The notes under the pieces were generated by a model, which made no database searches, was not told the DNA's origin, and saw only the letters and a list, made by a program, of their open reading frames with translations. From Massilia violaceinigra (GTDB taxonomy: Bacteria; Pseudomonadota; Gammaproteobacteria; Burkholderiales; Burkholderiaceae_D), in contig NZ_CP024608.1 in NCBI RefSeq assembly GCF_002752675.1, forward strand, positions 3,596,001 through 3,660,000: a stretch of DNA of 64,000 nucleotides, read 5' to 3'. This document shows, piece after piece, positions 1-64,000 of the stretch. How positions within the stretch are numbered: the stretch's first letter is position 1; every line of letters starts with the position of its first letter. Position numbers and translations under genes: made by a program.

Positions 1-167
1 AGACCGACCGGGGCGATACCGCGTTTACGCTCAAGGGCGAAGAGGATATTCGCCGGATCGGCGATGCGTCGCTGCTGGTGGCCGATAACCACGGCATCCA
101 GTTTCTGATCCGCGATATGTTCACCATCGACAAGCACAGCCGGAAGATTCTCGACCGGTTTTTATGA
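1..167 (+). CDS. C-terminal end of a DUF1854 family protein (partial)
   Basis: The window opens inside a plus-strand reading frame that ends at a TGA at 165-167. The last ~54 residues include the pattern LVADNHGIQFLIRD and a terminal SRKILDRFL. A closing 'D-x-x-G ... L-D-x-x-S-R-x-x-L-x-x-F-L' tail is typical of DUF1854, small proteins found next to cyanophycin-associated ABC transporters in Burkholderiales. The assignment rests on that tail alone, since the N-terminus and upstream neighbours lie outside the window. Confidence 0.5.
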   Translation, partial: TDRGDTAFTLKGEEDIRRIGDASLLVADNHGIQFLIRDMFTIDKHSRKILDRFL

Positions 168-188
168 TGGCGTTTTGACGGAGATTGC

Positions 189-491
189 ATGCATTATTTG
201 TTATGTTACGACCTGGCCCCGGATTATCTCGAACGTCGCGGCCAGTACCGCAATGAGCACCTGAAACTGGCATGGGAAGCGCAGGAACGCGGTGAACTGA
301 TCATGGGCGGGGCGTTTTCCGATCCGGCCGATATGTCGGTACTGATGTTCCAGAGCGATTCGCCGGCGGTGGTGGAGGCGTTTGCCAAAGCCGATCCGTA
401 TCTGCTTCATGGCGTGGTGACCGGATATAAAGTCAGACAGTGGAACACGGTGGTCGGCAAGGATGCCTTTACACCGCTGCGGCCAGAGTAG
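189..491 (+). CDS. YciI family protein
   Basis: A 100-residue protein beginning MHYLLCYDLAPDYLERR. Its length, the N-terminal beta strand followed by an H-L-x-x-A helix and the central G-G-A-F-x-D-P segment fit the YciI fold, a small ferredoxin-like dimer with a conserved His/Asp pair. The biochemical role of most members is unknown. It starts 21 bases after the DUF1854 stop, so the two are probably co-transcribed. A REP-like palindrome follows the stop almost immediately. Confidence 0.8.
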   Translation: MHYLLCYDLAPDYLERRGQYRNEHLKLAWEAQERGELIMGGAFSDPADMSVLMFQSDSPAVVEAFAKADPYLLHGVVTGYKVRQWNTVVGKDAFTPLRPE

Positions 492-492
492 T

Positions 493-599
493 CCCCGTCG
501 TTCCCGCGCCAAGGCGGCACTCGGCGGGAACCCAAGTTATTTAAGCCGCCTATAGCTGCAGCACGAACTTGGGTTCCCGCCTTCGCGGGAACGACGGGG
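493..599. repeat. REP-like palindromic element, copy 1
   Basis: A nested palindrome fills the gap between the YciI and patatin genes. The outer arms CCCCGTCGTTCCCGCG (493-508) and its exact complement (584-599) are 16 bases. The inner arms GCGGGAACCCAAGTT and AACTTGGGTTCCCGC are 15 bases. Related copies occur at 20307, 24760 and 36210. The structure could act as an mRNA stabiliser or transcription terminator, but no T-tract follows it. Confidence 0.85.
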
Positions 600-636
600 T
601 GCTTGTCGTTCGCCGTTCAACTCAACCTGTCAAGCC

Positions 637-2829
637 ATGCGCGCCTTCTCCGCCTCCGTCCTCCTCTTCCTCGCCGTCTTCCACTCCTCCGTCCTCGCCG
701 CCGATCCTCCCCAGCGCCCCAAAATCGGCCTGGTGCTCTCCGGCGGCGGCGCGCGCGGCGTGGCCCACATCGGCGTGCTCAAAGTCCTCGAAGACATGCG
801 CATCCCGGTCGATTACGTGGTCGGCACCAGCATGGGGTCGATCGTCGCCGGCGCCTACGCGATGGGCAACCGTCCGGACGATCTGGAAAAACGCATCGCC
901 GGCGTCGAATGGAACAAGGTCCTTACCGACAGTCCGCCGCGCCTGGAACGCTCGACCTACGCCAAGGCGACCGAGCGCAAGAACATCGTCAGCGGCGAGA
1001 TCGGCTTTTCCGACGCCGAAATGCGCCTGCCGCGCGGCCTCAATTACGGCCAGCAGATCGAATTTTTCTTTCATACCCTGGCCGCCAACACCGGCGACGT
1101 CGCGCATTTCGATGAACTTGATATTCCTTTCCGCGCCGTGGCCACCGACATCGAAAACGGCAAGATGGTGGTGCTCGAACGCGGCGGCATCGCGCGCGCG
1201 ATGCGGGCCAGCATGTCGGTGCCGGGCGTGTTTGCTCCGGTCGAGATTGACGACCGCGCGCTGCTCGACGGCGGTCTGGTGCGCAACCTGCCGGTCGATG
1301 TGGTGCGCGGCATGGGCGCCGATATCGTCATCGCCGTCAATTTGGGCACGCCTTTGCTCAAGCGCGACCAGATCGTCTCGGCCTTCGGCGTGGGCCAGCA
1401 AATGCTCAACATCCTCACCGAGCAGAATGTCGAGGCGTCGCTGCGCGAACTGACGACGCGGGATGTATTGATCCTGCCGCAGCTGGGCGACTTCAGCGCG
1501 GCCGATTTTGAAAATTCCGCCAAGACCATCGACATGGGCGCCGCCGCCGCGCGCGTGGCGGCGGAGCGCCTGGCGCCGCTCGCCCTGTCGGAAGCCGACT
1601 TCCAGGCGCACCTGGCCGCGCGCGCGGCGCGCCATCCGGCCGTGGTGAAGGTCAATTCGGTGCGCATCGATACCAGACAGCTGAAACATGTCAGCGAACG
1701 GTTCATCAACCGCAAATTTTCGATCAAGCCGGGCCAGCAATTCAGTACGGCGGAACTGCACGCCAACATGAACAGCCTGTATTCGACGGGCGACTTTGAA
1801 AACGTCACGCACCGTTTCGAGCATGGTCCGGACGGGCGCACCCTGGTGATCGAGCCGGTCGAAAAACAATGGGGCCCGAATTATCTGCAGGCCGGCGTGA
1901 GATTATCGACCGACCTGGCCGGCGAAAGCGACTTTACGATCCTGCTGGCGCATCGTGGCAAATGGCTGACGCGCTCAGGGCTGGAATGGCGCAATACCGT
2001 CTCGCTGGGCCAGTTCAATTCCTTCACCTCGCAGCTATATCAGCCGCTCGGAGGAGAAAGCCGCTGGTACATTGCGCCGACAGTGCGTTTTTCGCAGAAC
2101 AAGGATAACCTGATCATCAACGACAAGGCGGTGGCGACCTACAGCGCCAAGCACGCATCCGTCGGGATCGATCTGGTCAATCACGTCGATGACGACAGCA
2201 CCTTCAAAGTGGGCCTGGAACGCGGCACCGAGCGCTCCGATCCCAGCATCGGCGTATCGCAATTGACCAGCGAGAGAAACCAGATCGGCGTCATCAAACT
2301 CGAATACGTGCAAGACCGGCTCGACGATTGGGTGTTTCCATCGTCGGGAAATTTCACCTTTGTGAATGCCCGTATCGCCCCGACCTCGGTGCGCAGCACG
2401 CTCGCCTACAAGCGCCTCGACATGGGCCACGAAAGGGCGTGGAACAGTGGCGCGCACCGTTTCAGCGTGGCGGGACGCGCGGGCAAACTGTGGGGCGACG
2501 ATTTGCCGTTGATGGAATTGTTTTCGCTGGGCGGATTCCTGAACCTATCAGGTTACCAGGCGCGCCAGTTCCTCGGTGGCGATTATCTGTTCGGGCGCGG
2601 CGTATATACGCTCAAGACGACCTTGCTGGGCACCCGCAACGTGTATCTGGGCGCCTCGGTCGAAATAGGCAAGATGACGCGGCGCTTGAATGGCGACCCG
2701 ATGGAACGGGTCCAGTTTGCCAATTCCTTGTTCGGTGCGGTGAATACGGCCCTGGGGCCGTTCACCGTGGCGGTGGGGATCGGGGAACGAGGCAATCAGA
2801 CGTTTTATCTGTTCTTCGGCAAGCCATGA
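637..2829 (+). CDS. Patatin-like phospholipase with BamA-type barrel (PlpD type)
   Basis: A 730-residue protein. A signal peptide (residues 1-21) is followed by a patatin domain with oxyanion motif GGGARG near residue 37, nucleophile motif GTSMG (Ser65) and catalytic Asp in DGG near residue 211. A short POTRA-like segment follows from about residue 340 and then a ~370-residue Omp85-like beta barrel ending in aromatic F-F-G-K-P. This is the architecture of type Vd autotransporters such as Pseudomonas PlpD, where the lipase is exported through its own C-terminal barrel. In many relatives the passenger is cleaved or stays surface-attached; which applies here cannot be told. It appears monocistronic, with a palindrome on each side. 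Confidence 0.92.
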   Translation: MRAFSASVLLFLAVFHSSVLAADPPQRPKIGLVLSGGGARGVAHIGVLKVLEDMRIPVDYVVGTSMGSIVAGAYAMGNRPDDLEKRIAGVEWNKVLTDSPPRLERSTYAKATERKNIVSGEIGFSDAEMRLPRGLNYGQQIEFFFHTLAANTGDVAHFDELDIPFRAVATDIENGKMVVLERGGIARAMRASMSVPGVFAPVEIDDRALLDGGLVRNLPVDVVRGMGADIVIAVNLGTPLLKRDQIVSAFGVGQQMLNILTEQNVEASLRELTTRDVLILPQLGDFSAADFENSAKTIDMGAAAARVAAERLAPLALSEADFQAHLAARAARHPAVVKVNSVRIDTRQLKHVSERFINRKFSIKPGQQFSTAELHANMNSLYSTGDFENVTHRFEHGPDGRTLVIEPVEKQWGPNYLQAGVRLSTDLAGESDFTILLAHRGKWLTRSGLEWRNTVSLGQFNSFTSQLYQPLGGESRWYIAPTVRFSQNKDNLIINDKAVATYSAKHASVGIDLVNHVDDDSTFKVGLERGTERSDPSIGVSQLTSERNQIGVIKLEYVQDRLDDWVFPSSGNFTFVNARIAPTSVRSTLAYKRLDMGHERAWNSGAHRFSVAGRAGKLWGDDLPLMELFSLGGFLNLSGYQARQFLGGDYLFGRGVYTLKTTLLGTRNVYLGASVEIGKMTRRLNGDPMERVQFANSLFGAVNTALGPFTVAVGIGERGNQTFYLFFGKP

Positions 2830-2837
2830 ACACGATG

Positions 2838-2880
2838 CGTGTCGAGTCGGACGAGGTTTCACTCCTCGGTGCTCGACACG
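2838..2880. terminator. Stem-loop between convergent genes
   Basis: CGTGTCGAG (2838-2846) pairs with CTCGACACG (2872-2880), with a second inner stem GAGG/CCTC. It lies between the plus-strand patatin and the minus-strand exported protein. There is no T-tract, so it is only a probable bidirectional terminator or RNA-end structure. Confidence 0.5.
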
Positions 2881-2914
2881 CGACTGGGCACCTCTTTCAA
2901 CTCGCCGGCGTGTG

Positions 2915-3412
2915 CTACAACGGTTCCAGGGCGAAGTACGCTTCAATCCCCGACGACTGCTCGGTCGGTGCCTTGCGGGGAATCACGCAATTGAAGTAGG
3001 TACGATACCCGGCACCACCACCGTTCACCCCCACCGAATCAAGGTTCTGTGCTCCCCCACGGCCGGAGCTCTCAATGCGGGGAGCAGCGTAGGCGCGCGC
3101 AGCTGAGCTACGGCTGATCAGGGTACAGAAGACGTTGGAAGCCGCACTGTAGTCAATGACTCGTACACCTGCCTTTTCCAGTCCGCGGGTGCCATCCGTG
3201 ATCACGGGACAATTCACCCTCAGCTCACTCGTGGTGGACGCATTCTGGACCATGCCGTCGACATACACCGGAGTGCCGTTAACCGGGACACAGTGCGCGC
3301 CGCTATAGAAATTGGCGGCGGAAGCCGAAGCAGGCAACATCACGGCGCAACAGGTAATTCCGAGCTGAACAGCGAGAGGCCGCAGCAGTTTGGTGGGACG
3401 CAGGTTCTTCAT
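2915..3412 (-). CDS. Exported protein of unknown function
   Basis: A 165-residue protein counted from the ATG at 3412, chosen because GGAAGGAG lies 7 bases upstream; the frame could extend 11 codons further without a ribosome site. Residues 1-32 form a signal peptide (MKNLRP..., hydrophobic core, ASASA cleavage region). The mature part has four cysteines and Ser/Gly/Asn-rich stretches, suggesting a disulphide-bonded secreted or periplasmic protein. I recognise no family. It is isolated, with no operon partner. Confidence 0.65.
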   Translation of the reverse strand: MKNLRPTKLLRPLAVQLGITCCAVMLPASASAANFYSGAHCVPVNGTPVYVDGMVQNASTTSELRVNCPVITDGTRGLEKAGVRVIDYSAASNVFCTLISRSSAARAYAAPRIESSGRGGAQNLDSVGVNGGGAGYRTYFNCVIPRKAPTEQSSGIEAYFALEPL

Positions 3413-3674
3413 AATCAGCTCCTTCCGGTTCGGGTTTCCGATCAATTGATGTAAATAGTTTATTTTTCATCAGGAAGCTGCCTTGGACATCGAACAAGGT
3501 TCGACTTGATCGCACCGTAGCCCGCCATGGAACCGAGGCCAGGCAACGATGCAATCATCGTTGCGGATACCCCTGGGTCGAGCGCTTCCATTCAGCAAAC
3601 CGTTCTGTTTTTTGGAATGATTACTATGAAAGACTCTCTTTCCTGCGAGAGAGCCGCCGCCTGCTACCGGCTGG
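3413..3674. other. Intergenic region with small hairpins
   Basis: About 260 bases between two minus-strand genes. It holds AACGATG-CAAT-CATCGTT near 3546 and a CTCTC/GAGAG stem near 3635, just downstream of the exonuclease stop and possibly its terminator. No reading frame with a ribosome site was seen. Confidence 0.5.
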
Positions 3675-4235
3675 TCAGCGGTTCAGACGCGCTTCCCCGA
3701 AAGCGTACGGCAGCAGGCGCGCAATATTGCGGGCGTCGTCAATGCCGCGATGGTGCGCGCCGGCGAATGTCATGCCGGCCATCCGGATGGCTTCGCCCAG
3801 CCCCGGTTTTTTGGACAGCTTCTGGCGTTCCGCCATCAGGCGCTTGACGTTCATGTGCGACGCATTGATCGGATAGGGCACGTTGTGGAATGCGCAGTCC
3901 TGGCGCAGCTGTTTCAAGTCGTAGTCGCCCCAGGAACAGAACAGGAAGTCGCTGTATTGATACAGCCAGGTTTTGAAATGATCGATCGCTTCCTCGAACA
4001 GCGGCGCACTGTCGACGTCTTTTTGCTCAATCGAGGTGAGCGTGGTGCAGAACGGCGCGAGCACCGGGTGCCGCACCGGGCGGATGAAGCTCTGGAACTC
4101 GTCGACCACGGCGAGGCTGGCGCCGTCGACCATCACGGCGCCAATTTCAATGATTTCCATATGGTCGCGCGCCACCGTGCCCTTGTCGCAGCAGGTGGCT
4201 TCAAAATCGATAACGAGGTAACGCTCAGCTTGCAT
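3675..4235 (-). CDS. DEDDh-family 3'-5' exonuclease
   Basis: A 186-residue single-domain exonuclease. Exo I motif DFEAT (Asp10, Glu12) near the N-terminus, Exo II with a WGDYD segment near residue 102, and Exo III HHRGIDDARN near residue 160 are all present, giving the DEDDh set of metal-binding acids plus catalytic His. Overall it resembles ERI1/KapD-like proteins rather than the polymerase III epsilon chain, so an RNA or short-DNA trimming role is likely. It lies 122 bases downstream of the DUF885 gene on the same strand. Confidence 0.88.
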   Translation of the reverse strand: MQAERYLVIDFEATCCDKGTVARDHMEIIEIGAVMVDGASLAVVDEFQSFIRPVRHPVLAPFCTTLTSIEQKDVDSAPLFEEAIDHFKTWLYQYSDFLFCSWGDYDLKQLRQDCAFHNVPYPINASHMNVKRLMAERQKLSKKPGLGEAIRMAGMTFAGAHHRGIDDARNIARLLPYAFGEARLNR

Positions 4236-4282
4236 TCAGAATATCCTTTTTTTAGTGAAAACATCGTAGGCCTTTTCGGCAC

Positions 4283-6112
4283 CTATTTCGCCGACGCGAT
4301 CCAGCGATCCACCCGCGCTTCGAGCAGAGGCAGCGGCAGGGTGCCGTCGCCGATCACCACTTCGTGAAACTTGGGCAGGCTGAATTTGTCGCCCATCGCC
4401 TTGCGCGCGCGTTCGCGCAATTCCAGGATTTTTAGCGCGCCGATCTTGTAGCTCAGCGCCTGCGCCGGCCACACCATATAGCGCTCGATCTGGTTCTTGG
4501 CGCGCGCCTCGCTGTAACCGAGCGTTTCGCGCGCGTAGGCAATCGCCTGTTCGCGGTTCCAGCCTTTGACGTGCATGCCGGTATCGACCACCAGCCTGAC
4601 AGCACGCAGCAATTCATCGTTCAGATGACCGAAGTAGGCTTCCGGATCGTCGTACAGGCCGAATTCGTGGCCCAGCGTTTCCGCATATAGTGCCCAGCCT
4701 TCGGTAAATGCCCCGATATTCGGATTTTCGGTATTAAATTTACGGAAATCCGGTACGTCGAGTTCCTTCAGCAGCCCCGCATGGAAATGGTGGCCGGGCT
4801 GGCCTTCATGCAGATACAGGGTGACCATGCCGGTGCGGCTGTATTGTTTGGGGTCGGTCACGACCGCCCAGAACACGCCCGGATGCGAGCCGTCGGCCGC
4901 CGCCGGCGTGTAATGGTCGGATGCCGTCGCACGGCTCAATTCCGGTTCGAGCTGCAGTTCGAGCGGCGCTTTCGGCAGCAGCGAAAACAGCGGTGCGAGT
5001 TTGCCCCTGACCTTGGCGTCGATCTGGCGATAGGCGTCGAGCACTTCCGCTTCGGTCTTGAATGGTTTGAATTTGTCCTGTGCTGCCACCCATTGCGGCA
5101 GCGCCGCCGGTGGCCCGCTGTAACCGAGCTTGGGACCGAGTACCGCCCATTGCTGCTGGATGCGCGCCACTTCCTTCAGTCCCAACTGGTGAATCTCTTC
5201 CGGATTCATCGACACTGTCGTGCGGTCCTTGATCTGCGCCTGGTACCACGCGGCGCCATCCGCCAGCGCGCTCCAGCCATCGGTATTGCGGCTGGCGGGC
5301 AGGTATTCCTTTTCCACGTAAGTCGCCAGCCGGTCCAGGGCAGGGGAGAGCTTGTTTGCAATCGTGCCGCGGTAGGCCGCGCTCAGACGGTCTTTATCCG
5401 CTTGCGAAAACGCCGCCGGCAGATTCTTGACCGGGGTGTAGAAGATATTCGCTTCCGGGGTGGCGCTGCGCAGTTGCTGGAACTGGGGCAGCATCGCCAC
5501 CGTAATCGCTTTCGGCTGCACGATGCCGCGCTTGACGCCTTCGCGCATGTTGGCGATGGCCTGGTCGATCCAGGCCGGGAGCTGGTTCAGGCGGCTCAGG
5601 TAATCCTGATACTGGGCCACGGTATTCAAGGGCTGGGAACCGGTGCCGCTGGCGTAATTGGCCAGCGTGCCGGGAACATGGTCGAAGTGGTTCAGCGGGA
5701 GCAGATGCTCGGGGAATTTCTCCAGGCTGAGGCCACTTTCCAGCTCGAATGCGAGCAGGTCGTAGTTCAATTGTTCCTTGTCGCTCAGGCGCGCGCGCGG
5801 AATGGCTTTTAACTGCGTCTGCATGCGGCGGTACAGGTCAAACTGGCGGGTGCGGTTTTTTTGCGAGATGCTCAGTCCCAGCTGGCCGTTATAGCGGCTG
5901 TCGCCATTGGCGGTAATGAGCAGCGGATCGAAGCGGGCGCGCGCCTGGTAAAAAGCGTCGGCCAGCTTGTGCAGCTGCTTCGTCGCGCGCGCAGGCGCGG
6001 TAGCCGCGGCCGTCGTGGCCGATGGGGCGGCGGTCGCCGGGGCGAGCGGGGACATCAGCACGGCAAGCAATGCCGTGGTGCCGAGCAGCGGGCGGGAAAG
6101 ACGCAAACGCAT
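4283..6112 (-). CDS. DUF885 family peptidase-like protein
   Basis: A 609-residue protein from the ATG at 6112, preceded by AAGGAA at good spacing. Residues 1-29 form a signal peptide, so it is periplasmic or outer-membrane associated. The DUF885 signature is clear: H-E-G-x-P-G-H-H-F near residue 435 and E-G-W-A-L-Y-x-E near residue 470. Together these look like a zinc-metallopeptidase site related to carboxypeptidase Taq/M32-like folds. The natural substrate is not known. It appears to be a single-gene unit or to lead into the exonuclease. Confidence 0.88.
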   Translation of the reverse strand: MRLRLSRPLLGTTALLAVLMSPLAPATAAPSATTAAATAPARATKQLHKLADAFYQARARFDPLLITANGDSRYNGQLGLSISQKNRTRQFDLYRRMQTQLKAIPRARLSDKEQLNYDLLAFELESGLSLEKFPEHLLPLNHFDHVPGTLANYASGTGSQPLNTVAQYQDYLSRLNQLPAWIDQAIANMREGVKRGIVQPKAITVAMLPQFQQLRSATPEANIFYTPVKNLPAAFSQADKDRLSAAYRGTIANKLSPALDRLATYVEKEYLPASRNTDGWSALADGAAWYQAQIKDRTTVSMNPEEIHQLGLKEVARIQQQWAVLGPKLGYSGPPAALPQWVAAQDKFKPFKTEAEVLDAYRQIDAKVRGKLAPLFSLLPKAPLELQLEPELSRATASDHYTPAAADGSHPGVFWAVVTDPKQYSRTGMVTLYLHEGQPGHHFHAGLLKELDVPDFRKFNTENPNIGAFTEGWALYAETLGHEFGLYDDPEAYFGHLNDELLRAVRLVVDTGMHVKGWNREQAIAYARETLGYSEARAKNQIERYMVWPAQALSYKIGALKILELRERARKAMGDKFSLPKFHEVVIGDGTLPLPLLEARVDRWIASAK

Positions 6113-6254
6113 GAGGGTTCCTTGGACTTTGAATGTGGAGAACTGAAATAGCATAGCGCAAATGGCGGCGGCCAGGCAGCGCCGGTACCCTGTATGATGA
6201 GCGGCGCTTCGCGCCCGTCGGCGCCAGCGCGGTTCATCTCATTATGGAAGCGCC

Positions 6255-7535
6255 ATGTCAGATTATTCGACCGTTTTGCCGCACATTATCGTGGTTACCA
6301 CCGGCACGGCCGGCGACCTGTTTCCGTTCCTGAGGCTTGCACTCGGCCTGCGCGAGCGCGGCCATGCCGTCACGTTCCTCGCGCCCGCCATGCACGAAGC
6401 GCTGGTGCATCAGGCCGGCCTGGCGTTTCATGCCATGCCGGCCGATCCGGCTGTCCTGAACGATCCCGACCTGTGGCATGCCCGGCGCGGCTTCGGCGTG
6501 GTCTGGCGCGCCATGCAGCCCGGCATGGACGCGATGCGCGCATTCATGGCAGCACTGCCGCCGGAAGAGCCGTGCACGATGCTGGTCCATCCGTTGGTGG
6601 TGGCCCATGCCGATCTGTGCCGGGCGGAGCGGCCCGGCATCCGCATCGTGGCCGGCTTCCTGGCGCCGTCCAATCTGCGCACGGTCCACGATCTGCCGAT
6701 GCTGGGACCGTTCCCGGTGCCGCGCTGGATGCCGCTGACCCTGCGGCGCTGGATGTGGCGCGGCGTCGAGGCTTCTGCGGTGAATCCGGTGGCCCTGCCC
6801 GACCTGAACGCGGCGCGCCGGTTGCAAGGGCGCGCGCCGGCGTCCAGCTATATGGACACGATGTATGGCGCGCCGGACTTGTCGGTGACCTTGTTTCCCG
6901 AGTGGTTCGGCGCGCGCCAGCCGGACTGGCCTTCGACGCTGGTGTGCGGCGACTTTCCGCTGTACGACCCGCACCCGGGCGCGTCGATGGCGCCGGCTCT
7001 GGTGGAGTTCATGCGCGCCGGCAGTGCTCCGCTCATCGTGACCCATGGCACCGGCAACCTGCAGGCCGCCGCGTTTTTCGCCAGCGCGCTTGAAGCGGCC
7101 CAAAAGCTGGGACGGCGCATCGTGTTCCTCACGCCGCACCGGGCGCAGGTGCCGGCGGCGCTGCCGGCATCGGCGTTCTGGCAGGATTACTGCCCGCTGG
7201 CGGCCTTGTTGCCGGGCGCGGCGGCGCTGGTGCACCACGGCGGCATCGGCACCACGGCCGAAGCGATGCGTGCCGGCACGCCCCAGCTGATCGTGCCGAT
7301 GGCGTACGACCAGTTCGACAACGCGGCGCGCGTCACGGCCCTCCACGCCGGCCTGACGCTCAAGGCCGGCAAAGCCAGCGCCCGCGCGCTCGCCAATGCC
7401 CTGCAACAATTGCTGCAATCGCCAGAGGTGCACATCGGTTGCTCAGCAGTAAAAGCGCGCCTGGCGGCCGGGAGCGACCTTGATGGCGTGCTAGAATCCA
7501 TATCAAAAACGGTATCGAAAACCGGAAAAATATGA
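6255..7535 (+). CDS. GT1-type glycosyltransferase
   Basis: A 426-residue GT-B fold enzyme. The N-terminal acceptor half begins IVVTTGTAGDLFPFLRLA, the glycine-rich start typical of sterol/macrolide/rhamnosyl transferases. The C-terminal donor half carries HHGGIGTTAEAMRAGTPQ and MAYDQFDNA, the nucleotide-sugar signature of the UGT/MGT family. The acceptor cannot be told from sequence. The last ~35 bases overlap the operator and -35 region of the next operon, so the two transcription units are separate although both are on the plus strand. Confidence 0.88.
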   Translation: MSDYSTVLPHIIVVTTGTAGDLFPFLRLALGLRERGHAVTFLAPAMHEALVHQAGLAFHAMPADPAVLNDPDLWHARRGFGVVWRAMQPGMDAMRAFMAALPPEEPCTMLVHPLVVAHADLCRAERPGIRIVAGFLAPSNLRTVHDLPMLGPFPVPRWMPLTLRRWMWRGVEASAVNPVALPDLNAARRLQGRAPASSYMDTMYGAPDLSVTLFPEWFGARQPDWPSTLVCGDFPLYDPHPGASMAPALVEFMRAGSAPLIVTHGTGNLQAAAFFASALEAAQKLGRRIVFLTPHRAQVPAALPASAFWQDYCPLAALLPGAAALVHHGGIGTTAEAMRAGTPQLIVPMAYDQFDNAARVTALHAGLTLKAGKASARALANALQQLLQSPEVHIGCSAVKARLAAGSDLDGVLESISKTVSKTGKI

Positions 7536-7565
7536 TTGGATTGATTCTTTGGCTTTCCTTACTAT
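7499..7565 (+). promoter_or_regulatory. L-arabinose regulon operator and promoter, site 1
   Basis: ATATC (7500-7504), five bases, CGGTATC (7510-7516), then TTGGAT (-35, 7536-7541), an 18-base spacer and TACTAT (-10, 7560-7565). Sites 2 and 3 have identical spacing. The operator half lies inside the 3' end of the glycosyltransferase gene. Predicted transcription start is about 7572, giving a ~50-base leader before the TonB receptor. Confidence 0.75.
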
Positions 7566-7622
7566 CCGGTTCAAGGGCTAAAAATACCCAAGAATCATAT
7601 AACTAGAATGCCAAGGAGACGT

Positions 7623-10238
7623 ATGACATCGCACGCACAAGGCCCCGTCGCGGCCATTTCCCGCACCCCCTTGACCTTGAAGTTGACCGTGGCGGCTCTG
7701 GCCGGCGCCGGCATCCTGAGCAGCGCCTCGGTATGGGCGCAGGATGCGGTTCCGGCCGACAGCACCAGCGTGGTCACCGTCTCGGGCGTGCGCAAGGCCG
7801 CTCAGAGCGCCCAGACCATCAAGCGCAATGCCGATGAAGTGCTCGATTCCATCGTCGCCGAGGAAGCCGGCAAGTTCCCGGACAAAAACGTCGCCGAAAT
7901 GCTCGGCCGCATCACCGGCGTGCAGATCCGCCGTGAAAACGGCGAAGCGCGCGAAGTCGTCATCCGCGGCTTGCCCGGCCTGGTCACCCTGCTCAACGGC
8001 CGGGAAATGTTCACCGCCGGTAAGGAAGGACGCAGCCTGTACCTGGCCGACATTCCGGCCGCCATGCTGCAGCGCGTGGATGTGTACAAGACCCAGGGCG
8101 CCGAGATGGTCGAGGGCGGCACCGCCGGCGTGATCGATGTGCGTACCGCGCGTCCGTTCGACGCCAAGGGCTTCACGTCGAGCATCATGGCGCGCGTGGA
8201 AAACCGCGACAAGTCGAAAACCAACGATCCCAACCTGTCCGGGATGATCTCGAACCGCTGGAAAACCGGCTACGGCGAAATCGGCGCGCTGCTCGGCCTG
8301 TCCTACCAGGATGGCAATTACCATGATGAAGTCACCTGGAACTCGCCGCCGAAGGACCGTGCCGCCGATCTCGGCGCCGGCATCTCCGCGCCGGACGAGC
8401 TGGGGCATGTGCTGTACCAGGGCCAGCGCAAGCGCGTGGCCGGCAACTTTGCCGTGCAATGGCGTCCGAACGCGGATCTGGAATTGTTTGCCGAAGGCAT
8501 CTCCACCGAAATTCATCACGACGCCGAACGCCAGTTTTACGTCGGCGCGCTCGGGCTGAACAAGAATTCGAGCTACACGCTCATTCCCGGCACCAATCAA
8601 GTGCAAACGGTGACCTCGCCCAACTCCAACCCGTTCGCGCTGGGCTCGACCCAGGCACCGCACGATTACTCGCTGGGCAGCCAGGGCGCCATCGGCGCGC
8701 GCTGGAACGTGTCGCCGGGCTGGCGCGTGACCACCGAGCTGGCGCGCACCTTGAGCAAAGTGCGCCAGGAATATCCGATCGTCGACCTGGTGGCGGCCCC
8801 GCCCACGATCACGGGCAATACCTACGTGAACGGGGGAGCGCAATTCTCCTACCCCGGTTACGACATGACCAACCCCAACAATTATCGGGTCGCCACGTTC
8901 TTCGATAACCACAGCCATTCCGAAGGCCGCTCGACCGACTGGCGCGCCGACGCCACCTGGAGCCCGGAAAACGATGGCTTCATCAAGGAAGTTTCCACCG
9001 GCGTGCGCGTTGCCAAACGCAACGCGGCGTATGTGCATGAGCTGAACGGTTTCCAACCGGCGCCGGGCAACATCCCTCTGAGCTCGGTGCCCGGCCTGGC
9101 TTGCAATTCGATGCCGATGGCGGGCGACTACGGCATGGCGTCGTGGGTGACGCCGTGTGCTTCCTACATGCACGACAACATCGGTTCGCTGCGCAAGCTG
9201 TTTAACGGCACCGGCGCCAGGACCGAGGAAGACAGGCTGTCGCAGTTCAATAACCAGGAAACCACCTACGCCATCTATACCAAGGCCAAGTACGGTTTCC
9301 GCGCCGGCGATATTCCCGTGGACGGCACCATCGGCGTGCGCGTGGTGCAGACCAAGGGCGTGCTGAGCGGTTATTCGCAGGCCAACGGCGTGATTCTGCC
9401 GGTCTCGAGCACGCCATCGTCGACCGACGTGCTGCCCAACGCCACGCTCAAGGCGATGATCCTGCCGGACGTGCAGGCACGCCTGACCGCAGGCAAGTCC
9501 ATGCAGCGCGCCAACTTCGACCAGTTCAATCCGGGCGTGTCCTATAACGTGCCGAGCACCACCGTGCAAGCGGTGGGTACGGGCGGCAATCCCGACCTGA
9601 AACCGATCGAAGGCAATAACTTCGATGCCGCCGCAGAATGGTATTTTGCGCCGACCGGCTCGCTCACGGCCACCCTGTTCCGCCACGACTTCAAGAACTA
9701 CATCCTGACCAGTTCGACCAAGGAAACCTATAACGGCATCGTGTACGACGTGAACCGTCCGCGCAATATGTCCAAGGGCACGCTGCAGGGCGCGGAATTG
9801 TCCTACCAGCAGTTCTACGACAAGCTGCCGGGCTGGCTGGGCGGCTTCGGCCTGCAGGCGAATATCACCTACATGAAGGGCGACCTGACCGATACCGGCG
9901 GCGTGCTCAAACCGTTCGTGGGCATGTCCAGGCTGTCGTACAACATCGTCGGGCTGTACGAGCGCGATGGCTGGTCCGGCCGCCTGGCCTACAACTGGCG
10001 CGACAAGTATGTCGACACCTTCAACTACCGGGGCCTGGGCTTCGATCTGATCGTCGATCCGATCAAGACCATGGATGCCTCGCTGTCCTACAAGATCAGC
10101 GAAGCGATGAGCTTGACCGTGGACGTGGAGAACCTGCTTGACCGCAAGTACCACGATTACCATGGTGTCGCCAGCAACCCGCGCGACATCCGCCGCTACG
10201 ACCGCGTGGTGGGCCTGTCGCTGCGCTACAAGATGTAA
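7623..10238 (+). CDS. TonB-dependent outer-membrane receptor (arabino-oligosaccharide uptake)
   Basis: 871 residues from the ATG at 7623, which has AAGGAG just upstream; an in-frame ATG at 7608 lies before that ribosome site and is unlikely. A signal peptide ends near WAQDA. The plug domain has FPDKNVAEMLGRITGVQIRR and EVVIRGL, and the barrel ends in an aromatic-rich strand (VVGLSLRYKM). It belongs to the bacterial TonB receptors common in plant-polymer degraders. As first gene after operator 1, followed by a sugar symporter and GH43, it probably imports arabinan or arabinogalactan fragments across the outer membrane. Substrate is inferred from context. Confidence 0.92.
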   Translation: MTSHAQGPVAAISRTPLTLKLTVAALAGAGILSSASVWAQDAVPADSTSVVTVSGVRKAAQSAQTIKRNADEVLDSIVAEEAGKFPDKNVAEMLGRITGVQIRRENGEAREVVIRGLPGLVTLLNGREMFTAGKEGRSLYLADIPAAMLQRVDVYKTQGAEMVEGGTAGVIDVRTARPFDAKGFTSSIMARVENRDKSKTNDPNLSGMISNRWKTGYGEIGALLGLSYQDGNYHDEVTWNSPPKDRAADLGAGISAPDELGHVLYQGQRKRVAGNFAVQWRPNADLELFAEGISTEIHHDAERQFYVGALGLNKNSSYTLIPGTNQVQTVTSPNSNPFALGSTQAPHDYSLGSQGAIGARWNVSPGWRVTTELARTLSKVRQEYPIVDLVAAPPTITGNTYVNGGAQFSYPGYDMTNPNNYRVATFFDNHSHSEGRSTDWRADATWSPENDGFIKEVSTGVRVAKRNAAYVHELNGFQPAPGNIPLSSVPGLACNSMPMAGDYGMASWVTPCASYMHDNIGSLRKLFNGTGARTEEDRLSQFNNQETTYAIYTKAKYGFRAGDIPVDGTIGVRVVQTKGVLSGYSQANGVILPVSSTPSSTDVLPNATLKAMILPDVQARLTAGKSMQRANFDQFNPGVSYNVPSTTVQAVGTGGNPDLKPIEGNNFDAAAEWYFAPTGSLTATLFRHDFKNYILTSSTKETYNGIVYDVNRPRNMSKGTLQGAELSYQQFYDKLPGWLGGFGLQANITYMKGDLTDTGGVLKPFVGMSRLSYNIVGLYERDGWSGRLAYNWRDKYVDTFNYRGLGFDLIVDPIKTMDASLSYKISEAMSLTVDVENLLDRKYHDYHGVASNPRDIRRYDRVVGLSLRYKM

Positions 10239-10263
10239 GCCGCGCCCCGAGCGATCATCCCGG

Positions 10264-10294
10264 AAGCGTTGCGTGGAAATGGCACGCAGCGCTT
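10264..10294 (+). other. Intercistronic stem-loop after TonB receptor
   Basis: AAGCGTTGCGTG (10264-10275) pairs with CACGCAGCGCTT (10283-10294) through 12 pairs, one of them G-U, around a 7-base loop. It lies between the receptor and the symporter with no T-tract. It may protect the receptor mRNA 3' end or lower downstream expression. Confidence 0.55.
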
Positions 10295-10323
10295 TCTGTC
10301 CTTGCATGGCTGAGAAAGTTTGA

Positions 10324-11691
10324 ATGAATACGCTAGCTAAGAATTCCCAGAAATTATCGACCCTCGAAAAAGTCGGCTTCGGCACCGGCGATATGGCGCT
10401 CAACGTCGTGATCTCGTCGATGATGCTGCTCATCACCTTCTTCTACACCGATATCTACGGCCTGCGCACCGAGCACCTGGCGCTGCTGTTCGTGGTGGTG
10501 AAAGTCATCGGCGCGGTGGCCGACCTGGCCATGGGGCAGGTCACCGACCGCTTCACCTCGCGCCTGGGCCGTTATCGCCCGTGGCTGCTGTGGCTGTGCG
10601 TTCCCTACGGCGTCAGCGTGTTTTTCGTGTTCACCACGCCAGCCTGGGGTTATGACGCCAAGCTGGTGTGGGCGTACGGCACCTACATCCTGATGACCCT
10701 GATGACGGCCGGGGTCGGCATTCCCTACATTTCCCTGATCAGCGGGCTGACCAGCGACCCGCAGGAGCGCCTCTCGGCCAACGGCTACCGCCTGTTCTTC
10801 GCCAAGATCGGCGCTTTCATGGTGACCATTATCGTGCCGCTGCTGGCCGAAGAATGGGGCAAGGGCAGTGCGGCGGCCGGTTACCAGGCGGCGATGGCGG
10901 TCATGGCGGTGATGGGCGTGGCCCTGTTCCTGTTCTGCGTGTTCAGCACCACCGAAAGGGTGATTCACGTGGTCGAGCGGCAATCGCTGCTCGAGCAGTT
11001 CACACTGCTGATGCGCAACGACCAGTGGCTGATCCTGTGCGGCGTGTGCGTGACCGGCACCATCGGCTATGTGGTGCGCGGCTCGGTCGCCATTTACTAC
11101 GCGACCTATTACCTGGGCCTGGGGCCGAAAATGGTATCGGCCTTTCTGTCGGCGGGCGTGGCGGCGGCGATCCTGTCGATGGTCGCCTCGACCTGGATCA
11201 CCAAGTCGTACTGCAAGGTCAAGCTGTTCCGCTACACCCAGCTCGGCGTGGCCCTGATCAGCGTGCTGATGTACGTGGCCATCAAGCCGGGCGACGCCGT
11301 GCTCGCCTTTATCCTGTATTTCGCGCTCTCCTTCGTGGTCGACCTGCATGCACCGGTGTTCTGGTCGGCCATTGCCGAAACCATCGATTACGGCCAGGTC
11401 AAGACCGGCAAGCGCGTCTCCGGCTTTGCCTTCGGCGGCATTTCGGTATGCCAGAAAGCCGGCATGGCGGTGGCTGGCGGCATGGTCGGCCTGTTGCTGA
11501 CTTATTTCCAGTACGTCCCCAACCAGGCGCAGACGCCGCTGGCGCTGAGCGGCATCGCGCTGATGCTGACCGTGATCCCGGGTTTCTTCCACTTCCTGAT
11601 GGGCGCGCTGATGTTCAAATACCGCATCACCGACAGCTACTACGGCGACGTCAAGAGCGACATGCGCAAGCTCGGCTTCGCCGCCACCTGA
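10324..11691 (+). CDS. GPH-family sugar:cation symporter (MFS)
   Basis: A 455-residue membrane protein with about twelve hydrophobic segments. The N-terminal EKVGFGTGDMALNVV and the R-x-R-P-W-L-L-W loop after the second segment (RLGRYRPWLLWLCVPYG) are typical of glycoside-pentoside-hexuronide symporters such as MelB/XynB/YicJ. It sits in the inner membrane between the TonB receptor and a cytoplasmic GH43, so short arabinosides or L-arabinose are the likely cargo. The next gene begins 5 bases after its stop. Confidence 0.9.
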   Translation: MNTLAKNSQKLSTLEKVGFGTGDMALNVVISSMMLLITFFYTDIYGLRTEHLALLFVVVKVIGAVADLAMGQVTDRFTSRLGRYRPWLLWLCVPYGVSVFFVFTTPAWGYDAKLVWAYGTYILMTLMTAGVGIPYISLISGLTSDPQERLSANGYRLFFAKIGAFMVTIIVPLLAEEWGKGSAAAGYQAAMAVMAVMGVALFLFCVFSTTERVIHVVERQSLLEQFTLLMRNDQWLILCGVCVTGTIGYVVRGSVAIYYATYYLGLGPKMVSAFLSAGVAAAILSMVASTWITKSYCKVKLFRYTQLGVALISVLMYVAIKPGDAVLAFILYFALSFVVDLHAPVFWSAIAETIDYGQVKTGKRVSGFAFGGISVCQKAGMAVAGGMVGLLLTYFQYVPNQAQTPLALSGIALMLTVIPGFFHFLMGALMFKYRITDSYYGDVKSDMRKLGFAAT

Positions 11692-11696
11692 ATTTC

Positions 11697-12659
11697 ATGA
11701 ACAACGCCACGACCATGCACACCCTGACACCCCTGATCGAACAACGGGCCGACCCGTTCATCTACAAGCACAGCGACGGCTATTATTATTTCACCGCCTC
11801 GGTGCCGGAATACGACCGCATCGAAGTGCGCCGCGCGCCCACCATTGCGGAACTGCCAAGCGCGCCTGCGGTCGATGTCTGGCGCAAGCCGGATTCCGGC
11901 CCCTACAGCGAACTGCTGTGGGCGCCGGAGATCCACTTCAACCAGGGCGCTTGGTACGTCTACTTCGCCGCCGCGCCCAGCCGCGAGATCAAACACAAAC
12001 TGTTCCAGCACCGCATGTATGCCGTACGCAACACCAGCCCCAATCCGCTCGAGGGCGAATGGGAATTCATGGGCCAGATCGACACCGGCATCGATACCTT
12101 TTGCCTCGACGCCACCACCTTCACCCATGACGGCGTGCTGTACTACCTGTGGGCGCAAAAGGACGAGGCGATCGAAGGCAACTCCAACCTCTACATCGCG
12201 CCGATGGCCACGCCGTGGCAATTGAAAGGGCCGCCGGTCATGCTGAGCAAGCCCGAATTCGGCTGGGAAATCCGCGGCTTCTGGGTCAACGAAGGGCCGT
12301 CCGTGCTCAAGCGCAACGGCAAGATCTTCATCAGCTACTCGGCCAGCGCCACCGACGAGAATTATGCGATGGGCTTGCTGTGGGCCGACGAGAACGCCGA
12401 CCTGCTCGACCCGGCCGCATGGACCAAGCTGGCCGAGCCGGTGCTGCAGACCTGCTACGAATACGGCATCTACGGCCCGGGTCACAACAGTTTTACCTAT
12501 GGCGAGGATGGCGACACGGTGATGCTGGTGTACCATGCTCGTACCTATACCGAGATCGTCGGCGACCCACTGTGGAACCCCGACCGCCACACATTCGTCA
12601 AGCCATTGCGCTGGGACGAGCAGGGCATGCCCGTGTTCGGGCGCCCGTCGCTCGCCTGA
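11697..12659 (+). CDS. Cytoplasmic GH43 glycosidase, likely alpha-L-arabinofuranosidase
   Basis: 320 residues from the ATG at 11697; a second ATG at 11715 is an alternative. There is no signal peptide, so it acts in the cytoplasm. The start RADPFIYKHSDGYYYFT holds the general-base Asp of the five-bladed propeller. The pKa-modulating Asp is in FCLDATTF and the catalytic Glu in NEGPSV. Family 43 covers arabinofuranosidases and xylosidases; the arabinose context favours the former. It presumably hydrolyses the oligosaccharides brought in by the preceding symporter. Confidence 0.88.
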   Translation: MNNATTMHTLTPLIEQRADPFIYKHSDGYYYFTASVPEYDRIEVRRAPTIAELPSAPAVDVWRKPDSGPYSELLWAPEIHFNQGAWYVYFAAAPSREIKHKLFQHRMYAVRNTSPNPLEGEWEFMGQIDTGIDTFCLDATTFTHDGVLYYLWAQKDEAIEGNSNLYIAPMATPWQLKGPPVMLSKPEFGWEIRGFWVNEGPSVLKRNGKIFISYSASATDENYAMGLLWADENADLLDPAAWTKLAEPVLQTCYEYGIYGPGHNSFTYGEDGDTVMLVYHARTYTEIVGDPLWNPDRHTFVKPLRWDEQGMPVFGRPSLA

Positions 12660-12680
12660 GGAACCTTAACGAGGAGCACC

Positions 12681-13742
12681 GTGCAAGCCAGTATCAAGCA
12701 AACCGCATTCGGCCATCTGCCCGACGGCAGGGCCGCCACGCTGACCACCTTGACCAACCCGAACGGGCTGGTTGTCAAGATCACCGATTTCGGCGGCATC
12801 ATCACCGAAATCCATACGCCCGACCGCAACGGCACCCTTGCCGATATCACGCTCGGCTTCGACACGGTCGCGCCGTACGTGAAGGACTCGCCGTACTTCG
12901 GCGCACTGATCGGGCGCTACGGCAATCGCCTGCGCGGTGGCCGCTTCACGCTCGACGGCCAGGTGGTGCAACTGCCCACCAATAACGGCCCCAACCACTT
13001 GCACGGCGGCGAGCTGGGCTTCCACCGCGTGCTGTGGCGCGCCATTCCTTTCCAGGAAGGCGACTCGGTCGGCGTCACCCTGATCTACCGCAGCCCTGAC
13101 GGCGAGCAGGGCTATCCCGGCACGCTCGACGTGACCGTGGTGTACGAACTGACCGCCGCCGACGAGCTGGTGGTCGCCTTCGATGCGGTGACCGACAAGG
13201 CCACGCCGGTCAACCTGACCCAGCACGCGTACTTCAACCTGGCCGGCGGCGGCGACATCCTCGGCCACGTGCTGCGTATCGATGCCGATGCCACCACGCC
13301 GATCGACCATACCCTGATTCCCACGGGCGAACTGGCGCCGGTGGCCGGCACCGCCTTCGATTTCCGCACGCCGCACGCCATCGGCGAGCGCATCGGCAAC
13401 GATGACGAGCAATTGCGCCACGCCGGCGGCTACGACCATAACTTCGTGCTCAACAAACCTGCACCCAGGGCGACGACCCTGGCCGCGCGCGTGCACGAGC
13501 CGGTGTCGGGCCGGGTGCTCGAACTGTTCACGGAAGAACCGGGCGTGCAGTTTTACAGCGGTAATTTCCTCGACGGGACACTGAGCGGCAAGGGCCGGAC
13601 CTACGGCTTTCGCAGCGGCTTCTGCCTGGAACCGCAGCACTTTCCCGATTCGCCCAACCAGAGCACGTTTCCGAACACTATCTTGCGCCCTGGTGAGGAA
13701 TATGCGACTGTATCGCGGTACAAATTTTCGGTGGAGAAGTGA
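12681..13742 (+). CDS. galM: Aldose 1-epimerase (mutarotase)
   Basis: 353 residues with a GTG start at 12681 behind GAGGAG. GalM features are present: GRYGNRLRGGRF near residue 78, N-G-P-N-H-L-H-G-G near residue 105, the His of LTQHAYFNL near residue 180 and YDHNFVL near residue 250, with a catalytic Glu in EPGVQFYSGN. It interconverts alpha and beta anomers of aldoses. Here it would supply the L-arabinose anomer needed by the 1-dehydrogenase. Its stop codon overlaps the next start by one base (TGATG). Confidence 0.93.
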   Translation: MQASIKQTAFGHLPDGRAATLTTLTNPNGLVVKITDFGGIITEIHTPDRNGTLADITLGFDTVAPYVKDSPYFGALIGRYGNRLRGGRFTLDGQVVQLPTNNGPNHLHGGELGFHRVLWRAIPFQEGDSVGVTLIYRSPDGEQGYPGTLDVTVVYELTAADELVVAFDAVTDKATPVNLTQHAYFNLAGGGDILGHVLRIDADATTPIDHTLIPTGELAPVAGTAFDFRTPHAIGERIGNDDEQLRHAGGYDHNFVLNKPAPRATTLAARVHEPVSGRVLELFTEEPGVQFYSGNFLDGTLSGKGRTYGFRSGFCLEPQHFPDSPNQSTFPNTILRPGEEYATVSRYKFSVEK

Positions 13743-14602
13743 TGCTTGAGCTAATGGTCGACGCAAAAAATGCGCTGGGCGAGTGCGTGCTGTGGTGCGA
13801 GCGCAGCGGGCGGGTGTTCTGGACCGATATTCTCGGTTCGACGCTGTGGGCGCACCATCCTGCCAGCGGCGCCACGCGCAGCTGGGCCATGCCGGAGCGG
13901 CTGGCATCGTTTGCCTTCACCGACCACGATCATCGCCTGCTGGTCGGGCTGGCGACGCAACTGGCGTACTTCGAGCTGGAAAGCGGGGCGCTCACGCCGA
14001 TTTGCGAGATCGAGGCCGGGCTGACCACGCGCATGAACGACGGGCGCTGCGACCGCCAGGGGCGTTTCGTGTTCGGCACCTTCAACGAAGTCGAGCCGCG
14101 CCTGCCGATCGGCGGCTTTTATCGGCTCAACCGCGACCTGAGCGTGGAGCGCCTGCCGCTGCCGCACGTGGCGATTGCCAACAGCATCTGTTTCAGTCCC
14201 GACGGCGCGACCATGTACTACTGCGATTCGCCGGACCGGGTGATCCGCTGCTGTGACTACGACGTGGTCGGCGGCGCGCTGTCGAACCAGCGCGTGTTTG
14301 CGCAGGTGGACGGCGGGGGCGAGCCGGACGGGTCGTGCGTCGACGCCCGTGGCTATGTGTGGAATGCACAGTGGGGCGCGGGCAAGCTGGTGCGTTATGC
14401 GCCGGACGGCAGCATCGACCGCACCGTGGCGGTGCCGGCCAGCCAGCCGAGCTGCGTTGCCTTCGGCGGCGCGCTGCTCGATCAGCTGTATGTCAGCAGC
14501 GCGCGCGTGGGGCTGGCCAGTCCGGTGGATGCGGATGGCGGGCTGTTCACCGGGATCGTGCCGGGTGTGCGTGGTTTGCCGGAGAGCCGGTTTATTTGCT
14601 GA
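13742..14602 (+). CDS. SMP-30/gluconolactonase-type L-arabinolactonase
   Basis: 286 residues from the ATG at 13742; a GTG at 13739 is also in frame. The SMP-30 six-bladed propeller is indicated by NALGECVLWCERSGRVFWTDI (metal-binding Glu), TRMNDGRCDRQGRFVFGT (Asn and Asp) and NSICFSPDGATMYYCDS. The family opens sugar lactones using a divalent metal. In this locus the natural substrate would be L-arabino-gamma-lactone, giving L-arabinonate for the dehydratase encoded by the next operon. It is the last gene of operon 1. Confidence 0.88.
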   Translation: MLELMVDAKNALGECVLWCERSGRVFWTDILGSTLWAHHPASGATRSWAMPERLASFAFTDHDHRLLVGLATQLAYFELESGALTPICEIEAGLTTRMNDGRCDRQGRFVFGTFNEVEPRLPIGGFYRLNRDLSVERLPLPHVAIANSICFSPDGATMYYCDSPDRVIRCCDYDVVGGALSNQRVFAQVDGGGEPDGSCVDARGYVWNAQWGAGKLVRYAPDGSIDRTVAVPASQPSCVAFGGALLDQLYVSSARVGLASPVDADGGLFTGIVPGVRGLPESRFIC

Positions 14603-14684
14603 TTGGTGTTTTCGGTGTTGCCAGACTGGGGCCAGGCCTCGCGCGGCGCAGATTAAACGCCGTAGATGCGCGCTCCGCTCGAGC

Positions 14685-15179
14685 TTATCGACATTTTTTC
14701 AGACGTGGATCATAAATATACTGCCGTACGACTTCTGCCGTGATCTGGCCGCTGGATCGATGAGCTGGGTTGATCAACACGTTGAATTCCTCGGGAATAA
14801 TGACGGAAGGTACCAGTAGCAAAGGAGCGGAAACGCTCCGCAACCATTTGTCACCAAGATCGATGGTAGTCGCGCCGGGCGGCTCTGCCAGCCATGTCGG
14901 CGGCAGGACGGCGGGTGCGATGATTTCTCGCTTTCTCCATACGGCACCGGGAATGGCGATCCGTATGAGGAAGGCATTCCGCATGGTCGTGTTGTCGCCC
15001 ACGCGCGTCAGTGTTTCCAGCGTAGCCAAGGCGATGGATGTGGCTGCGTACACGACAGGCATACCTTTGCTATTCCAACGCCCTCCGGTCGATTTGGCTC
15101 CGCCACCGCTCATGTCTGTTGCGTGGTATTGGGCGGTGTGCTTCGCAATTCGCCATACGATCTGGCAGCGCGGCCGCAC
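14685..15179 (-). CDS. RES-domain toxin (NAD+-degrading family)
   Basis: 164 residues with a GTG start at 15179 that overlaps the antitoxin stop (TAGTG). The RES fold is shown by WRIAKHTA at the N-terminus (conserved Arg), GGRWNSKGMPVVYAA near residue 33 and the LATLETLTR helix (Glu). RES toxins such as MbcT and ParT are ADP-ribosyltransferase-like enzymes that phosphorolyse NAD+ or modify targets. It is read convergently with the arabinolactonase gene and is a minus-strand insertion in an otherwise plus-strand locus. Confidence 0.9.
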   Translation of the reverse strand: MRPRCQIVWRIAKHTAQYHATDMSGGGAKSTGGRWNSKGMPVVYAATSIALATLETLTRVGDNTTMRNAFLIRIAIPGAVWRKREIIAPAVLPPTWLAEPPGATTIDLGDKWLRSVSAPLLLVPSVIIPEEFNVLINPAHRSSGQITAEVVRQYIYDPRLKKCR

Positions 15180-15625
15180 TAGGCCACAACCCCGTGCTCA
15201 ATCCGGCCAAGTGTATCCATGACGAGTTCGTAACCAACTTCGGTGTCGAGTAGCGACAGCGGGGATTCCCCGCCAAGTGCGCGATTGCTTCTGGTAATCC
15301 AACGGCGTGCGGAATTCTCATCTTCGAGGACATCGAGTGTGCGTTTCCAGACGCGGTCCGCCCTGTAGATGCGGTCCTGTTCAGTCGATGACAGCAACGC
15401 ATTTTTGCTGATCCGTTCCCGTAAGGTGTTTCGCGGCAAGCGCAAGTGAACGAACAGGCTGTCCTGCGTGATTCCGAAGCGATTCGCCACGTCGCGAATA
15501 ACACTGGCGGGCGTGCCGCTGCGCATCTCGTCGATGATTGCTGATGTGTCTCCCGCAAACAGCGTTTTCGCAACATCTGCAGAGGAACCTGTTTCTTCGA
15601 TAATCGGCTTAATTGAGTAGGCCAT
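15179..15625 (-). CDS. Xre/MbcA/ParS-type antitoxin (DUF2384)
   Basis: 148 residues from the ATG at 15625, preceded by TGGAGA; an upstream extension to 15658 lacks a ribosome site. An N-terminal helical Xre-like region is followed by a C-terminal toxin-binding domain ending in DTEVGYELVMDTLGRIEHGVVA, the usual DUF2384 tail. It precedes and overlaps its RES toxin by one base, the normal order for this module. Such antitoxins usually repress their own promoter, which would lie at 15630-15700, close to arabinose promoter 2. Confidence 0.88.
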   Translation of the reverse strand: MAYSIKPIIEETGSSADVAKTLFAGDTSAIIDEMRSGTPASVIRDVANRFGITQDSLFVHLRLPRNTLRERISKNALLSSTEQDRIYRADRVWKRTLDVLEDENSARRWITRSNRALGGESPLSLLDTEVGYELVMDTLGRIEHGVVA

Positions 15626-15716
15626 GATTTCTCCAGTCAGACGGAATCGGCGAAGCACACAGAGCCCCCGGGTGCTTCCATTTATAACAATTAGACTCGC
15701 GTGACCGATCTTGGTT

Positions 15717-15784
15717 CGATATCACTATCGATATCACTTTCGCCAAAAAAGTGATTGGAAAGGCATCCCAAGAATCTTTAGTAT
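15717..15784 (+). promoter_or_regulatory. L-arabinose regulon operator and promoter, site 2
   Basis: CGATATC (15717-15723), then CGATATC again (15729-15735), TTGGAA (-35, 15755-15760), 18 bases and TAGTAT (-10, 15779-15784). The first ATATC begins 36 bases before the -35, exactly as at sites 1 and 3. Predicted transcription start is near 15791, about 59 bases before the dehydratase start. Confidence 0.8.
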
Positions 15785-15849
15785 TCCTCTATCGCTGACC
15801 GAACGACGACATGAGTTCGAGACGGCATCAGAATAACCAGGAGGAATAC

Positions 15850-17589
15850 ATGTCTGAGACGAAAAAGCCGAAACTGCGCTCCGCGGAGTGGTTCGGTACC
15901 CAGGATAAAAACGGTTTCATGTACCGCAGCTGGATGAAAAACCAGGGCATCCCCGACCACGAGTTTCAAGGCAAGCCGATCATCGGCATCTGCAATACCT
16001 GGTCCGAACTGACTCCTTGCAACGCCCATTTCCGCCAACTGGCCGAACACGTCAAGAAGGGCATCCTCGAAGCCGGCGGCTTCCCGGTCGAGTTCCCGGT
16101 CTTTTCCAACGGCGAATCGAACCTGCGCCCGACCGCCATGCTCACCCGTAACCTGGCCAGCATGGACGTGGAAGAATCGATCCGCGGCAATCCGATGGAT
16201 GCGGTCGTGCTGCTGGTCGGCTGCGACAAGACCACGCCAGCCCTGCTGATGGGCGCGGCCAGCGTCGACCTGCCGACCATCGTCGTCAGCGGCGGTCCCA
16301 TGCTCAACGGTAAGCTGAACGGCAAGAACATCGGCTCCGGCACCGCCGTCTGGCAGCTGCACGAACAGATGAAGGCCGGCACCATCACCTTGCACCAGTT
16401 CATGTCCGCCGAGTCCGGCATGTCGCGCTCGGCCGGCACCTGCAACACCATGGGCACGGCCTCGACCATGGCCTGCATGGCTGAAGCGCTCGGCACCTCG
16501 CTGCCGCACAATGCCGCCATTCCCGCCGTCGATTCGCGCCGCTACGTGCTGGCGCATATGTCGGGCATCCGCATCGTCGAGATGGTGCAGGAGGACCTGC
16601 GCCTGTCGAAGATCCTGACGCGCGAAGCGTTCGAGAACGCGATCAAGGTCAACGCCGCCATCGGTGGCTCGACCAACGCCGTGATCCACCTGAAAGCGAT
16701 TGCCGGCCGCATCGGCGTGCCGCTCGAACTCGAAGACTGGACCGCCATCGGCAAGGGCACCCCGACCATCGTCGACCTGCTGCCGTCCGGCCGCTATCTG
16801 ATGGAAGAGTTTTACTACGCCGGCGGCTTGCCGGGTGCGATCCGCCGCCTGGGCGAAGGCAACCTGCTGCCGCACAAGCATGCGCTGACCGTCAACGGCA
16901 AGAGCCTGTGGCAGAACTGCGAAGAAGCGCCGATCTACGACGACGAGGTGATCCGTCCGCTGGCCAAGCCGCTGATCGAGGATGGCGGCATCTGCATCCT
17001 GCGCGGCAACCTGGCGCCGCGCGGCGCCGTGCTCAAGCCGTCGGCCGCCTCGCCGCACCTGATGAAGCACCGCGGCAAGGCGGTCGTGTTCGAGGATTTC
17101 GATCACTACAAAAGCCGCATCCTCGATCCGGATCTGGATGTCGATGCCGATTCGATCCTGGTGATGAAAAATTGCGGACCGAAGGGTTATCCCGGCATGG
17201 CCGAGGTGGGCAACATGGGCTTGCCGCCCAAGCTGCTGGCCCAGGGCATCACCGACATGGTGCGCATCTCGGACGCGCGCATGAGCGGCACCGCCTACGG
17301 CACCGTGGTGCTGCACGTGGCGCCGGAAGCGATGGCCGGCGGTCCGCTGGGCATCGTGCAGGATGGCGACTTCATCGCGCTCGACTGCCACAACGGCAGC
17401 CTGAACCTGGACATTTCCGACGACGAAATGGCCAGCCGCCTGGCAGCCCGTGCCGGATCGCAAGCGCCGGTGGCCAAGAGCGGCTACCAGAAGCTGTACA
17501 TCGACCACGTGCTGCAAGCCGATGAAGGCTGCGACTTCGACTTCCTGCTCGGCAGCCGCGGTTCGGCCGTGCCGCGCCATTCCCATTAA
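15850..17589 (+). CDS. L-arabinonate dehydratase (IlvD/Edd family)
   Basis: 579 residues from the ATG at 15850, which follows AGGAGG; the frame is open 13 codons further up. IlvD/Edd iron-sulphur dehydratase motifs are present: CNTWSEL, GCDKTTPA, SRSAGTCNTMGTASTM and MSGTAYGTVVLHVAPEA, with cysteines for an Fe-S cluster. Within the family, sugar-acid dehydratases of this type remove water from L-arabinonate to give 2-keto-3-deoxy-L-arabinonate. The specificity is inferred from the neighbours; D-xylonate or D-fuconate are possible alternatives. It heads operon 2 directly downstream of operator 2. Confidence 0.9.
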   Translation: MSETKKPKLRSAEWFGTQDKNGFMYRSWMKNQGIPDHEFQGKPIIGICNTWSELTPCNAHFRQLAEHVKKGILEAGGFPVEFPVFSNGESNLRPTAMLTRNLASMDVEESIRGNPMDAVVLLVGCDKTTPALLMGAASVDLPTIVVSGGPMLNGKLNGKNIGSGTAVWQLHEQMKAGTITLHQFMSAESGMSRSAGTCNTMGTASTMACMAEALGTSLPHNAAIPAVDSRRYVLAHMSGIRIVEMVQEDLRLSKILTREAFENAIKVNAAIGGSTNAVIHLKAIAGRIGVPLELEDWTAIGKGTPTIVDLLPSGRYLMEEFYYAGGLPGAIRRLGEGNLLPHKHALTVNGKSLWQNCEEAPIYDDEVIRPLAKPLIEDGGICILRGNLAPRGAVLKPSAASPHLMKHRGKAVVFEDFDHYKSRILDPDLDVDADSILVMKNCGPKGYPGMAEVGNMGLPPKLLAQGITDMVRISDARMSGTAYGTVVLHVAPEAMAGGPLGIVQDGDFIALDCHNGSLNLDISDDEMASRLAARAGSQAPVAKSGYQKLYIDHVLQADEGCDFDFLLGSRGSAVPRHSH

Positions 17590-17597
17590 CTGCGCCG

Positions 17598-17672
17598 GGT
17601 TCCAGGTCTGGCATCCACACAGGCTCATCCGCTTCGCGCTTGAGCCTGTGTCTGCATGCTGCGCCTGGAACC
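17598..17672 (+). other. Large intercistronic hairpin
   Basis: Two perfect nested stems: GGTTCCAGG (17598-17606) with CCTGGAACC (17664-17672), and ACACAGGCTCA (17617-17627) with TGAGCCTGTGT (17641-17651). It fills the gap between the dehydratase and AraD1 genes and has no T-tract, so RNA stabilisation or processing is more likely than termination. Confidence 0.7.
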
Positions 17673-17696
17673 GCCCCAGCTTTCACCGGAGACTCC

Positions 17697-18689
17697 ATGT
17701 TACTCGTCCAATTTACCAATGAAGCCGGCGCGCGCCGCGTTGCCGTGCTTGAGCAAGACCAGCTGCGCGTCGTCGATGGCTACGCCAGCACCTACGCCCT
17801 GGCGCGCCAGGCGATCGCCAGCACGACCAAACTGGCCGAACTGGCCGCTGCGGCCATCGGTGCCGAAGTCCATTCCTACGAAGCCGTCGCCACGTCAGGC
17901 CGACTGCTGGCCCCGCTCGACCACGCCGACGCGGCCCACTGCTACGTCACCGGCACCGGCCTGACCCATCTGGGCAGCGCCGACACGCGCGACGCCATGC
18001 ACAAGAAGATCGGCGGCGACGTCGAGACCCTGAGCGACAGCATGAAAATGTTCCGCATGGGCGTGGAGGGCGGCAAGCCGGCCGACGGCGCGCGCGGCGT
18101 GCAGCCGGAGTGGTTCTACAAGGGAGACGGTTCGGTGGTGCGCGCCAGCGGCCAGCCGCTGCAAATGCCCGACTTCGCCCTCGATGGCGGCGAAGAGCCG
18201 GAAATCGCAGGTCTGTACCTGATCGGCGACGATGGCCAGCCGCACCGCCTCGGCTACGCCATCGGCAATGAATTCTCGGACCACGTGACCGAGCGCCAGA
18301 ATTATCTGTACCTGGCCCACTCCAAGCTGCGCAATTGCGGCCTCGGCCCCGCATTGCTGGTCGGCGAATTGCCAGCCCACGTGGCCGGCACCTCGCGCAT
18401 CATCGGCACCGATGGAAAAGTGCGCTGGGAAAAGACGTTCGTGAGCGGCGAGCAGAATATGTCGCACTCAATCGCCAATCTGGAATATCACCATTTCAAG
18501 TACGGCCTGTTCAACCGCGCCGGCGACGTCCACATCCATTTCTTCGGCACCGCCACCTTGAGCGTGGCCGATAACATCACGGTCCTGGCCGGCGAAACGT
18601 TCGAGATCGAATCTCCCGTTTTCGGTCCGGCCCTGCGCAACCGCCTCGAGCGTGAAACATCCACCTTTACGAAAGTGAACGCCTTATGA
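17697..18689 (+). CDS. AraD1/GguC-type FAH-superfamily protein, likely 2-keto-3-deoxy-L-arabinonate dehydratase
   Basis: 330 residues from the ATG at 17697, preceded by CCGGAGA. The C-terminal FAH fold is marked by GYAIGNEFSDHVTERQNYLYLAHSKLRNCGLGP, a block strongly conserved in AraD1/GguC proteins. FAH-type enzymes include a 2-keto-3-deoxyarabinonate dehydratase of archaeal pentose oxidation, so here it probably converts L-KDA to 2-oxoglutarate semialdehyde. No DHDPS-family KDA dehydratase is present in the window. Its last four bases overlap the next gene (ATGA), which suits consecutive pathway steps. Confidence 0.85.
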   Translation: MLLVQFTNEAGARRVAVLEQDQLRVVDGYASTYALARQAIASTTKLAELAAAAIGAEVHSYEAVATSGRLLAPLDHADAAHCYVTGTGLTHLGSADTRDAMHKKIGGDVETLSDSMKMFRMGVEGGKPADGARGVQPEWFYKGDGSVVRASGQPLQMPDFALDGGEEPEIAGLYLIGDDGQPHRLGYAIGNEFSDHVTERQNYLYLAHSKLRNCGLGPALLVGELPAHVAGTSRIIGTDGKVRWEKTFVSGEQNMSHSIANLEYHHFKYGLFNRAGDVHIHFFGTATLSVADNITVLAGETFEIESPVFGPALRNRLERETSTFTKVNAL

Positions 18690-20257
18690 CCATCACCGGT
18701 GAAGCACTGATTGGCGGACACGCAGTCCGCGGCAATGGCGGCTCCTTCCAGGCGTTCGATCCGTCCACGCGCGCGCCGATCGAGCCGGCCTTCCACATGG
18801 TCGACGCCGGCCAGATCGACGAAGCTTGCCGCCTGGCGGAAGCGGCGTTCGATCCGTTTCGCGCGACCAGCAATGAAGCACGCGCTACTTTCCTGGAAAC
18901 CATCGCGGCCCAGATCCTGGAACTCGGCGACGAGCTGATCGTGCGCGCGATGACGGAGTCCGGCTTGCCGCGCGCCCGTCTCGAAGGCGAGCGTGGCCGC
19001 ACGATGGGCCAACTGAAGCTGTTCGCCGACCTGCTGCGCGAAGGCTCGTGGGCCGATGTGCGCATCGACAGCGCCCTGCCTGACCGCCAGCCCTTGCCGC
19101 GTCCCGACCTGCGCCTGCGCATGATTGGCCTGGGCCCGGTTGCCGTGTTCGCGGCGAGTAACTTCCCGCTGGCGTTTTCGGTGGCCGGCGGCGATACCGC
19201 TGCCGCGCTGGCCGCCGGTTGCCCGGTCGTGCTCAAAGCCCATTCCGCCCATCCCGGCACGTCCGAACTGGTGGCGCGTGCGGTAGTCAAAGCGATTGAA
19301 CTGTGCAAGCTCCCGGCCGGCGTGTTCGCGCTCCTGACCGGTACCGGCAACGGCATCGGCCAGGGCCTGGTGGCGCATCCGTCGATCAAGGCGGTTGGCT
19401 TTACCGGTTCGCGTTCCGGCGGACAGGCGCTGATGGGCGTGGCGGCGGCGCGTGCGCAGCCGATTCCCGTGTATGCGGAAATGAGCAGTATCAATCCCTT
19501 TTTCCTGATGCCGGAAGCGTTGGCCGCGCGCGGCGAGCAGATCGCCACCGCATTCGCCGCGTCGATGACGATGGGCGTGGGCCAGTTCTGCACCAACCCG
19601 GGTCTCGTGCTAGGGTTGAAAGGGCCGGAATTCGACCGCTTTGCCGAGAAGGCCGCGCAGGCGCTTTCAAGTATCGAGGCAGGGACGATGCTGACGGCAG
19701 GTATCGCCTCGGCCTATCAGAGCGGCGTGCACAAGCTGGCGCAGCACGAGGCGGTTGACGCGTTGAAGGAAGCGACGCACACCGAAGGCAAGGGCGGCCC
19801 GGCGCTGTTCCGTACCAGCGGCAAGGCTTTCCTGACCGAGCAGGCGCTGCATGGCGAGATTTTCGGACCGGCATCGCTGCTGGTCGCTTGCGACAGTGTG
19901 GATGAAATGCGCGCCATCACCGAAAGCCTGGAAGGGCAGTTGACGGCAACGGTGCAGATGGATGAGGGCGACACGGAACTGGTGCGTGCCTTGCTGCCTG
20001 TGCTGGAACGCAAAGTGGGGCGGATTCTGGCCAACGGCATGCCGACCGGTGTGGAAGTATCGACCGCGATGGTGCACGGCGGGCCGTTCCCGGCCACGTC
20101 GGATGGGCGCAGCAGCTCGGTTGGGACGGCGGCGATCCAGCGTTTCCTGCGGCCGGTGTGCTACCAGAACCTGGCGCAGAGCTTGTTGCCGGACGTGCTG
20201 CGCGATGATAATGAGGGTGTGTGGCGCCGGCGGGATGGGGCGTTGACGAAGGCTTGA
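18686..20257 (+). CDS. 2-oxoglutarate semialdehyde dehydrogenase (aldehyde dehydrogenase family)
   Basis: 523 residues starting MTITGEALIGGHAV, a start shared by NADP+-dependent ketoglutarate-semialdehyde dehydrogenases. The nucleotide-binding GFTGSRSGG is near residue 237 and the catalytic Cys lies in GVGQFCTNPG near residue 300, with the conserved Glu in YAEMSSINPF. It would oxidise 2-oxoglutarate semialdehyde to 2-oxoglutarate, the last step before the TCA cycle. It is translationally coupled to AraD1 through an ATGA overlap. Confidence 0.92.
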   Translation: MTITGEALIGGHAVRGNGGSFQAFDPSTRAPIEPAFHMVDAGQIDEACRLAEAAFDPFRATSNEARATFLETIAAQILELGDELIVRAMTESGLPRARLEGERGRTMGQLKLFADLLREGSWADVRIDSALPDRQPLPRPDLRLRMIGLGPVAVFAASNFPLAFSVAGGDTAAALAAGCPVVLKAHSAHPGTSELVARAVVKAIELCKLPAGVFALLTGTGNGIGQGLVAHPSIKAVGFTGSRSGGQALMGVAAARAQPIPVYAEMSSINPFFLMPEALAARGEQIATAFAASMTMGVGQFCTNPGLVLGLKGPEFDRFAEKAAQALSSIEAGTMLTAGIASAYQSGVHKLAQHEAVDALKEATHTEGKGGPALFRTSGKAFLTEQALHGEIFGPASLLVACDSVDEMRAITESLEGQLTATVQMDEGDTELVRALLPVLERKVGRILANGMPTGVEVSTAMVHGGPFPATSDGRSSSVGTAAIQRFLRPVCYQNLAQSLLPDVLRDDNEGVWRRRDGALTKA

Positions 20258-20306
20258 TAATGTCGCTCCCGTCGTAGTTCTTGCTTCGCCCCACTACACT
20301 CAGCCC

Positions 20307-20349
20307 CCGTCATCCCCGCCAAGGGGGCCGCCCAGGCCGGGGACGACGG
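20307..20349. repeat. REP-like palindromic element, divergent copy
   Basis: CCGTCATCCCCG (20307-20318) pairs with CGGGGACGACGG (20338-20349), with one G-T type pair, around GC-rich loop sequence. The arms are related to the other copies at 493, 24760 and 36210 but the ACTTGGGTTCCCGC block is missing. It lies between the semialdehyde dehydrogenase and the sugar 1-dehydrogenase. Confidence 0.6.
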
Positions 20350-20372
20350 CAGATAAAAAAGTTGGAGACACC

Positions 20373-21140
20373 ATGAAAAAATCAGCCACCTACCCAAGCC
20401 TGCAAGGCAAGCGGGTCTTCATCACCGGCGGCGGCACCGGCATCGGCGAGTCGCTGGTTGCCTGTTTCGCGGTCCAGGGCGCGCAAGTAGCGTTTGTGGA
20501 CATCGCGCGCGAGGCCAGCGAAGCGCTGTGCCTGCGCATCGCCGAATCCGGCGCGCCGGCGCCTGTCTTCCGCTACTGCGACATCACGGACATCCCCGCG
20601 CTGCAATCGACGATGGCCGAGCTGGCCACCCAGCTGGGCGACTTCGACATCCTGGTCAACAACGCCGCCAACGACCAGCGCCACCAGACCGAAGACGTGA
20701 CCGTCGAATTCTACGACCAGCGCATCGCCATCAACCAGCGCCCCATGTTCTTCACCTGCCAGTCGGTCCTGGCCGGCATGAAGAAGAAGGGAGCCGGTTC
20801 CATCATCAACGTCGGTTCCATGTCGTGGCACGCGAAGAATGGCGGCTACCCGGTGTACACGTCCACCAAGGCGGCCACGGTCGGCCTGACCCGCGGCCTG
20901 GCGCGCGACTTCGGCGCCCATGGCATCCGCGTCAACACCGTCACGCCCGGCTGGGTCATGACCCAGCGCCAGCTCGACCTGTGGGTCGACGAAGCCGGCA
21001 AGGCCGACATCAAGCGCAACCAGTGCCTGCCCGGCCCGCTGATGCCGGACGATATCTCGGCCATGATCCTGTTCCTCGCATCCGATGACAGCGCCATGTG
21101 CACCGGCCAGGATTTCATCGTCGACGCCGGCTGGATCTGA
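20373..21140 (+). CDS. SDR-family L-arabinose (aldopentose) 1-dehydrogenase
   Basis: 255 residues. TGGGTGIGES near residue 18 binds the cofactor, NNAAND near residue 95 is the core strand motif, and Ser, Tyr and Lys of GSMSW...YTSTKAA form the catalytic set. The start YPSLQGKRVFITGGGTGIG and the end CTGQDFIVDAGWI closely match Caulobacter D-xylose 1-dehydrogenase XylB. The surrounding arabinose genes point to L-arabinose oxidation to its lactone; a D-xylose activity is quite possible. GGAGA lies upstream of the ATG. Confidence 0.88.
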   Translation: MKKSATYPSLQGKRVFITGGGTGIGESLVACFAVQGAQVAFVDIAREASEALCLRIAESGAPAPVFRYCDITDIPALQSTMAELATQLGDFDILVNNAANDQRHQTEDVTVEFYDQRIAINQRPMFFTCQSVLAGMKKKGAGSIINVGSMSWHAKNGGYPVYTSTKAATVGLTRGLARDFGAHGIRVNTVTPGWVMTQRQLDLWVDEAGKADIKRNQCLPGPLMPDDISAMILFLASDDSAMCTGQDFIVDAGWI

Positions 21141-21226
21141 CCCCGGTTCCCGCCACGATCGCGGTATCTGCAAGGCTCGCCGGTCGCGCTGACCGCCACA
21201 GCCTTGCGCCCACATAAGGCGCACAC

Positions 21227-23140
21227 ATGTATATCAACAAGCACGGTTTCTTCCTGATGCTGTCGCTGGCGGCCGCCCAGGCCCAGGCGCTCGACAGTCC
21301 CGACCAGCGCATCCGGCTCAAGGTCGAACTGACACCGCAACAGACCCTGGTCTATTCGATCACGCGCGACGCAAAGCCGGTCGTGCTGGCGTCCAGCCTG
21401 GGATTGCAGCTGGCTGGAGCCGACCTGACCCATGCCCTGAGCCTGAAGCCGGCCTCCAGGGTGAGGCCGGTGAGCGATCATTACGAGATGGCGGTCGGCA
21501 AGAAGCGCAAGATCAGCTACCGTGCCAACGAACAAGTGTTCCCGGTCCAGAATGCGGCCGGTCAAACCATGGACCTGATTTTCCGCGTGTCCAACGATGG
21601 CGTGGCCTTCCGCTATGTGGTCAAGGGCGCCGATCCGGCCCGCAAGCAGTTCGTCAGCGAAGCGACCGGTTTCACCTTCGCGCCGGCGGCCACGGCCTGG
21701 CTGCAGCCGATGTCGGTGGCGAAGACCGGCTGGTCCGATACCAATCCGTCATACGAAGAGCACTACCAGCGCGAGGTTGCGGTCGGCACACCGTCGCCGT
21801 CCAAGGCCGGCTGGGTGTTTCCGGCGCTGTTCAAGAGCGGGGATACCTGGGTGGCGCTGACCGAGGCGGGCATGGACGGCTCCTTCCACGCGTCGCGCCT
21901 GCAGGCCGAGGCGCCGAATGCGAGCTACCGCATCGGTTCGCCGATGGACGCCGAGGTCTATACCGGCGGTAAGTTGCTGGCGGAAAGCAGCGCTGAACTG
22001 GTCACGCCGTGGCGCATCATCGCCCTCGGGTCGCTGGCCACCCTGGTCGAGTCGACCCTGGGGACCGACCTGGCGGCGCCGGCCATCGCGTTCGACAAGG
22101 CCAAGGTCAAGCCGGGCCATGCGGCCTGGAGCTGGGCCCTGCTCAAGGATGACGCCACCGTCTACGAGGTGCAGAAGAAGTTCATCGATTACGCCGCCGA
22201 CATGCACTGGGATTACGCGCTGATCGATGCCGACTGGGACCGCAAGATCGGCTACGAGAAGATCAGGGAACTGGCCGCCTATGCCGCCACCAGGAAGGTC
22301 GGCGTGCTGGTCTGGTACAACTCCTCGGGCGCCTGGAACAAGACCGCGTATTCGCCCAAGGGCGCCTTGCTCACGCGCGAGCAGCGGGTCAAGGAATTCG
22401 CCCGCCTCAAGGATATGGGCATCAAGGGCGTGAAGGTCGACTTCTTCGCCGGTGACGGCGCCTCCATGATCGGCTACTACGTAGGCATCCTGAAGGATGC
22501 CGCCGCGGCCGGGCTGCTGGTCAATTTCCACGGTGCGACCCTGCCGCGCGGCTGGGCGCGCACCTATCCCAACCTGATGACGGCCGAGGCGATCCGGGGC
22601 CTGGAGTTCACCACCTTCGAACAGAAGGATCAGGATCTGGTCGCGCGCCATGTGGCGACCATCCCGTTTACGCGCAATCTGTTCGATCCGATGGATTACA
22701 CGCCGATGGTATTTGGCGACATTCCAAAGATCAAGCGCGTCACCCGCAATGGTTTCGAGCTGGCCGAGTCGGTCCTGTTTCTGTCCGGCATTCAGCACTT
22801 CGCCGACACGCCCGAGGGCATGGCGAGCGCGCCAGCGTATGTCAAGACGCTGCTGCAAGAGTTGCCGCGCAGCTGGGACGCCAGCAAGTTCATCGACGGC
22901 TATCCCGGCACTCACGCCGTGATCGCGCGCCAGTCCGGCAAGGCCTGGTATGTGGCCGGCCTGAATGCCGACGACACGCCGCGCACGGTCACCATGGACC
23001 TGGGCTTCCTCGGCAAGCGCAAGGGAAAACTGATCAGCGATGGCAAGACCGAGCGCGAATTCACCGAATCGGAGATCAGCGGCGGCCAAGCCGTGGTCAC
23101 CATCGAACCCCACGGTGGCTTCGTCGCTGTTTTCAAATAA
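21227..23140 (+). CDS. Exported GH97 glycosidase, retaining type
   Basis: 637 residues with a signal peptide (cleavage near AQAQALDS). The N-terminal beta-sandwich of GH97 spans about residues 25-260, then a TIM barrel with WSWALLKDD and DAD(W) segments, and a short C-terminal sandwich. The barrel carries G-V-K-V-D-F-F: Asp at this place is the nucleophile of retaining GH97 enzymes (alpha-galactosidase, beta-L-arabinopyranosidase), whereas inverting SusB-like alpha-glucosidases lack it. A periplasmic beta-L-arabinopyranosidase or alpha-galactosidase acting on arabinogalactan side chains fits the locus. Confidence 0.88.
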   Translation: MYINKHGFFLMLSLAAAQAQALDSPDQRIRLKVELTPQQTLVYSITRDAKPVVLASSLGLQLAGADLTHALSLKPASRVRPVSDHYEMAVGKKRKISYRANEQVFPVQNAAGQTMDLIFRVSNDGVAFRYVVKGADPARKQFVSEATGFTFAPAATAWLQPMSVAKTGWSDTNPSYEEHYQREVAVGTPSPSKAGWVFPALFKSGDTWVALTEAGMDGSFHASRLQAEAPNASYRIGSPMDAEVYTGGKLLAESSAELVTPWRIIALGSLATLVESTLGTDLAAPAIAFDKAKVKPGHAAWSWALLKDDATVYEVQKKFIDYAADMHWDYALIDADWDRKIGYEKIRELAAYAATRKVGVLVWYNSSGAWNKTAYSPKGALLTREQRVKEFARLKDMGIKGVKVDFFAGDGASMIGYYVGILKDAAAAGLLVNFHGATLPRGWARTYPNLMTAEAIRGLEFTTFEQKDQDLVARHVATIPFTRNLFDPMDYTPMVFGDIPKIKRVTRNGFELAESVLFLSGIQHFADTPEGMASAPAYVKTLLQELPRSWDASKFIDGYPGTHAVIARQSGKAWYVAGLNADDTPRTVTMDLGFLGKRKGKLISDGKTEREFTESEISGGQAVVTIEPHGGFVAVFK

Positions 23141-23173
23141 TTCTTTCAAAAAACTAGATCCTCAGGAGACTGT

Positions 23174-24721
23174 ATGAAACTCATCAAGAAAAGCCTCGCT
23201 GTCCTGTGCATGGCGGCCCTGCCTGCCTTCGCGGCCAATCCCGTCAGCGTGACCATTGACGCCGGCAAGCCCGGTCCGGTCATCAACAAGAATGTCTATG
23301 GCCAGTTCGCCGAACACCTCGGTACCGGCATTTACGAAGGCATGTACGTCGGCACCGGCTCGAAAATTCCGAACACCAAGGGCTGGCGTAACGATGTCGT
23401 GGGCGCGCTCAAGCAGCTGCACGTGCCGCTGGTGCGCTGGCCAGGCGGCTGCTTTGCCGATGAATACCACTGGAAAGACGGTATCGGCCCGCGCGCCAAG
23501 CGCCCGGTCAAGGTCAATACCAACTGGGGCGGGGTGGAAGAGAGCAACGCCGTCGGCACGCACGAATTCTTCGACCTGGTCGATCTGCTCGGCGCCGATG
23601 CCTACGTGAACGGCAACCTCGGCTCCGGCACGGTGCAGGAAATGGCGGACTGGGTCGAGTACATGACGTCCGACAGCAAATCGAGCCTGGCCAATCTGCG
23701 CCGCAAGAATGGCCGCGACAAGCCGTTCAAGGTGGCATACTTCGCGATCGGCAACGAAGCCTGGGGTTGTGGTGGCAATATGACGCCTGAGCACTACACC
23801 AATCTGTACAAGAATTACGAAACAATGCTCAAGGCGCCGAAGGAAAACCGGCCGTTGATGATCGCCAGCGGCGGCAACGACTACGACATCAAGTGGACCG
23901 ACGTGATCAGCAAGAACGCCAAGGCCCAGACCTCGGCCATCAGCTTCCACTACTACACCATCCCGACCGGCAAGTGGGAAGGCAAGGGCGCAGCCACTGG
24001 CTTTGCCGAGCCGCACTGGATCTCGACCCTGGCGAACACCTTGAAAATCGACTCGATGATCAGGAACAATATCGCCGTGCTGGACAAGAACGATCCGGAG
24101 AAAAAGATTGGCTTGTATGTGGATGAATGGGGCACCTGGTACGACGTCGAGACCGGCACCACGCCCGGCTTCCTGTACCAGCAGAACACGCTGCGCGATG
24201 CGGTGGTGGCTGCGCTCAACTTCAACATTTTCCACCAGCACGCCGACCGCGTTCATATGACCAATATTGCGCAGATGGTCAATGTGCTGCAGGCCATGAT
24301 CCTGACGGAAAAGGACAAGATGCTCCTGACGCCGACGTATCACGCCTTCCACATGTACGTGCCGTTCCAGGATGCGACGTCCCTGCCGGTGAAGGTGGCG
24401 GACGACAAGGCCTACACGCTGGGCGAGACCACGATTCCGGGCATCAGTGCTTCGGCGGCGCGTGCGAAGGATGGCAAGCTGTACCTGTCGCTGGTGAATA
24501 CGAATCCGGGCCAGCCGGCTGATGTGGTGGTCAATGTGGCGGGCAAGCAGTTGGCCGGTGCGAATGGCCGCGTGCTGACGGCAACGGCAATGGACGCGCA
24601 CAACACGTTCCAGAACCCGCAGGCGATCAAACCGGCGCCGTTCAGTGCCAAGGCGAGTGGCGGTAAACTGACGGTCACGGTGCCGGCGAAAGCTGTCGTG
24701 GTGGTTGCGCTGGAAGGCTGA
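23174..24721 (+). CDS. Exported GH51 alpha-L-arabinofuranosidase
   Basis: 515 residues, ATG at 23174 behind AGGAG. The signal peptide (MKLIKKSLAVLCMAALPAFA) places it in the periplasm, which is notable because many GH51 enzymes are cytoplasmic. The family start NKNVYGQFAEHLG, RWPGGCFADEYHWKDGIGP and acid/base Glu in FAIGNEAWG, with nucleophile Glu in LYVDEWGTWY, are all intact. It releases terminal alpha-L-arabinofuranose from arabinan or arabinoxylan chains. It lies 33 bases after the GH97 gene, in the same operon. Confidence 0.94.
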   Translation: MKLIKKSLAVLCMAALPAFAANPVSVTIDAGKPGPVINKNVYGQFAEHLGTGIYEGMYVGTGSKIPNTKGWRNDVVGALKQLHVPLVRWPGGCFADEYHWKDGIGPRAKRPVKVNTNWGGVEESNAVGTHEFFDLVDLLGADAYVNGNLGSGTVQEMADWVEYMTSDSKSSLANLRRKNGRDKPFKVAYFAIGNEAWGCGGNMTPEHYTNLYKNYETMLKAPKENRPLMIASGGNDYDIKWTDVISKNAKAQTSAISFHYYTIPTGKWEGKGAATGFAEPHWISTLANTLKIDSMIRNNIAVLDKNDPEKKIGLYVDEWGTWYDVETGTTPGFLYQQNTLRDAVVAALNFNIFHQHADRVHMTNIAQMVNVLQAMILTEKDKMLLTPTYHAFHMYVPFQDATSLPVKVADDKAYTLGETTIPGISASAARAKDGKLYLSLVNTNPGQPADVVVNVAGKQLAGANGRVLTATAMDAHNTFQNPQAIKPAPFSAKASGGKLTVTVPAKAVVVVALEG

Positions 24722-24759
24722 CCGGCCAATTCTTTTTCCTGTTACCTTTACCCTGTGCT

Positions 24760-24861
24760 CCGTCATTCCCGCGTCAAGGCGGCACTCGGCGGGAATCCAA
24801 GTTTGTAGCGCAGTTACAGGCTAATCAACCAGACTTGGGTTCCCGCTACGCGGGAACGACG
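24760..24861. repeat. REP-like palindromic element, copy 2
   Basis: Outer arms CCGTCATTCCCGCG (24760-24773) and CGCGGGAACGACG (24849-24861). Inner arms GCGGGAATCCAAGT and ACTTGGGTTCCCGC (24833-24846), with single G-T mismatches. Same family as the copy at 493. It fills the gap between GH51 and endo-arabinanase and ends 23 bases before the latter's start. Confidence 0.85.
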
Positions 24862-24884
24862 TATTTTCGTTCTTGGGAATTATT

Positions 24885-25898
24885 ATGTGTCCACAGATTC
24901 AATCCCTTGCCTTCATCACCAGCCTTCTCTTTACCACCGCCGCCCACGCCAAACAAGTCAGCGTCCACGACCCCGTCATGGCCAAGGAAGGCAAGACCTT
25001 CTACCTGTTCAGCACCGGCCCCGGCATCACCTTCTACAGTTCCGCCGACATGCGCAACTGGAAGGAAGAAGGGCGCGTGTTCCCCGGTGAACCCGCCTGG
25101 GCCAGGAAAGCCGCTCCCAGCTTCAACGACCATATCTGGGCACCGGACATCTCCTTCCACAACGGTAAATACTACCTCTACTACTCCGTCTCCGGTTTCG
25201 GAAAAAACACCTCCGGCATCGGCGTGACCACCAACGCCACCCTGAACCCGCGCGCAGCTAACTACAAATGGGAAGACCAGGGCATGGTCCTGCAATCGAT
25301 TCCCGGGCGCGACAACTGGAACGCCATCGACCCCAACATCGTCGACGACAGCAGCGGCACGCCGTGGATGTCGTTCGGCTCCTTCTGGAGCGGCATCAAG
25401 CTGGTCAAGCTCGACGCTTCCCGCACGCGCCTGGCCGAGCCGCAGGCCTGGCACACGATCGCCCAGCGCACGCGGCCGGCCGGCATTCCCGATGAAGAAG
25501 CCGGCCCGGCCGAAATCGAGGCCCCGCACATCCTCAAGAAGAACGGCTACTACTACCTGTTCGTTTCCTGGGGCCTGTGCTGCAAGAAAGAAGCGAGCAC
25601 CTATCACGTGGTGATGGGCCGCTCGAAGGAAGTCACCGGCCCCTATCTCGACCGCGCCGGCAAGGACATGGCCAAGGGCGGCGGCTCGCTGCTCATCGAA
25701 GGCAATGCGCAGTGGAAGGGTGTCGGCCACAACAGCGCCTACAGCATCGACGGCAAGGACCTGCTGGTCATGCACGCCTATGAAACCGCCGACAACTACC
25801 TGCAAAAGCTCAAAATCCTCGATATGAAATGGGACAAGGATGGCTGGCCCTCGGTCGATGCGCAAGACCTGAACCGCTACCAGAGCAAGCAACAATAA
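24885..25898 (+). CDS. Exported GH43 arabinan endo-1,5-alpha-L-arabinosidase
   Basis: 337 residues from the ATG at 24885; a TTG at 24873 is in frame but lies against the REP element. The signal peptide ends at AHA. VHDPVM holds the general-base Asp, NAIDPNIV the pKa-modulating Asp and EAPHILKK the acid Glu. WNAIDPN-x-x-x-D and GSFWSGI are characteristic of endo-arabinanases. It would cut the 1,5-linked arabinan backbone in the periplasm, since no anchoring domain is visible. The ribosome site is weak, perhaps reflecting coupling or the palindrome just upstream. Confidence 0.9.
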   Translation: MCPQIQSLAFITSLLFTTAAHAKQVSVHDPVMAKEGKTFYLFSTGPGITFYSSADMRNWKEEGRVFPGEPAWARKAAPSFNDHIWAPDISFHNGKYYLYYSVSGFGKNTSGIGVTTNATLNPRAANYKWEDQGMVLQSIPGRDNWNAIDPNIVDDSSGTPWMSFGSFWSGIKLVKLDASRTRLAEPQAWHTIAQRTRPAGIPDEEAGPAEIEAPHILKKNGYYYLFVSWGLCCKKEASTYHVVMGRSKEVTGPYLDRAGKDMAKGGGSLLIEGNAQWKGVGHNSAYSIDGKDLLVMHAYETADNYLQKLKILDMKWDKDGWPSVDAQDLNRYQSKQQ

Positions 25899-25905
25899 GG
25901 GCGCC

Positions 25906-28260
25906 ATGAAACACCTCCTTGCAGCCGCGCTGATGGCGGCGTGCGTGCTGCCGGCCGTCGCCGCCGAACGCTTTGCGCTGGCCGACGTGCGCCTCACCGC
26001 CAGCCCCTTCCTCGACGCCCAGAACACCAACCTGCGCTACCTGATGGCGCTCGAACCAGACAAGCTGCTGGCGCCGTTTCGCCGTGAAGCCGGTCTTCCG
26101 CTCAAGCAGGAAAGCTACGGCAACTGGGAGTCGAGCGGGCTCGACGGCCACATGGGAGGCCATTACCTGTCCGCCATGGCGCTGATGTACGCAGCCAGCG
26201 GCGACAGGGAAGTGCTGGCACGCCTGAACTACACCATCGCCGAACTCAAGAAGTGCCAGGATGCGAACGGCAACGGTTATCTGGGCGGCATTCCGGGCGG
26301 GAGCGATGCATGGCAGGCCGTCGCCAAGGGCAAGCTGGAGGCGGACAACTTTTCGGTCAACGGCAAGTGGGTGCCCTGGTACAACCTTCACAAGGTCTAC
26401 GCGGGCTTGCGCGACGCCTATCATTACGCCGGCAACGAGGACGCGCGCGCGATGCTGATCGCGCTGTCGGACTGGGCCTTGAAGCTGACCACCACGCTCA
26501 CGCCGGAACAGATGCAAGCCATGCTGCGTAGCGAGCACGGCGGTATGAACGAAGTCTTCGCCGACGTTTATCAGATGACGGGCGACAAAAAATACCTTGA
26601 ACTGGCGAAGCGCTTTTCGCACCAGGCGATCCTGGACCCGCTGCTGAATTCCCAGGACAAGCTGACCGGCCTGCACGCGAACACGCAAATTCCGAAGGTC
26701 ATCGGCTTTCAGCGCATCGGCGAGCTGAGCGGTGATCCGAAGTGGCACGATGCCGCCCGCTATTTCTGGACCACGGTACGCGAACGGCGCACGGTCGCCA
26801 TCGGCGGCAACAGCGTCAAGGAGCACTTCCACGACGATCAGGACTTTTCGCCGATGGTGAATGAGGTTGAGGGCCCCGAGACGTGCAACACCTACAACAT
26901 GCTGCGCCTCACCGAGATGCTATTCCTCAAGGACCAGCAGGTGCGCTACACCGATTATGTGGAGCGGGCGCTGTACAACCACATCCTGTCGTCGCAGCGG
27001 CCCTCCGACGGCGGCTTCGTGTATTTCACGCCCATGCGGCCGAATCATTACCGCGTGTATTCGCAGGCCGACAAGGCAATGTGGTGCTGCGTCGGGTCCG
27101 GTATCGAAAGCCAGTCGAAGTACGGCGAATTCATCTATGCGCACGACGGCGACGCGTTGTTCGTCAACCTGTTCATTCCCTCCACCTTGCACTGGCGCGC
27201 GCAGGACGTGAAGCTGAGCCAGACGACCCGGTTTCCGGACGAAGGCAAGACGCGGCTGACGATCGAATCGGACAAGCCGTTCACGCTCAAGCTGCGCTAT
27301 CCCGGCTGGGTCAAGCGCGGGGCGATGCAGGTGAGGGTCAACGGCATGGCGGTGAAGGTGGACGGCGAACCTGGCGCATACGTGAGCCTGCGGCGCGCGT
27401 GGCGCAAGGGCGACACGGTCGATGTGACCTTGCCGATGCGCACGACGCTGGAGCAAATGCCCGACAAGACCGATTATTACGCCGTCCTGCACGGTCCGAT
27501 CGTGCTGGCGGCCAAGACCCAGTTGTTCGCGGACGAAAAACTGAACTTTGCCGCGGATGCGTCGCGCATGGGGCATATTGCGGCGGGGCCGGTGTGTCCG
27601 CTGGAGGCCGCGCCGATTTTTGTGAGCAATACGCGTGATTTTGTCGCCCGGTTCAAGCCGGTCAAGGGCGCACCGCTGACGTTCACCGCGCCAGGGCTGA
27701 TCCAGGGGAAGGGCGCCGGCAGCTTGCGCCTGATTCCGTTTTTCCGGCTGCACGATTCGCGCTACATGGTGTACTGGCCTTACTCGACGCCTGCCAATCT
27801 GGCGGTCACACAGGCTGCCACGGCCAGGGGAGAAGCCGAACGGCTTGCGTTGAATGCCTTGACCATCGACCAGGTGGCGCCCGGCGAGCAGCAGCCCGAG
27901 TCCGATCACGGCTATCAGGCCGATGGGGGTGACGCCGGAGTGAATAAAGGCAAGCATTGGCGACATGCGAGCGGGTGGTTCAGTTACGTGCTGAACGATC
28001 CCAAGCTCGAAGCGGCGGCGCTACGGCTCAGTTTTTCGACGCTGGACGCCGGGCGCAAGTTCGATGTGGTGGTCAATGGCGCGACGATCGCGGCCCTGCA
28101 GCTCGATGCACCGCCGGGGCCGGAGGTGTATACGCGGGATATCGCGATTCCAGCCGCAGTCGTGGCGGGGTCGGGGGGCAAGCTGACGGTGAAGTTTGTT
28201 GCCAAGCCAGGTTCGGTGGCGGGAGGACTATACGGTTTGCGACTATTGCGAGGCGGGTGA
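25906..28260 (+). CDS. Exported GH127 beta-L-arabinofuranosidase
   Basis: 784 residues, starting 7 bases after the endo-arabinanase stop. A signal peptide (cleavage near VAAE) precedes the (alpha/alpha)6 barrel. The GH127 zinc/catalytic site is complete: Glu and Cys in EGPETCNTYNMLRLTE near residue 325 and the paired cysteines of MWCCVGSGIES near residue 395; one of these cysteines is the nucleophile. A C-terminal beta-sandwich region of ~250 residues follows. The enzyme removes beta-linked L-arabinofuranose from arabino-oligosaccharides or hydroxyproline-linked glycans. It is the last gene before a terminator. Confidence 0.92.
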   Translation: MKHLLAAALMAACVLPAVAAERFALADVRLTASPFLDAQNTNLRYLMALEPDKLLAPFRREAGLPLKQESYGNWESSGLDGHMGGHYLSAMALMYAASGDREVLARLNYTIAELKKCQDANGNGYLGGIPGGSDAWQAVAKGKLEADNFSVNGKWVPWYNLHKVYAGLRDAYHYAGNEDARAMLIALSDWALKLTTTLTPEQMQAMLRSEHGGMNEVFADVYQMTGDKKYLELAKRFSHQAILDPLLNSQDKLTGLHANTQIPKVIGFQRIGELSGDPKWHDAARYFWTTVRERRTVAIGGNSVKEHFHDDQDFSPMVNEVEGPETCNTYNMLRLTEMLFLKDQQVRYTDYVERALYNHILSSQRPSDGGFVYFTPMRPNHYRVYSQADKAMWCCVGSGIESQSKYGEFIYAHDGDALFVNLFIPSTLHWRAQDVKLSQTTRFPDEGKTRLTIESDKPFTLKLRYPGWVKRGAMQVRVNGMAVKVDGEPGAYVSLRRAWRKGDTVDVTLPMRTTLEQMPDKTDYYAVLHGPIVLAAKTQLFADEKLNFAADASRMGHIAAGPVCPLEAAPIFVSNTRDFVARFKPVKGAPLTFTAPGLIQGKGAGSLRLIPFFRLHDSRYMVYWPYSTPANLAVTQAATARGEAERLALNALTIDQVAPGEQQPESDHGYQADGGDAGVNKGKHWRHASGWFSYVLNDPKLEAAALRLSFSTLDAGRKFDVVVNGATIAALQLDAPPGPEVYTRDIAIPAAVVAGSGGKLTVKFVAKPGSVAGGLYGLRLLRGG

Positions 28261-28269
28261 GGGGACAAG

Positions 28270-28292
28270 AAAGCCGGGTTGACCGGCTTTTT
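28270..28292 (+). terminator. Rho-independent terminator of arabinose operon 2
   Basis: AAAGCCGG (28270-28277) pairs with CCGGCTTT (28283-28290) around GTTGA and runs into TTTTT. It starts 9 bases after the GH127 stop and would end the long operon from promoter 2. Confidence 0.85.
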
Positions 28293-28453
28293 GCGGCCGC
28301 TACCAGTATCGAACGTTGTTCATTCTGACTGTTTGCGGTCCGGACCTATTCGCTTGCTTCGAATTCGGCTGGTGGACGAACCCAAAAACGAACGCTGTCC
28401 TGGACTGCGTGGATGGGATAGTCCTTGAGCTCGCTCAGAAAAACGCGGTTCGC

Positions 28454-29086
28454 CTAAACGGGGGGCATTTGGGGCGCATAGGCTTCGACGAAAAATCCGC
28501 GCCAATCCCCAGTGAGACTATGGTGCACAGGTCGGTCGCCAGGGTTATAGGCTGTGGTGAAGGTAAGCCGATGTTCTTCATTCGGTCGAATATTATCGTA
28601 GATCAGTATTGACGAATACGGATCGCCTTCCTCATAGCCGTAGGCGACGACCTGGTGATCGTTGTGGAACTCGAAGATGCTTCTGGATTTGGTCAGAGCG
28701 AGTGCGCAGGGCTGACCCTGGTCAATCAAACTTTTCAGCAGCGGAAATTCTTGTTCGCGGGTAATTCGGCCTATGCCCTTGCTAAACCAGGTCGGGTGGT
28801 CGGCAAGGCGCATGAAATCAAAATATTTAAATGCGTTTGCCAGGATGCTTTGGATCAGCCGGTTATAGATATAGTCCCCAAGGGGTGTGCCATCGGCCGG
28901 AAGCGAGGTATCCTGGGGTATCGGCAGGTTGTTGTGCCAATAGTCGAGCGCCGCGAACGCCATGCCGCCGCAGCGGCCGTAGGTAGTAATGTCGATGCCA
29001 AGTGCGGGAACCCTGACAACGTGGTTGACAAATTGATTGGCGAATTTAAAACCGTGGTGTGCCGGATGAAATGAAGTTATGCTCAT
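28454..29086 (-). CDS. Papain-like (C39-like) cysteine protease-fold protein, putative
   Basis: 210 residues from the ATG at 29086, with AAGGTG 7 bases upstream; a GTG three codons earlier overlaps that site. There is no signal peptide. TYGRCGGMAFAALDYW (Cys at an N-terminal helix start), HNDHQVVAYGYE (His) and IYDNIRP (Asp/Asn) are in the order of a papain-like triad. The N-terminal FHPAHHGFKFAN recurs in this group as I remember it. The target is unknown. It is AT-richer than its neighbours, on the opposite strand, and splits two arabinose operons, which suggests acquisition by transfer. Confidence 0.6.
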   Translation of the reverse strand: MSITSFHPAHHGFKFANQFVNHVVRVPALGIDITTYGRCGGMAFAALDYWHNNLPIPQDTSLPADGTPLGDYIYNRLIQSILANAFKYFDFMRLADHPTWFSKGIGRITREQEFPLLKSLIDQGQPCALALTKSRSIFEFHNDHQVVAYGYEEGDPYSSILIYDNIRPNEEHRLTFTTAYNPGDRPVHHSLTGDWRGFFVEAYAPQMPPV

Positions 29087-29134
29087 TTTGTTCACCTTGG
29101 ATTTCTGGTATTCTTCATAATTGCGTGGAACATG

Positions 29135-29170
29135 CTATGGGGCGGCGGGCCCGTGTATGTCAATCATCAT
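29135..29170 (-). CDS. Possible 11-codon leader peptide
   Basis: AGGAG (29180-29176 on the minus strand) sits five bases before ATGATG, opening a reading frame for MMIDIHGPAAP and then TAG. It lies 48 bases upstream of the protease-like gene on the same strand. The ribosome site is better than that of many genes here, but the peptide has no recognisable function. It may be a regulatory leader or the remnant of a broken gene. Confidence 0.3.
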   Translation of the reverse strand: MMIDIHGPAAP

Positions 29171-29550
29171 TTAATCTCCTGTTTCCGCAGTTCGCGATTG
29201 CATCAAGTATGTGACAGGCATTATTTCGAATGTCTCTTGACGAGCGAATGAATGCAGTGTAGGCGGGGCGGTGCGCATCAGCTTTGAGTCGCCACAACGA
29301 ATAAAGCCTGTTCGTTTCAACAATAATTCCACGCCTGCCATTACATTTCATCTCGATAAACATCCGGAATATTCCCGGCGTAATGCCGGGTATTTGAGGA
29401 CGATTGGTTTTTATTTTCCCGATTAAATTATTCCGCATGAAGATGCCAGACTCGAGATTGCAGCGCGTCAACTGATGCTGGATATTTTTGCCTGCTCAGC
29501 CCGGAAGCCGGCCTGGCCAGGCGGCGGGCGTGGGACGTTGAAGGGTCTAT
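29171..29550. other. AT-richer intergenic region, at most one weak minus-strand frame
   Basis: About 380 bases of lower GC than the flanks. A minus-strand frame 29160-29438 (MRNNLIGKIK..., 92 residues) is open and would precede the protease-like gene. Its start lacks a ribosome site and the protein matches nothing I know. It could be a small partner gene or degraded sequence. Confidence 0.35.
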
Positions 29551-29553
29551 CCG

Positions 29554-29619
29554 ATATCGATTTCGATATCGGATACGTCAAAAAATTGATTGGATGACTA
29601 TGTGACTTTCTCCTAATAT
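29554..29619 (+). promoter_or_regulatory. L-arabinose regulon operator and promoter, site 3
   Basis: ATATC (29554-29558), five bases, CGATATC (29564-29570), TTGGAT (-35, 29590-29595), 18 bases and TAATAT (-10, 29614-29619). The two operator halves also form a perfect dyad CCGATATCGA / TCGATATCGG around TT. Spacing is identical to sites 1 and 2. Predicted transcription start is near 29626, 46 bases before the ABC binding-protein gene. Confidence 0.82.
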
Positions 29620-29671
29620 AGGGTAATAAAAGGAGTCCCGAATTCCACCCCTACAAAAACAGGAGACACAC

Positions 29672-30631
29672 ATGAACACCACCCGCAGGGCCGTTCTGGC
29701 CACCGCATTGCTCGGCGCTTTCCCCACTATTCCCGCTCTTGCCGCTAAGCCGCTGACTATCGGCTTTTCCCAGGTCGGCGCCGAAAGCGAATGGCGCACC
29801 GCCAATACCCTGTCGATCAAGGATGCCGCCAAGAAGGAAGGCATCAACCTGAAATTTGCCGACGCCCAGCAGCGCCAGGAAAACCAGGTCAAGGCAATCC
29901 GCTCCTTCATTGCCCAGCGCGTCGATGTGATTGCGTTCTCCCCGGTCGTGGAATCGGGCTGGGAAACCGTGCTGCGCGAAGCCAAGGCCGCGAAAATCCC
30001 TGTTATCCTCACCGATCGTGCCGTCAACGTCACCGATCAATCGCTGTACGCCGCCTTCATCGGTTCCGACTTCGTTGAGGAAGGCCGCCGCGCCGGCCGC
30101 TGGCTGATCGAACGCGCCGCCAAAACCCCGGATCGCACCTTCAACATCGTGGAACTCCAGGGGACCGTCGGCTCGGCGCCAGCCATCGACCGCAAGAACG
30201 GCTTTGCCGAAGTCATCGCCGCCAATCCCAAGCTGAAGATCACGCGCTCCCAGACCGGCGACTTTACCCGCGCCAAGGGCAAGGAAGTGATGGAAGCTTT
30301 CCTCAAGGCGCAGGGCAAGAGCATCAATGTGCTCTACGCGCACAACGACGACATGGCCATCGGCGCCATCCAGGCGATTGAAGAGGCAGGCCTCAAGCCC
30401 GGCGTCGATATCCTGGTGATCTCGATCGACGGTGTGAAGGGGGCGTTCCAGGCCATGATCGCCGGCAAGATGAACGTCACGGTCGAGTGCAGCCCGCTGC
30501 TCGGGCCCCAGCTGATGTCGATCGCGCGCGATGTCGTGGCAGGCAAGCCCGTGCCGAAGCGCATCACAACGGTCGAGGGCGTGTTCCCGGCTGAAGTGGC
30601 TGCCAAGGAACTGCCAAACCGCAAATACTAG
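29672..30631 (+). CDS. Sugar ABC transporter periplasmic binding protein (YtfQ-like)
   Basis: 319 residues with a signal peptide (cleavage after PALA). Two alpha/beta lobes of the periplasmic binding protein I type are expected. LTIGFSQVGAESEWRTANT, ENQVKAIRSFIAQ, NIVELQGTVGSAPAIDRKNGF and VLYAHNDDMAIGAIQAIEEAGLKPG match E. coli YtfQ, the galactofuranose binder, nearly word for word. Given the promoter and neighbours, L-arabinose (pyranose or furanose) is the likely ligand. It is the first gene of operon 3, behind operator 3 and AGGAG. Confidence 0.92.
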   Translation: MNTTRRAVLATALLGAFPTIPALAAKPLTIGFSQVGAESEWRTANTLSIKDAAKKEGINLKFADAQQRQENQVKAIRSFIAQRVDVIAFSPVVESGWETVLREAKAAKIPVILTDRAVNVTDQSLYAAFIGSDFVEEGRRAGRWLIERAAKTPDRTFNIVELQGTVGSAPAIDRKNGFAEVIAANPKLKITRSQTGDFTRAKGKEVMEAFLKAQGKSINVLYAHNDDMAIGAIQAIEEAGLKPGVDILVISIDGVKGAFQAMIAGKMNVTVECSPLLGPQLMSIARDVVAGKPVPKRITTVEGVFPAEVAAKELPNRKY

Positions 30632-30639
30632 GCCGCGCC

Positions 30640-32166
30640 ATGAGTGAGGCAATGCAAGCCGCCGCTCCGGTGCTGGAGCTGCGCGGCATCAGCAAGCAAT
30701 TTCCCGGCGTGAAGGCTCTGAGCGATGTGGGCCTGAAACTCTACGCGGGCGAAGTCCACACCCTGATGGGCCAGAACGGGGCCGGCAAGTCCACCCTGAT
30801 CAAGGTGCTGACGGGTGTGTATGCGCCCGACAGCGGCACCATCGTGATGGAAGGGCAGGAGATCCGCCCGGGCTCGACCCAGGATGCGCAGCGCCTCGGC
30901 ATCAGCACGGTGTATCAGGAAGTGAACCTGTGCCCGAATTTGTCGGTGGCCGAGAACATTTTCATCGGGCGCTATCCGCGCAAGTTCGGCATGGTGGACT
31001 GGGCCGGCATGCGCGCGCAGGCCGCGGTCTTGCTGGAACAGCTCGAAGTGCGCATCGACGTGCGCGCCCTGTTGGCCAGCTTTCCGTTGGCGATCCAGCA
31101 GATGGTGGCCATTTCCCGCGCGCTTAACATTTCCGCGCGCGTACTCATTCTCGACGAACCGACCTCCAGCCTCGACGAAGCGGAAGTGCAACTGCTGTTC
31201 CGTGTGCTGCGCAAACTGCGCGACCAGGGCATGGCGATCCTGTTCGTCACCCACTTCCTCGACCAGACGTATGCGATCTCGGACCGCATCACTGTCATGC
31301 GCAACGGCGAACGCGAGGGCGAATACGCCTGCGCCGAACTGTCGCGCCTGGCGCTGGTGAACAAGATGGTCGGCGCGCCCGATGCCAGCGAGCATCCGGC
31401 CGAGATGGTCCATGCGAGCGCCGCACAGGCAGCGCCAGCGACCTTGCTGCAAGCCCGCGGCCTGGGACGCAAGGGCGCGCTGGCGCCGCTCGACCTCGAC
31501 ATCCGCGCCGGCGAAATGCTGGGCCTGTGCGGGCTGCTCGGTTCCGGCCGCACCGAGGTGGCGCGCTTGCTGTTCGGGGCCGACAAGGCCGACAGCGGCA
31601 CGATCCGCATCGGTGAACGCAGCCACCCCTTCGGCTCGCCGCGCGACGCCATCGAAGCCGGTATCGGCTTTTGCTCGGAAGACCGCAAGCACGAGGGCGC
31701 GATTCTGGAGCTGTCGGTGCGCGAGAACATGATCCTGGCGCTGCAAGCGCGCGCCGGCATGCTGCGCGCGATTCCCTTGCGCCAGCAGCAGGCGCTGGCG
31801 CAAGACTATGTTAGGTGGCTGGGCATCAAGACGGCCGATATCGAAACACCGATTGGTTCGCTGTCCGGCGGGAATCAGCAGAAAGTGCTGCTGGCGCGCT
31901 GGCTGGTGACGGCGCCGGCGATGCTGATCCTCGACGAACCCACGCGCGGCATCGACGTGCGCGCCAAACAGGAAATCATGGATTACGTTAGTGGACTTTG
32001 TCGCAAAGGGATGGCAATTCTGTTCATCTCCTCCGAACTACCCGAAGTTCTGCGCTGCAGCGACCGCCTGGTCGTACTGCGCGACCGCAAGGCGTGCGGC
32101 GAATACCAGCGCGGCGAACTGGACGACACGTCGGTGCTGCAAGTCATTGCCGGAGAAACGGCGTGA
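30640..32166 (+). CDS. Sugar ABC transporter ATP-binding protein (YtfR/AraG-like)
   Basis: 508 residues with two nucleotide-binding domains. Domain 1 has Walker A GQNGAGKST near residue 46 and Walker B LILDEPTSSLDE. Domain 2 has the degenerate Walker A GLLGSGRTE near residue 303, signature LSGGNQQKV near residue 408 and LDEPTRGIDV. One intact and one degenerate site is usual for the CUT2 sugar importers (RbsA, AraG, MglA, YtfR). It starts 8 bases after the binding-protein gene and its stop overlaps the first permease (GTGA). Confidence 0.94.
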   Translation: MSEAMQAAAPVLELRGISKQFPGVKALSDVGLKLYAGEVHTLMGQNGAGKSTLIKVLTGVYAPDSGTIVMEGQEIRPGSTQDAQRLGISTVYQEVNLCPNLSVAENIFIGRYPRKFGMVDWAGMRAQAAVLLEQLEVRIDVRALLASFPLAIQQMVAISRALNISARVLILDEPTSSLDEAEVQLLFRVLRKLRDQGMAILFVTHFLDQTYAISDRITVMRNGEREGEYACAELSRLALVNKMVGAPDASEHPAEMVHASAAQAAPATLLQARGLGRKGALAPLDLDIRAGEMLGLCGLLGSGRTEVARLLFGADKADSGTIRIGERSHPFGSPRDAIEAGIGFCSEDRKHEGAILELSVRENMILALQARAGMLRAIPLRQQQALAQDYVRWLGIKTADIETPIGSLSGGNQQKVLLARWLVTAPAMLILDEPTRGIDVRAKQEIMDYVSGLCRKGMAILFISSELPEVLRCSDRLVVLRDRKACGEYQRGELDDTSVLQVIAGETA

Positions 32167-33206
32167 CGGCCGTGGCGGCACAGGCCGCATCGAAAGACGA
32201 CGCGTCGGCACCGCCGGCGTCGCTGCTGCGCCACCCGCTGTTTCGTCCGCTGGCGGCGCTGGCGGTCCTGCTGCTGATCGACCTGATCGCCATCCCCGGC
32301 TTTTTTCATCTGTCGATCAAGGATGGCCATTTGTACGGCAGCCTGGTCGACATCGTCAACCGCGCCGCGCCGCTGATGCTGGCCGCGCTCGGCATGACCC
32401 TGGTGATCGCCACGCGCGGCATCGATATTTCGGTCGGCGCCGTGGTGGCGCTGTCGGGAACGGTGGCGGCGATGCTGATCGGCGGCGGTCCGCAGGCCGA
32501 GCTGCCGCTGATATGGGCGATGGCGGCCGCCATGGGCGCGGCCCTGCTGTGCGGACTGTGGAACGGGGTACTGGTCTCTGCGCTGGGTTTACAGCCGATC
32601 GTGGCCACCCTGATCCTGATGGTGGCGGGCAGGGGACTGGCGCAGTTGCTGACCGACGGGCAAATCGTCACCGTCTATTACGAACCCTTCTTTTTCCTTG
32701 GCGGCGGCTACTTTGCCGGCCTGCCGTTCTCGCTGACGGTGGTGGCGGTGGTGTTCGCGGTCATCGCGCTGATGATGCGCAAAACCGCGCTCGGCCTGTT
32801 TATCCAGGCGGTCGGCATCAATCCGGTGGCGGCGCGCCTGGCGGGCCTGAGGACGGCGTCGCTGATCATTTTTGTCTACGTGTTCTGCGCCGCCTGCGCC
32901 GGGCTGGCCGGATTGATGATCAGTTCCAACATCAAGAGCGCGGACGCGAACAATGCCGGCCTGCTGCTCGAACTCGACGCCATCCTGGCCGTCACCCTGG
33001 GCGGTACCTCGCTCGCGGGCGGCAAGTTCAGCCTGGTCGGCAGCGTGATCGGCGCGCTCATCATCCAGACCCTGACCTACACCATCTACTCGCTGGGCGT
33101 GCCGCCGGAAGTGAACATGGTGGTCAAGTCGGTTGTCGTATTTCTCGTGTGCCTGTCGCAATCGGCTGAGTTCAAACAATTGTTTTCGCGTGCGAGGGCT
33201 GCATGA
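32163..33206 (+). CDS. Sugar ABC transporter permease 1 (YtfT-like)
   Basis: 347 residues with a GTG start at 32163 overlapping the ATPase stop by four bases. An N-terminal cytoplasmic tail is followed by about nine hydrophobic segments. LAALGMTLVIATRGIDISVGAVVALSG is the conserved CUT2 permease motif, and LELDAILAVTLGGTSLAGGKFSLVGSVIGALI is the coupling region that contacts the ATPase. Together with the next gene it forms a heterodimeric channel, as in YtfT/YjfF. Confidence 0.93.
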   Translation: MTAVAAQAASKDDASAPPASLLRHPLFRPLAALAVLLLIDLIAIPGFFHLSIKDGHLYGSLVDIVNRAAPLMLAALGMTLVIATRGIDISVGAVVALSGTVAAMLIGGGPQAELPLIWAMAAAMGAALLCGLWNGVLVSALGLQPIVATLILMVAGRGLAQLLTDGQIVTVYYEPFFFLGGGYFAGLPFSLTVVAVVFAVIALMMRKTALGLFIQAVGINPVAARLAGLRTASLIIFVYVFCAACAGLAGLMISSNIKSADANNAGLLLELDAILAVTLGGTSLAGGKFSLVGSVIGALIIQTLTYTIYSLGVPPEVNMVVKSVVVFLVCLSQSAEFKQLFSRARAA

Positions 33207-34165
33207 AATCGCCTTACTTCACCCCGCTGGTCACGGTCGTCCTGCTGCTGGCCATGCTCGGCATCGGCGGCGCCGTGTATCCGGGCTTGCTGTCGGTCCA
33301 GGTCATCCTCAATTTGCTGATCGACAATGCGTTCCTGCTGGTGCTGGCCATCGGCATGAGCTTTGTGATTCTGTCGGGCGGCATCGACCTGTCGGTCGGC
33401 TCGGTGCTGGCGCTGGCGACCATGATGTCGGCCTGGCTGCTGCAGGTGGCGCACTGGCCGCCGCAGGCCGTGATCGCGCTCGTGCTGTTGCTGGGCGCGC
33501 TGTTCGGCGGCGGCATGGGCGCGATGATTCACTACTTCAAGCTGCAACCGTTCATCGTGACCCTGGCCGGCATGTTCCTGGCGCGCGGCCTGTGTTACCT
33601 GATCAGCATTAACTCGATCACCATCGAGGACCCGCTGTACCTGGCCATGTCGCAAACCCAGCTGGGCTTTTTGGGCGGCTTTGTCTCGCCGAGCGCGCTG
33701 ATCGCGCTGCTGATGCTGGCGCTGGCCATTTTCCTGGCCCACTTTACCGCCTTCGGGCGCGGCGTGTACGCCATCGGCGGCAACGAGCAGTCGGCCCTGA
33801 TGATGGGCTTGCCGGTGGCGCGCACCAAGGTGCTGGTGTACGCCTTCAGCGGCTTTTGCGCGGCGCTGGCGGGGGTGCTGTTCTCGTTCTACATGCTGTC
33901 GGGCTACGGCCTGCATGCCCAGGGCACCGAACTGGACGCCATCGCGGCGGTCGTCATCGGCGGCACCTTGCTCAGCGGCGGATATGGCTATGTGGCGGGC
34001 GCGCTGTCCGGCGTGCTGGTGCTGGGCACGATCCAGACCTTGATCGCCTTCGACGGCACGCTCAGCTCGTGGTGGACCAAGATCGTCATCGGCGCCTTGC
34101 TGTTCGTGTTCTGCGTGGTCCAGCGCCTGATGGCCATGGGCGCTGCACGGCGCGCGGCGGCTTGA
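33203..34165 (+). CDS. Sugar ABC transporter permease 2 (YjfF-like)
   Basis: 320 residues, overlapping the first permease by four bases (ATGA). It shows the same CUT2 motifs: LVLAIGMSFVILSGGIDLSVGSVLAL near residue 45 and LDAIAAVVIGGTLLSGGYGYVAGALSGVL near residue 245. Two distinct permeases with one binding protein and one fused ATPase is the YtfQRT-YjfF arrangement, unlike AraFGH, which uses a single permease gene. Confidence 0.93.
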   Translation: MKSPYFTPLVTVVLLLAMLGIGGAVYPGLLSVQVILNLLIDNAFLLVLAIGMSFVILSGGIDLSVGSVLALATMMSAWLLQVAHWPPQAVIALVLLLGALFGGGMGAMIHYFKLQPFIVTLAGMFLARGLCYLISINSITIEDPLYLAMSQTQLGFLGGFVSPSALIALLMLALAIFLAHFTAFGRGVYAIGGNEQSALMMGLPVARTKVLVYAFSGFCAALAGVLFSFYMLSGYGLHAQGTELDAIAAVVIGGTLLSGGYGYVAGALSGVLVLGTIQTLIAFDGTLSSWWTKIVIGALLFVFCVVQRLMAMGAARRAAA

Positions 34166-34218
34166 CGCGGCCTGGCCGGGCCTGGCCTCATTTTAACTAA
34201 TTACAACGGGAGACAAGC

Positions 34219-35172
34219 ATGATCAAATACGCACTGGGCGCACTCGCCCTCGGCATTGCCACGGGGCTTGCCTCGGCGGCCAACCCCATCGTCAGCAATA
34301 TGTTCACGGCCGATCCGGCGGCGCTGGTCGACAAGGGCCGTGTCTACGTGTACGTCGGCCATGACGAAGCGAAAGCGGACGAAAAGAATTTCGTGATGAA
34401 CGAATGGCGCGTCTATTCTTCGTGCGACATGAAAACCTGGAAAGACCACGGCTCGCCGCTGAAGTATTCGACCTTCAAGTGGGCCGGGCGCGATGCCTGG
34501 GCGGGCGACATCACCAAGCGCAACGGCAAATACTATTTCTATTCGACGGTCGACCACAAGACGATTCCCGGCAAGGCCATCGGCGTGGCCGTGTCCGACA
34601 GCCCGACCGGACCGTTCGTCGACGCGCGCGGCAACGCGCTGGTGAGCAATGACATGACCAAGCACACCGACATCTTGTGGGATGACATCGATCCGGCCGT
34701 GTTCATCGATACCAATGGGCAGGCCTGGCTGTATTGGGGCAACACCGTACTCAAATACGCTAAGCTGAAGAGCAACATGACCGAGCTGGACGGGCCCATC
34801 ATGACCCATGCGATCGATGGCTTCACCGAGGCGCCTTACGTGCACAAGCGCGGCGCCACGTATTACCTGTCCTATTCGCGCCACTTCCCGGAAGAAATGG
34901 TCTACGCCACCAGCGCCAGCCCCGCCGGACCGTGGACCTTCCGAGGCGTGATCATGGAGAAGAACGAGAATGTCAATACCATCCACCAGGCCATCATCAA
35001 GTTCAACGGCAAGTCCTACGTGTTCTATCACAACGCCAAATTGCCCGGTGGCGGCGAATTCCGGCGCTCGGTGGCGGTGGAAGAGTTGCATTACAACTCA
35101 GGTGGCAGCATCCGGGTCGTGCCGCAGACAGCCTCCGGCCCGGCCGCCAATCCGTCTCCAGGCTGCCAATGA
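34219..35172 (+). CDS. Exported GH43 glycosidase (arabinosidase/xylosidase)
   Basis: 317 residues, ATG at 34219 behind GGGAGA. The signal peptide ends near GLASAA. FTADPAALVDKGRVYVYVGHDE carries the general-base Asp, DDIDPAVFIDTNGQAWLYWG the second Asp and DGFTEAPYVHKRGATYYLSYS the acid Glu. The length is that of a bare five-bladed propeller with no binding module. It follows the ABC permeases by 53 bases, so periplasmic trimming is coupled to import. Exact linkage specificity cannot be read from sequence. Confidence 0.9.
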   Translation: MIKYALGALALGIATGLASAANPIVSNMFTADPAALVDKGRVYVYVGHDEAKADEKNFVMNEWRVYSSCDMKTWKDHGSPLKYSTFKWAGRDAWAGDITKRNGKYYFYSTVDHKTIPGKAIGVAVSDSPTGPFVDARGNALVSNDMTKHTDILWDDIDPAVFIDTNGQAWLYWGNTVLKYAKLKSNMTELDGPIMTHAIDGFTEAPYVHKRGATYYLSYSRHFPEEMVYATSASPAGPWTFRGVIMEKNENVNTIHQAIIKFNGKSYVFYHNAKLPGGGEFRRSVAVEELHYNSGGSIRVVPQTASGPAANPSPGCQ

Positions 35173-35205
35173 TATCTAGATCGGTATGTTGCGCTGCGTA
35201 CCGAT
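35172..35205 (+). promoter_or_regulatory. Putative autoregulatory operator of the LysR gene
   Basis: ATATC (35172-35176), five bases, then CGGTATG (35182-35188), nearly the ATATC-N5-CGGTATC of arabinose site 1. It is also half of a dyad ATCGGTA (35180-35186) / TACCGAT (35199-35205). No TTGGAT -35 follows at the fixed distance, so an autoregulatory rather than activating site is likely. Confidence 0.55.
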
Positions 35206-35225
35206 ATTATTAGGGGTATGATCCG

Positions 35226-36170
35226 ATGATGGAGACACTCAACCCCAACTGGTTTTTAAAGGCGCGCCTCAAGACGCGGCAACTGCTGCTGCTGATCGCG
35301 CTCGACGACCACCGCAACATCCACCGCGCCGCCGAGGCGCTGCACATGACCCAGCCGGCGGCGTCGAAGCAGATCAAGGATCTGGAAGAGATGCTGGACG
35401 TCAAGCTGTTCGAGCGCTTGCCGCGTGGCATGGAGCCGACCATGTTCGGCGAAACCATGGTGCGCCACGCCCGCATGGCACTGACCAGCCTGGCGCTGGC
35501 GCACGACGACATCCTGGCGCTCAAGGCCGGGCTGGCGGGGCAGGTGGAGGTCGGCGTGATCATGACGCCCGCCATGGCGCTGCTGCCGCGTGCGATTGCG
35601 CGCATCAAGCAGCATGCGCCCATGCTGCGGATCGGTGCCCACGTGGAAGCGAGCAATATCCTGCTCGACAAGCTGCAGCACGGCACGCTCGACTTCATGA
35701 TCGGGCGCATCCTCGAAAAAGAGAATTCCGCCGGCCTGATCTATGAAGAATTGAACGAGGAGCCGGCGTGCGCAGTCGTGCGCGTCGGCCATCCGCTGCT
35801 GGAGGTCGACAAGCTGGAACTGAAGCACATCGCCGACCAGCCCTGGATCCTGCCGCCGCACGGCAGCATTTTGCGCCACCGTTTCGACATGATGTTCCGC
35901 CGCGCCGGGCTCGATATTCCGGTCAACGTGGTCGACACCACCGCGCTGCTCCTCATTACGGCGCTGCTGCAGCAGACCGATTCGCTGCACGTGATGCCGG
36001 TCGACGTGGCGCATTATTACGCCTCGCTCAATGTGCTGAGCATCCTGCCGATCGAGTTGCCGTGCAAGATGGATGCCTTCGGTATCATTCGCCAGAAAGA
36101 CCATTTGCTCTCGCCGGGCGCGGAACTGCTGCTGCAGGCGGTGCGTGATACAGCGCAGGAAATGGTTTGA
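35226..36170 (+). CDS. LysR-type regulator, GbpR-like, probable arabinose regulon regulator
   Basis: 314 residues; ATGs at 35226 and 35229 are both possible, with AGGGG upstream. The N-terminal winged helix-turn-helix is IHRAAEALHMTQPAASKQIKDLEEML (residues 30-58), followed by the linker helix and a two-lobed effector domain. It resembles GbpR, the LysR protein that controls ChvE-type sugar binding proteins, rather than AraC. It sits at the end of the ABC/GH43 operon and is the only regulator in the arabinose locus, so it is the prime candidate for binding the three shared operators. Confidence 0.88.
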   Translation: MMETLNPNWFLKARLKTRQLLLLIALDDHRNIHRAAEALHMTQPAASKQIKDLEEMLDVKLFERLPRGMEPTMFGETMVRHARMALTSLALAHDDILALKAGLAGQVEVGVIMTPAMALLPRAIARIKQHAPMLRIGAHVEASNILLDKLQHGTLDFMIGRILEKENSAGLIYEELNEEPACAVVRVGHPLLEVDKLELKHIADQPWILPPHGSILRHRFDMMFRRAGLDIPVNVVDTTALLLITALLQQTDSLHVMPVDVAHYYASLNVLSILPIELPCKMDAFGIIRQKDHLLSPGAELLLQAVRDTAQEMV

Positions 36171-36209
36171 ACTGGTGGGTCTAGCTTCAGGCTGGCTGCT
36201 GCTGGCGTA

Positions 36210-36268
36210 ACGACGAACTTGGGTTCCCGCCTGCGCGGGAAGTCATTTCTGCCAGTGGCAGGAATGAC
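36210..36268. repeat. REP-like palindromic element, partial copy
   Basis: ACGACGAACTTGGGTTCCCG followed by CCTGCGCGGGAAGTCATT repeats the right half of the copies at 493 and 24760. A second stem GTCATTTCTGCCA / TGGCAGGAATGAC (about 36242-36268) is appended. It lies between the LysR and thioesterase genes. Confidence 0.7.
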
Positions 36269-36295
36269 GAAAACACTACTTTTGCGAGTACCTTC

Positions 36296-36799
36296 ATGAG
36301 CAACGATATCACCCCCGTGCGACCGCGCGAGATCACCCTGCGTTTCCTCGCTGAACCCACCGACGTCAATTTCGGCGGCAAGGTGCACGGCGGCGCCGTG
36401 ATGAAATGGATCGACCAGGCCGGCTACGCCTGCGCGGTCGGCTGGAGCGGCTTTTACTGCGTCACCGTGTATATCGGCGGCATCCGCTTCTATAAGCCGA
36501 TCTTCATCGGCCAGATCGTGGAAGTGAATGCGATGGTTGTCCATACAGGCAACTCCAGCATGCACATCGCCATCGATGTCTCGGCCACCGAACCGAAGAC
36601 CGGCGCGCGCCAGCGCACCACGCGCTGCCTGATCGTGTTCGTGGCGGTCGACAATGCCGGCGACACCGTCAAGGTGCCGGCCTGGACCCCGGTCGGCGAC
36701 GACGACAAGCGCTTCGAGCAGTACGCCATCCACATGGCCGCGTTGCGTAAAGAGCAAGAAGACGAGCTGCAGGCGACTGAAACCACCCCGCCTGTGTGA
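36296..36799 (+). CDS. Acyl-CoA thioesterase, hotdog fold
   Basis: 167 residues. VNFGGKVHGGAVMKWIDQAGYACA is the BACH/YciA-type acyl-CoA thioesterase signature, including the catalytic Asp of W-I-D; FIGQIVEVNAMVVHTGNSSMHI is the second conserved stretch. It hydrolyses acyl-CoA in the cytoplasm. It is unrelated to the arabinose genes upstream and is separated from them by the REP element, so it is probably its own unit. Confidence 0.9.
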   Translation: MSNDITPVRPREITLRFLAEPTDVNFGGKVHGGAVMKWIDQAGYACAVGWSGFYCVTVYIGGIRFYKPIFIGQIVEVNAMVVHTGNSSMHIAIDVSATEPKTGARQRTTRCLIVFVAVDNAGDTVKVPAWTPVGDDDKRFEQYAIHMAALRKEQEDELQATETTPPV

Positions 36800-36852
36800 C
36801 AAGAACGCCACAGTTTGTGGTTTTTCGGTGAAAACTTTTCAATTTCCAAACA

Positions 36853-36900
36853 GTTATGTTCGCTACCGAACCGAACCACTGTTGTGAATAAGGAATAGTG
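36853..36900 (+). promoter_or_regulatory. Conserved upstream element pair before ompA1
   Basis: GTTATGTTCGC (36853-36863) and AATAGTG (36894-36900), start to start 41 bases. The same pair at the same spacing precedes ibp1 and ibp2, i.e. every transcription unit of the OmpA/ice-binding-like cluster. TATGTT could be a -10 hexamer, leaving AATAGTG in the leader. About 140 bases separate the start of the pair from the ATG. Confidence 0.55.
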
Positions 36901-37000
36901 GATACCGAGCTAAGCACAAAAGCATTAGCGATACACCACATCAGCGATAAACCATCCGGGCAGCCAGTCTGTCCGACACATACATACGAGAGAATACAAC

Positions 37001-38143
37001 ATGACCCTGACTAAGAAAATCGGTACTCTGAGCGCAATCGGCTTCGCAATGCTGGCAGGACAAGCATCGGCACAAGACCAGTTCGTGAATCCAGAATGGG
37101 CAAACAGCGCCACCTACATCGGTGCCGGTATCGGCCAGTCGCGCAGCTACACCAAGGCGGCTCCAGTGATCAAGAACCTGAACGGTCAGGGCGGCATGGT
37201 CAATTCGTGGCGCACCGACGAAAAAGACATGGGTTACAAATTGTTTGTTGGTAAGCAACTGAGCCGCTACTTCGCAGTGGAAGCCGGTTTTTTTGACCTG
37301 GGCAACTTCAACGTCAAGACCACCAACAACCTGGGCGGCGTTGTCAACGCTGAGCAGAAGTACAAGGGCGTGAACCTGGACCTGATCGCGCAACTGCCGA
37401 TGAGCGAGCGTTTCTCGGTGTACGGCCGCGCCGGTATGCATTACACCAAAGCAAAAACCCAATTCTCGGGTAACCGCGCAGTTGGCTTGTTCGCTGGCGA
37501 AAAGAGCGAGAAGAAGCTGAACCCGAAAATCGGCGTTGGCCTGGAATACAAGTTCACCGAAGCGCTGGCACTGCGCGCCGAAGCTGAAAACTATCGCATC
37601 GACGACGCGCTGCGCAGCAACGGCAACACCAAGCTGTACTCGATGAACCTGGTCTACAAACTGGGCCGTCCAGCAGCATCGAAGCCAATGCCGGCACCAG
37701 CACCAGCGCCAATGCCGGAAGCAACGCCAGCACCAGCGCCGGCACCAATGCCAGCACCAGCACCGGCACCAGTGCCAGTGTCGGAAAAAGTCTCGTTCGC
37801 TGCTGAAGCCCTGTTCGACTTCGACAAATCGGTTGTCAAGCCAGAAGGCAAAGCCGCTCTGGACGATCTGCTGAACAAGCTGCAAGGCATGAACACCGAA
37901 GTCATGGTTACCGTTGGCCACACCGACTCGGTCGGTTCGGACGCTTACAACCAGAAACTGTCGCTGCGCCGCGCTGAAGCCGTGAAAGCCTACATCGTGT
38001 CGAAAGGCGTGGAAACGTCGCGCGTCTACACCGAAGGCAAGGGCGAGTCCCAGCCAGTTGCTGACAACAAATCGGCAGAAGGCCGCGCTAAAAACCGTCG
38101 CGTGACGGTTGAAGTGGTCGGTACCCGTACCACCGCCAAGTAA
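37001..38143 (+). CDS. OmpA-family outer-membrane porin, paralogue 1
   Basis: 380 residues. The signal peptide ends at ASAQ. Residues ~25-220 form an eight-stranded OmpA-like barrel (YIGAGIGQSR..., ending YKLGRPAA). A Pro/Ala/Met-rich hinge of ~35 residues follows, then the periplasmic OmpA domain (about 262-375) with LFDFDKSVVKPEG, VGHTDSVGSDAYNQKLSLRRAEAV and KNRRVTVEV, which binds peptidoglycan. The gene has its own upstream element and its own strong terminator. It shares the FVNPEWANSA N-terminus with the two downstream paralogues. Confidence 0.93.
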   Translation: MTLTKKIGTLSAIGFAMLAGQASAQDQFVNPEWANSATYIGAGIGQSRSYTKAAPVIKNLNGQGGMVNSWRTDEKDMGYKLFVGKQLSRYFAVEAGFFDLGNFNVKTTNNLGGVVNAEQKYKGVNLDLIAQLPMSERFSVYGRAGMHYTKAKTQFSGNRAVGLFAGEKSEKKLNPKIGVGLEYKFTEALALRAEAENYRIDDALRSNGNTKLYSMNLVYKLGRPAASKPMPAPAPAPMPEATPAPAPAPMPAPAPAPVPVSEKVSFAAEALFDFDKSVVKPEGKAALDDLLNKLQGMNTEVMVTVGHTDSVGSDAYNQKLSLRRAEAVKAYIVSKGVETSRVYTEGKGESQPVADNKSAEGRAKNRRVTVEVVGTRTTAK

Positions 38144-38158
38144 GCTTCCGCTGTACTG

Positions 38159-38194
38159 AAAAGCCGCCGTGCCCGCAAGGGCCGGCGGCTTTTT
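38159..38194 (+). terminator. Rho-independent terminator after ompA1
   Basis: AAAGCCGCCG pairs with CGGCGGCTTT through a GC-rich stem with inner GCCC/GGGC and runs into TTTTT. It lies 15 bases after the ompA1 stop. Confidence 0.9.
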
Positions 38195-38248
38195 AACGTT
38201 AACGCCTGAGTGTGTTGCTACGGTAATGATTATTTTTACGTTTAAAAG

Positions 38249-38296
38249 CCTATGTACGGTGGCGAACGGAGCTAGGGGTGACAAAAGGCAATAGTG
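38249..38296 (+). promoter_or_regulatory. Conserved upstream element pair before ibp1
   Basis: CCTATGTACGG (38249-38259; 8 of 11 match GTTATGTTCGC) and AATAGTG (38290-38296) at the same 41-base spacing as before ompA1 and ibp2. This copy is the weakest of the three. Confidence 0.45.
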
Positions 38297-38347
38297 AATG
38301 ACGTTGCCGCTGTCCGGCCACAGGCCCCAACCCAAAGGAACTAAAAA

Positions 38348-39751
38348 ATGAAAATCACGAAACACGCGAGGGCGTTGCTCTGCACCGCAGGCTTGCTCGC
38401 CGTTTCCCTCCTCGCCGCATGCGGCGGCGGCGGGGACCAGGGCCGCGACCCGATCCTTGGCCAGCCACCCGCCGCCTTGGTCAGCGTCGCCGTCACGCCA
38501 GCCAACGCCACGGTACTCACCACTGAAACGCGCCAGTTCACCGCCACCGCCACCTATGCAGATGGCACATCGCGCGACGTGACGTCGACCTCGGCCTGGC
38601 TGTCCGCCTCGCCCGGTATTGCCGGCGTGAGCGCCGCCAACGGCCTGGCCACCGGCGTGACTGCCGGCAGCGCCGCCATCACCGCCACCTTTTCCAGCAA
38701 GACCGGCGCCGCCACCCTGGTCGTGACGGCACCGGTGCCGCCGCCACCGCCCGTGGTGACCTTGTCGTCCATCGCGGTCACGCCGGCGACTGCGTCCATC
38801 ATGGTGGGCTCGACCCAGCAATTCATTGCCATCGGCACCTATTCGGACAAGTCGACCGCCATCATCACCAATTCGGTGACGTGGAACTCGGCCACCAACG
38901 CCAGCGGCACGATCGCCGCATCCGGCATGGCTTCCGGCGTCGCCGCCGGCACCACCGCGATCAGCGCCAGCAGCAGCGGCCAAACCGCCAGCGCCCTCCT
39001 GACGGTCACCGCGGTGCCAGTCGTTCCACCAGTCGTGCCGCCAGTCGTACCACCAGTCGTTCCACCAGTTGTGCCGCCGGTCGTGCCACCAGTGGTGCCG
39101 CCAGTTGTTCCACCAGTCGTGCCACCGGTCGTGCCGCCAGTCGTACCGCCAGCCGCCGACATCAGCCTGGGCCGCGCAGCCAGCTTTGCCGTGCTCGCAG
39201 GTACGTCGATCACCAATAATTCCGGTGGTACCACCCTGGTCACCGGCGATGTCGGTGCGCCGTCGCAAACCACCGCGCCAACCCAGTCCGCCGGCTACGC
39301 CAACTACAGCTCCGGTCCGATCCTGGCGGGCGCACTGGAAGACTTGCAAGTTGCCGTGACCAGCGCCAACAGCCAAACCTGCACCGTCAGCTCCGCGTCG
39401 GGCGTCGATCTCGGCGGGCTGGTGCTCACCCCGGGCGTGTACTGCTATGCCGGCGCCATCAGCATCACCGGCACGCTGACCCTCAATGGTCCCGGCGTCT
39501 ACATCTTCCGCACCGCGTCGACGCTCAACAGCACGGCGAATGCCATCGTGGCGCTGACCGGCGGCGCATCGGACGGCAGCCTGTACTGGATTCCGGCCGG
39601 ACCGACCACCCTCGGTGCGAACGGTGTCTTCAAGGGATCGATCCTGAGCCAGTCCGCCGCCATTACCGTCGGCGACAACACGAGCCTGTTAAGCGGCCGT
39701 GCACTGAGCGGCGCCGCGGTCACCCTGCGCAATAACAAGATCAGCAAATAA
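38348..39751 (+). CDS. Lipoprotein with Ig-like repeats and DUF3494 ice-binding-like domain, paralogue 1
   Basis: 467 residues, ATG at 38348 behind AAGGA. A lipoprotein signal ends in lipobox L-A-A-C (Cys25), then a Gly-rich stretch. Two bacterial Ig-like (Big_2) domains follow: about residues 40-130 (VAVTPANATV...) and 135-220 (IAVTPATASI...). Then comes a (PVVP)11 stalk and a C-terminal DUF3494 domain of ~195 residues (FAVLAGTSITNNSGGTTLVTGDVG ... LTPGVYCY ... TLTLNGPGVYIFR ... LLSGRALSGAAVTL). DUF3494 is the beta-solenoid of microbial ice-binding proteins, but many members have untested function. It precedes ompA2 by 50 bases. Confidence 0.88.
   Translation: MKITKHARALLCTAGLLAVSLLAACGGGGDQGRDPILGQPPAALVSVAVTPANATVLTTETRQFTATATYADGTSRDVTSTSAWLSASPGIAGVSAANGLATGVTAGSAAITATFSSKTGAATLVVTAPVPPPPPVVTLSSIAVTPATASIMVGSTQQFIAIGTYSDKSTAIITNSVTWNSATNASGTIAASGMASGVAAGTTAISASSSGQTASALLTVTAVPVVPPVVPPVVPPVVPPVVPPVVPPVVPPVVPPVVPPVVPPVVPPAADISLGRAASFAVLAGTSITNNSGGTTLVTGDVGAPSQTTAPTQSAGYANYSSGPILAGALEDLQVAVTSANSQTCTVSSASGVDLGGLVLTPGVYCYAGAISITGTLTLNGPGVYIFRTASTLNSTANAIVALTGGASDGSLYWIPAGPTTLGANGVFKGSILSQSAAITVGDNTSLLSGRALSGAAVTLRNNKISK
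39017..39148 (+). repeat. 12-base tandem repeat encoding (PVVP)11
   Basis: Eleven copies of a 12-base unit (CCA-GTC-GTN-CCN with synonymous changes) encode the proline-valine stalk of ibp1. The paralogue has six copies at 41920. Third-base variation between units shows the protein repeat is kept by selection, while the DNA could still slip. Confidence 0.95.
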
Positions 39752-39801
39752 TTCACAAGCAAGCAGCCAACAAGCCGACTACTTTTTTCCGAAAGCACAT
39801 C

Positions 39802-40947
39802 ATGACATTAGCAAAACACATCGGCGCCCTGAGCGTCATCGGCTGCGCCCTTCTGGCGAGCCAGGCGGCACGGGCGGACGAGCCTTTCGTCAATCCGGAG
39901 TGGGCCAACAGCGCCTGGTACATCGGCGCCGGCATCGGCCAATCGCGCGCCAATATCGACAATGAGCGCCTGACGCGCAGCCTGACGGCCAATGGCGCCA
40001 CCCTGAACTCGTTCAAGGTCGACGAGCGCGACCTGGCCTACAAGCTGTTCGTCGGCAAGCAGCTGAACCGCTACTTCGCGGTCGAGGCCGGCTTTTTCGA
40101 TCTGGGCAAGTTCGGCTTCGATGCGAGCACGTCCCAGAATGGCCGCCTGATTGGCGAAGCGGGCTTTCGCGGCGTGAACATGGATCTGGTGGCGCAACTG
40201 CCGATGTCCGACCGTTTTTCGGTGCTGGGCCGGATTGGCATGAACTACGCGAAGGCCAGCACGCACTTCCGCGGCAACCGCCTGTTTGCGGTGACCAATC
40301 CCAACCCGAGCGAGCGCAAGCTCAATGCCAAGGCCGGACTGGGCCTGGAATTCAAGTTCAGCGAAGCGCTGGCCCTGCGCGGCGAAGTCGAGCGCTACCG
40401 CGTCAACGATGCCGTGGGCAACCGCGGCGATGTCGACATGGCGTCGCTCAGCCTGGTGTACAAGCTGGGGCGCCCTGCAGCGAGCCGTCCGGCACCGGTT
40501 GAGCCGATGCCGGCACCAGCGCCAGTGACGGCCGCCCCGGCGCCGGCACCGGCTGCGCCAGCGCCTGCCGCGCCGGTTGCCGTATCGGAAAAAGTATCGT
40601 TCGCCGCCGAAGCGCTGTTCGACTTCGACAAGTCGGTGGTCAAGCCGGAAGGCAAGGCCGCGCTCGATGACTTGCTGAACAAGCTGCAAGGCATGAACAC
40701 CGAAGTGATGGTCACCGTCGGCCATACCGATTCGGTCGGCACCGACGCCTACAACCAGAAGCTGTCGATGCGCCGTGCCGAAGCGGTCAAGGCCTACATC
40801 GTCTCGAAAGGTGTCGAGGCGGGGCGCGTGTACACCGAAGGCAAGGGCGAAACGCAGCCGGTTGCCGACAACAAGACCGCCGAAGGCCGTGCCAAAAACC
40901 GCCGCGTGACGGTGGAAGTGGTCGGCACCCGCAGCGTCAACAAGTAA
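39802..40947 (+). CDS. OmpA-family outer-membrane porin, paralogue 2
   Basis: 381 residues with a signal peptide ending near AARA. Barrel, Ala/Pro hinge and peptidoglycan-binding OmpA domain are as in paralogue 1; the stretch VSEKVSFAAEALFDFDKSVV and the following 60 residues are almost identical between the two. The barrel is closer to paralogue 3 (RSLTANGA, HFRGNRLFAVTNPNPSERKLNAKAG). It has no promoter element of its own and follows ibp1, so the lipoprotein and the porin are probably made together. A terminator follows. Confidence 0.93.
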   Translation: MTLAKHIGALSVIGCALLASQAARADEPFVNPEWANSAWYIGAGIGQSRANIDNERLTRSLTANGATLNSFKVDERDLAYKLFVGKQLNRYFAVEAGFFDLGKFGFDASTSQNGRLIGEAGFRGVNMDLVAQLPMSDRFSVLGRIGMNYAKASTHFRGNRLFAVTNPNPSERKLNAKAGLGLEFKFSEALALRGEVERYRVNDAVGNRGDVDMASLSLVYKLGRPAASRPAPVEPMPAPAPVTAAPAPAPAAPAPAAPVAVSEKVSFAAEALFDFDKSVVKPEGKAALDDLLNKLQGMNTEVMVTVGHTDSVGTDAYNQKLSMRRAEAVKAYIVSKGVEAGRVYTEGKGETQPVADNKTAEGRAKNRRVTVEVVGTRSVNK

Positions 40948-41014
40948 CTGCTTCGCCAGCAACTGTTGCTTAACCGGGGTCAGACCCCTTCTATGTCGGT
41001 GGCAATAGTTGCAA

Positions 41015-41055
41015 GGGCGGCGTGAGCGCGACATGCGCCGCCGCCCCATTTTTTT
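41015..41055 (+). terminator. Rho-independent terminator after ompA2
   Basis: GGGCGGCG (41015-41022) pairs with CGCCGCCC just before a run of seven T (41049-41055). It closes the ibp1-ompA2 unit. Confidence 0.75.
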
Positions 41056-41131
41056 GCCGGAACAAGGCAATAAAAGAGCCCTGCAGGACTTTCCCGTTGT
41101 GTTTTAGTACAATGTTGCCAATCTTTAAGCC

Positions 41132-41179
41132 GTTATGTTCGCCGGCGCACAGAACACCCTGATGCGCAGGAGAATAGTG
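41132..41179 (+). promoter_or_regulatory. Conserved upstream element pair before ibp2
   Basis: GTTATGTTCGC (41132-41142), an exact 11-base match to the ompA1 copy, and AATAGTG (41173-41179), spaced 41 bases start to start. The ATG of ibp2 is 50 bases further on. Confidence 0.55.
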
Positions 41180-41229
41180 TTGAATACACCTCGTAACGGC
41201 GAGAAATTATCTTTCCCAAGGACGCTTTA

Positions 41230-42642
41230 ATGAACATTAAAAAATATACAACAACTCTGTTATGCGCGACCGGCCTGCTGGCCGTGTCCGTGCTGGCAGC
41301 TTGCGGCGGCAGCAGCGACCGCGGCCGCGATCCGATTCTGGGCCTGCCGGCCGCGGAACTGGTCAGCGTCACGGTCACGCCGCCCACGGCCACCGTGCTG
41401 ACCGGCGCCAGCCAGCAATTCATCGCCACCGCCAGCTATGCCGACGGTACCTCGCGCAACGTGACCGATGTGTCGGTATGGGCCTCGGCCTCGCCCACCA
41501 TCGCCCGCGTGACCCCGGCCGGCGGCCTGGCCACCGGCCTGACCCCTGGCAGCGCCGCCATCACCGCCGCCTTCGGCGCCAAAACCGGCGCGGCGACCCT
41601 GGTGGTCAACGCACAGGTTCCGGTCAACCCGCCCGCCGTCATCAGCGTGACCGGCCTGTCGGTGACCCCGGCCGCGGCCAGCGTGCGCGTGGGCGCCAGC
41701 CAGCAGTTCACCGCGATCGCCACGTATTCCGACAGCTCGACCGCCGTCATCACGAATGACGTGAAATGGACCTCGGGCAGCACCGCCACCGCTACCGTTG
41801 CCGCGTCGGGCAGCGCGACTGGCGTTACCGTCGGCAATACCGTGATCACTGCCACCTCGGGCGACAAGAGCGCCACCGGCGCCCTGACCGTCACGCCGGC
41901 ACTGATCATCGATCCGCCGCCGGTCGTGCCGCCAGTCGTTCCGCCAGTGGTGCCACCAGTCGTTCCGCCAGTCGTGCCACCAGTGGTGCCGCCGGTGACC
42001 AACCCGCCAGTGGTGACGCCACCAGTCATTGAAGCACCTTCCGATGGCGGCATTGGCCTGGGCCGCGCACGCGAATTCGCCGTGCTGGCGGTCACCACCA
42101 TCACCAACAACGCCGGCGGCACCACCCTGGTGACCGGTGACGTCGGTGCGCCGCTACAGAACGTCGAGCCGGAGCAGCCGCTGGGCTTCCGCAACGTCAA
42201 GTCCGGTTTCGAGCTGAGCGGTCCATATCAGGATCTGCAGGTTGCCGTGATCAATGCCAACAACCGTCCTTGCGCGATCCTGTCGGACGCCGGCATCGAC
42301 CTCGGTGGACTGGTGCTCCAGCCTGGCGTGTACTGCTATTCCGGCGCGATCAGCCTGACCGGCAAGCTGACCCTGAGCGGCAACGGCCCGTACATTTTCC
42401 GCGCCAAGTCGACCCTGACCACGATGGCCAACTCCACCATTGAACTGATTAACGGTGCCCGCGCCGACAATGTGTTCTGGGTGCCGGTCGAGGCGACCAC
42501 GCTGGGCGCGAACAGCGCGTTCAAGGGAACCGTTCTGAGCCGTGGCGAAGACATCACGCTGGGCGACGGCGCGACGGTGTTGAACGGTCGTTTGCTGAGC
42601 GGCAAAGCTGTAACGCTGCGCAACAACAAGATCACCAAATAA
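41230..42642 (+). CDS. Lipoprotein with Ig-like repeats and DUF3494 ice-binding-like domain, paralogue 2
   Basis: 470 residues with the same layout as paralogue 1: lipobox L-A-A-C (Cys25), two Ig-like domains (VTVTPPTATVLTGASQQF... and LSVTPAAASVRVGASQQF...), a shorter (PVVP)6 stalk followed by TNPPVVTPPV, and a DUF3494 domain (FAVLAVTTITNNAGGTTLVTGDVG ... LQPGVYCYSG ... GPYIFRAKSTLTT ... VFWVPVEATTLGANSAFKGT). It lies 22 bases before ompA3. The paired arrangement and the shared upstream element show that a whole [lipoprotein-porin] unit was duplicated. Confidence 0.88.
   Translation: MNIKKYTTTLLCATGLLAVSVLAACGGSSDRGRDPILGLPAAELVSVTVTPPTATVLTGASQQFIATASYADGTSRNVTDVSVWASASPTIARVTPAGGLATGLTPGSAAITAAFGAKTGAATLVVNAQVPVNPPAVISVTGLSVTPAAASVRVGASQQFTAIATYSDSSTAVITNDVKWTSGSTATATVAASGSATGVTVGNTVITATSGDKSATGALTVTPALIIDPPPVVPPVVPPVVPPVVPPVVPPVVPPVTNPPVVTPPVIEAPSDGGIGLGRAREFAVLAVTTITNNAGGTTLVTGDVGAPLQNVEPEQPLGFRNVKSGFELSGPYQDLQVAVINANNRPCAILSDAGIDLGGLVLQPGVYCYSGAISLTGKLTLSGNGPYIFRAKSTLTTMANSTIELINGARADNVFWVPVEATTLGANSAFKGTVLSRGEDITLGDGATVLNGRLLSGKAVTLRNNKITK
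41920..41991 (+). repeat. 12-base tandem repeat encoding (PVVP)6
   Basis: Six copies of the same 12-base unit as at 39017 encode the stalk of ibp2. The copy number differs from the eleven in ibp1. Confidence 0.95.
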
Positions 42643-42664
42643 GAAAAATTTTTGAGAGAGAGCA

Positions 42665-43804
42665 ATGACATTTACTAAAAAAGCGGGCCTCATGGGCGCC
42701 ATCGGCTGCGCCCTGGTTGCAGGGCAGGCAGCGGCAGCGGACGACGTCTTCATCAACCCGGAGTGGGCCAACAGCGCCTGGTACGTGGGCGGCAATATCG
42801 GCCAGACGCGCGCCAACGTCGATGACGTGCGCCTGATCCGCAGCCTGACCGCCAATGGCGCCGGCCTGAACTCGTTCACGACCGACGAGAAAGATGTCGG
42901 CTACAAGCTGTATGTCGGCAAGCAGCTGAACCAGTACTTCGCGGTTGAAGCAGGCTTCTTCGATCTGGGCAAGTTCGGCTTCAAGTCGACCACTACCCAG
43001 AACGGCACGCTCAACGGCGAAGCCGGTTTCCGTGGCGTCAATCTGGACCTGGTGGCGCAAGTGCCGCTCTCGCAGCGCTTCTCGGTATTCGGCCGCGCCG
43101 GCATGAACTATGCCAAGGCGACCACGCGCTTCCATGGTAACCGCCTGTTCGCGGTGACCAATCCAAGCCCGAGCGAGCGCAAGCTCAACGCCAAGGCCGG
43201 CTTCGGCCTGGAATACAAGTTCAGCGAAGCGCTGGCCTTGCGCGGCGAAGTCGAGCGCTACCGTGTCAACGATGCCGTGGGCAACCGCGGCGATGTCGAC
43301 CTGTTCTCGGTGGGCCTGGTCTACAAGATCGGACGTCCGGCTGCCAAGCCGGTCGCTCCGGTTGAGCCGGCGCCGGCGCCAGTGGTGCCGGTGGTGGCGC
43401 CAGCCGCGGCCCAGCCGCCGGCCGAGCCAGCCAAGCCGATGACTCCGGTCGCGGAAAAATCGACTTTCTCGGCCGAAGCCGTGTTTGCCTTCGACAGCGC
43501 CGTGCTGCGCCCGGAGGGCAAGGCATCGCTCGACGAGCTGCTGACCAAGCTGCAAGGCATGGATGCGGACGTCATGATCACGGTCGGCCACACCGACTCG
43601 ATCGGCCGCGCCGCGTACAACGAGAAGCTGTCGCTGCGCCGCGCCGCGTCGGTCAAGGCGTACCTGGTATCCAAGGGCGTCGACGCCGCGCGCGTCTACA
43701 CCGAAGGCAAGGGCGAAACCCAGCCGGTAGCCGACAACAAGACGGCGGAAGGCCGCGCCAAGAACCGCCGCGTGACGGTGGAAGTGGTCGGCACGCGCCG
43801 CTAA
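42665..43804 (+). CDS. OmpA-family outer-membrane porin, paralogue 3
   Basis: 379 residues; GAGAGAG precedes the ATG. The signal peptide ends at AAAA. The barrel is close to paralogue 2, the hinge is Pro/Ala/Val-rich, and the OmpA domain (VFAFDSAVLRPEG, VGHTDSIGRAAYNEKLSLRRAASV, KNRRVTVEV) is more diverged than in the other two. It is probably co-transcribed with ibp2 and is closed by a strong terminator. Confidence 0.93.
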   Translation: MTFTKKAGLMGAIGCALVAGQAAAADDVFINPEWANSAWYVGGNIGQTRANVDDVRLIRSLTANGAGLNSFTTDEKDVGYKLYVGKQLNQYFAVEAGFFDLGKFGFKSTTTQNGTLNGEAGFRGVNLDLVAQVPLSQRFSVFGRAGMNYAKATTRFHGNRLFAVTNPSPSERKLNAKAGFGLEYKFSEALALRGEVERYRVNDAVGNRGDVDLFSVGLVYKIGRPAAKPVAPVEPAPAPVVPVVAPAAAQPPAEPAKPMTPVAEKSTFSAEAVFAFDSAVLRPEGKASLDELLTKLQGMDADVMITVGHTDSIGRAAYNEKLSLRRAASVKAYLVSKGVDAARVYTEGKGETQPVADNKTAEGRAKNRRVTVEVVGTRR

Positions 43805-43824
43805 GCCGATCCGGCTTGCCGCAC

Positions 43825-43863
43825 AAAAAAAACCGCAGGGCTGCGTGCCCCGCGGTTTTTTTT
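43825..43863 (+). terminator. Rho-independent terminator after ompA3
   Basis: AAAACCGC with GCGGTTTT, inner GGG/CCC, and a run of eight T. It lies about 20 bases after the ompA3 stop. Confidence 0.9.
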
Positions 43864-43975
43864 CGTCGATCGCCTGCGCTTGCGCGTGCCATCGATCAAT
43901 TTTTGTGTGGCAGCGTACGGTCGGCGCAGGCGGACGGGCGTGTAATGGCGGCTGATCAATCATCGGCAGCTCCCC

Positions 43976-46531
43976 ATGCGCAAGAAAAACGACGACGCCC
44001 CCGCCATCGCACCGCTGGCCCGGCCCGGCTTCGTCCAGGTGCGCGGCGCGCGCGAGCATAATCTGAAAGACGTCGACGTCGACATTCCGCGCGACGCGCT
44101 GGTGGTGTTTACCGGCGTGTCCGGCTCGGGCAAGTCCTCGCTTGCTTTCGGTACCCTGTACGCCGAGGCCCAGCGGCGTTACCTCGAATCGGTCTCGCCC
44201 TACGCGCGCCGCCTGTTCCACCAGATGCCGGTGCCGGAAGTGGACGATATCGACGGCCTGCCGCCCGCCGTCGCCCTGCAGCAGCAGCGCGGCTCGCCCA
44301 CCACCCGCTCGTCGGTCGGCAGCGTGAGCACCTTGTCCAATTCCCTGCGCATGCTCTATTCGCGCGCCGGCGACTATCCGGCGCGCCAGCCGCTCCTGTA
44401 CGCCGAATCGTTTTCGCCGAATACCCCGGAAGGGGCGTGCACCGAGTGCCATGGCCTGGGGCGCGTGTATCAGGTCACGGAACAATCGATGGTCCCCGAC
44501 GACAGCCTGACCATCCGCCAGCGCGCCGTCGCCGCCTGGCCCACCGCCTGGCACGGCCAGAACCTGCGCGATATTCTCGTCACGCTCGGCTACGACGTGG
44601 ACACGCCCTGGCGCGACCTGCCCAAGAAAGTGCGCAACTGGATCCTGTTCACCGACGAGCAGCCGACCGCGCCGGTGTACGCGGGCTTCACGCCCGACGC
44701 GGTGCGCGCGGCGCTCAAGCGCAAGGAAACGCCGAGCTACCAGGGTACTTTTACCGGCGCGCGCCGCTACGTGCTGCACACCTTCGCCACCACCGAAAGC
44801 GCTTCGATGAAAAAGCGCGTGGCGCGCTACATGGTCAGTGCCGAATGTCCGCTGTGCGGCGGCAAGCGCTTGCGCCAGGACTCGCTCTCGGTGACGTTTG
44901 GGGGCATGGACATCGCCGACTTATCGCGCCTGCCGCTCGAGCGCCTGTCAACGCTGCTGCGGCCCTTCGCCGACGGCAGCGCGCCGCGCAATGCCAGGGC
45001 GGCCGCGCTGCATCCCGAAAAAACCATCGTCACGCGCCGCATCGCCGAAGATCTGGTTGCACGCCTCGACGTGCTGCTGGCGCTCGGCCTGGGCTACCTG
45101 TCGCTCGAACGCAGCACGCCGACCCTGTCGCCGGGCGAGCTGCAGCGCCTGCGGCTGGCGACCCAGGTGCGCTCGAACCTGTTCGGCGTGGTGTATGTGC
45201 TCGACGAGCCGTCCGCAGGCCTGCATCCGGCCGATACCGAAGCCTTGCTCACCGCGCTGGCCCAGCTCAAGGCGGCCGGTAATTCGCTGTTCGTGGTCGA
45301 GCATGCCCTCGACGTGATCCGTCACGCGGACTGGATTGTCGACGTCGGCCCCGAGGCGGGCGAGCAGGGCGGCCATATCCTGTACAGCGGTCCTCCGGAC
45401 GGCCTGCGCCACATCGAGGCGTCGCACACGCGCCGCTATCTGTTCGCGGCCGATCCGCCGGCGCCGCGCACTCCGCGCACGCCAAGCGCCTGGCTGCGTC
45501 TCGAAGGCGTCACCCGCAATAACCTCGACCGCCTCGATATCGAGCTGCCGCTCGGCGTGCTGGCCAGCGTGACCGGCGTGTCCGGCTCGGGCAAATCGAC
45601 CCTGGTCAGCCAGGTGCTGGTGGAGCTGGTTGGCGCCGCGCTCGGCCAGCCGCAGGTGGCGCAGGCCGACGAAGGCGACGAGCCGGAACACGAAGAAGTC
45701 ATTCCTACCGAAGGCCGCATCGTCGCGGGCATGGAGCACATCAAGCGCCTGGTGCGGGTCGACCAGAAGCCGATCGGGCGCACACCGCGTTCCAACCTGG
45801 CCACCTACACCGGCCTGTTCGACCATGTGCGCAAGCTCTTCGCCGCCACCAAGACCGCGCGCGCCCGGCGCTACGACGCGGGCCGCTTTTCGTTCAACGT
45901 GGCCAAGGGGCGCTGCGAGCATTGCGAGGGCGAGGGCCAGGTCATGGTCGAACTTCTGTTCCTGCCCAGCGTGTACGCGCCATGCCCGACCTGCAACGGC
46001 GCGCGCTACAACACCAAGACGCTGGAAGTGACGTACAACGACAAGAATATCGCCGAGGTGCTGGGCATGACGGTCGATTCCGCCGCCGCGTTCTTCGCCG
46101 ATGAAGCGCCGGTGGCGCGTTCGCTCGAGGTGCTGCGCGATGTCGGCCTGGGCTACCTGCGCCTCGGCCAGCCGGCCACCGAGCTATCGGGCGGCGAGGC
46201 GCAGCGCATCAAGCTGGCCACGGAGCTGCAGCGCGCCGCGCGCGGGAGCATGCTGTACATACTCGATGAACCCAGCACCGGCTTGCATCCGTCGGACGTC
46301 GACAAGCTGCTGGTGCAGCTGGAACGGCTGGTCGAAGCGGGGAACAGCGTCATCGCGGTCGAACACAATATGCGGGTCGTCGCCGCCAGCGACTGGGTGA
46401 CCGATATCGGACCGGGCGCCGGCGAAGCGGGCGGCAAGGTGGTGTTTTCCGGGCCGCCGGCCTTGCTGGCGCGCGAAAAAGGCAGCCGCACCGCGCCTTA
46501 TCTCGGCAAATTCATGGCCGCGAAAAGCTGA
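43976..46531 (+). CDS. Class II UvrA (UvrA2-like) excinuclease subunit A
   Basis: 851 residues, about 90 shorter than housekeeping UvrA. Walker A motifs GVSGSGKSS (near residue 45) and GVSGSGKST (near residue 532) are intact, as are ABC signatures and zinc-type pairs [24 protein letters not shown] and CPTCNGAR. The shortening falls in the N-terminal third, where the UvrB-binding domain normally sits, as in class II UvrA proteins linked to drug or DNA-damage tolerance. A normal uvrA probably exists elsewhere in the genome. It appears monocistronic. Confidence 0.9.
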
Positions 46532-46758
46532 TGCATGCTGGTGCGCGTACGCGCGACGGAAGTGAAACGAAGTGAAGATTGCGCCGCAGGCGCGACGCGA
46601 TCAAGCGCGCAGCGTGGGCACGCAGGCTTGGGCGGCGTCGCCACACGGGCGACGCGCCGGTAAAATGATTGTCGAAGCGGCGCCATCGCCGTGGTTGCGG
46701 CGATACGTCATTCGGCCAGGCAACTGGTTACCGCAGGAAATGCTGGACATCCGTGCGC
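46532..46758. other. Intergenic region with a stem-loop
   Basis: About 230 bases after the class II uvrA gene. A stem GCGTCGCC-ACACG-GGCGACGC occurs near 46637-46657, perhaps ending transcription from either side. No convincing frame was found. Confidence 0.5.
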
Positions 46759-46878
46759 TTAGTGGAAAAACAGCGCCGCAGCGGTACCGCTTAACACATC
46801 GGTCGAGCACAACAGGTACGTTGCAGCGCCAGCCAGGGTGACGTGCAGGGCGGCCCAAGTCAGTGGAAATAAGCGCAT
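46759..46878 (-). CDS. Small hydrophobic protein, 39 residues
   Basis: GGAGGA lies seven bases before the ATG at 46878 (a second ATG at 46881 is four bases away). The product MRLFPLTWAALHVTLAGAAT... is mostly one hydrophobic span with few charges and ends in ALFFH, suggesting a single-pass membrane micropeptide. It is divergent from the RecQ-like gene. The perfect ribosome site is the main support; I know no family for it. Confidence 0.55.
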   Translation of the reverse strand: MRLFPLTWAALHVTLAGAATYLLCSTDVLSGTAAALFFH

Positions 46879-46881
46879 CAT

Positions 46882-47079
46882 GATGTCCTCCGGTCGTGCG
46901 TTAGGGGAATTGCTTTCGGTATGTGATCATCTTAACTAAGGTTCTCTGTAGAAACTATCGGCAAAACGTCCGACGCAATGTAGGACGTTGGCTCGCCAGT
47001 TTTGCTGTTGCCATTCTCCTACGAAAAATGTAGGCGACGTCCTATGGTGAACCATTCGTGTGCGCCATAAAGTTGTGAC
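46882..47079. promoter_or_regulatory. Divergent promoter region with inverted and direct repeats
   Basis: AACGTCC (46965-46971) and GGACGTT (46983-46989) form a 7-base dyad. AATGTAGG recurs at 46977-46984 and 47027-47034, 50 bases apart. The region lies between the small hydrophobic gene and the RecQ-like gene and may hold an operator. It does not match the LexA consensus. Confidence 0.4.
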
Positions 47080-48780
47080 ATGACTACTCACAACCAACAA
47101 CTCCTCCACAACGGCGCCCGCGCCGCCCGCCGCCATACCATCAATAAACTGCTGCGCTCAATTTTCGGGGTGGAGAGATTGCGGGATGGCCAGCAACAAG
47201 TGATCGACAGCGTCCTTGACGGCAAGGATACGCTCGCGATCATGCCGACCGGCAGCGGTAAATCACTGTGCTATCAGATTCCTGCGCGCATCCTCGACGG
47301 GACCACGATAGTCGTCTCGCCTTTGATTTCTCTCATGAAAGACCAGCTCGAAAAGCTCGATGCGCTCGGCGTACGCGCCGTGCAGGTCAACAGCAGCCTG
47401 ACGCGCGAGGAAGAAGACGCCGCGATGGCGGGCATTCGCGGCAGCTTTCACGAAATCGTGTTCTGCACGCCGGAGCGTTTGTCGACACCATCGTTCCTTG
47501 AAGCGCTCAAGGAGATCAAGGTCGCCCTGGTGGTGATCGATGAGGCACACTGCATTTCGCAGTGGGGCCACGATTTCCGGCCCGCGTACCTCGAGATGGC
47601 GGCCGCCATCGACGCGTTGAAACGCCCGCCGGTGCTGGCGCTGACCGCCACCGCGACCGACGACGTAGTGGCCGATATCGCCCGCCAGCTTGGCCGCGCG
47701 CGCATGAACGTCGTCAATACGGGCATCTACCGTCCCAACCTGCACTACCGCGTGGCCCAGGTCACCAACAACGGCGAGCGCTATGCGCGCGCGCTCGAAT
47801 ACGTGCAGGCGTCCGAGGGCGTGGGCATTGTCTACGCGGCCACCGTCAAGGCGGCCGAAGAGGTGCTCGACATTCTGGTGAACGCCGGCGAAAGCGCGAC
47901 GCTCTATCACGGCAAGCTGCCCGCTGCGGAACGCAAGCGCAACCAGGATGAATTCATGTCCGGCGAAAAGCGCGTGATGGTCGCCACCAACGCCTTCGGC
48001 ATGGGCATCGACAAGCCGGACACGCGTTTCGTGCTGCACCTGCAGCTGCCCGCCAATCTCGAAGCCTACTACCAGGAGTCCGGCCGTGCTGGGCGCGATG
48101 GGCTGGACGCCGAGTGCACCCTGCTGTACTTCCAGGACGACAAGCGCCTGCAGCAGTTCTTCCTCGTGAAGCACTACCCGACCGCGAACGACCTGAAAGC
48201 GGTCTACGATGCGGTATGCGGGATGGCGCAGGAAGAGAAGGTCAGTTTCGACCGCTTGAATGAAGAGCTGGACGAACTGGCATCGGGCAAGCTGAAAATC
48301 TGCCTCAAGCTGCTCAAGGACGGCAAGCTGCTGCGCCAGAACCGCAAGCTCGAATACATCGTGACGCCAAAGGAGGCCAGCGCCGATCTGTTCGAGGAGC
48401 TGTCCGCCATCTACGCACGCAAGCAGGAGCGTGACCGCGAATCGCTGGAACAGATGGTATCGTATTCAGTCAGCGGTTTTTGCCGCTGGAAGGTGCTGCT
48501 CGACTACTTCAAGGATGAAGTCGAGGGCTTCGACAAATGCTGCCGCTGCGATAACTGCCTCAATCCCCCGGTGGTGGCGGAGATCGAGATCCGTGACGAT
48601 GAATTCGAGCGCGATCCCGAGCCAGCACCGGCGGCGCCGCACTTCGAGCCCGGCACCCAGGTACGCGTACCCAAGTTCGATGTCGGCACCGTGGTCTCGA
48701 TGGCCGGCGACCAGGTGACCATTGAATTTCCCGAACACGGCGAAAAGACCTTCCTGGCCGATTACGTGGAAGTGGCTTGA
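47080..48780 (+). CDS. RecQ-family ATP-dependent DNA helicase
   Basis: 566 residues. The superfamily 2 core shows Walker A PTGSGKSLCYQIPA near residue 60, DEAHCISQWGHDFRP near residue 155, GIVYAATVKAAEEV, TNAFGMGIDKPD and SGRAGRDG. The zinc-binding end CCRCDNC is near residue 492. There is no HRDC domain; instead a ~45-residue C-terminal tail (VRVPKFDVGTVVSM...) follows. It is a RecQ-like 3'-5' helicase upstream of the ligase-associated repair genes, 61 bases before the next start, so it may be in the same operon. Confidence 0.92.
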   Translation: MTTHNQQLLHNGARAARRHTINKLLRSIFGVERLRDGQQQVIDSVLDGKDTLAIMPTGSGKSLCYQIPARILDGTTIVVSPLISLMKDQLEKLDALGVRAVQVNSSLTREEEDAAMAGIRGSFHEIVFCTPERLSTPSFLEALKEIKVALVVIDEAHCISQWGHDFRPAYLEMAAAIDALKRPPVLALTATATDDVVADIARQLGRARMNVVNTGIYRPNLHYRVAQVTNNGERYARALEYVQASEGVGIVYAATVKAAEEVLDILVNAGESATLYHGKLPAAERKRNQDEFMSGEKRVMVATNAFGMGIDKPDTRFVLHLQLPANLEAYYQESGRAGRDGLDAECTLLYFQDDKRLQQFFLVKHYPTANDLKAVYDAVCGMAQEEKVSFDRLNEELDELASGKLKICLKLLKDGKLLRQNRKLEYIVTPKEASADLFEELSAIYARKQERDRESLEQMVSYSVSGFCRWKVLLDYFKDEVEGFDKCCRCDNCLNPPVVAEIEIRDDEFERDPEPAPAAPHFEPGTQVRVPKFDVGTVVSMAGDQVTIEFPEHGEKTFLADYVEVA

Positions 48781-48841
48781 CCAGCAGTCTGACTGTCAGC
48801 GCCATCCAGCGGCGCGAGGAGAAAAACATAGGAGAGAACAC

Positions 48842-49909
48842 ATGTCGGACATGGTAGTGGTACGCAAGGAGGGACTGTTCTGCGTCCCCGGGCAGTTCTA
48901 CATCGACCCGTGGCGGCCGGTGGACCGTGCCGTGATCACCCACGCGCACGGCGACCACGCGCGCGTCGGCCATGGCCACTACCTGTCGGCCGCCAGCGGC
49001 GTGAACGTGCTGCGTTCGCGCCTGGGCGAGATCCACATCGACGGTCTCGAATACGGCGAGCGCATCGTGCACAACGGCGTGACGGTGTCGCTGCATCCGG
49101 CCGGCCACGTGCTCGGCTCGGCCCAGGTGCGCATGGAGCACCGCGGCGAAGTGTGGGTCGCTTCCGGCGACTACAAGGTCGAACCGGACCGCACCTGCGT
49201 GCCGTTCGAACCGGTGCGCTGCGACACCTTCATTACCGAATCGACCTTCGGCCTGCCGATCTACCGTTGGCAGCCGGAGCAGGAGATTTTCGATGACATC
49301 AACAGCTGGTGGCGCAAGAACGCCGACGAGGGCCGCGCCAGCGTGGTCTTCGCCTACTCGTTCGGCAAGGCGCAGCGCATCCTGTCCGGCCTCGATCCAT
49401 CGATCGGCACCATCATCTGCCACGGCGCGGCCGAACCGATCAACCGGGTCTACCGCGAAGGCGGCGTGGCGTTGCCGCCCACCGTGCTGGTGACCCAGGT
49501 CGAAAAGGCGGCCATCAGGCGCTCGATCGTCATCGCGCCACCGTCGGCGGGCAATTCCACCTGGATGAAGCGCTTCGGCGACTACAGCGATTCGTTTGCC
49601 AGCGGCTGGATGCAGCTGCGCGGCGCACGCCGCCGGCGCGGGGTGGACCGTGGTTTCGTATTGTCCGACCACGCCGACTGGCCCGGCCTGATGACGGCGA
49701 TTCGCGCCACCGAAGCGCCGCGCGTGATCGTCACCCACGGCTCGATTCCCATCATGGTGCGCTGGCTGCGCCAGGTGGGCCTGGACGCCTCGGGTTTCGA
49801 CACCGAATACGGCGACGAGGATGAAGCCGTGGAAGCGGCAGGCGACCCTGCTGTGGCTCCGGTCACCGAACCAGTGCCCGAGGGGACGTCCGAGGTGACG
49901 GATGCGTGA
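48842..49909 (+). CDS. Ligase-associated DNA exonuclease (metallo-beta-lactamase fold)
   Basis: 355 residues from the ATG at 48842, behind AGGAGAG. THAHGDHARVGHGHYL is the metal-binding H-x-H-x-D-H motif, and HPAGHVLGSAQVRME and SDHADWPGL are further metallo-beta-lactamase/beta-CASP-like blocks. This is the SNM1-like exonuclease of the four-gene ligase-associated DNA repair set. The last eight bases overlap the ligase gene. Confidence 0.92.
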   Translation: MSDMVVVRKEGLFCVPGQFYIDPWRPVDRAVITHAHGDHARVGHGHYLSAASGVNVLRSRLGEIHIDGLEYGERIVHNGVTVSLHPAGHVLGSAQVRMEHRGEVWVASGDYKVEPDRTCVPFEPVRCDTFITESTFGLPIYRWQPEQEIFDDINSWWRKNADEGRASVVFAYSFGKAQRILSGLDPSIGTIICHGAAEPINRVYREGGVALPPTVLVTQVEKAAIRRSIVIAPPSAGNSTWMKRFGDYSDSFASGWMQLRGARRRRGVDRGFVLSDHADWPGLMTAIRATEAPRVIVTHGSIPIMVRWLRQVGLDASGFDTEYGDEDEAVEAAGDPAVAPVTEPVPEGTSEVTDA

Positions 49910-51539
49910 GTTTGCCCGCCTGTACACTGAGCTCGACGAGACTACCGCCACCAACCGCAAGCTCGAAGCGCTGCAAGCCTATTTCGGCAGCGCCGCCCCC
50001 GACAACGCCGCCTGGGCGGTCTACTTCCTGGCCGGCGGCAAGCCGCGCCAGGCCGTGCCGACCAAGCTGCTGCGCCAGTACGCCATCGAATACGCGCAGC
50101 TCGACGAGTGGCTGTTCGACGAGTCGTACAACGCCGTCGGCGACATGGCCGAAACCATCGCCCACATCCTGCCGCCGCCCGAACAGCAAAGCGACATCGG
50201 CCTGGCCGAGTGGATGCAGGAGCGCATTGGTCCCTTGCGCGGCGCCGATCCGGCCACCATCCGCACCGCCTTGTTCGGGTTCTGGAACGAACTCGATTGG
50301 CGCGAACGCTTTTTGCTGACCAAATTGATCGGCGGCGGCTTTCGCGTCGGCGTGTCGAAACTGCTGGTCACGCGCGCGCTGTCGTCGCTCGCGGCGGTCG
50401 ACAGCAAGCTGATTGCCCAGCGCCTGATGGGCTGGACCGACGGCAGCGTGCGTCCCACCGCCGCCGGCTTTCTGCAGCTAATCGCCGCCCAATCGGACGA
50501 CGAGCACAAACTGCGCGGCGGCCAGCCCTATCCCTTTTTCCTCGCGCACCAGTTGCAGGGCGAGCCGGAAGGGCTGGGGGAGGTGGGCGACTGGCAGGTG
50601 GAATGGAAGTACGACGGCATCCGCGCGCAGCTGGTGCGGCGCGGCGCGCAAAACTATCTGTGGTCGCGCGGCGAAGACTTGATCACCGAACGCTTTCCCG
50701 AACTGGCGGCGCTGCATCTGCCGGAAGGCACCGTGGTCGATGGCGAAGTGCTGATCTGGACCGAGGAAGACACGCCGGCCGCGTTCGCGGACCTGCAAAA
50801 ACGCATCGGCCGCAAGACCTTGTCCGCCAAGCTGCTGGCCGAACTGCCGGCGGTGCTGGTGGCCTACGACTTGCTGGAGCAGGACGGGGTGGACCTGCGC
50901 GCGCTGCCCCAGCATGAGCGGCGCGCCCTGCTGGAGGTGCTGGTGCGCGAGACGGCCAGGCCGCAGCTCAGATTGTCGCCCCTGATCCACGCCGCCAGCT
51001 GGAACGAACTGGCGAGCGTGCGCACCGAATCGCGCGCGCGTGGCGTCGAGGGTATGATGGTCAAGGCGCGCGAGGCCCAGTATGGCGTGGGCCGCACCAA
51101 GAATGTGGGCACGTGGTGGAAGTGGAAGGTCGACCCGCACACCATCGACGCGGTGCTGATCTACGCGCAGGCGGGCCATGGGCGGCGTGCCTCGCTCTAC
51201 ACCGACTACACCTTCGCGGTGTGGGACGCGGACGGCGAAGGCGGGGAGCGCAAGCTGGTGCCCTTTGCCAATGCATACTCCGGCCTGACGGACGCCGAAA
51301 TCGCGGTGGTCGACAATGCGATTCGCAAGACCACCATCGAAAAATTCGGGCCGGTGCGTTCGGTGCGCCCGACCATGGTGTTCGAGATCGGCTTCGAGGG
51401 CATTGCGCTGTCGAGCCGCCACAAGGCCGGCATCGCGGTGCGCTTTCCGCGGATCTTGCGCAAGCGCGACGACAAGACCATCGACGACGCCGATTCGCTC
51501 GATACCCTCAAGGGCCTGCTGGCCGCAGCCGGTACATGA
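49902..51539 (+). CDS. ATP-dependent DNA ligase (repair type)
   Basis: 545 residues. An N-terminal helical DNA-binding domain (about 1-210) precedes the adenylation domain with [14 protein letters not shown] (Lys adenylation site), VDGEVLIW and [12 protein letters not shown], then an OB-fold end with [25 protein letters not shown]. This is the ligase after which the repair set is named. It acts on nicks, probably after the partner exonuclease and helicase. The ATGA overlap with the helicase gene indicates tight coupling. Confidence 0.94.
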
Positions 51540-54010
51540 GCAAGAGCCAGATGGCGCGCGCCATCGACGACTGGTTCGTCCAGCGCAAATGGAAGGTGTT
51601 CCCGTTCCAGCGCGCGGTGTGGCGCGCCGCGCTGGCCGGCGAATCGGGCCTGCTGCACGCGAACACGGGCGCGGGCAAGACCTATGCGGTGTGGCTGGCG
51701 GCGCTGCTGCGCGGCGCGCTGGCCGGCAAGCGCAAGGCGTCCGGCCTGCGCGTGCTGTGGATTACGCCGATGCGCGCGCTGGCCGCCGATACCCAGCGCG
51801 CACTGGAGGAGGCGAAGGCGGTGCTGGCGCCCGGCTGGACGGTCGGCGCGCGCACCGGCGACACCAGCTCAAGCGAGCGCGCGCGCCAGTCGCGCGCGAT
51901 GCCGTCGGCGCTCATCACCACGCCCGAAAGCCTGTCGCTGCTGCTCAGCCACGCGGCGGCGCAGACCCAGTTCGCCAGCCTGGACATGATCATCATCGAC
52001 GAGTGGCATGAACTCATGGGCAGCAAGCGCGGGGTGCAGGTGCAGCTGGCGCTGGCCCGCCTGCGCCACTGGAACCCGCAACTGGTGGTGTGGGGCTTGT
52101 CGGCCACGATGGGCAACCTGGCGCAGGCGCAGGACGTGCTGCTCGGCGAAGGGAAGGGCACGCTGGTCGAAGGCGACCTGAAAAAGGAGATCCGGGTCGA
52201 TACCCTGATCCCCGCCAACGTGTCGCGCTTTCCGTGGGGCGGGCACCTTGGCATCGCCATGCTGCAGCCGGTGATCAACGAGATCGAGGCATACAACGCC
52301 ACGCTGGTATTTACCAATACCCGCTCGCAGTCGGAGCTGTGGTACCAGAATATCCTGGAGGCGCGCCCGGACTGGGCCGGCGTGATCGCGCTGCATCACG
52401 GCTCGCTCGACCGCGAAGTGCGGGAGTGGGTCGAAAATGGGCTGAAAAAAGGTGAGCTCAAAGCGGTGATCTGCACCGCCAGCCTCGATCTGGGAGTGGA
52501 CTTCCTGCCGGTCGAACGGGTGCTGCAGATCGGGAGCGCCAAGGGCATCGCGCGCTTGCTTCAACGGGCGGGGCGCAGCGGCCACGCGCCGGGGCGCGTC
52601 TCGCGCGTGACGCTGGTGCCCACCAACAGCCTGGAATTGCTGGAAGCGGCCGGCGCCAAGCACGCCGTCGCGGCGCGCCGCATCGAAGGGCGCCTGGTGC
52701 CCAACAAGCCGTTCGACGTGCTGGTGCAGCATCTGGTGACGGTGGCGCTGGGCGGCGGTTTTCGCTCCGAACAGCTGTACGAAGAAGTGCGCAGCGCCTG
52801 GTCGTACCGCGCGCTCTCGCCCGAAGAGTGGCAGTGGGCGCTCGATTTCGTGGCGCGCGGCGGGCAAAGCCTGATCGCGTATCCGGAATACCAGCGCGTC
52901 ATTGCCGACGACGAGGGCGTGAACCGCGTGCCGAGCGTGGCGCTGGGGCGGCGCCACCGTATGGGCATCGGCACCATCGTGTCCGATTCGACGATGCAGG
53001 TGAAGTACATGAGCGGGGGGCGCATCGGCAGCGTCGAGGAATCGTTCATCTCGCGCCTGAAGGCGGGCGATCATTTCCTGTTCGGCGGGCGCATCCTGGA
53101 ATTCGTGCGAGTGCACGAGATGACCGCGTTTGTGAAGCGCGCGACCGGTGCGCGCGGGGCGGTGACGCGCTGGCAGGGCGCCAAGATGCCGATGTCGTCG
53201 GAACTGGCGCACGCCGCGCTGGAAGAATTGCGCCACGCGGCGCAGAGCGAATTCCGCGGCCCGGAAATGGAGGCGATCCGCCCGCTGCTGGAAATCCAGC
53301 AGCGCTGGTCCGCGCTGCCGACCATCGATACCCTGGTGGTGGAGGCCATGACCAGCCGCGAGGGCTATCACCTGTTCATGTATCCGTTCGCGGGACGCTC
53401 GGTGCACATGGGACTGGCCTCGCTGTTCGCGTACCGGATCGCGCGCGTGCAGCCGATTACGTTTTCGATTGCGATCAACGATTATGGCTTCGAGCTGCTG
53501 GCGGCCGAACCGGTGGACTGGGCGCGCGCCTTTTTGGCCGCGTCCGAGAACGTGACGGGGCTTGAGGTGCCGCTGTTCTCGACCGAACTGCTGCTCGAAG
53601 ACGTGCTGGCGAGCCTGAACGCGACCCAGCTCTCGCAGCAGCGCTTCCGCGAAGTGGCGCGCATCGCCGGGCTGGTGTTCCAGGGGTATCCGGGCCAGCC
53701 GAAAAGCACGCGCCAGATCCAGGCCTCGTCGTCGCTGTTTTTCGAGGTGTTCCGCAAGCACGATGCGGCTAACCTGCTGCTCACGCAGGCGCAGCGCGAA
53801 GTGATGGAGCAGGAGCTGGAATTGACGCGCCTGCGCGATACCTTGATCGAGCTGCACGGGCGCGGCGTGGCCTTCCGCGAAGTCAAACGCGCCACGCCGT
53901 TCGGCTTTGCGCTGATGGTCGAGCGCTTCCGCGAAAAACTCAGTACTGAAAAACTGTCGGACCGCGTCGGGCGCATGCTGCGCGAACTGGAGAAAGCGGC
54001 CGTGCCATGA
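51536..54010 (+). CDS. Ligase-associated DEXH-box helicase (Lhr-like)
   Basis: 824 residues from the ATG at 51536, overlapping the ligase stop. It has Walker [16 protein letters not shown] near residue 43, [12 protein letters not shown] (DEWH box) near residue 155, LSATMGN, and helicase C motifs [12 protein letters not shown] and [14 protein letters not shown] long Lhr-type C-terminal region follows. It is the large helicase of the set and presumably unwinds damaged ends for the exonuclease and PdeM. Confidence 0.93.
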
Positions 54011-54657
54011 CATACCGCGAGATGCAGCTGGCCGGTGAAACGGTCCTGCTGCTGCCTGAAAAAGCGCTGTACTGGCCGGCGCGCGCGATGCTGGTCATCG
54101 CCGATATCCACTTCGGCAAGGCGGCCTCGTTCCGCGCCCAGGGCGTGCCGGTGCCGCGCGGGACCACCACCGAGAACCTCGACGCTTTAGATGCGCTGAT
54201 GGCTGCGCATACAACCCGCGAGATCGTCTTCCTGGGCGATTTTCTGCACGCGCGCGCGGCCCATGCCTCGGCCACGCTGACCGCCATGCTGGCGTGGCGT
54301 GCGCGCCATCCGGACCTGATCCTGACGCTGGTGCGCGGGAACCACGACAAGCACGCGGGCGATCCGGCCGCTTCGCTGGCGATCGGCATGGTCGACGAGC
54401 CGCATTCGGTGGCGCCGTTCTCGTTCTGCCACCATCCCGACATCGCCGCGCCGGGCTACGTACTGGCCGGGCACGTGCATCCGGTGTACCGGCTCTCGAC
54501 CCGGCTCGATTCGCTGCGCCTGCCGTGTTTTCTGATCGGGCCCACGCGCATGGTGCTGCCGTCGTTTGGCGCCTTTACGGGCGGTTTCGTGGTCGCGCCG
54601 GGGGCGGGGGAGCATGTGTGCGTCAGCTCGGGAGAGGCTGTGCATTGCGTACGCTAG
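54007..54657 (+). CDS. pdeM: Ligase-associated endonuclease PdeM (metallophosphoesterase)
   Basis: 216 residues, ATGA-overlapping the helicase. Calcineurin-like metal ligands lie in [10 protein letters not shown] (D-x-H), [10 protein letters not shown] (G-D), [10 protein letters not shown] (G-N-H-D) and LAGHVHP (G-H-x-H). It completes the set exonuclease-ligase-helicase-PdeM, in this order and with overlapping ends. Confidence 0.93.
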
Positions 54658-54744
54658 CGCACCGACGCGCGTATGCGAGCAGCGTAACTTGACGTGACTG
54701 CTGGAAATATCCGGCTTCGCTGTACAACCTCCGAGGAGATCATC

Positions 54745-55851
54745 ATCAAAACGACAACAATATTTCGCGCCGCAACGCGCGCCGCGGTCCTGGCTGCGAT
54801 GCCGCTCTTTTCCATGACCCTGGCCGCGCCTGTACAGGCGCAGCAATACAACAACAATGCCGCCGCCTACGCCCCGGTGATCCGCGGTTTCGACGTGGAA
54901 GAGGTGCGCCGCTTGAGGCCCGGCGTGGAACTGAACTTCAACCTGTACGGCACCCCGGGCGGCCGCGCCACCCTCAGCATCGCCGGCGCCAACCGCAACC
55001 TGAACCTGACCGAAACCGAACCGGGCCAGTACGAAGGCACCTACACCCTCGGCGGGCGCGACAACATCACGGGCAGCAGCGCCGTAACCGCCAATCTGCG
55101 CGTCGGCAACCAAGTGACTAGCGGCGTGCTCAGCGAATCGCTGCTGCGCGACGTCGGCCGCCATCCGCGCGACAATCAGGGCCGCGAGCGCGCCGCCGAT
55201 GTACCGCGGATCGAGCGCTTCGACGTACAGGGCAGCGACGACTTGTCGCCGGGTAACGAGCTGACGTTTTCGGTGTACGGTACGCCGGGCGCCAAGGTCG
55301 ACATGGTCATCGCCGGCACCCGCGGCGTGTTCTTCTTGCCGGAAGTCAAACCAGGCGAGTACAGCGGCGACTACACGATCCGCCGCGCCGACCGGATTGC
55401 ACCGAACAGCGCCGTGACGGCTACCATGCGTATCGGTGGCCGCGTGTCGGCCGCCGTCCTCGGCAAGCCATTGCGTGTCGCGGCGGCCACGCCGACGCCG
55501 CGCGAGGTGCGTTATTGCACCAATTGCGCCACGGTCGACGCGATCAACGTGATCGAAGTCAATGGTGACGGTAACTATCTCGGCACCATCGGTGGCGGCG
55601 TGGTTGGCGCCGTGCTGGGCAGCCAGGTGGGCAAGGGCAGCGGCCGCACCGCGGCGCAGATCGCCGGCGCCGTGGGCGGCGCTTACGTGGGCCGCAATAT
55701 CGAACGCCGGGCCCGCAAAACCCAGCATTACGAAGTGGTGATCCGCTTTAACAATGGCGGCACCCAGACCGTGACGTACGAAAACGATCCAGGTCTGCGT
55801 GTGGGCGAGAAGGTCCGGATCACCGACGGCGTGCTGTCGCGCGATCAGTAA
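54745..55851 (+). CDS. Glycine-zipper envelope protein, apparent AUC start
   Basis: About 368 residues if translation starts at ATC 54745, six bases after GAGGAG. The next in-frame ordinary start is a GTG at 54694 with no ribosome site, which would add an odd 17-residue tail before the signal peptide (KTTTIFRAATRAAVLAAM...PVQAQ). The mature part has two similar ~90-residue beta-rich repeats (IRGFDVEEVRRLRPGVELNF... and IERFDVQGSDDLSPGNELTF...) and then a glycine-zipper 2TM domain (GTIGGGVVGAVLGSQVGKGSG...AGAVGGAYVGR) of the SlyB/17-kDa-antigen type. A cell-envelope role is likely; no lipobox is seen. Confidence 0.75.
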   Translation: MKTTTIFRAATRAAVLAAMPLFSMTLAAPVQAQQYNNNAAAYAPVIRGFDVEEVRRLRPGVELNFNLYGTPGGRATLSIAGANRNLNLTETEPGQYEGTYTLGGRDNITGSSAVTANLRVGNQVTSGVLSESLLRDVGRHPRDNQGRERAADVPRIERFDVQGSDDLSPGNELTFSVYGTPGAKVDMVIAGTRGVFFLPEVKPGEYSGDYTIRRADRIAPNSAVTATMRIGGRVSAAVLGKPLRVAAATPTPREVRYCTNCATVDAINVIEVNGDGNYLGTIGGGVVGAVLGSQVGKGSGRTAAQIAGAVGGAYVGRNIERRARKTQHYEVVIRFNNGGTQTVTYENDPGLRVGEKVRITDGVLSRDQ

Positions 55852-55868
55852 GCTGGTGTGATGGAATG

Positions 55869-55898
55869 AAAAAAGGCGCCCCGCGGGGCGCCTTTTTT
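55869..55898. terminator. Bidirectional rho-independent terminator
   Basis: AAAAAAGGCGCCCC pairs perfectly with GGGGCGCCTTTTTT around a GC dinucleotide. It serves the glycine-zipper gene on the plus strand and the Crp/Fnr gene on the minus strand. Confidence 0.93.
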
Positions 55899-55912
55899 CA
55901 TGGGGCAACTGC

Positions 55913-56785
55913 TCAGACGGTGGTGGTGGCCAGCACCTTGGCGTCGGCGGCCTGTTGTTCGGCTTCGGCCTTGGCCTTGGCTGCGCTGTTCTGCTTGGCG
56001 CGTGAACGCGATGGCGGCAGGCGGCGCAGGGTCTTGAGCGCATCGGCGTCCTTGATGCCGATGGTGCGCTGGTCGACCGTGATGAGCCCGATTTCGTTAA
56101 AAGCCGACAAGGTGCGGCTGACGGTTTCCAGAGTCAGGCCCAGGTAGCTGCCGATTTCATGGCGCGTCATGCGCAGGTTGAACAGCTTGCTCGAGTAACC
56201 CATGGCGGCAAAGCGGTCGGCCAGGGACACCAGGAAGCGCGCCACGCGGGCTTCCGCGCTGAGGGCGCCGAGCATGCCGATCATGGCTTGTTCGCGCACC
56301 AGTTCGCGGCTCATCACGCCGTACATGACGTTTTCCAGTTCCAGGTGCACGCGGCCCAGGGCCGTGAGCTTCTTGAACGGCAGCAAGATCAGGTCGCAGT
56401 CGGACAGGGCCACCGCTTCGGAGGCGTAGTGGCGGGTGTGGATGCCGTCGACGCCGAGCATGTCGCCCTTCATGGGGAAGCTGAGGACCTGTTCGTTGCC
56501 GAATTCGTCGATGAGCACGGTCTTGAGGAAGCCGGAATTGACGATGTAGAGGGTGTCGAAGGCCTGGCCGATGGTGTGAACGCGCTGGCCGGTCTTGAAT
56601 TGCACGTGCTGGAACAGCAATTCTTCGCTGTTGATCGAGACTGCCGCGCTGATGTGCAGCAGGTCGCAGACTTCCTTGAGATTGGACCAGAGGCGGCCCT
56701 GACGCTGCCGCCCTGCTTCCATTGGAGAGGAATGCATGGTCGACGTGGTGGTGGTGCGGGTGTCTTGCGGTGGCGTGGTCAGCAT
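55913..56785 (-). CDS. Crp/Fnr-family transcriptional regulator
   Basis: 290 residues from the ATG at 56785, with GGAG six bases upstream; longer starts at 56791 and 56857 lack spacing. The cyclic-nucleotide-like sensor domain (about 40-165) has GDMLGVDGIHTR. The C-terminal helix-turn-helix MTRHEIGSYLGLTLETVSRTLSAF carries the E-x-x-S-R recognition pattern of Fnr-type proteins, so the target should be TTGAT-N4-ATCAA. Only two cysteines are present, too few for an Fnr-type 4Fe-4S cluster, so the oxygen sensing is lost or done differently. An Ala/Lys-rich tail of ~35 residues is unusual. Confidence 0.88.
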   Translation of the reverse strand: MLTTPPQDTRTTTTSTMHSSPMEAGRQRQGRLWSNLKEVCDLLHISAAVSINSEELLFQHVQFKTGQRVHTIGQAFDTLYIVNSGFLKTVLIDEFGNEQVLSFPMKGDMLGVDGIHTRHYASEAVALSDCDLILLPFKKLTALGRVHLELENVMYGVMSRELVREQAMIGMLGALSAEARVARFLVSLADRFAAMGYSSKLFNLRMTRHEIGSYLGLTLETVSRTLSAFNEIGLITVDQRTIGIKDADALKTLRRLPPSRSRAKQNSAAKAKAEAEQQAADAKVLATTTV

Positions 56786-57191
56786 GCTCATCTCCAGGGT
56801 AAGGAAAATTCGAAGTTTCAGGCTGCGGGTATCAGGCTTGAACAACGATCTGAACAACCTGCGACCGGAGCTTCAAAAGTGATGTACAGCACGGCTGGCT
56901 AGCTTGCGTAAGAACAATTTATGAACCGCAGGAAAGCCGAATCGCTGGATTTAAGTATGCCAACACGAGTCCGGCATTGATATCAGCGAACGCTGAATCT
57001 GGGAGTAGGATAGGGCGCGCCTTTGTAGGACTATTCCTATTGGAGAAGCTGTTCTACAGAGTGAAAACATGGTCTTGGCGGGGGTGTCGAGCGGGTGCTA
57101 CTGATGGGTACAGAATCCGACTACTTGAGGTTTCTCGGCACGAAACCATCGCGCCGGTGTCTAAAACTTTTCGCCGTCAGTCAGGCGTGCT
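56786..57191. other. Intergenic region, nothing recognised
   Basis: About 400 bases between the Crp/Fnr gene and the response-regulator gene, both on the minus strand. It contains moderately AT-rich stretches near 56900-56960 likely to be the Crp/Fnr promoter. I see no gene, repeat or clear operator. Confidence 0.5.
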
Positions 57192-57836
57192 TCAGGTCTT
57201 GAACGGTGACAGCAGGCGATGGGCCACGGCATATTGCACCATTTCCGACAGCGACGTCATGCCCATCTTTTGCATGATGCGTGTTTTGTGGGTGCTGACC
57301 GTCTTCACGCTCAGGTGCAGGCTGTTGGCGATTTCGGTAATCGACTTGCCACCCACCAACAAGGAAAACACTTCGAATTCGCGGTCCGACAATTGCTTGT
57401 GCAGCAGCTGCTCGTTGGGCGTCATGATGTTCAGCGCAAGCTGCTCGGCCACTTCGGTGCTGATGTAGGGCCGGCCCGAGGCCACCTTGCGGATCGCCCC
57501 CACCAGCTGGGTGCCCGCGCTTTCCTTGGTCAGGTAGCCCTGGGCGCCGGCGCGGATGGCGCGCACCGCGTACTGCTCTTCCTCGTGCATGGTGAGGATC
57601 AGGATGGCCAGCTTGGGCGCCTCGCTGCGGATCTGGCGGATCAGGTCGACGCCGCTGCGGCCCGGCATCGACAAGTCGAGCAGCAGCAGGTCGAAGCCGC
57701 CCTGGCGCACATGCGACAGCACTTCAAAGCCGTTGATGGCTTCCCCGACAATATCGATGTCGAGTGCGCCGTCGAGGATGCGCTTGAGGCCCTCGCGCAT
57801 GATCGTGTGGTCGTCGGCAACAACAATGCGTATCAT
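57192..57836 (-). CDS. NarL/FixJ-type response regulator
   Basis: 214 residues. The receiver domain starts IRIVVADDHTIMREG, with the phosphoacceptor Asp in LLLDLSMPG (near residue 54) and the conserved Lys in YLTKES. The LuxR-type helix-turn-helix is LSDREFEVFSLLVGGKSITEIANSLHLSVKTVSTHKTRIMQKMG (about 148-192). No sensor kinase is next to it. It neighbours a universal stress protein gene and a Crp/Fnr regulator, hinting at redox or stress control, but that is inference. Confidence 0.92.
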   Translation of the reverse strand: MIRIVVADDHTIMREGLKRILDGALDIDIVGEAINGFEVLSHVRQGGFDLLLLDLSMPGRSGVDLIRQIRSEAPKLAILILTMHEEEQYAVRAIRAGAQGYLTKESAGTQLVGAIRKVASGRPYISTEVAEQLALNIMTPNEQLLHKQLSDREFEVFSLLVGGKSITEIANSLHLSVKTVSTHKTRIMQKMGMTSLSEMVQYAVAHRLLSPFKT

Positions 57837-57991
57837 AAAATTGCAATCAGGTAAGTAAGCATGAACGGCGCTTGCGCCGCTGAAAAAAGACTACCAAAAA
57901 GCAAGACGGCGCCAGCGCCGATGCCCCGCGGCCCGGCACAGGGTACGGCAAAATTGTCGCTCGCGCCATATTCAGCACTGCTAGGTAAGTG

Positions 57992-58456
57992 CTAGGTTCC
58001 GGGCTCCGTGATCAGGCGGTGAACCAGCACCGGCTTGCTGGTGTGCGACAGCACCTTGTTCGTCACACTGCCCAGCAATAGCTGGCCCCAGCCGCTGCGC
58101 CCGTGCGAACCCATGAAGATCAGGTCGCACTGGCGCTGCTCCGCCACCTCGACGATTTTCAGCGCGGCGGCGTCGGCAAACGCCGTCAGCCCCTCGCAGC
58201 GCAGCCCTGCATCCTGCGCCGCCCGCAGGACCGAACCGAGGTGTTCCTGGCCGACGCGCCGCATCTGCGCCAGGTATTCCTCTTCGCTGGGGTAGGAGGG
58301 CGGAATGATTTCCACGTACACCGGGTACTGGTACTCCGGTGCGACATACAGGACCAGCACATCGGCCCCCATCTGTTTGGCGAAGTTCACGCCGGCGCAG
58401 GCCGTGTGCTTCGATACCGCCGAGCCATCGGTCGTAATCAGAATTTTCCGATACAT
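57992..58456 (-). CDS. Universal stress protein (UspA family)
   Basis: 154 residues from the ATG at 58456, with GGGAG eight bases upstream; five extra codons upstream are unlikely. MYRKILITTDGSAVSKHTA starts the UspA fold, and GSHGRSGWGQLLLGSVT fits the ATP-binding G-x2-G-x9-G-S pattern. It is a cytoplasmic stress-survival protein. A perfect Fnr box 75-88 bases upstream suggests induction under low oxygen. Confidence 0.92.
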   Translation of the reverse strand: MYRKILITTDGSAVSKHTACAGVNFAKQMGADVLVLYVAPEYQYPVYVEIIPPSYPSEEEYLAQMRRVGQEHLGSVLRAAQDAGLRCEGLTAFADAAALKIVEVAEQRQCDLIFMGSHGRSGWGQLLLGSVTNKVLSHTSKPVLVHRLITEPGT

Positions 58457-58530
58457 GATGAGTTCTCCCACGCAGCAGGTCGTATTTTGTATTGTAGTGC
58501 GCGATCTGACGATTGATAGAACGCCATCCT

Positions 58531-58544
58531 TTGATCTTGATCAA
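58531..58544 (-). promoter_or_regulatory. Fnr-type operator upstream of the usp gene
   Basis: TTGATCTTGATCAA matches the consensus TTGAT-N4-ATCAA exactly. Its centre is ~81 bases from the usp start; a -41.5 placement would put the transcription start near 58496, consistent with a class II Fnr-activated promoter. The rest of the 58457-58875 gap holds the cheZ promoter region, with no gene seen. Confidence 0.7.
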
Positions 58545-58875
58545 ACTGACAAGCAAGCTGGACTAGAAACGTGACATCGTTTTTTACCTGGATCAGGCGA
58601 TTCGCCTCCCCGCGCAGAGCTCCCCTTACGAAATACAACACTCCACAGTATCAATTGCACATCAAAGTCACGTTTTAATTATCGATGGCACAAGTTTCGC
58701 GTGCCATTTTGCCGCGACCCATGCACAGTGATTTACCAAGGGCACTTCACGCTGCTAAACTCGCGTAAACCCGGCGATGTTGCCGCGCATCATGCTCTGC
58801 CCCAAACTTGCATGGCACTACCAGACACCAGCAGATTGATTGCGAACACTTTACAAACATGGAGAAGCAGGGACT

Positions 58876-59718
58876 ATGACCGACGCCGCTGATGATTTCG
58901 ACGCATTATTCGAGGAAGTGTCCGCGCAGCGCAGCAGCGAACCGGCGCCCGCAGTTGCGCCGGCGCCCGCCGCCGCTGCCGAAGACGATATGGAAGCATT
59001 GTTCGACCAGGTCGCTTCGACCCGTCCGCCCGAGTCCGCGCCTGTCGCCGCGGCTGCGCCAGCGGCTCCTGCCTTGGCTGCCGCCCCCGCCGCGGAAGGT
59101 GCCGCCGTCGAAACCGATGAGCACGGTAAGCCCATGTTCGAGCGCCTCGGCGGCATCGTGCGCCTGCTGCACGACTCGCTGCGCGAACTGGGCTACGACA
59201 AGGCCTTGTCGGAAGCGTCGACCCAGATCGTCGATGCCCAGGACCGCCTGGAATACGTCGCCAGCCTGACCGAGCAGGCCGCCAACAAGGTTCTCAACAC
59301 GCTCGACGAAGGCATGCCGGCACAGGACGTGCTGTCGAAGAAAGCCAAGGTCATGGACACGCGCTGGGCCGACCTGTTCGCGGGCAAGCTGAGCATCGAC
59401 GAATTCAAGACCCTGGCCGGCGACTCGCGTGCCTTTGCCCAGGCCGTGACCGACGCCACCGAAGCCGAAAAAGCGCGCCTGCTCGACATCATGATGGCCC
59501 AGGATTTCCAGGACATCACGGGCCAGCTGATCAAGAAAGTGGTGATCATCACCAAGACCGTGGAACACGAACTGGCCGAGCTGCTGCGCGACAACGCGCC
59601 GCCGGCGGTGCGCGAAAAACTGCTGCAAAAGCCAGCGCTGATGTCGGGACCGTCGTTCCCGTCCGTCGCACTCGATCAAGACAATGTTGACGACCTACTT
59701 GCCGATCTGGGATTCTAA
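58876..59718 (+). CDS. cheZ: Chemotaxis phosphatase CheZ
   Basis: 280 residues from the ATG at 58876 (AGGGA upstream); the frame is open 12 codons further. The N-terminal Ala/Pro-rich region of ~75 residues contains two similar acidic patches (DDFDALFEEV, DDMEALFDQV) that look like duplicated short binding motifs. The long helical hairpin carries the catalytic AQDFQDITGQLIKK, with Asp and Gln that attack CheY-P. The C-terminal DNVDDLLADLGF is the CheY-binding helix. The stop overlaps the cheA start by one base (TAATG). Confidence 0.92.
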   Translation: MTDAADDFDALFEEVSAQRSSEPAPAVAPAPAAAAEDDMEALFDQVASTRPPESAPVAAAAPAAPALAAAPAAEGAAVETDEHGKPMFERLGGIVRLLHDSLRELGYDKALSEASTQIVDAQDRLEYVASLTEQAANKVLNTLDEGMPAQDVLSKKAKVMDTRWADLFAGKLSIDEFKTLAGDSRAFAQAVTDATEAEKARLLDIMMAQDFQDITGQLIKKVVIITKTVEHELAELLRDNAPPAVREKLLQKPALMSGPSFPSVALDQDNVDDLLADLGF

Positions 59719-61625
59719 TGGACGATATGCTCAAGGATTTCGTCGTCGAGGCGATGGATCTTGCAGTCAACGTAGAAGAACACCTGCTCGCCCTCGAGCG
59801 CGACCCGAACAATAAGGAAACGCTCAACGCGGTGTTTCGCTCGTTCCACACGATCAAGGGTGGCGCAGGCTTCATGAACCTGCCGGCCCTGGTGGCGGCC
59901 TGCCACCTGACCGAGAACCTGTTCGACGCGCTGCGCACCGGCGCCGCGCCGGTCACGCCGATCGCCATCGAAGCGGCGCTGCAGGCATCGGGCTTCGTGG
60001 CCGACCAGCTGACCGACCTGTCGAACGGCGCCAGGCCCGAACAACTGGCCTCGATGCCCGACTCGCTCGAACGCATCCTGGTCAACGCCATCGAAGGCAA
60101 GGGCGATGCTCCGCCGAAGGCAGCTCCCGTGACCGCCCCGGCGCCCGCACCGGTAGCCGCCGCGCCGGCCGCAGCCGCTCCTGCTGCCGCCGCCTCCACC
60201 AGCGCTCCCGGCGCCGATGGCCTCGACTGGGAAGCCATGTTCGTCGCGGTCACGCCGGCCGGCACCTACACCCCGGCCGAGAAGCCTGCCGTCGCCGTCG
60301 CCGCCGCCGCTCCCGAACCGGCCGCCGCTCCCGTGGCTGCCGCCGCGCACGCACCGGCCGCCGCCAAGCCGGCCGCCGCCGATGCCGGCGCCGACCGCCG
60401 CGAAGAAAAGGTGCAGGAATTTCGCGCCGCCTCCGCGCCCGCCAAGGAAGACAGCATCCGCGTCGACGCCGTCAAGCTCGACGCCCTGCTCGAAGTGGCC
60501 GGCGAGTCGGTGCAGGCCGCCAACCAGGCTGCCGTGCTGCTCGAACGCCTGCTGCAATTCAAATTCGAAGGCCCCGCCGCGACCCTCATGGCGACCCTGA
60601 CCGAAACGCTGGAACGCGCCTCGCGCTATTCGGCCGAACTGCAGCGCGCCACGCTGGCCACGCGCATGCAGCCGGTCGGACGCCTGTTCCAGAAATTCCC
60701 GCGCCTGGTGCGCGAACTGGCCAAGGACCTGGGCAAGGACGTCGAACTGACCATCGAAGGGGCCGAGACGGAAGTCGACCGCGTGGTCGTCGACAGCCTG
60801 TACGACCCGCTGGTGCACATGCTCAGGAATGCGCTCGACCACGGCGTCGAGTCGCCCGAAGACCGGCTCGCGGCCGGCAAGCCATCGAAGGCGTTCATCT
60901 CGCTCAAGGCCTGGCAGGAAGCGAACAGCGTCATGATCGTGCTGCAGGACGACGGCAAGGGCATGGACCCGAACGCGCTGCGCCGCAAGGCCGTGCAAAA
61001 AGGCCTGATCAACGAAAACGGCGCCCCGAGCGACGAAGAAGCCTACCAGCTGGTGTTCCTGCCGGGCTTTTCGACCAAGGAAGTGGCGTCCTCGGTATCC
61101 GGGCGCGGCGTCGGCATGGACGTGGTCAAGACCGCGGTGGAAAAGAACCGCGGCGCGATTCACATCGATTCCTCGCTCGGCCACGGCACCAAGTTCGCGA
61201 TCCGCCTGCCGATCGAACTGTCGATCGTGCCGACCATGCTGGTGTCGACATCCGGCGCCGCCCTGGCGCTGCCGATGGCGGTGGTCCAGCGCGTGGTCGA
61301 ACTGCCCGACAACTTCATGAACGTCGGCGGCGCGCCGGTGCTCAAGGACCAGGGACGCCCGCTGCCGGTACGCTCGCTGGCAAGCTCGCTCGGTTACGAA
61401 GCCTGCTCCGAAAAAGTCGGCATCGTGATCGCCGCGCCCCAGCCTTACATCCTCGCCGTGGAAGCGGTGGACGGCACCGCCGACCTGGTGATCAAGCCGA
61501 TGACCGCCATCAGTGTCGACGGCATCACCGGCACCGCGCGCTCGGCCGAGGGCGAGCTGGTTCTGGTGGTCGGTCTGTCGTTCCTGATGGATGGCTGCCG
61601 CAGCACCCTCAAAGTCGCTGCCTGA
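59718..61625 (+). CDS. cheA: Chemotaxis histidine kinase CheA
   Basis: 635 residues. The P1/HPt domain has RSFHTIKGGAGF (His44). Residues ~130-245 are an Ala/Pro-rich linker with no clear CheY-binding P2 domain. The P3 dimerisation helices (SIRVDAVKLDALLEVAGES...), the P4 kinase domain with N box HMLRNALDHGVE, G1 DDGKGMD and G2 GRGVGMDVVK, and the P5 CheW-like end (ELSIVPTMLVSTSG...) are complete. It autophosphorylates and passes phosphate to CheY. No CheW or CheY gene is in the window. Confidence 0.93.
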   Translation: MDDMLKDFVVEAMDLAVNVEEHLLALERDPNNKETLNAVFRSFHTIKGGAGFMNLPALVAACHLTENLFDALRTGAAPVTPIAIEAALQASGFVADQLTDLSNGARPEQLASMPDSLERILVNAIEGKGDAPPKAAPVTAPAPAPVAAAPAAAAPAAAASTSAPGADGLDWEAMFVAVTPAGTYTPAEKPAVAVAAAAPEPAAAPVAAAAHAPAAAKPAAADAGADRREEKVQEFRAASAPAKEDSIRVDAVKLDALLEVAGESVQAANQAAVLLERLLQFKFEGPAATLMATLTETLERASRYSAELQRATLATRMQPVGRLFQKFPRLVRELAKDLGKDVELTIEGAETEVDRVVVDSLYDPLVHMLRNALDHGVESPEDRLAAGKPSKAFISLKAWQEANSVMIVLQDDGKGMDPNALRRKAVQKGLINENGAPSDEEAYQLVFLPGFSTKEVASSVSGRGVGMDVVKTAVEKNRGAIHIDSSLGHGTKFAIRLPIELSIVPTMLVSTSGAALALPMAVVQRVVELPDNFMNVGGAPVLKDQGRPLPVRSLASSLGYEACSEKVGIVIAAPQPYILAVEAVDGTADLVIKPMTAISVDGITGTARSAEGELVLVVGLSFLMDGCRSTLKVAA

Positions 61626-61635
61626 TTGTCCCAAA

Positions 61636-61667
61636 GCGCTGCCGCCGGACCCGTTCCCCGGCAGCGC
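61636..61667 (+). terminator. Stem-loop after cheA
   Basis: GCGCTGCCG (61636-61644) pairs with CGGCAGCGC (61659-61667). The following GTCTGCTCTTCCC is pyrimidine-rich but has no T-run, so it is a probable weak or rho-assisted terminator. Confidence 0.5.
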
Positions 61668-61776
61668 GTCTGCTCTTCCCCCATATTGATGACGTTGACG
61701 TTGCCTTGCATCTAAATGCATGGCAATATGGCATCTTTTATTTTTCTTAAAAAACTTAATTGAAAGTCGTTCATTG

Positions 61777-63390
61777 ATGGTGTCGGAAACTTTTGAGCAG
61801 GTGCTGAGCGCTGCACAGGCGGATGGATCCTTGAATCCGGCCTGGAAAAAATTGGTGAACACGCGTTTTTTCGTTCCCGTCAGATCCGCTTCCGGTAGCG
61901 CCGCCAGCAGCGCCGAATTGCATCTGACCGACGCCGCGGGCGACGGCAAGCGCTCGATCCTGGTGGCGGAAGTGCGCGAGCAGGCCGAGCCGCAGCAAGG
62001 CAGCGTGCTGACTTCGCTGCGGGGACATGATCTGGTGCGCATGCTGCAGCCCGGCGCCGGCATCCGCATCGCCTTGAGCGATCGCGTCTTCGAGATCGCC
62101 AGCGACCGGGTCGAGTGGCTCCGGAAGGGTATCGACGCATCGCTGGCCAAGGCCGCCGCCAAGGCGAGTGCCGCCGCATCGGCAGCCGCACCCGCGCCAA
62201 CGCCAGCAGCGGCACCCGTGCCTGTTCGCGCAGCTGAACCGGTTCGCGCGCCGGCACCGGTCATCCCCGACAAGGCCGCGCCGGCCCGGACCAGCGTTCG
62301 CCGCCCGGCCGCCGCTACCCTCGATGTCGCCGCGCTCGAGCCGCGCAGCGTCGTCATGCCCAACATCGGTCTCGCCTTGTTCGTGCCGGCCGCCTGGGGC
62401 GAGAGCAGCACGCCCGGCGGCCTGCGCTTCCAGGACAAGCAGAGCGGCACGCTGCTGGAACTGACCGGGTCACTGCGTCCCAACGTCTCGCTGACTCAGT
62501 GGATGAGCAACCGCATCGGCATGGTGCAGCAGCAGATGCCCTGCCTGACGCAGGACGGCGTGGCAGTTGACATCAACGGCGAAGGCTGGGGCGAACGGAT
62601 CGAAGGCAAGGCCGCCGAATTTAGCGGCACGTTCCCCGGCGACAAAGCCCCAAGCCGCTTCCTGCTGGCATGTTTGCGTATCGAGGGCACGGTGGTGGCG
62701 ATCACGATCCGCGCCCCGGCCGCCGCATTCGAGCAACACCGCGCCGTGTACCAGTGGCTTCTCGGCCGCGTCAACATCAAACCGGTGGCGGCGGAGCTGT
62801 ACAGCATGGCCGCGGCGTCCGGCGGCGCCAGCATCAATGCCCTGGAGGCCGGGGTGTATAGCGTGTCGGCGGCCTCCATGGGGGGCGAGGCGGTGGCGCA
62901 GCGCGAAGCGGACGGGGAGCCGGGCATGGTCGGCTTGTCGATGAAAGGCCGCATGGGCCGGCTGCGGGCAATGGCCTACTCGATACCACTCTTCATTGCG
63001 ACGTTCGTCGGAGGGATCGCGGCCGCATTGGTCGGTTTCAGTGCCGGGGTGGCCGTGTATGTCGTTGGCGGCCTGGTTGCCATTGCGATCTTGTATCTGT
63101 CCATACGGCTGATGGTGCTGCGCATGCACGACGTGAACCTGAGCGGCAAATGGCTGATCGGATTGTTCGCGGCCATGATGCTCATGGGCGCCTTTGACAA
63201 GAAGGAGTTCATGGCTGTGGCACTGGCTCTTTTCTCGTTCGGAACCATGCTTGTTTACTGCCTGGTTCCAGGCACAGACGGCGAGAACGGCTATGGCGAC
63301 GCGACCGGGCCCGATTCCACCCTGGTCAAGGTGGGTGCGGGACTGTTCATCCTCATGTATGGCGTTACCTTGCTGGGTCAGCTGACGTAG
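61777..63390 (+). CDS. Three-part membrane protein: SseB-like + DcrB-like + DUF805
   Basis: 537 residues from the ATG at 61777; a longer start at 61720 is less likely because the downstream paralogue begins at the equivalent place. Residues ~1-110 (FEQVLSAAQADGSLNPAWKK...FFVPV...) resemble the SseB N-terminal fold. An Ala/Pro linker follows. Residues ~185-325 (MPNIGLALFVPAAWGES...WLLGRVNI) look like DcrB/DUF1795. The C-terminus has four hydrophobic spans with RMHDVNLSGKWL and VPGTDGENGYG, a DUF805 signature. The combination is unusual; an inner-membrane protein with large soluble domains is expected. Confidence 0.7.
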   Translation: MVSETFEQVLSAAQADGSLNPAWKKLVNTRFFVPVRSASGSAASSAELHLTDAAGDGKRSILVAEVREQAEPQQGSVLTSLRGHDLVRMLQPGAGIRIALSDRVFEIASDRVEWLRKGIDASLAKAAAKASAAASAAAPAPTPAAAPVPVRAAEPVRAPAPVIPDKAAPARTSVRRPAAATLDVAALEPRSVVMPNIGLALFVPAAWGESSTPGGLRFQDKQSGTLLELTGSLRPNVSLTQWMSNRIGMVQQQMPCLTQDGVAVDINGEGWGERIEGKAAEFSGTFPGDKAPSRFLLACLRIEGTVVAITIRAPAAAFEQHRAVYQWLLGRVNIKPVAAELYSMAAASGGASINALEAGVYSVSAASMGGEAVAQREADGEPGMVGLSMKGRMGRLRAMAYSIPLFIATFVGGIAAALVGFSAGVAVYVVGGLVAIAILYLSIRLMVLRMHDVNLSGKWLIGLFAAMMLMGAFDKKEFMAVALALFSFGTMLVYCLVPGTDGENGYGDATGPDSTLVKVGAGLFILMYGVTLLGQLT

Positions 63391-63457
63391 GCAAGCCGCG
63401 CGCCATCGCGCCGCGGCGGCGCGGTCCGGCTATCCTTACATTGAAAGTTGTTATTAG

Positions 63458-64000
63458 ATGTCGCAAGATTTCGAGCAGGTGCTCAGTGCCGCGCAGGCGG
63501 ACGGATCGTTGAATCCGGCATGGAAAAAATTCGTTCATACCCAGTTTTTTGTTCCAGTCATCCGGCCGCCCGGCAGCGATGCCAGCAGCATCACGCCGCA
63601 CCTGTCCGGTAGCGCCGGCGCCACCGGGCAATCGATCCTGATCTCTGAAGTGCGCGAGCGGGTCGAGCGGCATCATGGCGGCGCCATTGCGACGCTGTCG
63701 GGCGTGGAGGTGGTGCGCATGCTGCATGCCGACGCTAGCATCCTGGTCGCTTTGAGCGACCGTACCTTCGATATCGCCGGCGACCGCGTGGCGTGGATCA
63801 GGAAGAGTATCGACGCCACTCTGGCCAAAGCGGCCCAGGCGCGCGCCGCCGCCGTTCCGGCCCCTGTTTCCGTTCCCGCTCCCGCTCCCGCTTCCGCGGC
63901 ACCGCGCGCCCCGGTCGCCCTGGAAAAAACAGAGCCCGCCGCAGCGCAGCGCCGCGCGCGCGAAGCGGAAAGCATGCGCGTCCACGCGGAATCTGCGGAA
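63458..64000 (+). CDS. SseB-like paralogue of the preceding gene (partial)
   Basis: The first 181 codons of a gene that runs off the window. MSQDFEQVLSAAQADGSLNP, WKKFVHTQFFVPV and DRVAWIRKSIDATLAKAA match the preceding protein closely, and the bases before the start (TTGAAAGTTGTT) also match the sequence before 61777, so the duplication included the 5' leader. An Ala/Pro linker begins near residue 130. Whether the DcrB-like and DUF805 parts follow cannot be seen. Confidence 0.8.
   Translation, partial: MSQDFEQVLSAAQADGSLNPAWKKFVHTQFFVPVIRPPGSDASSITPHLSGSAGATGQSILISEVRERVERHHGGAIATLSGVEVVRMLHADASILVALSDRTFDIAGDRVAWIRKSIDATLAKAAQARAAAVPAPVSVPAPAPASAAPRAPVALEKTEPAAAQRRAREAESMRVHAESAE

Follow-up and report, generated by a model that had tools for sequence, protein, structure and literature searches.

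Two of the closest described systems join a surface or envelope protein to a partner in the outer membrane or periplasm. In Escherichia coli, the lipoprotein RcsF contacts OmpA at the periplasmic domain of the latter (PMC7553776). AtaA, a trimeric autotransporter adhesin, has a membrane anchor that is reinforced by the periplasmic protein TpgA (PMC13082670). For ice-binding proteins of the DUF3494 family, the accessible descriptions of AnpIBP (7bwx/7bwy), FfIBP (4nu2) and the DUF3494 domain of SfIBP_1 (6bg8) mention no dedicated OmpA partner, and the accessible part of an Arctic MAG survey of DUF3494 gene neighbours gives other neighbours and does not name OmpA (PMC9957290). We found no description of a DUF3494 or ice-binding protein paired with OmpA in the open-licence PMC literature. 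Here we analyzed two such pairs in a window of 64,000 nucleotides (the whole stretch of DNA considered) from Massilia violaceinigra. The pair recurs in other genomes with motifs in both partners, which suggests a cell-surface display device.

Five genes, all on the plus strand, follow each other in the order ompA1, ibp1, ompA2, ibp2 and ompA3 (Table 1). The source genome comprises 7.5 Mb, and its near relatives, judged by protein identity, belong to Massilia; the OmpA relatives closest to the window, at 98% identity, are those of M. scottii and Massilia sp. CCM 9210. Current annotation names the pair members separately, as 'ice-binding' or 'Ig-like' and as 'OmpA' genes. The gaps between lipoprotein and OmpA genes measure 50 bp (ibp1-ompA2) and 22 bp (ibp2-ompA3). 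The feature delimited in the first-pass annotation ends at 43863, just beyond the terminator-like stem after ompA3, and a promoter scan returned no sigma-70 promoters. By eye, we noticed similar short stretches around TTATGTTCGC at 36841-36875, 38240-38270 and 41120-41150. They lie 5' of ompA1, of ibp2 and, less clearly, of ibp1, and might represent a shared regulatory element.

Table 1. Features of the ibp-ompA locus (positions in the window).
Feature	Position	Strand	Description and basis
ompA1	37001-38143	+	resident unpaired OmpA paralogue outside the unit, without L1 and L4 loop motifs; Pfam, locus comparison, loop alignment (row L048)
ibp1	38348-39751	+	lipoprotein with two Big_2 domains, Pro-Val stalk and DUF3494 head (residues 282-465)
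ibp1 Cys25 and box	38420-38461	+	predicted lipidation site and box CGGGGDQGRDPILG; sequence, box comparison
ibp1 Pro-Val stalk repeats	39017-39152	+	12-bp tandem repeat, 11.3 copies
ompA2	39802-40947	+	OmpA paired with ibp1
ompA2 L1 motif	39955-39972	+	surface-loop motif IDNERL, residues 52-57; predicted placement via ompA3 model
ompA2 L4 motif	40405-40431	+	surface-loop motif NDAVGNRGD, residues 202-210; predicted placement via ompA3 model
ibp2	41230-42642	+	lipoprotein with Ig domains (44-127 and 140-222), stalk (223-270) and DUF3494 head (273-470)
ibp2 Cys25 and box	41302-41343	+	predicted lipidation site and box CGGSSDRGRDPILG; sequence, box comparison
ibp2 Pro-Val stalk repeats	41916-41993	+	12-bp tandem repeat, 6.5 copies
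ompA3	42665-43804	+	OmpA paired with ibp2; 8-stranded barrel (39-222), linker, peptidoglycan-type domain (261-379)
ompA3 L1 motif	42818-42835	+	surface-loop motif VDDVRL, residues 52-57; loop alignment and model
ompA3 L4 motif	43268-43294	+	surface-loop motif NDAVGNRGD, residues 202-210; loop alignment and model
Terminator-like stem	43837-43859	+	3' of ompA3; consensus match only

The gene order of the first-pass annotation was confirmed. A Pfam profile search also confirmed its DUF3494 assignment: ibp1 and ibp2 reached 102.1 and 119.7 bits against PF11999 (DUF3494, cut-off 28.7 bits). They are the only PF11999 matches in their own genome. The two Ig-like domains proposed for each protein were recovered as two Big_2 stretches, and the proposed Pro-Val stalks are encoded by 12-bp tandem repeats in both genes. 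A structural model of the head shows the DUF3494 fold, a discontinuous beta-solenoid with a bracing helix. The lipobox that had been noted is predicted at LLAA-C25 in ibp1 and VLAA-C25 in ibp2, and by pattern the cysteine stands behind a hydrophobic signal as in bacterial lipoproteins. All three OmpA proteins score above the cut-offs of PF01389 and PF00691, giving the family architecture of an eight-stranded barrel followed by a peptidoglycan-type C-terminal domain, which a model of ompA3 also shows. D311 and R326 of this C-terminal domain are invariant in 37 rows, and we take them to be the putative peptidoglycan-binding Asp and Arg of OmpA. The NCBIfam cut-offs for the OmpABordt equivalog (200 bits; ompA1 194.9, ompA2 197.6, ompA3 178.3) and for porin OmpA PRK10808 (277 bits; 172.1, 165 and 158.1, respectively) were missed. 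TpgA has an OmpA-like domain; against its model NF047726 (cut-off 350 bits) the OmpA proteins of the window scored 45.9-49.4 bits.

Just past the predicted lipidated cysteine, the paired lipoproteins carry a conserved box, typically CGGG-x-GRDPILG. RDP[IV]L occurs near the start of 92 of the 120 ibp2 homologues listed, and most of the others appear GRxPILG-like by eye. An alignment of 40 rows shows no variation at C25, G32, R33, P35, L37 and G38. We compared the presence of this box with that of a downstream OmpA gene. PF11999 is present in 31 of 100 relatives, 15 of 17 genus genomes and 77 of 294 family genomes, and neighbourhoods were read at 120 matches, 115 from the own family and five from other families of the order, with OmpA sought up to 600 bp 3' of the IBP frame. 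Five matches (G084, G006 and three of G036) were dropped because a contig or locus end truncates them or because they are too short or frameshifted, a second G006 fragment was left out of the count, and G193, whose OmpA open frame overlaps the IBP gene, was entered as paired by hand. Among the 115 matches assessed, box and OmpA are concordant in 113 (both in 70, neither in 43). The two discordant cases are G211, with a box and no OmpA, and G232, with an OmpA and a start that reads CGGGGGDPILG. A relaxed [IV]LG form of the box, picked after the order-level set described below had been inspected, yields both in 71, neither in 42, box only in two and OmpA only in none; one OmpA-less protein that it fits is that of G247. 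Fisher tests on these counts disregard kinship, and we set them aside. The genome survey proposed in the first-pass annotation found the adjacent pair, as box plus OmpA, in 20 genera of the order, two of those in other families.

The box goes with the OmpA neighbour rather than with lipidation as such. Lipid anchoring had been put forward as a mark of the pair, and in this form the claim found no support: by eye, 13 DUF3494 matches have clear lipoprotein starts with neither box nor OmpA, and lipid anchoring alone is therefore no such mark. The lipobox pattern is loose and flags 98 matches, and of the 26 that lack both box and OmpA, the 13 other than these clear cases have internal or doubtful cysteines. 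The stalk varies greatly in length while box and OmpA partner are kept; two proteins (L014 and L016) are too short to hold Ig domains besides the DUF3494 head and nevertheless retain both. Flanking genes are common to 126 of 149 same-genus locus pairs and to 30 of 1336 different-genus pairs (55 loci); they are thus rarely shared between genera, and the pair is therefore not a by-product of general gene order. At unpaired barrels of seven genomes (G015, G011, G003, G009, G005, G007 and G095) no box with another head was found beside OmpA. Two genomes of a single genus have no barrel match; the box reads RDPVLG in G211 and a broken HAPVPG in G192, which suggests, for this one genus, decay of the box after loss of the barrel.

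We also considered the box as a general lipoprotein sorting signal. An RDP-I-(L/F)-G DNA pattern was scanned in 60 genomes and 30 loci were opened, 29 of which gave an RDPILG frame. Six of these are DUF3494 lipoproteins; the rest comprise an APRDPILG family, presumably resembling an aminotransferase, a conserved non-lipoprotein with RDPILG near residue 444, and two stray frames. The opened frames gave no lipoprotein outside DUF3494, and the idea found no support.

Searches further afield returned few pairs. In the class sample (PF11999 in 14 of 369 genomes), 18 of 25 matches outside the own genome were assessed; OmpA follows the two boxed ones, which come from two additional families (f68 and f159), and was not detected at the remaining loci, with the caveat that the wrong or a short frame was read at two loci (L211, L217), one match is a fragment (L218) and one lacks its N-terminus (L205). 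At the phylum level, PF11999 was matched in 23 of 398 genomes, 21 of them above the cut-off, and the 28 loci read hold box plus OmpA only in G944, which belongs to the same order; two loci (L317, L318) gave no domain match, and four matches without a locus were left out. A barrel search in 60 relatives gave more than 180 bits in 21 genomes, 20 of which have the pair (frameshifted in G006). The exception is G003, with an unpaired barrel copy and no PF11999. In the remaining 39 relatives barrel scores peak at 85 bits and only G080 has a PF11999 match, which is box-less. The ibp2 search also matched DUF3494 domains in archaeal records (a Bathyarchaeota MAG and Nitrosotenuis). Six genera from six families have a Crp/Fnr-type regulator close to the pair (the one examined with Pfam has HTH_Crp_2), a possible cognate regulator. 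Four genera from two families have a BON-domain protein close to it (the one examined with Pfam has BON), which hints at an envelope or osmotic stress setting.

Surface loops of OmpA are usually regarded as variable. We examined them in 73 paired (one by hand) and 17 unpaired OmpAs. The L1 pattern I/V-D-D-x-R is present in 65 of the 73 paired and in none of the 17 unpaired proteins, and the L4 pattern D-A-V-G-N-R/K in 64 and none (eight and nine paired rows fail, respectively); the patterns were derived from the same paired set, and the unpaired rows are few and often paralogues of paired ones. On a quick tree the unpaired OmpAs are clustered and nested among the paired ones, with 4 paired/unpaired changes compared to 15.9 in shuffles, and with 7 changes on a tree built without the loop columns. 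Six independent tree contrasts go in the same direction, with a median p of 0.031 for L1 and 0.0625 for L4. In the ompA3 model (mean pLDDT 76.7) the motifs map to loops one and four, on the barrel side opposite the chain ends, and hence probably outside, given the known sidedness of OmpA. Once the rows had been thinned to 39 paired and 11 unpaired ones, a column scan revealed 14 paired-specific columns, seven in loops L1, L3 and L4 (R56, L61, V164, P167, P169, V205 and G206) and seven in barrel strands, among them N202, which borders L4. From the motifs themselves only R56 (L1) and N202, V205 and G206 (L4) pass. No paired-specific column was found in the periplasmic turns (12 positions), the linker (38) or the C-terminal domain (119).

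For an order-level test the loop patterns were written down before the search. At an E-value of 1e-20 a barrel was found in 42 of 399 genomes; 35 barrels came from genomes outside the OmpA set, and 34 could be assessed after excluding G968, where the contig starts at the barrel. A DUF3494 gene lies directly upstream of 14 of them; the other 20 lack one. With the patterns sought across the whole frame, L4 occurs in 10 of the 14 and in none of the 20, and L1 in 13 of the 14 and in two of the 20, namely G886, which has the motif without a DUF3494 neighbour, and the doubtful G440. Ten of the 20 unpaired barrels score below 180 bits, some with internal stops, and are thus poor relatives; compared with the ten better-scoring ones, the contrast is 10/14 to 0/10 for L4 and 13/14 to 2/10 for L1. 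Since the unpaired barrels are mostly more distant, the test ties a motif-bearing subfamily to pairing and not by itself to contact, and subfamily and pairing stay confounded. All 14 neighbouring DUF3494 lipoproteins found via OmpA have [IV]LG soon after the cysteine, preceded by P in 11 and reading QGAILG, SSILG and HTILG in the others. Four of these loci hold extra DUF3494 genes, and the five with a readable start are all box-less. We also observed that, in DUF3494 arrays of two or three genes (L269, L270, L274 and L278), the OmpA-adjacent copy is boxed and the readable others are not.

The first-pass annotation had paired the lipoproteins one-to-one with the OmpA porins. This stands for ibp1-ompA2 and ibp2-ompA3; ompA1, on the contrary, is a resident paralogue outside the unit. 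The cassettes sit beside it between thioesterase and UvrA-like genes (neighbours by Pfam), and the locus thioesterase - ompA - UvrA-like exists without an IBP in other species (L191, L193 and L195). The nearest OmpA and IBP relatives largely come from the same loci (the top five for ibp1-ompA2 and the top six for ibp2-ompA3), and by this relatedness the ibp-ompA pair was indeed duplicated as a unit, as proposed. IBP and OmpA distances correlate with a Mantel coefficient of 0.81 (69 pairs; 0 of 999 permutations), much of which species history alone could give.

Taken together, we think it fairly probable that each ibp-ompA pair forms one surface-display complex of a lipoprotein docked on a dedicated OmpA. 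The lipoprotein would be lipidated at Cys25 and seated in the outer leaflet, and its box (C-G-rich-xxPILG), near the membrane, would dock on the extracellular rim of its own OmpA, which L1 (I/V-D-D-x-R) and L4 (N-D-A-V-G-N-R/K-G-D) would form, perhaps together with L3. The barrel would keep the complex in the outer membrane and the C-terminal domain would grip peptidoglycan, while the Ig domains and the Pro-Val stalk would project the beta-solenoid head outward. The head would bind a surface, most simply ice, such that the cell could hold on under load. Paired-specific columns in outer loops and barrel, a box near the lipid and the invariant D311 and R326 make a rim-docked lipoprotein the simplest reading. 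We infer the surface exposure of the lipoprotein from the conservation of the OmpA loops. The display unit with OmpA as peptidoglycan anchor envisaged in the first-pass annotation remains the best reading of the box and loop motifs, its exposure and contact being presumed. A wider reading, plausible but tentative, is that this OmpA branch is a dedicated, co-evolving outer-face receptor, and that box and loops constitute a recognition code which directs stalked DUF3494 heads to the cell surface or retains them there with a peptidoglycan anchor, a display route for lipoproteins distinct from known ones.

The same data could be explained without rim docking. OmpA might serve as a route or gate, with the N-terminal tether of the lipoprotein running through or along the barrel for export or sensing, as was argued for RcsF and beta-barrel proteins. 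In favour of this, the box is next to the membrane, at the point of entry expected for a tether, half of the paired-specific columns are in barrel strands, and partnerships of lipoproteins with barrels exist (PMC4942254 and PMC7553776). However, mapping placed the RcsF contact not in the barrel but in the periplasmic C-terminal domain of OmpA (PMC7553776), the very domain that is devoid of paired-specific columns here, and the roughly 19 residues from Cys25 to the first Ig strand of ibp2 are short for barrel threading; we regard such a route as unlikely. Shared regulation without contact, in which stress would induce OmpA as an envelope protein along with the lipoprotein, seems more improbable still. 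Recurrence of the Crp/Fnr-type regulator and the BON-domain protein beside the pair in several genera makes co-regulation in stress plausible, but this would leave unexplained why the box is found on OmpA-adjacent DUF3494 lipoproteins and is absent from their same-locus neighbours, and why the loop motifs associate with pairing.

Docking on the OmpA rim, as we prefer it, leaves room for different ligands. In ibp1, 14 of 16 ice-face positions hold small residues; in ibp2, 10 are small and five charged. Judged by residue type, ibp1 retains a predicted ice-like face and ibp2 a face with charged changes, such that ibp2 seems the less likely ice binder of the two. All seven ibp2 orthologues carry E440 and K459 on the face with which relatives bind ice, and a ligand change after duplication is possible. 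The head might accordingly be an adhesin for a non-ice target (polysaccharide, mineral or other cells), displayed as proposed, and the shared E440 and K459 would suit this. DUF3494 proteins also occur in rock and subsurface sets, and are termed ice- or substrate-binding (PMC12337378). Against it, small residues average 82% of the 16 ice-face positions in paired heads vs 74% in unpaired ones, whose alignment is gappy at one position, paired heads have a threonine-rich column 4, and the face of ibp1 is as described. Charged ice-face residues are no fewer in paired (mean 1.49) than in unpaired heads (1.40). We consider a non-ice target a serious possibility, without favouring it.

The ways in which lipoproteins of proteobacteria arrive at the cell surface and are retained there are poorly understood. 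This system is built from known families, but our searches of the open-licence PMC literature returned no description of the conserved pair, the box or the loop code. Changes in the lipoprotein box and in the OmpA loops appear to go together, and this offers a defined, mutable pair for testing outer-face contact and points to a cell-anchored form of ice-binding-type proteins. OmpA-less DUF3494 lipoproteins of the order have the same signal, C-G-rich start and head, but no box in the 13 clear cases. As proposed, the ibp-ompA pair resembles AtaA-TpgA in purpose, combining a surface adhesin with an auxiliary envelope protein as anchor reinforcement (PMC13082670). However, TpgA is periplasmic and binds the transmembrane domain of the adhesin, whereas in the ibp-ompA pair a full barrel OmpA accompanies a lipoprotein as the putative adhesin. 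As in RcsF-OmpA of Escherichia coli, a lipoprotein has an OmpA partner, which it would bind; unlike RcsF, which uses the periplasmic domain, the family described here has its paired-specific columns in the surface loops and the barrel.
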